Shown: positions 1 through 20,476 of the stretch, in pieces
Layout: each line of letters opens with the position of its first letter
How positions within the stretch are numbered: position 1 is the stretch's first letter
Origin: a virus
Virus record (IMG/VR): IMGVR_UViG_3300035703_000466
Location: 1-20,476 of that record
DNA: 20,476 nucleotides
Strand: one strand, 5' to 3'
Made by a program: the position numbers and the translations under genes
Notes under the pieces: model-generated
The model's database searches: none
What the model was told of the DNA's origin: nothing
The model's input: only the letters and a program-made list of their open reading frames with translations

Positions 1-509
1 AGGTTGGTGGTGGCGTTACCTCCGCCGTCATGGTTAAAACTTCCCGACCCACCTGCGCCATTAAACCCTTGGCCTGCCGTACCAGCACCGCCACCTGAAC
101 CAAATGTTCCGCCGCCACAACCACCAGCGCCGTTATAACCGCCACCGCCACCGAGGGACGTCACTGTGTGGAAAACCGAGTTGCTTCCTGTTCCACCGCC
201 TCCGCCGCCTCCAGCTCCAACAGTGACAACATAAGTACCTGAGATTATTGACAAGGCTGTTTCAACAGAAGTACCTCGACCGCTTGCAGTTACTGTCGAG
301 CGAAGCCCACCACCTCCACCACCACCGTAGTAATCGTTTCCTCCACCACCGCCACCTGCGAGCACCATGTAGCCAACCGTGTAGTCCGTTACTGAAGCTC
401 CCGCCCAATAATTTGCGACCTGACCAGTGTTACCACGGCGACCACGAGGGCTTAAAGCGCCACCACCGATGGCTTTGCCACCTGCTGTATTTTTACTAAA
501 TGTAGGCAC
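1..509 (-). CDS. Glycine-rich tail fibre/virion surface protein (3' end outside window)
   Basis: Reading the minus strand from a GTG at 509 gives an open frame that runs off the left edge. The start is set by a TAG directly before it (510-512) and an AGGGG ribosome site about 7 bases upstream. The protein begins VPTFSKNTAGGKAIGGGALS and then becomes an array of poly-glycine blocks alternating with short Ser/Thr/Asn segments, including YVVTVGAGGGGGGG. Such Gly-rich sheets are typical of the distal parts of phage fibres and of a few surface adhesins. It is the last gene seen of a minus-strand tail operon and lies 10 bases after its neighbour, with which it shares the N-terminal motif M-[AP]-TFSK. 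It is probably a host-contact protein. The C-terminus is not visible and the exact role is inferred. Confidence 0.72.
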   Translation of the reverse strand, partial: MPTFSKNTAGGKAIGGGALSPRGRRGNTGQVANYWAGASVTDYTVGYMVLAGGGGGGNDYYGGGGGGGLRSTVTASGRGTSVETALSIISGTYVVTVGAGGGGGGGTGSNSVFHTVTSLGGGGGYNGAGGCGGGTFGSGGGAGTAGQGFNGAGGSGSFNHDGGGNATTN

Positions 510-519
510 CTAGTACCCC

Positions 520-879
520 TTAAGCAATTACGTTGACGTACCCGCTGATGCAAATCACGTTCGCAGTAGCAGCAAATGCTCGAACGACCAACGCCGTCGC
601 GTTGCCCTTGACGATCAAACCAGGAACAATGAGGTACAAGCCATTCTCTGCCTTAACGGTGTACTCGATGTGGTCATCAGGAGAAGCGACCCCGCCCCAT
701 TCGATAGTTAACTTGACGTCAGAAGCAGAAGTGTTGACTGCATACAGCCAAACTTCATGCAGTGTCGCTGGGGTAGTGGAACCAGTGTGGATCGTGGTTC
801 CAGCTGTAGCGGTTGCAGCAACCTTGATTTGTTTGCCATCGGTTGATCCGCTGAGGATTGATTTACTGAAAGTTGCCAT
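520..879 (-). CDS. Small virion/tail-associated protein, 119 aa
   Basis: Product of 119 aa starting MATFSKSILSGSTDGKQIKV, preceded by AGGAG about 7 bases upstream of the ATG at 879. It is rich in Ala, Thr and Val, has no membrane segment or signal peptide, and reads as a compact beta protein (alternating patterns such as LHEVWLYAVNTSASDVKLTIEWGG, split here only by position). It sits between fibre-type genes in the tail operon. Its first five residues match those of the Gly-rich protein that follows, suggesting a shared assembly or docking segment. Comparable small proteins occur in the structural modules of environmental phages, often without a known function. A minor virion or head/tail decoration role is an inference. 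Confidence 0.62.
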   Translation of the reverse strand: MATFSKSILSGSTDGKQIKVAATATAGTTIHTGSTTPATLHEVWLYAVNTSASDVKLTIEWGGVASPDDHIEYTVKAENGLYLIVPGLIVKGNATALVVRAFAATANVICISGYVNVIA

Positions 880-901
880 ATATGTTCTCCTAGATCGTTA
901 C

Positions 902-1285
902 TTAACTTGTGAAAATTGCTGCTGCCAGCACAAACTGGTCATCTTGGGAAGAGTTGATAACAAACGCCGTTGTAGCAACCTGGGTCGTGCTTGTGCTTGC
1001 TGCAGCCGTAGGAGCAGCAGGAGTTCCCGTAAATGTTGGGCTGGCAATATCGGCCTTCAAAGCCACGTTGGCAACAGTTGCATAAGTTGACGCAGCAGTA
1101 GTGGAATCCAATTTGGATGAAACCAAATTGGTTATTGCCGTAGTCGTAGAAACGTACTCTGCAACATCCAAAACAGAAACCTTCTTGGTTTCCGTCGCAG
1201 ACACATCAACGATTGGCAAGACATCGCCAGCAACAATATTTGCGGCTGTTAATGCCGTTAACGTAGAAATCTTTTTATCAGCCAT
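902..1285 (-). CDS. Tail fibre protein with fibre-repeat segment, 127 aa
   Basis: Product of 127 aa beginning MADKKISTLTALTAANIVAG. Residues about 80-110 (ALKADIASPTFTGTPAAPTA, then TSTTQVATTAFV) match the well-known phage fibre repeat of the type 'A-SPTFTG-P-AP-A--T-T-QIATTAFV', which forms trimeric fibre shafts. The start ATG at 1285 overlaps the stop of the preceding gene by one base (TAATG), so translation is probably coupled. The last residues, DDQFVLAAAIFTS, resemble the end of the 79-aa protein two genes upstream (GDQSILAAQVFS), suggesting a common terminal docking motif. The fibre assignment is strong by motif; the position within the virion is inferred. Confidence 0.78.
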   Translation of the reverse strand: MADKKISTLTALTAANIVAGDVLPIVDVSATETKKVSVLDVAEYVSTTTAITNLVSSKLDSTTAASTYATVANVALKADIASPTFTGTPAAPTAAASTSTTQVATTAFVINSSQDDQFVLAAAIFTS

Positions 1286-1581
1286 TACCCATTACTCGCT
1301 TCCAATAGCAAAAACGATCCATCTTCTAATAGCAAATCCGTTCCGTCCTCTAATTCGAGGTTAGAAACAACAAAATCGGGGTCAGACCAAAAGTTGTTAG
1401 CCAAATCAGCCAACGTAAACCCAGGTGCACCCTGACTGACGTAATACTGATGTTCAGCCAAACCGCTAAAAGCAGTACCTGTGGCAGCACGATGTGCCGC
1501 CAACAGGTCGGTTAACGTCCTGCCAGCAGTCGGGTACATAACTGTCAGCGACTCGAACATTGCATCGTTTGTTGTCGCCAT
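1285..1581 (-). CDS. Tail-region protein with Leu/Glu/Asp repeat end, 98 aa
   Basis: Product of 98 aa starting MATTNDAMFESLTVMYPTAG. The N-terminal part is predicted helical (LTDLLAAHRAATGTAF). The C-terminus holds two or three copies of a short repeat, LELEDGTD / LLLEDGS / FLLLE, which resembles the short beta-solenoid-like ends seen on structural proteins of marine and freshwater phages. The ATG at 1581 overlaps the previous stop (TGATG) and its own stop overlaps the next start (TAATG), placing it firmly in the coupled tail cassette. I do not recognise a named family. A minor fibre or baseplate role is inferred from position. Confidence 0.62.
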   Translation of the reverse strand: MATTNDAMFESLTVMYPTAGRTLTDLLAAHRAATGTAFSGLAEHQYYVSQGAPGFTLADLANNFWSDPDFVVSNLELEDGTDLLLEDGSFLLLEASNG

Positions 1582-1820
1582 CAGCTAAACACCTGTGCAG
1601 CCAAAATGCTCTGATCACCCTCGCTGAATCCAGCTGCGAGCTTCGCTAAGGTAACAGCCCCATCCTGAATCTTTGTCGTGGTGACCGCATTCGCATCAAG
1701 GTTTGTGCCAGCCGCTAACGCTTCAACAAAAGTCTTTACGTCAACGAAGTTTGAGTTGACCTGACTTGCGGACGCAGTCTGACCGTTCGTGAATTGATAT
1801 GTGACGTTTAAAGTAGCCAT
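1581..1820 (-). CDS. Short tail fibre-like protein, 79 aa
   Basis: Product of 79 aa, MATLNVTYQFTNGQTASASQ..., containing the phrase 'NVTTTKIQDGAVTLAKLA' in slightly varied form (residues about 45-63). This is close to the 'ITTAKIADGAVTTAKL' segment repeated in many phage fibre and collar proteins. The N-terminal 'Y-FTNGQTASASQVNSNF' block is also typical of fibre-adjacent proteins. The start overlaps the stop of the nozzle gene by one base (TAATG at 1820). Its tail, GDQSILAAQVFS, is echoed at the end of the 127-aa fibre protein. It is probably a fibre adaptor or a short fibre subunit. The motif is visible; the precise role is inferred. Confidence 0.7.
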   Translation of the reverse strand: MATLNVTYQFTNGQTASASQVNSNFVDVKTFVEALAAGTNLDANAVTTTKIQDGAVTLAKLAAGFSEGDQSILAAQVFS

Positions 1821-3427
1821 TAACTTCTAACCCTTCTTGGTGTGTACTTAAATGCAATTGAATCGATACCCCACGAATACCCAGGAGAACCAACTATCTC
1901 CAACTGAGCAGACCTAGCCAAACCAATGTTCTTACCAGTTTTCAAAAAAGATCCTTGAGATTCAGCACCCCAAACATCCGTGCCCCAAACCATTGTTCCC
2001 CAACGACCACCCGAACCACCAGCTTCGAGAAGCAAACTAAAAATTCGTTGCTCATTTCCAGCTGCTTCCTCATAGTCGTGATACACGCGAACCTGCAAGG
2101 TTCGCTCATCATTCGATTGTTTAACAATCAGATCAGGGCGACGAAACATTTTTTTCTGCGAATAGTTACCGCCATCAACAAAACGTGTCCTATAAAGCGA
2201 ATCGAAAGCAACATCGGTTCCTGTGATGTTGTCATTTTCGAACGAATACAAATCAACAGATAAAATTCTTGCCTGCACAGGATGAAGAGCGGCATGAACA
2301 ACCTGTCCCGAGGTGAACACAACTGTGCAGCCACCTGCGACCCCGTAATCGTCGGATGTTTGGAACAATGTGTAAGCACCCCCTTCACCCAACGAAGGAT
2401 CAAAAACAAAAGAGTAGGTGGGGTTACTGGTTGAGGTTCCGTCTTCCTGATAGGGCAACGACAGCCAAATACGGCGGTTGATGTTGGACAGCCAAATCTT
2501 GTCTTTAGAAGTGGATGTCACCAAACCTAATTGGATGATCGGGCGTATCTGCATGAACACGTCAACAACCTGATTTCCCGTGTAAACAAACAAACCATCA
2601 GGCCAAGAGAAAAAGAACACACCGCTTTCGGTGGCAATCACAGCATGCGAATTGACACAGCCAACCTTGTCAGTCACTTGCACCACCTGGAAAGTGTCCG
2701 AATCGTAACCAAATATCGCATAAACAGCTTTAGGTTTAAACACCACAAGATGACCAGCGAAAGGAACAATCGCAACAATTCCTTGACCACCATCATTGAT
2801 GTCAATGAAATCGTCAGAAGCCCAAGACTCAGGGGAGTTCTCATGCGACCAACGAATACGGTTCGGATGAGCAGTACCACCCTCACTTGTGTTCGCCACC
2901 CAAAGTTTACCTGCGTGCGTAGCAATCAAATTCGCTATCGGCATGTGCGTGCCAGTAGGTGTCAAATAGTTATCCTGAAACGCACCAGCCTGACTCGCAG
3001 TCAAAGTAGAAGCGGAACCAGCCCCACCCCACTTGTAGCCAACACCACCAGTAGACATATACAAAGTTGAACCCCAAGAAGCAAAACCTGCACCAAACGC
3101 ACAAGAAACAGAAACACCAATAGACGTAGCATCACTATTCGTCGAATAATAGACGTCACCCTGCGAACCGCCAGCAGGAGCAGTACTCAACATCAAAAAG
3201 TTTGATGTACCGTTAAACGCAAAACAGTTCTGAGGATTCCAATTACTCCCCACAACAGGGGTCGAATTGATACGACGCATAGCCCCACGAGAAAACACCC
3301 CGCCTCGAGGATCAATTTCCACATTCAACATACGAGGGGACTCATTTTCTGCCAACTGAAACTGATCAGCCCGCAAATTCAGACCACCCGTAAAATCATC
3401 CTGACGGACAATGGTCAACTCACCCAT
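1820..3427 (-). CDS. Nozzle/stopper-type tail protein, beta-propeller-like, 535 aa
   Basis: The start chosen is ATG at 3427 (MGELTIVRQDDFTGGLNLRA), because it overlaps the stop of the adaptor gene by one base (TGATG). An upstream in-frame start at 3469 would lie inside the adaptor gene. The protein has repeated blade-like segments, including HAGKLWVANTSEG, GHLVVFKPKAVYAIFG and SGVFFFSWPDGLFVYTG, the pattern of tail nozzle proteins of short-tailed phages (T7 gp12 / P22 gp10 functional class). It comes directly after the head-tail adaptor and before the fibres, which is where a nozzle gene is expected in a podovirus. It should form the distal tube and hold DNA in. The fold is inferred from pattern, not from an alignment. 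Confidence 0.72.
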   Translation of the reverse strand: MGELTIVRQDDFTGGLNLRADQFQLAENESPRMLNVEIDPRGGVFSRGAMRRINSTPVVGSNWNPQNCFAFNGTSNFLMLSTAPAGGSQGDVYYSTNSDATSIGVSVSCAFGAGFASWGSTLYMSTGGVGYKWGGAGSASTLTASQAGAFQDNYLTPTGTHMPIANLIATHAGKLWVANTSEGGTAHPNRIRWSHENSPESWASDDFIDINDGGQGIVAIVPFAGHLVVFKPKAVYAIFGYDSDTFQVVQVTDKVGCVNSHAVIATESGVFFFSWPDGLFVYTGNQVVDVFMQIRPIIQLGLVTSTSKDKIWLSNINRRIWLSLPYQEDGTSTSNPTYSFVFDPSLGEGGAYTLFQTSDDYGVAGGCTVVFTSGQVVHAALHPVQARILSVDLYSFENDNITGTDVAFDSLYRTRFVDGGNYSQKKMFRRPDLIVKQSNDERTLQVRVYHDYEEAAGNEQRIFSLLLEAGGSGGRWGTMVWGTDVWGAESQGSFLKTGKNIGLARSAQLEIVGSPGYSWGIDSIAFKYTPRRVRS

Positions 3428-4131
3428 CAGACAGGCCAGTTCTGTGCACGCCCAAGTTCCTGCATCCAACGACGATCATTGTTCGTTACAGCACCACCAG
3501 CGTAAATCATCGGGCGAGCAGAAGGGGAATGCATCAAATCTTTTCGTGCAAGCTGCACAGCATCCTCAAAAGACTCCTCATACATTTTCGCCAACTCAGG
3601 ATCCTCTTGACGTTTATATGCCATCGCGATCGCGTAATACGCGAGAGGAGTATGTAAACGCACATCGGCATCGACCTGCAATGCAGTGTTGGTCAGCCAC
3701 TCATAGGTTGGATAGCGGTAACCGCGAACAACCATCGGATAAACCGTTTGAGGCTTGGGCCACAAATGAATCGACTCGGCCCACTCAGCAAAATACAGGG
3801 GACGGGAAGCAACGTCCAGGTTCCCAATCCAAATACGCTCAGCATCATCATAAGCAATCATCTGTAAACGATTACCCGCAGTACTTGAATCAACGATCGA
3901 AATGATCTCCCTCAAAGTCCCATTGCCGATAGCGGCAATAGGGTAGGTGCGCTGATCTGTGACAGTGTTAAAAGTTTGTGATGTTTCAAGAAAAGGCCAA
4001 CGACGCTCAAGGTTTATTACACGCTGATACCCGTCACGAAGGAAGGTACGGACAAGCGAAAGGGGAAGATCGTCCTCATCGAGGTCGATCACATCACGCA
4101 CAAGCGTCACAAGTTCAGCGCTAGTACTCAA
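3427..4131 (-). CDS. Head-tail adaptor (connector) protein, 234 aa
   Basis: Protein of 234 aa with an N-terminal helical segment (LVTLVRDVIDLDEDDLPLSL, then RTFLRDGYQRVINLERRWPFLE), followed by a beta domain with DQRTYPI and a C-terminal helical region, AYYAIAMAYKRQEDPELAKM. The 'L-R-aN-Ay--I-----WPFL' arrangement is characteristic of podovirus adaptors (T7 gp11 / P22 gp4 class), which bind the portal ring and receive the nozzle. The start is a rare TTG at 4131, overlapping the upstream TGA, so translation probably depends on coupling. The stop overlaps the nozzle start. The WPFL motif, length and gene order support the call. Confidence 0.76.
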   Translation of the reverse strand: MSTSAELVTLVRDVIDLDEDDLPLSLVRTFLRDGYQRVINLERRWPFLETSQTFNTVTDQRTYPIAAIGNGTLREIISIVDSSTAGNRLQMIAYDDAERIWIGNLDVASRPLYFAEWAESIHLWPKPQTVYPMVVRGYRYPTYEWLTNTALQVDADVRLHTPLAYYAIAMAYKRQEDPELAKMYEESFEDAVQLARKDLMHSPSARPMIYAGGAVTNNDRRWMQELGRAQNWPV

Positions 4132-4352
4132 TCAATAACCTTCCCTGCTTTAACCGCATTCAGATGCCCGATGCAGTAATCAGTACTTTTGGCCTTATGC
4201 CCATTGCAGGTGTCATTTTCTGCGACACAACGATTACGCCCCACATACGGCCCCGAAGGGGGAGCAGGACGTGAACCAGGAGGAGATGAAGCAGGACGTG
4301 CACTGCGTGTTGCTGGTTCGCCATAAAGGGCATGAACAAGTTTTATTGCCAT
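4128..4352 (-). CDS. Small Pro-rich protein with C-terminal Cys/His cluster, 74 aa
   Basis: Product of 74 aa with AAGGG just upstream of its ATG at 4352. The first half is a Pro/Ser/Arg-rich linker (ATRSARPASSPPGSRPAPPS). The second half, RCVAENDTCNGHKAKSTDYC followed by IGH, carries three Cys and two His that could bind one zinc ion. Similar small 'C-----C----A--T-YCIGH' proteins accompany head-tail genes in actinobacterial phages as far as I recall, with no known role. It is the first gene after a strong terminator and its stop overlaps the TTG start of the adaptor, so it may serve mainly to drive adaptor translation. The zinc-binding role is inferred. Confidence 0.62.
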   Translation of the reverse strand: MAIKLVHALYGEPATRSARPASSPPGSRPAPPSGPYVGRNRCVAENDTCNGHKAKSTDYCIGHLNAVKAGKVID

Positions 4353-4378
4353 ACCCTTATGGATAATTAGTTACCTAC

Positions 4379-4407
4379 AAAAATTCCCCCACCTTTCGGC
4401 AGGGGAA
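4379..4407 (-). terminator. Intrinsic terminator with GAAA tetraloop
   Basis: Read on the minus strand: TTCCCCTGCC, a GAAA loop, then GGTGGGGGAA, followed by TTTTTG. This is a 10-bp stem (two G-T wobbles) with a GNRA loop and a U-tract, a textbook rho-independent terminator. It lies 27 bases after the Lys-rich gene and 27 bases before the next gene, so capsid-side transcripts would largely end here before the adaptor and tail genes. Confidence 0.85.
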
Positions 4408-4433
4408 CTTGACATCACAAGAGTGATGAGTAA

Positions 4434-4718
4434 CTACTTATTCTTGTAAAGAGCTTTCACCGAACGCTTGTTGATGTCCTGTGAAGCACTCTTGCCTGAA
4501 CCAGCTGCTGCTTTCTTAACTTTGGCAACTGGTTTCGCTTTCCCTGGTGCAACGCTTGGTTGAACGATGCGACCTGAACGGAACATGTCACCAGCCTTGT
4601 ACTTTCCATCTTTGCCTGGGCCTTTAGATGCAGCGCCTGTTGCGATATCTCGCACACCACGCTTACCTGAACCAGCTGCGGATTTTCCTTTTGCTGCTTT
4701 GCTTTTCATATCGTACAT
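4434..4718 (-). CDS. Lys/Ala/Gly-rich basic protein, 94 aa
   Basis: Product of 94 aa starting MYDMKSKAAKGKSAAGSGKR, with AAGGA about 7 bases upstream of ATG 4718. It is very basic and low in complexity, and has an internal duplication: KGKSAAGSGKRGVRDI near the N-terminus and VKKAAAGSGKSASQDI near the C-terminus. The middle contains KYKAGDMFRSGRIVQPSVAP. Such a composition suggests a nucleic-acid-binding or capsid-interior protein, or a disordered capsid-associated protein. It follows the major capsid gene and is bracketed by two stem-loops (4754-4787 upstream, 4379-4407 downstream), so its dose may be set separately. No family was recognised. Confidence 0.68.
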   Translation of the reverse strand: MYDMKSKAAKGKSAAGSGKRGVRDIATGAASKGPGKDGKYKAGDMFRSGRIVQPSVAPGKAKPVAKVKKAAAGSGKSASQDINKRSVKALYKNK

Positions 4719-4753
4719 AATTTTCCTTCTTGATAGCCACTAATCAAATATTA

Positions 4754-4787
4754 GAAACGGCGGGGAATTTCTGTTCCCCGCCGTTTC
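4754..4787 (-). terminator. Strong 14-bp stem-loop after the capsid gene
   Basis: GAAACGGCGGGGAA and its exact complement TTCCCCGCCGTTTC are separated by a 6-base loop. On the minus strand it follows the capsid stop (4805) by 17 bases. The trailing sequence TAATATTTG is only weakly U-rich. It is therefore either a leaky terminator that lowers downstream expression or a 3' stabilising hairpin for the capsid mRNA. Confidence 0.68.
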
Positions 4788-4804
4788 GATTTCCTCAAAA
4801 ACGC

Positions 4805-5746
4805 TTACGCAGTTTTCGCGGTCAGCTTGCCCTGCTTGGCACGGTTACGACAAGTCAAGTTGCCGTAGCACATGATCAACGCATAGCGAGCGTCCATGTT
4901 TTCAGGACGGATAAATTCCGTCTGCTGGAACCACTTATCGGAGTGACCAACAAGTGTCAGATACTTGGTGTTCAAGAAGAAGAACGTACCCGCTGTGCAA
5001 TGCACGTCATACATAACTGGAGCAGCCTTGAACAACATGTTCTGAAAGCCCATGTCGGCATACTTGGTGTCAGTGAAACGAAGTGCTGGTTGCAGCAACG
5101 ACTCATACTTCTCAAACAAAGTTTGCGTAGTCAACAACAGGTCAGGATGGTCATTACCAACCGAAATGCTGTTGTAAGCGGTGTTCATCTGTGCAACAGT
5201 CAAAGCACCAGCAGTGTTCTCTTCATAAGAACGCCAAAACTCGTTTCCAGCAGTTGCAGAGTTGATACCGCCAACAGTGTTGCCACTTTCAACGATCGCA
5301 CCCAAGCCCAGCCAGTTTTTGCCGCTGTTGCCCGTTCCGTCACCGAAGAACATTTGGTTGAAACCTTCACGCATTGACTCTTCAGCCTGCATGATTTTGG
5401 CTTCCAACAAGTTGATGATTTCTGCTTCACCATTGTTCTTGGCTTCTTCGATACCGCTGATAGCGATCGAAGCAGCGTACTGCTTCCATTCGTACTCAGC
5501 AGCTGAAATGCCGTCTTGTGGGGTCAACGAAATAGTTTCGTAACCCGAGTATGAACCAACAGTGCTGTTCTGACCGTAGATCAGAGGTTCAACAATTTTG
5601 GTTCCACCGCTGACCATACGAACACGACCCTTGTCCATAAGTGCAGCAGACAGCGGACGTGCAGTGAACACGTTGTCTGTCAGTTGGTTCCGATAATTAG
5701 CGAGCGTTGTTGAGAGCAACGCATCAAAGTTTGAGTTAGCTGGCAT
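4805..5746 (-). CDS. Major capsid protein, 313 aa
   Basis: Protein of 313 aa with AAGGAAA upstream of ATG 5746. It directly follows a scaffold-like gene and portal, and precedes the adaptor/nozzle module, the standard place for the major capsid protein. The sequence has features expected of an HK97-fold coat: an early segment FDALLSTTLANYRNQLTDNV, a beta-strand pair around GGTKIVEPLIYGQ, a long spine-type helix AEIINLLEAKIMQAEESMRE, and a loop-rich region with FFGDGTGNSGKNWLGLG. It then has PDLLLTTQTLFEKYESLLQP and a basic C-terminus (CRNRAKQGKLTAK). No N-terminal cleaved arm is evident, which agrees with a separate scaffold gene. It assembles the icosahedral shell. Confidence 0.85.
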   Translation of the reverse strand: MPANSNFDALLSTTLANYRNQLTDNVFTARPLSAALMDKGRVRMVSGGTKIVEPLIYGQNSTVGSYSGYETISLTPQDGISAAEYEWKQYAASIAISGIEEAKNNGEAEIINLLEAKIMQAEESMREGFNQMFFGDGTGNSGKNWLGLGAIVESGNTVGGINSATAGNEFWRSYEENTAGALTVAQMNTAYNSISVGNDHPDLLLTTQTLFEKYESLLQPALRFTDTKYADMGFQNMLFKAAPVMYDVHCTAGTFFFLNTKYLTLVGHSDKWFQQTEFIRPENMDARYALIMCYGNLTCRNRAKQGKLTAKTA

Positions 5747-5762
5747 AATATTTTCCTTTTAG

Positions 5763-6548
5763 TTAGTAAGAAGAAATGCCGAGTTGGCGTTTAGCCAAAT
5801 CGAAAGCATCCCTGAGATTGGTGACTGGCCCAGATGAAGAGTCCGCAGACGATGCGCTTCCACCCGACGAAACCACTGACGCCTGACGCTTCGCCTCAGT
5901 CACCTGAGATTCCACAGCCCTTTTATTGGCTACAGAAGCTTGCTGTGCTTGAAGTTTTGCGTTCATACGGTCAAAAGCAATCGTCTTGTAGACACTTTCC
6001 AAGTTTGTTGCACCACTCGCAAGAGCAGAAGCAACAACCTCGTTAGCATCGAAATCGTCCCCATAACGGGCTTGTAAAACAGAAAGTTCGCTCTCCAACT
6101 TGTCAACCATTTGCTGCTCTTCAAAAGCAGCAAGACGTTGATCAAGTTTTCTCAATGCCAGTTCCTGAGGATCCGCATACAGATCCTCTTCCGATTGATC
6201 TGTCTGAGAAACCCCATAATGGGACTTCAGCAATTCGATGGTGTTAACGGGGTCATTGTCCAACGCTTGTTGGATTGCGCTCGCAAACTGAACACTCTTC
6301 CTTTGCTCCGCCAAATCCTGTGTCTTACGGGTATAGTCCGCTTGACGCTGGTATCCAGCTAAAGCTTCCTTGAGAGGAACTTCAATTTCTTCTCCATCAA
6401 CGGGAAGTTTTACACGATATTCTGCGTATTCATCCCAAGAGAAATATTGAGGTTCAACCTCTTGGACATCAACAACTTCGGGAGCATCAACTTGCCCATC
6501 AAGTGGGGCTGCCTCTACCTCGGCTACTGAATCATTCATATCTGTCAT
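5763..6548 (-). CDS. Capsid scaffolding protein, 261 aa
   Basis: Protein of 261 aa with AAAGGA upstream of ATG 6548. The N-terminal 45 residues are very acidic (VDAPEVVDVQEVEPQYFSWD). A short module follows, KLPVDGEEIEVPLKEALAGY with QRQADYTRKTQDLAEQR, recognisable in many phage scaffold proteins. The middle is heptad-like and helical (LRKLDQRLAAFEEQQMVDKL). After a Ser/Gly linker (SSGGSASSADSSSG) comes a basic C-terminal helix, LRDAFDLAKRQLGISSY, the kind that binds coat protein. Its position between portal and major capsid protein, 16 bases before the capsid gene, fits. It is expected to guide procapsid assembly and then leave. No protease triad is visible. Confidence 0.82.
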   Translation of the reverse strand: MTDMNDSVAEVEAAPLDGQVDAPEVVDVQEVEPQYFSWDEYAEYRVKLPVDGEEIEVPLKEALAGYQRQADYTRKTQDLAEQRKSVQFASAIQQALDNDPVNTIELLKSHYGVSQTDQSEEDLYADPQELALRKLDQRLAAFEEQQMVDKLESELSVLQARYGDDFDANEVVASALASGATNLESVYKTIAFDRMNAKLQAQQASVANKRAVESQVTEAKRQASVVSSGGSASSADSSSGPVTNLRDAFDLAKRQLGISSY

Positions 6549-6591
6549 TTAGAGTCCTTTGTTCGGTTGCTCTATATGGGTAGATATGTCG

Positions 6592-8394
6592 TTACATATT
6601 TGGTAAATCTAAACCTGTTTTAGTTTGCAACTGTGCAAGCACAGCAGGATCAATTGAACTCTGATACATACCATCTTGAGGCATTGCCTGATCAGGCATA
6701 CCAGGAGGCATACCGCCCTCAAGTTGCGGAGGGGCTTGCTGTTGCATACCAGGCTGCATCTGCGGTGCAGCCAAAAATGCTTCAGGTGCTTTAATACCGA
6801 AACCAAACTGCAACACATGTCGAGCCAACGCAGGTAGATCAACGACACCCGCACCAACAAACGGTGCCATCGCATCAACCATCTGCAACGCCATCTGACG
6901 TCGGAACGACTCGTTAACTGGGGCAGTGGAACCACCCTCAACTTCAAAATCGAACTCACCATTGATGTAGTCGTTATCAAACGTCACCCACAGTGGCATC
7001 TGCTGAGAACCAACAACACGAGCAACCTGCTCACCTGTCATGTACTGCTGGGCGATACCAACCAAACGGCGTGCACAATGAGCGATTGCCTTTTCAATGA
7101 TTGCAAGCTTGTCTGAGGAACGGGCGTTTGCAGCATCTTGCAACATGGCAGCTTCAGTAGCTGTACGTCGAATCTCAGGAAGAGCACCACGCGCATACTC
7201 AGAAATACCTGTGATCGCATCCATATCGGACGAGATCATCTCTGACTGGTTGTAGAACTCGGGTGGGTTAATCACCGCAGGCATCGGAGTGACCACAGCA
7301 CCAATGTTCTCATCACCGATAACGGGAACCAAAACATTGTCGTGATCAGACTCCAAAGCCTGACGACCATCACCATCAAACGCCGACTCCTTGTACAACC
7401 ACTTTCGTGCAAAACGCTTACGATGATTCATCATCTGCGTACGAGTCGCATTCAACTCATGTTGCAACGGCTCAATGGCCTCCAACTCACCCATTGGATA
7501 AAAGTATTCAGGGATGTCATAGTTTCGAATCATCACAAAAGGATGACCAGTAGCAAAAGGGATCTCAATAGGATCCACCAAGAAATGATCCCCACCATCA
7601 CAAAAAACACTCATCGTGTTTTTCTGAATGTCATACCACTCCCACACCTCAACGTAGGCCTCATCTTTATCCCTGGCCTGACGAGGCTTGGCGCCCTCCT
7701 GACCGTACTTCGAATACTGGGTAGGGGCACAAGCCTCGCGAGCAGCTTTCTTGTATCGCTTATCTGCTTTCACCTCAACCAATGGACGCTTGATTCGTTG
7801 AGCAATCCAACGAACGTCATTCATGCAGGTCGCATCAGGATCCACATAAATATCGAACGGGGAGATCCGCTCCAAAAATGGGCGATCCTCCAAAATGATC
7901 GTTTCGGTTTCCACCGCAGAAACAGGCTGAGACTCATCAGCATAAATGTCATCACCCAACTCAGCATGAGGATCCATCTCCTTGACACGCTCTTCTTCAA
8001 CGAAGCGATACCCAACTTTCAACCAACCAAAACCACAAATCAAAAAGTCCTTGACAGCACGACGGAATTCATCCTGGCAGCCATAATGACGCCACCAATA
8101 GTTGACAATCGCCTCAGTAACAATCGCCTTCGGCCCATCTTCAGGCTTACGACCCGAAACAGTGATCTTCGGATGGCTGACAGAAACGCTGGGAGCAACC
8201 ACGTTAATCGTTGCAAACGCACGATTAACCAGCAAACGATCCTCTTCAGAAATTTGGTTGTAATGACGACCACGATACAAGTCGATCATTCGACGCCAAA
8301 GATCATCATACTTTTCGTCTTTACGCCAACGCTTAGACATCTCCAACTTTTTTCGATAACGAACAAGATGTTCTTTATGAGAGGTGCGTGCCAC
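6592..8394 (-). CDS. Portal protein, 600 aa
   Basis: Product of 600 aa starting at GTG 8394, which shares its G with the TAG of the preceding gene and has AAAGGA about 8 bases upstream. The N-terminus is basic and helical (HKEHLVRYRKKLEMSKRWRK). The body has portal-type phrases: VVAPSVSVSHPKITV, ERISPFDIYVDPDATCMNDV, and GELEAIEPLQHELNATRTQM followed by MNHRK, with ISSDMDAITGISEYARGALP where the clip/crown helices are expected. The C-terminus is Met/Gln/Pro-rich and low in complexity (about residues 540-580). It follows terL and precedes scaffold, as expected for the dodecameric ring through which DNA enters the head. Confidence 0.85.
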   Translation of the reverse strand: MARTSHKEHLVRYRKKLEMSKRWRKDEKYDDLWRRMIDLYRGRHYNQISEEDRLLVNRAFATINVVAPSVSVSHPKITVSGRKPEDGPKAIVTEAIVNYWWRHYGCQDEFRRAVKDFLICGFGWLKVGYRFVEEERVKEMDPHAELGDDIYADESQPVSAVETETIILEDRPFLERISPFDIYVDPDATCMNDVRWIAQRIKRPLVEVKADKRYKKAAREACAPTQYSKYGQEGAKPRQARDKDEAYVEVWEWYDIQKNTMSVFCDGGDHFLVDPIEIPFATGHPFVMIRNYDIPEYFYPMGELEAIEPLQHELNATRTQMMNHRKRFARKWLYKESAFDGDGRQALESDHDNVLVPVIGDENIGAVVTPMPAVINPPEFYNQSEMISSDMDAITGISEYARGALPEIRRTATEAAMLQDAANARSSDKLAIIEKAIAHCARRLVGIAQQYMTGEQVARVVGSQQMPLWVTFDNDYINGEFDFEVEGGSTAPVNESFRRQMALQMVDAMAPFVGAGVVDLPALARHVLQFGFGIKAPEAFLAAPQMQPGMQQQAPPQLEGGMPPGMPDQAMPQDGMYQSSIDPAVLAQLQTKTGLDLPNM

Positions 8395-8594
8395 TATTTG
8401 TCCTTTGTTCCTTCATGCCATCCGATGTGCTGATCAAGTTTTGATCCGATTTTGTCAACTTTGATTCCAACAAGTTTGAGCAGATCTCGGCCCTCTTCAT
8501 GTTGTTTCGAGTTTTCTGATCTGAGTTTCTGTAATACAACCACGATTGGCCCTGTGATGATTGCCACGATGATAGGAACCCAACCTGCATCCAC
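8394..8594 (-). CDS. One-helix membrane protein with coiled tail, 66 aa (holin-like)
   Basis: A GTG start at 8594, one base after the preceding TGA, gives 66 aa: MDAGWVPIIVAIITGPIVVV (a single N-terminal membrane helix), followed by a charged helical tail, KVDKIGSKLDQHIGWHEGTK. An overlapping frame one base off (8375-8599) is also open, but it lacks a membrane helix and would run into the portal gene. The chosen frame ends exactly at the portal start. Small proteins with a hydrophobic N-terminus and 'I--KVD-I--KLD-HI-WHE' tails are common in phages and are often called holin-like or spanin-like without proof. A membrane location is well supported; the lysis role is inferred. Confidence 0.66.
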   Translation of the reverse strand: MDAGWVPIIVAIITGPIVVVLQKLRSENSKQHEEGRDLLKLVGIKVDKIGSKLDQHIGWHEGTKDK

Positions 8595-8595
8595 G

Positions 8596-8823
8596 TCACA
8601 CCCAGCGATTCCCGATTGGCTCAGCTTTTATACCAGCTTCAGCAGCAACACGAACCTGCTCATTAGCACGCTCACGAATAGTAGGCCCATGAAAATCTTC
8701 TTTACCATGAGTGAAACCCAAACGAACAGTTTTAATGTGGCAAGCAAAACAAATAGCGCCACGACGCAAAGGTTCATCCGCCTCAAAATCTTTCAGACAC
8801 GAAGAACAGTTATACAGAGTCAC
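8596..8823 (-). CDS. Zinc-ribbon protein, 75 aa
   Basis: Product of 75 aa, MTLYNCSSCLKDFEADEPLR..., with two CxxC pairs: C6/C9 (CSSC) and C25/C28 (CFAC). They are separated by 15 residues, as in a zinc ribbon. The second half contains GFTHGKEDFHGPTIRERANE, a stretch I recall as conserved in small proteins next to terminase and portal genes of actinobacterial phages. It lies 17 bases after terL and one base before the membrane-protein GTG. The zinc-binding structure is well supported; the function (packaging helper, DNA or protein binding) is unknown. Confidence 0.66.
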   Translation of the reverse strand: MTLYNCSSCLKDFEADEPLRRGAICFACHIKTVRLGFTHGKEDFHGPTIRERANEQVRVAAEAGIKAEPIGNRWV

Positions 8824-8840
8824 AATAAGAACCGAATTCG

Positions 8841-10424
8841 TTACGTTCGACTGTTAAATGCACCAATCGGCAACTTTGGATCAACCCTTTTAACCAAAAA
8901 CTGCTCAAACCACGACAAAGACATCGGCGGAGCAGCCTTAGGCTGCTGATATTCAGCCAAAAACACATGCTTCAACATCTGATTCGCAATAGCCAAACTA
9001 ATCACACGGTCATCATGAGGTGAACCATGCATTTTCCCGTTGGCTTCTCGAACGAACGTGCGGAGTTCCGCAATCGTTCGTTCGCAGCACAATGCTAATT
9101 CATTGTTTCTCATTGCAGCATTTAGCTCGTCGATCGCCAACGGCTTTGATGCCGCCGTTGTGCGCCAACCCAAAATTTCTGTTGCTTGCGGGTTTCTTTG
9201 ACCTAACCGTCGTTGACGGTAAAGGTTTCGATATCCCACTCGTTGCAACGCTTTCAATGTGGTTAGACCGTGGTTGTTGTTTTCAACTCCCAGGAGCGCA
9301 TAGTTGTAATACCAGCCGAGTTGTGCGAGCACATCCAAACCAAAGAGATCGGGATCAATGTGCCCATGCCAATGTGCACAAACCTCACCAGTGTGTGCGT
9401 TAATAACATGGGCGGTTGAATAGTCGCCATGTCCTAAACCTTCTGCGACGTCAGCACCCACAACATACAAACATTCAGGATCAGGGTATTCCCAAATGGA
9501 AAGCGGCCCACCATCTTCGATGAAATCGTATGCGCCACGTTCCTGCAAATCTTGCAAAAATCCTTGAGCAGGCTGCCTCAGCTCGAGAGCACGCAACACG
9601 TCAAGATCAAACACAGGTCGACCCGACCTGATAAACGCCTCCTCAGGATCAGACGGATACTCCTGGGCAAGCTGCCAATCAGGTAACTCACGACGTTTCG
9701 CCTCATACCAGTCATCATCACGATCTGAAGCAGACCACGGAAAAAACACGCCAACAAACCTGTTCGCACCCGTCTGAGAACCCACCCACAACTGATGAAA
9801 AATGTTGCCCTCACCATTAGCTGTAGACAAACAAATAACTCGACCACCAACATCAGCAATAGGTTCAATAGAAGCCCACGCCTCATCACTGTTAGGCAAA
9901 AAGGCCATCTCGTCAATAACAACCAAATACACCGATTCACCACGAGCAGGATCATTACCGCTAGGTAAAGATTCGATCGCAGACTCGTTAGAAAACACCA
10001 TTTTCAACTGGTTATCAGAAACAACAGTCGGGCCACGCTGCATCATCCAAGATGGCAACATCTTGTACCCATACTTCGTTTTCTGCAACAACTTCGCAGC
10101 CTCACGTTCCGTTCGAGACAACATGACCACAAAACGATCACCCCAAAAAAACGTCACCCAAAACACATATGCGGAAGCCAACGTCGAAAAACCAATCTGA
10201 CGTGCCTTCAACACAATCGAATACCTGTTAGTTAACCAAGCCTCAGCCGTAGCACGCTGAGCTACACGCATCTCAAACTTGATACGACCCCGCTCAGGAT
10301 GCCGAATAAACCAATAATTAGTACAAAAATATGAGAAAGCATCAACAAGTTCCTCGACGGTTGCCCCATCAACACCACGACACTTACGCCATTCCTTCTC
10401 ATTGAGAAGATCAGACAACTCCAT
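8841..10424 (-). CDS. terL: Terminase large subunit, 527 aa
   Basis: Protein of 527 aa with the full packaging-motor signature. The Walker A variant is KARQIGFST (about residues 73-81). The Walker B strand with catalytic acid is VYLVVIDEMAF (165-175). Motif III is LSTANG (199-204). The C-terminal nuclease has acidic residues at GADVAEG (D325), GVENNNHG (E381) and HDDRVISLAI (D471/D472), typical of RNase H-like large terminases. The start ATG overlaps the end of the small-subunit gene at 10424. It cuts concatemeric DNA and pumps it through the portal using ATP. Every key residue appears intact. Confidence 0.95.
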   Translation of the reverse strand: MELSDLLNEKEWRKCRGVDGATVEELVDAFSYFCTNYWFIRHPERGRIKFEMRVAQRATAEAWLTNRYSIVLKARQIGFSTLASAYVFWVTFFWGDRFVVMLSRTEREAAKLLQKTKYGYKMLPSWMMQRGPTVVSDNQLKMVFSNESAIESLPSGNDPARGESVYLVVIDEMAFLPNSDEAWASIEPIADVGGRVICLSTANGEGNIFHQLWVGSQTGANRFVGVFFPWSASDRDDDWYEAKRRELPDWQLAQEYPSDPEEAFIRSGRPVFDLDVLRALELRQPAQGFLQDLQERGAYDFIEDGGPLSIWEYPDPECLYVVGADVAEGLGHGDYSTAHVINAHTGEVCAHWHGHIDPDLFGLDVLAQLGWYYNYALLGVENNNHGLTTLKALQRVGYRNLYRQRRLGQRNPQATEILGWRTTAASKPLAIDELNAAMRNNELALCCERTIAELRTFVREANGKMHGSPHDDRVISLAIANQMLKHVFLAEYQQPKAAPPMSLSWFEQFLVKRVDPKLPIGAFNSRT

Positions 10425-10849
10425 CAGACCGCTTTAAGACTCCTAGTAGAACGCTCACGAACCGCCAACGCACCAATCAACTCATCCAACTCAACATCCG
10501 ACATCTCCGAAGCCTTCTTATCAGACCGAACCTCAATCTTCTCAGGCGCCATCCGATTAGTAGCCTGCAAATACAGCTGAGCCGACTTCGTGTCACCTTC
10601 CAACGCCCGCTCATACAACGTGTCCAACACCCGTTGAGTGCGCTCAGGAGAACCCTGAATGTGATTAACCCGTTTCTCCCACTCGTCACGGAAAACCGTT
10701 TTTTTCTCCCAACGACGCAACGTCTTCACATCAACACCGACTGTGCCAGCAAAAGCCGTTTTAGTAGCAGGTTGCCGTTCAGAAGGAACCGTACACAACC
10801 AGTCCAAATACTGTTGCTGTTCGGAAGATAAAACCATTTCTTCTCTCAT
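10424..10849 (-). CDS. terS: Terminase small subunit, 141 aa (or 137)
   Basis: The gene is open much further upstream (to 11017), but that extension lies over a hairpin region and encodes Cys/Pro-rich nonsense. The likely start is ATG 10849 (MREEMVLSSEQQQYLDWLCT) or, better placed behind GAGAGAAGAA, ATG 10837 (MVLSS). The body has an HTH (FAGTVGVDVKTLRRWEKKTV) followed by helices with GSPERTQRVLDTLYERALEG and AQLYLQATNRMAPEKIEV, characteristic of small terminases that recognise the packaging site. Its stop overlaps the terL start. It is the first gene of the leftward late operon, so the late promoter should lie in 10850-11000. Confidence 0.85.
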   Translation of the reverse strand: MREEMVLSSEQQQYLDWLCTVPSERQPATKTAFAGTVGVDVKTLRRWEKKTVFRDEWEKRVNHIQGSPERTQRVLDTLYERALEGDTKSAQLYLQATNRMAPEKIEVRSDKKASEMSDVELDELIGALAVRERSTRSLKAV

Positions 10850-11000
10850 ACAACAAAGGCAAAACGTAACAGGTAACGAAAGGGGGGAACCTATAGGAGG
10901 GGGGAAAGGACAGAACCCCGCTCCTGACGGGCGGGGTTGCGAGATTGCCTGCACAGCAGGGAATCGCAGCAACACCCCCAAAGGACAACCAGGAAACAAA
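10850..11000. promoter_or_regulatory. Divergent control region with two tandem hairpins and G-tracts
   Basis: These 151 bases separate the leftward terS operon from the rightward genes. Two GGGGGG runs (10882-10887, 10899-10904) lie on the terS side. Next come a stem AACCCCGC/GCGGGGTT (10914-10921 with 10931-10938) and a second imperfect stem GCGAGATTGCCTGC/GCAGGGAATCGC (10939-10952 with 10956-10967). The last 33 bases carry AGGA for the 11001 gene. No convincing -35/-10 pair was found by eye. The region must contain at least one start site, and its position beside terS makes it a candidate packaging (pac/cos) site. Confidence 0.5.
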
Positions 11001-11252
11001 ATGATCAAACGCGGCAAAGAAACCTTCAGTGGCTACAACAAACCCAAAAAGACACCAAACCACCCCACAAAATCACACGCCGTCCTAGCCAAAAAAGGCA
11101 GCGAAACAAAACTAATCAGATTCGGACAACAAGGCGTTACAGGATCACCTGACGGCACCCAAAGAAACACAAACTTCAAAACCCGCCACGCCAAAAACAT
11201 CGCCAAAGGAAACATGTCCGCCGCATACTGGGCAAACAAAGTCAAATGGTAA
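11001..11252 (+). CDS. Conserved phage protein with 'FKTRHAKNI..SAAYWANKVKW' end, 83 aa
   Basis: An ATG at 11001 with AGGA 7 bases upstream gives 83 very basic residues. The N-terminus is MIKRGKETFSGYNKPKKTPN. The C-terminal half contains KLIRFGQQGVTGSPDGTQRN, then FKTRHAKNIAKGNMSAAYWA, ending NKVKW. I recall this last block (F-ARHA-NI-KGKMSAAYWANKVKW) from a small domain of unknown function found in phages and large DNA viruses, but I cannot name the family with certainty. The charge suggests nucleic-acid or virion-interior binding. Its last 7 bases overlap the next gene. Confidence 0.75.
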   Translation: MIKRGKETFSGYNKPKKTPNHPTKSHAVLAKKGSETKLIRFGQQGVTGSPDGTQRNTNFKTRHAKNIAKGNMSAAYWANKVKW

Positions 11253-11422
11253 TCACACTCCGCTGCCACACCTGCGACACCACACTCACATCCAACAACA
11301 TTCATGTTGTCGGATGCCATTGCGATCCCGATTCCCCGAAGTGGGTATCCCTAGGAACCAACGGAAGAATCTACGGATACTCCCAATCCCAATACACCAT
11401 TATCGAAACCAAGGAATCCTAA
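11246..11422 (+). CDS. Small zinc-ribbon-like protein, 58 aa
   Basis: An ATG at 11246 inside the end of the previous gene opens a 58-aa frame, MVITLRCHTCDTTLTSNNIH..., containing CHTC (C7, C10) and later GCHCDPDSPKW, i.e. CxxC followed by CxC. This is a plausible single zinc site in a tiny beta protein. It ends ...GRIYGYSQSQYTIIETKES. There is no separate ribosome site apart from the coding sequence of the upstream gene, so translation is probably coupled. The function is unknown. It is supported by the cysteine spacing, by the overlap and by filling the space exactly up to the non-coding block. Confidence 0.6.
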   Translation: MVITLRCHTCDTTLTSNNIHVVGCHCDPDSPKWVSLGTNGRIYGYSQSQYTIIETKES

Positions 11423-11744
11423 AGCTTCACTAGGTGCCCCCAGAATGGCACCAGAAGCGTCCTAAGGCTCGCACAGCGACACAACCCTGACCTTGGGTCA
11501 GACATATCCAAAACCATCCACGCGGCCCTGGCACGACGGAGTCCCTAGTCGATTTGGGTGTGGGGGCCCCCTATGCCCCCAGGACGCCTGCGCTTAGTTG
11601 GTCTGTAACTCTAGTTCTAGCCCTGAAACCTATACGGGCGCTGGTCTACAGATTCGCCCCAAATACATATATGTAGGCGCGCTTGACATCGTAGATCGAT
11701 GCCAACGACAGCCCGCGAAACATAAACCAACACAACAAAAAGAG
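11423..11744 (+). other. Structured non-coding region, about 320 bp
   Basis: I found no convincing gene here. It contains several stem-loops in order. GCTTC/GAAGC encloses GGTGCC/GGCACC (11424-11458). CTGACC/GGTCAG (11487-11501) forms part of a copy of the intergenic motif. The palindrome GGGGGCCCCC (11562-11571) can also pair with CCCCC at 11576-11580. GGGCG/CGCCC lies around 11635-11660, and ACATATATGT lies near 11663. A TTGACA at about 11683 has no good -10 at the standard distance. GC content is higher than in the next genes. Candidates are an untranslated leader, a small RNA gene or a replication origin. It does not fold as a tRNA by eye. Confidence 0.5.
11481..11501 (+). promoter_or_regulatory. 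Intergenic motif copy 1
   Basis: ACAACCCTGACCTTGGGTC, followed by AG, matches the recurrent motif (consensus about GTCAACCCTGATCTTGTGTC) with a few changes, and forms its own small hairpin CTGACC-TTG-GGTCAG. It lies after the 58-aa gene, before the next rightward block. It is one of six plus-orientation copies in the right half. Confidence 0.5.
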
Positions 11745-11758
11745 TTTGCATATGCAAA
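11745..11758. promoter_or_regulatory. Palindromic operator-like site over a start codon
   Basis: A perfect 14-bp palindrome, TTTGCATATGCAAA. Its centre lies just before the ATG at 11752, so the site covers the start codon of the 146-aa gene. The same core recurs at 12216, 13295 and 14148. A protein bound here, or a hairpin formed here in RNA, would block translation or transcription of the first gene of the block. The repeat is seen directly; the operator role is inferred. Confidence 0.6.
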
Positions 11759-12192
11759 TTCGTTACAGAAAAGAGACATTTATCAAAACGTTAGATATTA
11801 CTTCCGCGCTCGCGGTGTACAAGTCAATCAATGAAGATCAAGTATCAATCGGCAGGTTAGAGGATTCTATTTTGTGGAAGTGGTATTCGATTGCTTATGC
11901 GATTATTAATAATCAGATTCAGCGTGATGTGTTTGTGCATCGTGCACGGATGACTGATGAGAATGCGTTGTCGATGGCGGTGAAGATTGCATCGCATGCA
12001 GATGTCAGTGCATCGTTTCGCAACAAGTTAGAGAATGGTGAATTTAAATCGTTGCGTGCCGCTTATGATGCTTGCCCTAAGGGTAAGAGTGGTAAGCCGT
12101 CGTTGAGTGATGATGAGAAGATCACGAATTTTTATTCTCGTATGACGCCTGCACAACGTAAAAAGCATTTGAAGATTCTTCAGTCGTTGTAA
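11752..12192 (+). CDS. Putative DNA-binding-type protein of unknown family, 146 aa
   Basis: The likely start is ATG 11752 (MQIRYRKETFIKTLDITSAL), with an in-frame TTG at 11746 as the alternative; both lie within the TTTGCATATGCAAA palindrome. The protein is mostly helical and basic at its end: LEDSILWKWYSIAYAIINNQ, then ASHADVSASFRNKLENGEFK and a C-terminal YSRMTPAQRKKHLKILQSL. The segment 'ADVSASFRNKLENGEFKSLR' could be an HTH, and the whole resembles a regulator or replication accessory, but I do not recognise a family. It is the first gene of the rightward block beside its own palindrome, so autoregulation is an attractive inference. Codon use is T-rich at third positions, unlike the two genes before it. 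Confidence 0.68.
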   Translation: MQIRYRKETFIKTLDITSALAVYKSINEDQVSIGRLEDSILWKWYSIAYAIINNQIQRDVFVHRARMTDENALSMAVKIASHADVSASFRNKLENGEFKSLRAAYDACPKGKSGKPSLSDDEKITNFYSRMTPAQRKKHLKILQSL

Positions 12193-12205
12193 TTGTTGCC
12201 AGTGT

Positions 12206-12239
12206 TCGTGCAGAGTTTGCATATGCAAATTCTGCACGA
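12206..12239. promoter_or_regulatory. Long palindrome, second copy of TTTGCATATGCAAA
   Basis: The core at 12216-12229 is extended on both sides by TCGTGCAGA and TCTGCACGA, making a 34-bp palindrome with a single mismatched pair. It lies just after the stop of the 146-aa gene. It could be an operator dimer site, or a terminator-like hairpin (no U-tract follows). Confidence 0.68.
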
Positions 12240-12270
12240 TGCAGTGTCAATTGTTGACGCTCGGCCCGAT

Positions 12271-12291
12271 GTCAATCCTGATGTTGTGTCG
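12271..12291 (+). promoter_or_regulatory. Intergenic motif copy 2
   Basis: GTCAATCCTGATGTTGTGTC matches the recurrent motif at 18 of 20 positions. It lies 25 bases before the 33-aa gene. CATAAT, a possible -10, follows within 15 bases, so a promoter/operator arrangement is possible but no matching -35 was found. Confidence 0.55.
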
Positions 12292-12316
12292 TAAACATAA
12301 TAGAAAAGAGAATGCA

Positions 12317-12418
12317 ATGGGTATGTACGAAAAGCAGTTGGAACATGATCTTGATGAATTGGATCAAGTTATTGCAGAGCAAGTTATCCGTGAAAATATT
12401 GAGAGGAGATTAAAGTAA
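12317..12418 (+). CDS. Very small acidic helical protein, 33 aa
   Basis: ATG 12317 opens a 33-aa frame, MGMYEKQLEHDLDELDQVIA, then EQVIRENIERRLK, ending at TAA 12418, whose last A is the first base of the next ATG (TAATG). The heptad pattern of Leu/Ile gives a likely amphipathic helix or coiled coil. Its GAGAGGAG near the end serves as the ribosome site of the following gene. It may be a leader peptide that couples translation or a small partner protein. It is too short for the family to be judged. Confidence rests on the overlap and codon bias. Confidence 0.5.
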   Translation: MGMYEKQLEHDLDELDQVIAEQVIRENIERRLK

Positions 12419-13272
12419 TGTCCGTTTCCGTAAAGGTTCGCACCAAGGTTTTAAATCTTGGTGTTCGTTTAGAGCAAGTCGCCCATCTAATGGGTGATGC
12501 GCATGAACGATTCAATCTTCGCAATGCTCAAGCGACTTGGGCATTGTTTAGATCTACTCATGGCTTCAAGCGTTCTGCTACGAAGTTGTTGACCTATCCT
12601 GATGCCCAATTAAAGTTGGGTAAGTCAAAAGAGTTCACTGTCGGTTTGACGTTACAGCATGCGGATGTTTCGGGTGTTGAGACTTGTGCGTGGCGTGGTG
12701 AGTGCACGAAAGTGTGTGTGCTTGATAACGGCAATGGGCGTTATGCGAATACGCAGAAGGGTCGGGATGTCAAAACCAAGTTTTTGAATGAGTATCCCGA
12801 GTTGTTTGCGGTGCTATTGATTCATGAACTTCGATCGCTTGCACAAAAGTATGAGCGTGTGTTGGTTCGGTTGAATGTGAATAGTGATATTCGTTGGTAT
12901 CGCATTCTTGTTGATCTAACTAATGGTGATGTGCCAGGGTTGCGCAATGTGTTCTTTTACGATTACACGAAGAACCCAGCTATTTTGTCGGGCAATGGCA
13001 AGGTTGCGAAGCATTATCGGATGGCGTACAGCGTTAACGAGAATTCGGATCTTGATAAGGTTCGTGCGTTTGTTGCGCGTGGTGGTACTGCCGCGATTGT
13101 TACGTCACGCAAGAAATCTGATGCACCGCCGAAGCGGTTTATGGGGTTGCGTGTTGTTGATGGTGATGCCACGGATAATCGTTATGACGAGCGTGGTGTG
13201 TGGGTTGATCTTGCCGCTAAGGGTAAGGCCCGTGCGCTTATTGGTGTCAACGACTTCGTGCGTACTATTTAG
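12418..13272 (+). CDS. Gp88-like phage protein, 284 aa
   Basis: Protein of 284 aa. The centre has a Cys cluster, ETCAWRGECTKVCVLDNGNG (C90, C96, C100), then RLNVNSDIRW (about 151-160), VFFYDYTKNP (178-187), a Ser-rich AYSVNENSDL, and the C-terminal VVDGDATDNRYDERGVWVDL. I recognise this combination (C-C-C, NV-SDI-W, F-DYTK, DGD--D-R) as the mycobacteriophage 'gene product 88' type family widespread in phages and plasmids. Its function is not established to my knowledge, though the metal-binding Cys set and conserved acids suggest an enzyme. It is translated from ATG overlapping the 33-aa stop. The family call is from memory, not from a search. Confidence 0.68.
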   Translation: MSVSVKVRTKVLNLGVRLEQVAHLMGDAHERFNLRNAQATWALFRSTHGFKRSATKLLTYPDAQLKLGKSKEFTVGLTLQHADVSGVETCAWRGECTKVCVLDNGNGRYANTQKGRDVKTKFLNEYPELFAVLLIHELRSLAQKYERVLVRLNVNSDIRWYRILVDLTNGDVPGLRNVFFYDYTKNPAILSGNGKVAKHYRMAYSVNENSDLDKVRAFVARGGTAAIVTSRKKSDAPPKRFMGLRVVDGDATDNRYDERGVWVDLAAKGKARALIGVNDFVRTI

Positions 13273-13315
13273 TCAAGGGTGATCTTGTGTCGGGTTTGCA
13301 TATGCAAACCCGACA
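13272..13315 (+). promoter_or_regulatory. Intergenic motif copy 3 joined to a 28-bp perfect palindrome
   Basis: GTCAAGGGTGATCTTGTGTC (motif, 13272-13291) runs directly into a 28-bp perfect palindrome at 13288-13315 with arms TGTCGGGTTTGCAT. It begins at the stop of the Gp88-like gene. In RNA this would be a very stable stem, but the following bases are A-rich, not U-rich, so it is not a standard rightward terminator. An operator or an mRNA-processing/stability element is more likely. The same 50-odd bases recur at 14124. Confidence 0.75.
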
Positions 13316-13358
13316 TACGAATAAAAAAAAAAACAACAAACATAAAAGGAGAAATGCA

Positions 13359-13565
13359 ATGTCAATTTATTCAACCAACTATTCCATTACGGAAATGGAT
13401 GATCAAGAACTAAAAGATTTGATCACTTGTAAATATGTCGAGTTCAATGCGCTTAAGCAAGAGCTAAATAATCTTGCTGAAGAGGCATCGTCCCGCACCA
13501 ATGGTTATCGGAATTTGTTGAATTCCGTAATTACATCAATCATGGTTAACGAATATGTGGCTTGA
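13359..13565 (+). CDS. Small helical protein, 68 aa
   Basis: The start chosen is ATG 13359 with AAGGAG 9 bases upstream; a longer in-frame start at 13287 lies inside the palindrome. The product is MSIYSTNYSITEMDDQELKD..., with a helical middle (EFNALKQELNNLAEEASSRT), then GYRNLLNSVITSIMVNEYVA. No family recognised. It resembles short coiled-coil helper proteins. The last 11 bases overlap the next gene, so the two are probably co-translated. The local sequence is AT-rich. Confidence 0.6.
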   Translation: MSIYSTNYSITEMDDQELKDLITCKYVEFNALKQELNNLAEEASSRTNGYRNLLNSVITSIMVNEYVA

Positions 13566-13785
13566 TCAAATTGAGTTACTCATCCTTATCGGTTGCTCTG
13601 TTGGTATTGGGGCAATTGTGGTGTACATGTTTGATGTGATCGATGCGCTTGACCGTATGGACATGTTTGATGTGCTTGAGGATCAAGAGTGTTTTATCGA
13701 TGGATGTGATTGCGGTGGTTATTACATGTCATGGGATGAGCATCAGAAACAAATACAACAACAAAACAAAGGGGCAGATAAATGA
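13555..13785 (+). CDS. Single-pass membrane protein with Cys-rich tail, 76 aa
   Basis: ATG 13555 lies inside the previous gene. The product starts MWLDQIELLILIGCSVGIGA and continues IVVYMFDVIDALD, i.e. one strong membrane helix at about residues 6-28. It is followed by an acidic outer or inner part, MDMFDVLEDQECFIDGCDCG, with three Cys and ending in a Gln/Lys-rich stretch. It has a holin-like size and layout, and could also be a superinfection-exclusion or lysis-control membrane protein. It ends with ATGA overlap into the next gene. The membrane helix is clear; the role is unknown. Confidence 0.65.
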   Translation: MWLDQIELLILIGCSVGIGAIVVYMFDVIDALDRMDMFDVLEDQECFIDGCDCGGYYMSWDEHQKQIQQQNKGADK

Positions 13786-14123
13786 ACACTATTAATAAGT
13801 TGAGAGTTCACACACCAACAATCGAGTCGATGTTGTGTTGTTCTACGGATGTTGCGCGTAATTTGCGTAACTGGTCTGAGGGTTACTTGGATGCGTTGAC
13901 AACAATGTTCACGATCGAAGAAGAAGGGTTCGATTGTTGGCACAGTTGGTCTGAGGGTGATCATCTTGTTGATGTGAACTTTTATACGATTACTTCTGAT
14001 GCTGGCAATCAGGGGTATGGGTTCATTCCTGGGTTGTATTTGCGTGCTACTGCGTACAGGGTTCGCAATGGCATGACAGATACATATCAGGGTGTGAATC
14101 TGATTACACGTTGTATCGGCTGA
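13782..14123 (+). CDS. Hypothetical protein, 113 aa
   Basis: Starts at ATG 13782 overlapping TGA 13783-13785. It has the sequence MNTINKLRVHTPTIESMLCC..., a helical region (VARNLRNWSEGYLDALTTMF), then a beta-rich end (FDCWHSWSEGDHLVDVNFYT, GFIPGLYLRATAYRVRNGMT). No membrane segment, signal peptide or known motif. It ends at 14123, immediately before the fourth repeat/palindrome element. It is likely an early accessory protein; the function is unknown. Confidence 0.6.
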   Translation: MNTINKLRVHTPTIESMLCCSTDVARNLRNWSEGYLDALTTMFTIEEEGFDCWHSWSEGDHLVDVNFYTITSDAGNQGYGFIPGLYLRATAYRVRNGMTDTYQGVNLITRCIG

Positions 14124-14168
14124 TATCAAGGCTGATCTTGTGTCGGGTTTGCATATGCAAACCCGACA
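14124..14168 (+). promoter_or_regulatory. Intergenic motif copy 4 joined to a 28-bp perfect palindrome
   Basis: Near-identical to the 13272-13315 element: TATCAAGGCTGATCTTGTGT, then the same perfect palindrome (14141-14168, arms TGTCGGGTTTGCAT). It begins one base after the stop of the 113-aa gene, and is followed by an A-rich leader to the 14217 gene. The position just after a stop and before a new ribosome site is the same as in the other copies. Confidence 0.75.
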
Positions 14169-14216
14169 TGCAAATAAAAAAAAACATACATAACAAACAC
14201 AAACAAGGAGAAAAAA

Positions 14217-14669
14217 ATGAGTTTCAATGTTGATTGGTCAAATACTTTGCAGTACAAGCAGAGCCAAGAGTCAGGCGAACAGTTCCTCGATGACAACGGT
14301 AATCCGCCGTCACCGATCAGTTCTGTGATGTGGATGATGATGGCGTGCGGTATGCACGAGATCTACTTCTCGAATGCATGCGAAATGTTTGCACGAGCCA
14401 AGTTGTACGAAAAGTATTTCTTGGGTGGTTTTGCGTGGAGGATGTGGGATGGCAACGAAACACACGATGTTGTGTTGACTCCTGAGCATGTCCTTAAGTG
14501 TGTCGGATTGGAGGCAAATGTCGAATACGAATATTTGAGCCATTGGATCACGCGCACATGCAAGAACATCAACCAACAGGGTCATCACAGTGTGACCGAG
14601 GCCGAGTTGAAGAAAGAAATTAATGCTTGGTCAATTGAGGCCAACCGTCAGGGAAGAGAGGTGAAGTGA
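14217..14669 (+). CDS. Hypothetical protein, 150 aa
   Basis: ATG 14217 with AAGGAG 7 bases upstream. Sequence MSFNVDWSNTLQYKQSQESG..., then a Met-rich patch (SSVMWMMMACGMHEIYFSNA), LYEKYFLGGFAWRMWDGNET and a helical end. No family recognised. Four Cys and several His are scattered without a clear zinc pattern. It starts a run of plus-strand genes that overlap by 1-4 bases up to 16250. Probably an early cytosolic protein of unknown role. Confidence 0.6.
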   Translation: MSFNVDWSNTLQYKQSQESGEQFLDDNGNPPSPISSVMWMMMACGMHEIYFSNACEMFARAKLYEKYFLGGFAWRMWDGNETHDVVLTPEHVLKCVGLEANVEYEYLSHWITRTCKNINQQGHHSVTEAELKKEINAWSIEANRQGREVK

Positions 14670-15001
14670 TGAGACTTAATGAGGATGCGATTGAAAGATG
14701 GGAACGCAAATACGTCCCCATCACTAACCGTGTCACCGATCCCGATAGCACTCATGATTTGTTTGAAACATTCGGGGCTGATCTTCAGTTCGTTCTTGAT
14801 GCAGATCAGGATCATGTTTGGACATGGGTTGATGGTGATGAGGGAACATACATCATCAGTGGGTTTCACTATGTGAATCGCATTGCCTATTTCATTACCG
14901 AACGTCCAGCACCTAGTGGTGGATATGAAATCCAGTATGAGTTTGACGATGAAGAAGAAGATAACGAAACAACAAACACAACAAAGGAGAAAACAAAATG
15001 A
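14669..15001 (+). CDS. Phage accessory protein with 'VWTWVDGDEG' motif, 110 aa
   Basis: Start ATG 14669 overlaps the preceding TGA by one base with GAGAGGTGA upstream; GTG 14666 is an alternative. The body has LFETFGADLQFVLDADQDHV, then WTWVDGDEGTYIISGFHYVN and RIAYFITERPAPSG. I recall 'mfeT-G-D---V---dp--vWT---d-dG--I--G-hfVNR--Y-it' from small early genes of actinobacterial phages, without a known activity. The last 13 residues (Asp/Asn/Thr/Lys) are encoded by a leader-like CA-rich stretch carrying the ribosome site of the next gene. Confidence 0.65.
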   Translation: MRLNEDAIERWERKYVPITNRVTDPDSTHDLFETFGADLQFVLDADQDHVWTWVDGDEGTYIISGFHYVNRIAYFITERPAPSGGYEIQYEFDDEEEDNETTNTTKEKTK

Positions 15002-15195
15002 GAAAGTACGAACAACTAGAAGCAGTCGCATACAACTTAAAAAACTTATGCGAACTGATCTACGACACGATCCAGGACGAGGCACTCTTCGAGGGGTTGA
15101 TCAAGGATTACATCGATGACTTGGAGACAGGTGATTACTCAATCATGAGTGCGTTAAAGAATGCATTGGACGAAAACATGGAGGTAGCGCAATGA
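14998..15195 (+). CDS. Small helical acidic protein, 65 aa
   Basis: ATG 14998 overlaps TGA (ATGA), with AAGGAG 9 bases upstream inside the previous gene. Sequence MRKYEQLEAVAYNLKNLCEL, IYDTIQDEALFEGLIKDYID and DLETGDYSIMSALKNALDEN. All-helical with amphipathic heptads. No family recognised. Acidic residues far outnumber basic ones. It is part of a seven-gene coupled run of small genes. Confidence 0.62.
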   Translation: MRKYEQLEAVAYNLKNLCELIYDTIQDEALFEGLIKDYIDDLETGDYSIMSALKNALDENMEVAQ

Positions 15196-15422
15196 GATAT
15201 TTCGAAGTTGAGGCAAAGCAGATGGTTCACACCCGTTACCTGGTTCTCGCTGAGGACGCCGAAGATGCAATTAACAATTGCTATGACGGTGAGTTCATCG
15301 GTGAGTTCGGTGATGACGTGGTGTTCCAAACATATGACAAAGATGAGAAATCAACTATGGCGTTGATTAATAGAAATCCGAAAAAAGAAATATACACAAA
15401 CCATAAGGAGAAAGCACAATGA
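15192..15422 (+). CDS. Small alpha/beta protein, 76 aa
   Basis: ATG 15192 overlaps the preceding TGA by four bases (ATGA). Sequence MRYFEVEAKQMVHTRYLVLA, EDAEDAINNCYDGEFIGEFG. The pattern strand-strand with 'Y-V-AEDAEDA----Y-GEFI' is typical of a small ferredoxin-like fold found in many phage early proteins that modify or bind host factors, but no named family can be given. The C-terminal NRNPKKEIYTNHKEKAQ is encoded by the next gene's leader (ATAAGGAG). Confidence 0.6.
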   Translation: MRYFEVEAKQMVHTRYLVLAEDAEDAINNCYDGEFIGEFGDDVVFQTYDKDEKSTMALINRNPKKEIYTNHKEKAQ

Positions 15423-15745
15423 AAACATTAGAACAAGTAAAAGCAGAACATCCATCATCACGCATCGTGGTGCCGCAAGGTGCAAGCACATTTCAGGGTG
15501 CTGCTGTGACCTTCAGGTACAACGATGATTATCCGTTCGGTGATCTTCAGGAGGGTTACATATCTTTTGATCCTCGGCCTGAAGAGATCTTCAATGATGA
15601 ACGTCATTGTGATGTGTGGGGTGTACCCAACGAAGATATTTGGTTGTACATGGCGGAAGGTGCGGATGAATTGATCGGCTGTCTTTCAACACATGAGTGG
15701 GAGATTGTGCATGCAGTTCTGATTCCAGTGGAGGTATCGAAATGA
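15419..15745 (+). CDS. Hypothetical acidic protein, 108 aa
   Basis: ATG 15419, ATGA overlap with the previous gene, AAGGAG 8 bases upstream. Sequence begins MKTLEQVKAEHPSSRIVVPQ and has FRYNDDYPFGDLQEGYISFD, then RHCDVWGVPNEDIWLYMAEG and HEWEIVHAVLIPVEVSK. Mixed alpha/beta, acidic. No family recognised. It overlaps the following gene by four bases. Confidence 0.58.
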   Translation: MKTLEQVKAEHPSSRIVVPQGASTFQGAAVTFRYNDDYPFGDLQEGYISFDPRPEEIFNDERHCDVWGVPNEDIWLYMAEGADELIGCLSTHEWEIVHAVLIPVEVSK

Positions 15746-15990
15746 GTACTACAGCATTAAGGAAGCAGGTTGATATCTGTTTCAAGGTGACAACATACGA
15801 GTTCGGAACCGTGTGGATCGATGAAGACAAGATCGATTCACTCAAAGATGATCTCGAAGATGATGACTATGCGCAGGAACTGTACGACAGTTCAATTCTC
15901 AATGAGATGCGAACTGAGCAGGATCTTGTCGTTGATTATATCCATGCAGAGTTAGGTGAGGGAATCACAGAGGAGTTGTACGCACGATGA
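15742..15990 (+). CDS. Highly acidic small protein, 82 aa
   Basis: The start chosen is ATG 15742 (ATGA overlap) rather than an upstream in-frame start within the previous gene. Sequence MSTTALRKQVDICFKVTTYE, then IDEDKIDSLKDDLEDDDYAQ and ELGEGITEELYAR. I count 22 Asp/Glu against 7 Lys/Arg in 82 residues. The acidic helix-rich middle resembles DNA-mimic or inhibitor proteins in charge only; there is no homology evidence. No family recognised. Confidence 0.58.
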   Translation: MSTTALRKQVDICFKVTTYEFGTVWIDEDKIDSLKDDLEDDDYAQELYDSSILNEMRTEQDLVVDYIHAELGEGITEELYAR

Positions 15991-16250
15991 GAAAATCAGA
16001 AATGATGTCGATCCTAAACAACATGAAAGACGATGATGAGTTGTTTGTCATTTGGTATGGGAAAGATGACTGTGAATTGTTTGATGAAGAAAAAGATCAA
16101 ATGATTATTGTCGATGACCTTGTTTGGGGCGACGCCTTAAACACCGTTTACAAGGCTGCCGAGTTAACCAACAGCCCTTGGATTGACCCAATCAAAGAAA
16201 TGCTCGATGAATGCGTATTGGAGGCGTATGAATACAGTAAAAACAAATGA
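15987..16250 (+). CDS. Highly acidic small protein, 87 aa
   Basis: ATG 15987 overlaps the previous TGA. Sequence MRKSEMMSILNNMKDDDELF, then VIWYGKDDCELFDEEKDQMI and IVDDLVWGDALNTVYKAAEL. I count 22 acidic against 9 basic residues. A short N-terminal helix, 'DDDELFVIW' strand and an acidic hairpin suggest a compact alpha/beta protein. No known family. It ends one base before the next likely start. Confidence 0.58.
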   Translation: MRKSEMMSILNNMKDDDELFVIWYGKDDCELFDEEKDQMIIVDDLVWGDALNTVYKAAELTNSPWIDPIKEMLDECVLEAYEYSKNK

Positions 16251-16251
16251 G

Positions 16252-16419
16252 ATGACAATGGACGAAGTGCTACATAACTATTGTGTTGGCCTTCGATCAG
16301 TGATCAATCGTGCACGCAACCACTGCGTGTACGAAACATCGGAAGGTGACACACAGAAACTTCTCGATCAGCTGACCGATGAGTTGGAAAGGATGGTCAA
16401 GTACACAGACCCCTACTGA
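16252..16419 (+). CDS. Small helical protein, 55 aa
   Basis: The start chosen is ATG 16252 (MTMDEVLHNYCVGLRSVINR), one base after the preceding stop; 16258 is a second candidate, and the longer in-frame start at 16183 overlaps the previous gene by 68 bases. Rest: ARNHCVYETSEGDTQKLLDQ, LTDELERMVKYTDPY. Two helices in a likely hairpin. No family recognised. It closes the run of small coupled genes; the next element is copy 5 of the intergenic motif. Confidence 0.5.
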   Translation: MTMDEVLHNYCVGLRSVINRARNHCVYETSEGDTQKLLDQLTDELERMVKYTDPY

Positions 16420-16425
16420 CAGCAA

Positions 16426-16447
16426 GTCAACCCTGATCTAGTGTCAG
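16426..16447 (+). promoter_or_regulatory. Intergenic motif copy 5
   Basis: GTCAACCCTGATCTAGTGTC, then AG: one base different from the consensus over 20 positions. It lies directly after the 55-aa gene and before the DUF932 gene, with no hairpin attached. A CA-rich leader follows to ATG 16492. Confidence 0.6.
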
Positions 16448-16491
16448 AGATAGATAAATACAACAATCAAACACAAACAAAGGAAAAACAA

Positions 16492-17415
16492 ATGAACACA
16501 ATTATGAAAACAAAAACATCATTCAGCAACCGTGAAACCCCATTCGGGTTGGGCGGTCGACTGACCAACAAACATGAAGCGTTAGAACTAGCAGGATTGA
16601 ACTACACAGTTGACTCTGTGCCTCTGTCACAAATCACAGAAGCAAAGTATGCCAACAAGTTCCATGCTGCTGTTCGATCGACAGACGGTGCGATTCTTGG
16701 TGTGAACTCGAACAGGTTCGCACACTTCCAGCCTTCACTCTTGGGTGACTTCGCTGAAGCAATCGTGAAACTTCGACCTGATGCATACATGTCATTTGGT
16801 GGTCAATCAACCGATGAGCGAACACAGTTCCTTGGCGTCAACCTTGACGGCGAGCCTGTGCGCAGCCCAGGTGGTGACACAAGAAACCGAATCATCATGT
16901 TCACGAACGGAACAAACGGGAACGCCACGTTCTCAGGCCATGCAGTCACACAAGAGATGCGCTGCATGAACATGTTCCGTGCACTGTTAAACAATGGATC
17001 GAAGTTGTTTTCGCTCCATCATGGTTGGGGATCACATCGACTGCTGGGTACAGCAATGCAAGCCGTGCAGGAATCTGTGCGTGTGTTCGATGAGTTCGAT
17101 ATCGAGATCGAAAAGATGTTGAACATCAAGATCGATCGACCTATGGACATCCTCGGTGAGGTGGCAGGGAATCGCCCAACAGAAAGTGGTCGGGCGTTAA
17201 CTGAATGGGAGAAACGCTTTGACGAACTAGTCATGGAGTACAAAGCAGACTTCAATACGAACCTGCGCGGTACCGCATGGGGAATCGTTATGGCAGCTGA
17301 GGGAACCGATGAGCACCGCTCACGCACCCGCGGAAACCGTGACCACCAGCGGATCGGTCGACTACTGACCAACTCGTACCCACTAACAGAACGGGCACTG
17401 ACACTCGTCAGTTGA
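16492..17415 (+). CDS. DUF932 / phage-plasmid-like protein, 307 aa
   Basis: ATG 16492 with AAAGGA 8 bases upstream; the longer in-frame start at 16441 lies in the motif region. The N-terminal part (ALELAGLNYTVDSVPLSQIT, KYANKFHAAVRSTDGAILGV, NSNRFAHFQP) and the middle (DERTQFLGVNLDGEPV, RIIMFTNGTNGNATFSGHAV and MRCMNMFRALL) match the phage/plasmid DUF932 family, whose members are usually 300-350 aa. The biochemical role of that family is unsettled to my knowledge; it is common in mobile elements beside replication or anti-defence genes. It is single in its block, with motif copies 5 and 6 on either side. Confidence 0.8.
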   Translation: MNTIMKTKTSFSNRETPFGLGGRLTNKHEALELAGLNYTVDSVPLSQITEAKYANKFHAAVRSTDGAILGVNSNRFAHFQPSLLGDFAEAIVKLRPDAYMSFGGQSTDERTQFLGVNLDGEPVRSPGGDTRNRIIMFTNGTNGNATFSGHAVTQEMRCMNMFRALLNNGSKLFSLHHGWGSHRLLGTAMQAVQESVRVFDEFDIEIEKMLNIKIDRPMDILGEVAGNRPTESGRALTEWEKRFDELVMEYKADFNTNLRGTAWGIVMAAEGTDEHRSRTRGNRDHQRIGRLLTNSYPLTERALTLVS

Positions 17416-17463
17416 TCAACCCTGATCTTGGGTCGGGATGTAGCCCCCTGCGTCCCGACCCAA
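17414..17463 (+). promoter_or_regulatory. Intergenic motif copy 6 joined to an 11-bp stem-loop
   Basis: GATCAACCCTGATCTTGGGT is followed by a stem TTGGGTCGGGA (17428-17438) pairing with TCCCGACCCAA (17453-17463) across a 14-base loop, TGTAGCCCCCTGCG. It shares the GTCGGG/CCCGAC arms with copies 3 and 4, but its loop replaces the TTTGCATATGCAAA core. It starts at the DUF932 stop. No U-tract follows. Confidence 0.72.
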
Positions 17464-17492
17464 CTATTCACACACATCTACGAAAGGAAATT

Positions 17493-17705
17493 ATGAAAGC
17501 AATGGAACCAACAATCGAGGTGTCATTGACACTGAGCGAATTGAAAGCGACAGTCAAGTCGCTATCAATTGGTTGCGATCAACTAGCTAAAAAGATTGAC
17601 CGACTCGGTCACTCGAAGCAAGGAGATGAAGTCGCAAAAGAATACATGCTTCTAATGCATTCCAAATTGGAATTCGAAGAAGCGTTGATGGAGGTGATGG
17701 CATGA
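17493..17705 (+). CDS. Small helical protein, 70 aa
   Basis: ATG 17493 with AAAGGA upstream. Sequence MKAMEPTIEVSLTLSELKAT, VKSLSIGCDQLAKKIDRLGH, and EYMLLMHSKLEFEEALMEVM. Two long amphipathic helices form a likely helical hairpin or coiled coil. No family recognised. It overlaps the next gene by four bases (ATGGCATGA), and its final GGAGGTGATGGC provides the ribosome site of that gene, so it is co-translated with the secreted lysozyme-like protein. It might be an accessory factor; this is inferred only from coupling. Confidence 0.6.
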   Translation: MKAMEPTIEVSLTLSELKATVKSLSIGCDQLAKKIDRLGHSKQGDEVAKEYMLLMHSKLEFEEALMEVMA

Positions 17706-18172
17706 AACGATTGAAACGTATCCTGCTTATTGCAGTCATCGGAACGGCAGGCCTTGTGCCTGCCGTTCCTGCATTTGCGGAACAAAATAATCTCATCCCC
17801 TCACCAAAACGTGTACCGCACAACGCGCTGTGCCCAAACCTGTACGACCGCATCGTGACAACCTGGGGGCGAGCACAATGGCGAACGGTTGATTATCTGT
17901 TACATCGTGAGTCACGTTGCGATGTGCGTGCATTAAACCCGAAAGATACAAACGGGCTGCCAAGTTATTCACTGTTCCAAATCAACGCCTTTTGGTGTCA
18001 ACCATCAAGGTACTTCAAGCAAGGTTGGTTACAGCACCAAGGCATCTTGTCGTCATGTGACGAACTGTTTGACGTCGATGTGTCGTTCCGCTCCGCTCGA
18101 GCGATCTACGACTACGCCGTTGACAACCACGGGTTCGGATGGACACCGTGGAACATTTACAAAACAAAATGA
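17702..18172 (+). CDS. Secreted lysozyme/transglycosylase-like protein, 156 aa
   Basis: The N-terminus is a signal peptide: MKRLKRI, a hydrophobic core LLIAVIGTAGLVPAVP, then AFA as a cleavage site near residue 26. The mature part has the catalytic arrangement of SLT/lysozyme-like transglycosylases: YLLHRESRCDVRALNP with the likely catalytic Glu at residue 70, then PSYSLFQIN (the typical 'S-GLFQIN' helix start, with Y in place of G), and later ARAIYDYAVDNHGFGWTPW. Four to five Cys could give disulphides. It should cleave peptidoglycan outside the membrane. Placed among early genes rather than beside the late operon, it may be a lysin exported by the host Sec system or a lysogen-expressed wall enzyme. 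Confidence 0.75.
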   Translation: MKRLKRILLIAVIGTAGLVPAVPAFAEQNNLIPSPKRVPHNALCPNLYDRIVTTWGRAQWRTVDYLLHRESRCDVRALNPKDTNGLPSYSLFQINAFWCQPSRYFKQGWLQHQGILSSCDELFDVDVSFRSARAIYDYAVDNHGFGWTPWNIYKTK

Positions 18173-18184
18173 GGAGAAACAACA

Positions 18185-18358
18185 ATGAAACGGCAAGGTC
18201 AAGACTGGGGTTGCCTAAAGTGTGATAACAGGGTTACTGTCTATGTGGGTTTGTGTGAGCCTCCACGATGTGGTCGCCACTCGGAGGCCGTACGCATGGA
18301 GGTGGTTGATGGACGTCGCAAAAGAAATAGCAGCCCTGAAGAAACTGGATCTGTTTGA
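18185..18358 (+). CDS. Small Cys-rich zinc-ribbon-like protein, 57 aa
   Basis: ATG 18185 with GAGGAG 10 bases upstream gives MKRQGQDWGCLKCDNRVTVY, then VGLCEPPRCGRHSEAVRMEV and a charged tail. C10, C13, C24 and C29 form CxxC...CxxxxC, with a His nearby: a plausible zinc ribbon. It ends at TGA 18358, overlapping the HTH gene by 50 bases in another frame; the HTH ribosome site (GGAGG) lies inside it. The function is unknown. Support comes from the ribosome site and Cys spacing. Confidence 0.58.
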   Translation: MKRQGQDWGCLKCDNRVTVYVGLCEPPRCGRHSEAVRMEVVDGRRKRNSSPEETGSV

Positions 18359-18548
18359 ACAGGTCACAGAAGCGCAGAAGGTGAATGATCGGCTGCTGGC
18401 AGCCCAGGGGCAGATAGCGATGCTTAGGAGGGCCGCAGTGCGTGAATTACGAAGGCAAGGATGGACTCTTCGTGACTTGGCTGAAGAGCTTGACATGTCA
18501 CCGCAAAGGGTGTTACAAATAGAAAAAGGCAGTGGAAGAAAAAAGTAA
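18309..18548 (+). CDS. Helix-turn-helix regulator, 79 aa
   Basis: The start chosen is ATG 18309 behind GGAGG (6 bases), giving MDVAKEIAALKKLDLFEQVT with a helical N-terminus. The C-terminal half, AVRELRRQGWTLRDLAEELD followed by MSPQRVLQIEKG, is a clear HTH of the type found in sigma-70 region 4 and small actinobacterial regulators ('R-LR--GWSLREIA--LGVS-QRV-QI'). A longer in-frame start exists but overlaps the upstream gene. It lies directly upstream of the attachment-site region, so it could be the lysogeny repressor or an integration regulator. The binding site is not known; the intergenic motif and the TTTGCATATGCAAA palindrome are candidates. Confidence 0.75.
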   Translation: MDVAKEIAALKKLDLFEQVTEAQKVNDRLLAAQGQIAMLRRAAVRELRRQGWTLRDLAEELDMSPQRVLQIEKGSGRKK

Positions 18549-18556
18549 AAATGGCT

Positions 18557-18582
18557 CTGTAATAAGAGTCTGTAATTCGAGA
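18557..18582 (+). repeat. Two tandem 13-base direct repeats
   Basis: CTGTAATAAGAGT (18557-18569) is followed immediately by CTGTAATTCGAGA (18570-18582); 10 of 13 positions agree. Located between the HTH gene and attP, these could be arm-type integrase or excisionase sites. The repeat is short, so chance is possible. Confidence 0.35.
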
Positions 18583-18640
18583 ACAGAACACAAAAAATAA
18601 TTACGGCACATAAGTAACTTTTAACAAAACCCTTATAAAA

Positions 18641-18671
18641 GACGGTGAGTCGGCCTATAAGCGGGGTTCTG
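18641..18671 (-). other. attP: attP core matching the 3' end of RNase P RNA (rnpB)
   Basis: On the minus strand, CAGAACCCCGCTTATAGGCC followed by GACTCACCGTC reproduces the nearly universal 3' end of bacterial RNase P RNA (E. coli ends ...CAGAACCCGGCTTATCGG...). GGCCGACTC is the form I recall from actinobacteria. One base (CCCC for CCCG) differs from the usual sequence. The match stops at 18671 and the rest of rnpB is absent. A lone rnpB end 100 bases before an integrase gene is what is expected of an attP that restores the host gene after integration. Confidence 0.82.
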
Positions 18672-18730
18672 ATTCAAGATCAGGGTTGACAAGCTCTGAT
18701 CTTGAATATCCTTATCTGCAAGATAAGGAT
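18672..18730. repeat. Two abutting inverted repeats between attP and integrase
   Basis: The first is ATTCAAGATCAG/CTGATCTTGAAT (18672-18683 and 18696-18707), a perfect 12-bp stem with a 12-base loop. Its left half and loop contain the intergenic motif in reverse (GTCAACCCTGATCTTG on the minus strand, copy 7). The second, directly adjoining, is ATCCTTATCT/AGATAAGGAT (18708-18717 and 18721-18730), a perfect 10-bp stem with loop GCA. TTGACA at 18685-18690 may be a -35 for the integrase, though no standard -10 is placed well. They are likely integrase arm sites or operators. Confidence 0.65.
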
Positions 18731-18771
18731 CAGTAAAAGTTGTGTGTGTGCCCTTAACGAAAGGGTATGCA

Positions 18772-19731
18772 ATGAAAAATAATGTTTGTGTTGATGAGTG
18801 GGTTCAGTGGTTGGGTGATGTTCGTAGGTTGAGGTCTGCGACTATTTCTGTTTATCGGTACACGATGGATGAGTTCGTTCGGCATATTGAATCAGTGCCG
18901 TTTGATGCTGTCAACGCTGAGATGGTTGAGTCGTTCATGTGTCGTGTTCGTTCGAAGGGGCGTGTGCCTGCTCCTGCGACACAGAATCGTGATCGAAACT
19001 GTTTGATGAGTTTTTATAAGTTCATGCAGTCTCGTGGGCTTGCACAGACGAATCCTGCGGAGTTGGTTGGTAGGCCTGTTGTGCGTAATCGGCAGGTTAA
19101 GGCGATTCCTGATGATGTGTGGGAGTTGTTTTGGAATTCGCATATCACTGATCCTGATCGTGTGTGGGTTGGGCTTGGTGTTTTTTGTGGTTTGCGTCGA
19201 CGTGAGCTTGTGACTATTGCCCCACGCCATTTTGATTTGAGATCACAAACGATCAATCATTTGGAACGCAAGGGTGGGGGTACCTATTCCATTGAGTACG
19301 GGGAAATGGCCCGTGTTCTTGCTCAGGGTTTGCCTAGGGTGTTGCCCGATGTGGATGGTTGGTTGGCGATGGTTGAGGCGAGTGTGAATTATCGTGCTTC
19401 GCAGAATGCTACGGTTTTGGTGCCGTTTGATGCGCCCGCTCCCGAGTTGACTCGGTATCGGATGAGTTTGACGGAACCAGGGATACCTGACCCAGGTGCT
19501 ATCAATAAGAGGCTTGCAAAGTTAATTGCAAGGTCGGGGTTGGAACGAAATATTTTTTCCCCGCACTCGTTGAGACACACTTGTGCCACTAACCTGATGA
19601 GGTGTGGTGTCCCTGTGGAGGTACTTGCCGACCAGCTCGGTCATAGTTCCATTGAGACAACACGTCGTTACTTGAATACGAGTAATCAGCTCGGTGCTTG
19701 GAGGGTTAACAATGCAAAGGCTAATAGATGA
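18772..19731 (+). CDS. int: Tyrosine recombinase (phage integrase), 319 aa
   Basis: ATG 18772 with AAAGGG 8 bases upstream. The N-terminal SAM-like core-binding domain covers about residues 1-105 (SATISVYRYTMDEFVRHIES, QNRDRNCLMSFYKFMQSRGL). The catalytic domain has all the usual residues: R142 in FCGLRRRELV, K167 in LERKGGG, H265 and R268 in HSLRHTCATNL, H291 in LGHSSIETT and nucleophile Y300 in RRYLNT. It integrates and, with a partner, excises the phage at attP. It lacks the N-terminal arm-binding domain typical of lambda Int (total 319 aa), so it is closer to the XerC/D-sized group. Codon use is G/T-rich at third positions. Confidence 0.94.
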   Translation: MKNNVCVDEWVQWLGDVRRLRSATISVYRYTMDEFVRHIESVPFDAVNAEMVESFMCRVRSKGRVPAPATQNRDRNCLMSFYKFMQSRGLAQTNPAELVGRPVVRNRQVKAIPDDVWELFWNSHITDPDRVWVGLGVFCGLRRRELVTIAPRHFDLRSQTINHLERKGGGTYSIEYGEMARVLAQGLPRVLPDVDGWLAMVEASVNYRASQNATVLVPFDAPAPELTRYRMSLTEPGIPDPGAINKRLAKLIARSGLERNIFSPHSLRHTCATNLMRCGVPVEVLADQLGHSSIETTRRYLNTSNQLGAWRVNNAKANR

Positions 19732-19999
19732 CAAGACAGCAACAAAAGTAAAGAAGCTGTACAAAGATGGCATGAAGATTGTTGACATTGAGGAGACTAC
19801 GGGTCTTGCTCGGTCAACGATTTACTGGCTGCTTGATCGTGAAGGTTCGACTTCTCGTAGGACAAAAAAGAAAGTTCGGTTGACTGCTGACGAGCAAACT
19901 GTCGCACATCTTTACGACCTAATTTTGGAGCAGGAAGAAATGATTCAGGCTCAGGAGGCGGAGATCAAATCTTTGCGTAGGCGTTTACCCAAGAAATAA
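19712..19999 (+). CDS. Small HTH protein with coiled-coil tail, 95 aa (candidate excisionase/repressor)
   Basis: ATG 19712 with GGAGGG 6 bases upstream, overlapping the integrase end by 20 bases. Sequence MQRLIDDKTATKVKKLYKDG, then the HTH 'MKIVDIEETTGLARSTIYWL' (about 21-44, resolvase/Hin-type), a basic linker TSRRTKKKVR, and a heptad helix, EQEEMIQAQEAEIKSLRRRL. Co-translation with the integrase makes it a strong candidate for the recombination directionality factor or a lysogeny regulator. The HTH is well supported by pattern; the role is inferred. Confidence 0.7.
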   Translation: MQRLIDDKTATKVKKLYKDGMKIVDIEETTGLARSTIYWLLDREGSTSRRTKKKVRLTADEQTVAHLYDLILEQEEMIQAQEAEIKSLRRRLPKK

Positions 20000-20087
20000 T
20001 CAATTCTGATTTTGTATGAAATAAGTAAATAATGCACCTAAGAATCAACGGCTAGTTGGTTCACAAAAGTTTCGGACATAAGTCCGT
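20000..20087. other. Short non-coding gap with small hairpin
   Basis: These 88 bases after the HTH gene hold no gene. They contain a 5-bp stem CGGAC/GTCCG (20073-20077 with 20082-20086) just before the terminator stem, which may support termination. Confidence 0.4.
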
Positions 20088-20121
20088 AAAAATACGCGCC
20101 TTTAGGGGTGCGTATTTTTTT
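20088..20121 (+). terminator. Intrinsic terminator after the int operon
   Basis: AAAAATACGC (20088-20097) pairs with GCGTATTTTT (20110-20119), with an inner GCC/GGT extension, followed by T residues to 20121. A 10-bp AT/GC stem plus U-tract: a rho-independent terminator for the rightward transcript. The A-run on the other side would also support termination in the opposite direction. Confidence 0.88.
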
Positions 20122-20129
20122 ATTCCGCG

Positions 20130-20158
20130 TTGACAGTGTCACAACCCTCATCTAACTT
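20130..20158 (+). promoter_or_regulatory. Sigma-70-type promoter
   Basis: A perfect TTGACA (20130-20135), a 17-base spacer and TAACTT (20153-20158) just after the terminator. The spacer contains CACAACCCTCATCTAAC, which resembles the intergenic motif (CAACCCTGATCT), as if an operator overlapped the promoter. A long leader of about 135 bases with G7 and G8 tracts (20172-20178, 20182-20189) and a CTCGCC/GGCGAG hairpin (near 20208-20224) leads to the last gene. Confidence 0.65.
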
Positions 20159-20296
20159 CTCCAACGCTGGAGGGGGGGTAAGGGGGGGGGTGGCACTGGT
20201 ATCACCCACTCGCCTTAACGGCGAGCGAGTGATCTCGGCAAGCACAAGAAGTAAACAAGACAAACAGTAACAACACTGAGAAAGAACGAGGAGAAA

Positions 20297-20476
20297 GTGC
20301 TAGATGATCTTTCAGACGTTGTGGTGCATCGCCCGACTGAAATCAAAGTAACAATCCCATACGACTATCAATACGGGGAATTAATTGCTCGTGCACTTGA
20401 CCTGGGTGTGCCTTGGACTAGCGGTTCGCTTGCAACATTCTTTGAAGCACTTGCAAAGGGACATGACGCTGTCAAG
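20297..20476 (+). CDS. Unknown protein, N-terminal 60 aa (continues past window)
   Basis: A GTG at 20297 behind GAGGAG (7 bases) opens a frame that runs to the window end: VLDDLSDVVVHRPTEIKVTI (the first V read as Met), PYDYQYGELIARALDLGVPW, TSGSLATFFEALAKGHDAVK. The start is soluble and mixed alpha/beta; no motif is recognised in the visible part. It is the first gene downstream of the 20130 promoter, so it begins a further rightward operon. Confidence 0.6.
   Translation, partial: MLDDLSDVVVHRPTEIKVTIPYDYQYGELIARALDLGVPWTSGSLATFFEALAKGHDAVK

Follow-up and report, generated by a model that had tools for sequence, protein, structure and literature searches.

Cluster A mycobacteriophages such as L5 and Bxb1 carry stoperators, 13-bp sites with up to 30 copies in a genome, most of them in one orientation (PMC6550527). 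The DNA analyzed here (the window) is a 20 476-nucleotide stretch of the uncultured virus record IMGVR_UViG_3300035703_000466, and its early region resembles this repressor/stoperator immunity in having many copies per genome, a motif that diverges with the putative repressor, a spread of sites over transcription units, and phage specificity. In contrast to stoperators, the sites are symmetric palindromes, three to seven in number and located on the early side; they are often part of covarying RNA hairpins, and the small protein encoded beside them belongs to a different, undescribed family. Two features of the general phage repressor–operator (immunity) kind, a symmetric multi-copy site at early units and co-variation with part of a protein, are both found here. 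In Cluster K mycobacteriophages, the ESAS consist of imperfect repeats of 17 bp, variable in spacer and located next to the asymmetric 13-bp SAS, and their function is unknown (PMC3203893). As in SAS/ESAS, inverted repeats lie directly 5' of the translation starts of some genes, with one set per genome and a group-specific consensus; however, here lineages have unrelated words, and a protein that varies together with the word has been identified. ParB, Noc and KorB read palindromic half-sites by a helical helix-turn-helix (HTH) domain, the specificity of which is evolvable (PMC7383237, PMC11790492, PMC7022226). A similar domain is hinted at by our structural comparison, and one word resembles a parS half-site, but there is no sequence match, the structural Z scores are low, no N-terminal nucleotide-binding domain was detected, and the sites are in gene leaders.

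The anti-CRISPR-associated HTH repressor Aca2 reportedly binds both inverted repeats in DNA and hairpins in mRNA. The present locus is similar in its small phage protein, a candidate autoregulator, and in an inverted-repeat site within a transcribed leader that also forms an RNA hairpin. It differs from the Aca2 type in that family searches gave no sequence relation, several operons rather than one acr-aca operon are involved, and the words are hypervariable. In lambdoid N/boxB antitermination, phage-specific RNA hairpins are paired with highly divergent cognate early proteins, as may be the case here, and boxB specificity resides in a defined small loop, whereas here the loops vary and the stems are invariant.

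Palindromes of the window and neighboring genes

The core TTTGCATATGCAAA is present exactly at positions 11745, 12216, 13295 and 14148, as the preliminary description had reported, and a search of the rest of the window allowing up to three mismatches found no further copy. The third and fourth copies lie in one and the same 28-bp perfect palindrome, TGTCGGGTTTGCATATGCAAACCCGACA, whereas the second is part of a 34-bp palindrome with one mismatch, and the first reaches 20 bp with one mismatch (Table 1). Both mismatches place G opposite T, corresponding to a G.U pair in sense-strand RNA. The arms of site 2, TCGTGCAGA and TCTGCACGA, are complementary to each other and unlike those of sites 3 and 4. 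None of 200 dinucleotide-preserving shuffles of the window contained a 14-mer occurring more than three times, and the longest perfect palindrome among them was 24 bp; the four cores and long palindromes are far above chance. An exact 26-mer searched in viral_contigs gave no match.

Site 1 had also been described as covering a start codon. An ATG (11752) is indeed located inside it, but the true start may lie 3' of the palindrome, because 20 of 33 relatives have their first site ahead of the start codon, ending 13–31 nt 5' of it (exactly 20 nt in eight). A downstream non-ATG start is possible in the window, and the start codon 3' of the first site is sometimes non-ATG among the relatives. The 68-aa and 113-aa early proteins gave no family match.

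Table 1. Sites and genes in the early region of the window
Feature	Position	Strand	Remarks
Site 1, core TTTGCATATGCAAA, short arms including one G/T (G.U)	11742–11761	+	Leader/start region of first early gene; RNA fold z -3.8
First early gene, 146-aa protein, proposed cognate regulator	11752–12192	+	Flanked by sites 1 and 2; same position in relatives
Site 2, 34-bp palindrome, one G.U	12206–12239	+	RNA fold -33.4 kcal/mol for 12198–12262, z -6.7
Operon 3' of site 2: small ORF (ATG 12317) and 284-aa GP88-family protein	12317–13272	+	GP88-family gene 12418–13272, PF17338 E 1.3e-27
Site 3, 28-bp perfect palindrome	13288–13315	+	Leader of next gene; RNA fold z -4.9
Small early genes 3' of site 3 (68, 76, 113 aa)	13359–14123	+	ORF list
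Site 4, 28-bp perfect palindrome, same sequence as site 3	14141–14168	+	RNA fold z -4.9
Early gene 3' of site 4 (150 aa)	14217–14669	+	ORF list

Related phages and their first early protein

Relatives of the window were gathered using the small terminase (TerS) as an anchor (n = 48). An early-side palindrome in three to seven copies was found in 42 of these 48, compared with 0 of 240 shuffles and 0 of 65 loci from unrelated phages. The negative-control loci (L138–L217), relatives of a small protein adjoining the early region, belong to other phages and have no repeats. The related phages are from freshwater and have the layout in common, but the palindrome word differs by lineage and is rewritten at all copies. 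In nearly all of them the first two copies are located around the first early gene, approximately 430–590 bp apart. The sites are restricted to the early side; 249 kb of structural-side DNA gave two matches, one with an atypical spacer. Locus L277 is without repeats, but its region appears to hold structural-type genes and was not counted as a counter-example. Loci collected as relatives of the GP88 protein (L005–L057) were set aside, having no GCATATGC-type site or comparable palindromes, and appear to be other phages sharing the GP88 gene. Searches of genome_contigs with MCP and with TerL found no prophage.

The first early gene encodes a protein of approximately 135–170 aa in the relatives, and this family, which includes the 146-aa protein of the window, is undescribed. 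The 146-aa protein has 29.5% identity to that of L278 (E 8e-8). Pattern searches and tblastn alone recovered no homologues of it, the family being visible only by gene position, and tblastn of three members against 50 697 phage records gave no match. The protein is predicted to be helical (AlphaFold2 model, pLDDT 74.9) and is possibly of the HTH type. A second look at structural matches of this model gave as the best the DNA-binding domains of ParB, Spo0J, KorB and Noc, with low Z scores (3.4–4.7) over about 70–80 residues; only ParB-type HTH domains stood out and other folds were not listed, so this excludes nothing. A second protein model had no structural match, Foldseek against PDB gave nothing significant, and PDB sequence profiles gave chance-level matches only. 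None of the HTH models in Pfam matched the 146-aa protein, nor was a ParB model or the N-terminal ParB CTP-binding domain detected in it. Across 32 members of the family, matches to HTH-like models were isolated and at chance level; the family taken together fits no HTH family of Pfam or PHROGs, and neither collection gave a named repressor.

With the C-terminus and TerS controlled for, word similarity between phages goes with similarity in the N-terminal part of their first early proteins (partial Mantel r = 0.22, p = 0.0003), whereas corresponding tests showed no association with the C-terminus (p = 0.21) or TerS (p = 0.71). Natural swaps among the phages fit this: L260 and L266 have the C-terminus and most of the backbone in common but differ in N-terminus and word, whereas L266/L289 and L237/L240/L263 have N-terminus and word in common but not the C-terminus. 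Between L251 and L241 the aligned backbone is 82–89% identical and the first gene and the words have been replaced, with the flanking stems unchanged at two compared sites; one L251 site retains a leftover old half-site, GTGAAAC. The phage-specific word, its concerted rewriting and the N-terminal tracking strongly support the earlier suggestion that the sites bind a protein and that the 146-aa product of the gene lying between the first two sites could be this binder, autoregulated.

A candidate regulator and its proposed operators

We consider it probable (roughly 60%) that the palindromes are operators and that the sequence-specific regulator recognizing them is encoded by the phage itself, in the first early gene (146 aa in the window); this protein would regulate itself and several early operons. 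The N-terminal part of this all-helical, probably HTH-type protein would read the palindrome word, and the C-terminal tail would be exchangeable. Because sites lie on both sides of the regulator gene and ahead of several further early operons, the protein would most likely act as an autoregulatory early repressor: a dimer would bind the leader DNA of every early unit and reduce expression of the regulator and of the other units. The outcome would be phage-specific immunity in a prophage and early shut-off in lytic growth. The palindrome would also be transcribed, at the apex of a leader hairpin, so that the element may additionally act at the RNA level, on translation or on elongation. Binding, the HTH reading, repression and DNA as the main ligand are the parts that we infer. 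Several observations count against operators of this kind. The outer arms covary as RNA, which is not required of a pure DNA operator; the spacer, constant within nearly all phages, shifts by 1 nt within two (L256 and L289) and spans 0 to 7 nt between families, which is awkward for one conserved DNA-dimer geometry; and the ParB-like Z scores are low, with no HTH family match and no significant Foldseek match in PDB.

If correct, the proposal brings together an undescribed regulator family, some thirty protein–site pairs and several natural experiments in switching, and would supply distinct regulator–operator pairs from uncultured phages. Two questions become directly testable: how the specificity of a multi-site regulator is altered in a phage, at all sites and in the reading part, which bears on the evolution of immunity, and whether it is common for small helical regulators to recognize a single word in both DNA and RNA.

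RNA stems in the leaders and alternative readings

The preliminary description had taken the palindromes to suit dimeric protein binding better than RNA hairpins, with core conservation expected of the former and covarying arms of the latter. This contrast is not borne out. Outside the core, the arms pair on the sense, transcribed strand, with 41 G.U against 13 A.C oppositions (p ~7e-7 against composition), and in the homologous leader of L256, L268 and L271, 12 of 21 pairs show two-sided compensatory changes, compared with 0 of 500 shuffles. Compensatory changes within a phage are absent from the core word, which is invariant. The outer arms covary as RNA stems, which is half of what had been named as speaking against a bound protein. 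Many sites lie at the apex of a leader that folds as RNA. An extended outer stem, kept by compensatory changes, exists at a quarter of the sites (40/153), most being without one. As read from these alignments, the element is an invariant recognition core plus a covarying RNA stem. In the window, L256, L271 and L250, no Rfam 15 family matched above the gathering threshold.

Possibly, though we regard it as doubtful, the first early protein binds both forms, a DNA operator for transcription and the identical RNA sequence for translation, as reported for Aca2. This would account both for the DNA-type evidence (near-fixed spacing, inverted copies and words rewritten in concert) and for the covariation of these elements as RNA, but the outer stem might have no role beyond mRNA stability. 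Equally tentative is the extension to a large group of uncultured phages, in which one hypervariable small regulator would read its word as DNA operator and as apical RNA stem, specificity being switched by N-terminal exchange and rewriting of every early-side site.

It is rather unlikely that the target is the RNA hairpin and not DNA, the protein binding the apical stem of the leader hairpin in mRNA so as to block translation or control elongation, with hairpin and protein both phage-specific. The G.U excess and two-sided changes above, the window leader folds (z -3.8 to -6.7), the short distance from the first-gene site to the start codon seen in 20 of the 33 relatives (13–31 nt) and the variable sequences of the apical loops are in its favor. 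Against it are the core without compensatory change, the nearly constant spacer, the scarcity of extended stems and the inverted copies in L230 (7553), L234 (6224) and L227 (2992), owing to which the orientation of asymmetric loops was dropped as an argument for RNA. Furthermore, the distant relative MW202803 has 39 GTTTC-n4/5-GAAAC sites genome-wide, many of them inside genes, on both coding strands and without extended stems, as DNA sites would behave. Homology of the MW202803 first early protein to the 146-aa family is not established.

Compared with gene regulation by operators, centromere- or partition-like or genome-organizing sites of the ParB/parS type are very improbable. The weak structural resemblance to ParB, KorB and Noc DNA-binding domains, the genome-wide sites of MW202803 and the L227/L241 half-site GTTTCA(C), which resembles the parS half-site of TGTTTCACGTGAAACA (PMC7022226), point in this direction, but sites in the group of the window are almost only on the early side and mostly in gene leaders, and the protein has only 146 aa, with no ParB nucleotide-binding domain detected. 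REP/MITE-like mobile or repetitive palindromes, or intrinsic terminators, with no cognate protein would explain hairpin-forming sequence in dispersed copies, but are scarcely credible in view of the homologous positions and conserved flanks with different words between close phages, and of a word that tracks the N-terminal part of one protein. Intrinsic terminators were rejected since the stems in the window are without a U-tract, as noted earlier, and the sequence 3' of sites 3 and 4 is A-rich with no T-run.

Repeated palindromes on the early side

The core TTTGCATATGCAAA occurs in four exact copies, at the positions given in the preliminary description, and there is no further copy elsewhere in the window even when up to 3 mismatches are allowed. 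The coordinates also bear out the extents described for copies 2, 3 and 4. This recurrence lies beyond 200 dinucleotide-preserving shuffles, in which 14-mers reached at most three copies and perfect palindromes at most 24 bp. The window comprises the complete IMG/VR record. The early genes lie downstream of all four sites on the + strand, and the - strand carries those for terminase, portal and capsid.

Palindrome copies and temperate-phage genes in the window
Feature	Description	Core start	Coordinates	Strand
Copy 1	20-bp palindrome, one mismatch	11745		+
Copy 2	34-bp palindrome, one mismatch	12216	12206-12239	+
Copy 3	28-bp perfect palindrome, identical to copy 4	13295	13288-13315	+
Copy 4	28-bp perfect palindrome, identical to copy 3	14148	14141-14168	+
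HTH_3 protein			18222-18548	
Tyrosine integrase			18769-19731	
Resolvase-type HTH protein			19706-19999	

Relatives were anchored on structural genes, because neither the 26-mer (in viral_contigs) nor the 146-aa window protein (by pattern or tblastn search) yielded any. Among capsid relatives, locus L136 has three copies of another palindrome, TGTGTGCTAGCACACA, and loci L069 and L080 carry CTTAGCG-n3-CGCTAAG and GTTTCA-n4-TGAAAC copies. Examination of 48 small-terminase relatives with 1.5 kb or more of early-side sequence showed that the pattern is general: one inverted repeat is present at 3-7 copies in 42 loci, at two copies in three and is lacking in three, of which L223 and L249 are short and L277 differs in its gene context there. 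The identical detector found three or more copies in none of 240 shuffled loci and none of 65 other-phage loci. The structural sides of these loci gave only two matches in 249 kb, one with an atypical spacer.

Lineage-specific words and the first early protein

Each lineage has its own invariant arm sequence, or word (for example TGATAGA, ACTCGGAC, AAGTTTCA, ATAATCCCG, AACTGAGA, TGTAAGA and TTTATACG). The inner arms are constant among the copies of one phage, and the central 0-7 nt vary in sequence and, in L256 and L289, by one nucleotide in length. The first early gene lies between the first two copies, a position that the gene of the 146-aa window protein fits. The start codon of this gene had been placed within copy 1; an ATG within the palindrome may be used, but translation may also begin later. 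In 20 of 33 relatives the codon follows the first site by 13-31 nt (exactly 20 nt in eight). Judging from a good ribosome-binding site and neighbouring sequences, we assign an apparent ATT start codon in L225, L228, L253, L260 and L266. ATT is a rare start codon known from infC, and its use suggests weak or regulated translation of the first early gene. A recurrent CTATCC/CTATCA, perhaps a promoter element, precedes the first site by a few to about 25 nt in many relatives.

The first-gene products (135-169 aa) have low pairwise identity and are linked in chains by BLAST; the window protein is 29.5% identical to that of L278 (E 8e-8), and two subgroup profiles align across most of their length (E 9e-6). 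No family in Pfam, PHROG or NCBIfam describes the members scanned, and a tblastn search with three members found no match among 50,697 phage records. AlphaFold2 predicted an all-helical fold (mean pLDDT 74.9 for the window protein and 77.8 for that of L292), for which Foldseek found no significant match in the PDB with either model. In a structural second look at the Foldseek candidates, the seven best rows for the window model were DNA-binding domains of ParB, Spo0J, KorB and Noc, at Z of only 3.4-4.7, and the second model had no match; the modelled likeness is a hint and no assignment.

If the first early protein reads the word, its reading part is expected to co-vary with it. Word similarity tracks the N-terminal part, given the C-terminal 42 residues and the small terminase (r 0.22, p 0.0003), and is not correlated with the C-terminus (p 0.21) or the small terminase (p 0.71). 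L260 and L266 agree in the C-terminus (score 0.87) and in most of the backbone and differ in N-terminus and word, whereas L266 and L289, and likewise L237, L240 and L263, have N-terminus and word in common and unrelated C-termini. These recombinants show the word following the N-terminal part case by case. Between L251 and L241, whose aligned backbones are 82-89% identical, the first gene and the words have been replaced, and the adjoining stems, GAACACACCG...CGGTGTGTTC and GGTCACAAA...TTTGTGGCTC, are unchanged. At one L251 site (L069 47-75, minus strand; about 3127 on the L251 early strand) an old half-site of the L241-type word, GTGAAAC, remains directly beside the new CTTAGCG word, apparently a snapshot of operator replacement. 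The position of the 146-aa protein's gene between the first two sites and this co-variation support the earlier suggestion that this protein could be the binder.

DNA and RNA readings of the sites

We infer that the protein binds and represses at the sites, reading them by a helix-turn-helix. Acting as an autoregulatory repressor, it would bind palindrome DNA in the early leaders as a dimer, and the identical word would stand at the tip of a leader hairpin. Within a given phage the spacing is nearly constant, and in L230, L234 and L227 asymmetric sites also occur as inverted copies; both features count for DNA reading. So do the 39 GTTTC-n4/5-GAAAC sites (199-41786) across the whole 42-kb genome of the complete distant relative MW202803.1 (L298), which lie on both coding strands, many within genes; the next commonest 5-mer pair has only four copies. 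By analogy this set is stoperator-like, and one site precedes, by about 24 nt, a first early ORF that is unannotated (about 1166-1732, +).

The arms also carry signs of RNA. Of 153 distinct sites, 40 have complementary flanks outside the invariant core (at least 5 of 8 Watson-Crick); chance would give 5.6, and the largest count in 2000 control shuffles was 14. The remaining cells of these flanks hold 41 G.U and 13 A.C, although from composition G.U should make up 43% of the two (p about 7e-7, uncorrected for the sites' relatedness); this strand asymmetry counts for RNA, because a DNA-only palindrome has no reason for it. In copies 1 and 2 of the window the mismatched bases are G and T, which would pair as G.U in sense-strand RNA, and the arms of site 2 are unlike those of sites 3 and 4, yet complementary. 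When the leaders of L256, L268 and L271 are aligned (seven sites), 97.3% of the cells are paired, a share that leans toward the structure because the latter was drawn by hand from the same sequences, and slid structures reach at most 57%; two-sided changes, free of this bias, occur in 12 of 21 pairs, a number reached by none of 500 shuffles. All four window leaders fold better than each of 200 shuffles (z -3.8 to -6.7), and no Rfam family matched in the window, L250, L256 or L271. The leaders of L250, L256, L268 and L271 are multi-tier, with a lower stem, an internal loop and an upper stem with the word, often with another small hairpin between this and the ribosome-binding site, and might merit description as a new RNA element. 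The invariant core agrees with the protein binding favoured in the preliminary description, but that description's disfavouring of RNA hairpins is not supported for the outer arms, which covary as RNA stems. A dual DNA/RNA mode of the first early protein is a less likely alternative, as is an RNA-only mode, against which the DNA-level features count. Aca2 binds DNA repeats and mRNA hairpins, and is the closest precedent for a dual mode.

No published description of this palindrome/first-protein system was found in searches of open-licence papers. Nearest by working principle is the repressor-operator immunity with diversified specificity of Cluster A mycobacteriophages, in which the sites diverge in step with the repressors (PMC6550527). 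In placement the sites resemble the extended start-associated repeats of Cluster K, of unknown function (PMC3203893), and ParB/Noc offers a documented case of a palindrome-reading HTH domain that switches specificity (PMC7383237).

Temperate marks and a second leader motif

The HTH_3 protein, integrase and resolvase-type HTH protein are marks of a temperate phage; a search of genome_contigs nevertheless found no prophage of this group. If the phage is temperate, as its integrase gene would fit, a repressor specific to it would imply immunity.

Another leader motif, CAACCCTGATCTTGKGTCRGA, is also repeated and precedes several early operons, with six copies within 3 mismatches (11482, 12273, 14127, 16428 and 17417, +; 18668, -), where none is expected, and a weaker copy at about 13274. 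It is partly a small hairpin (CTGACC-TTG-GGTCAG) and is possibly the site of another regulator. The TTGACA ahead of the integrase gene is enclosed by an inverted pair (18668-18705).
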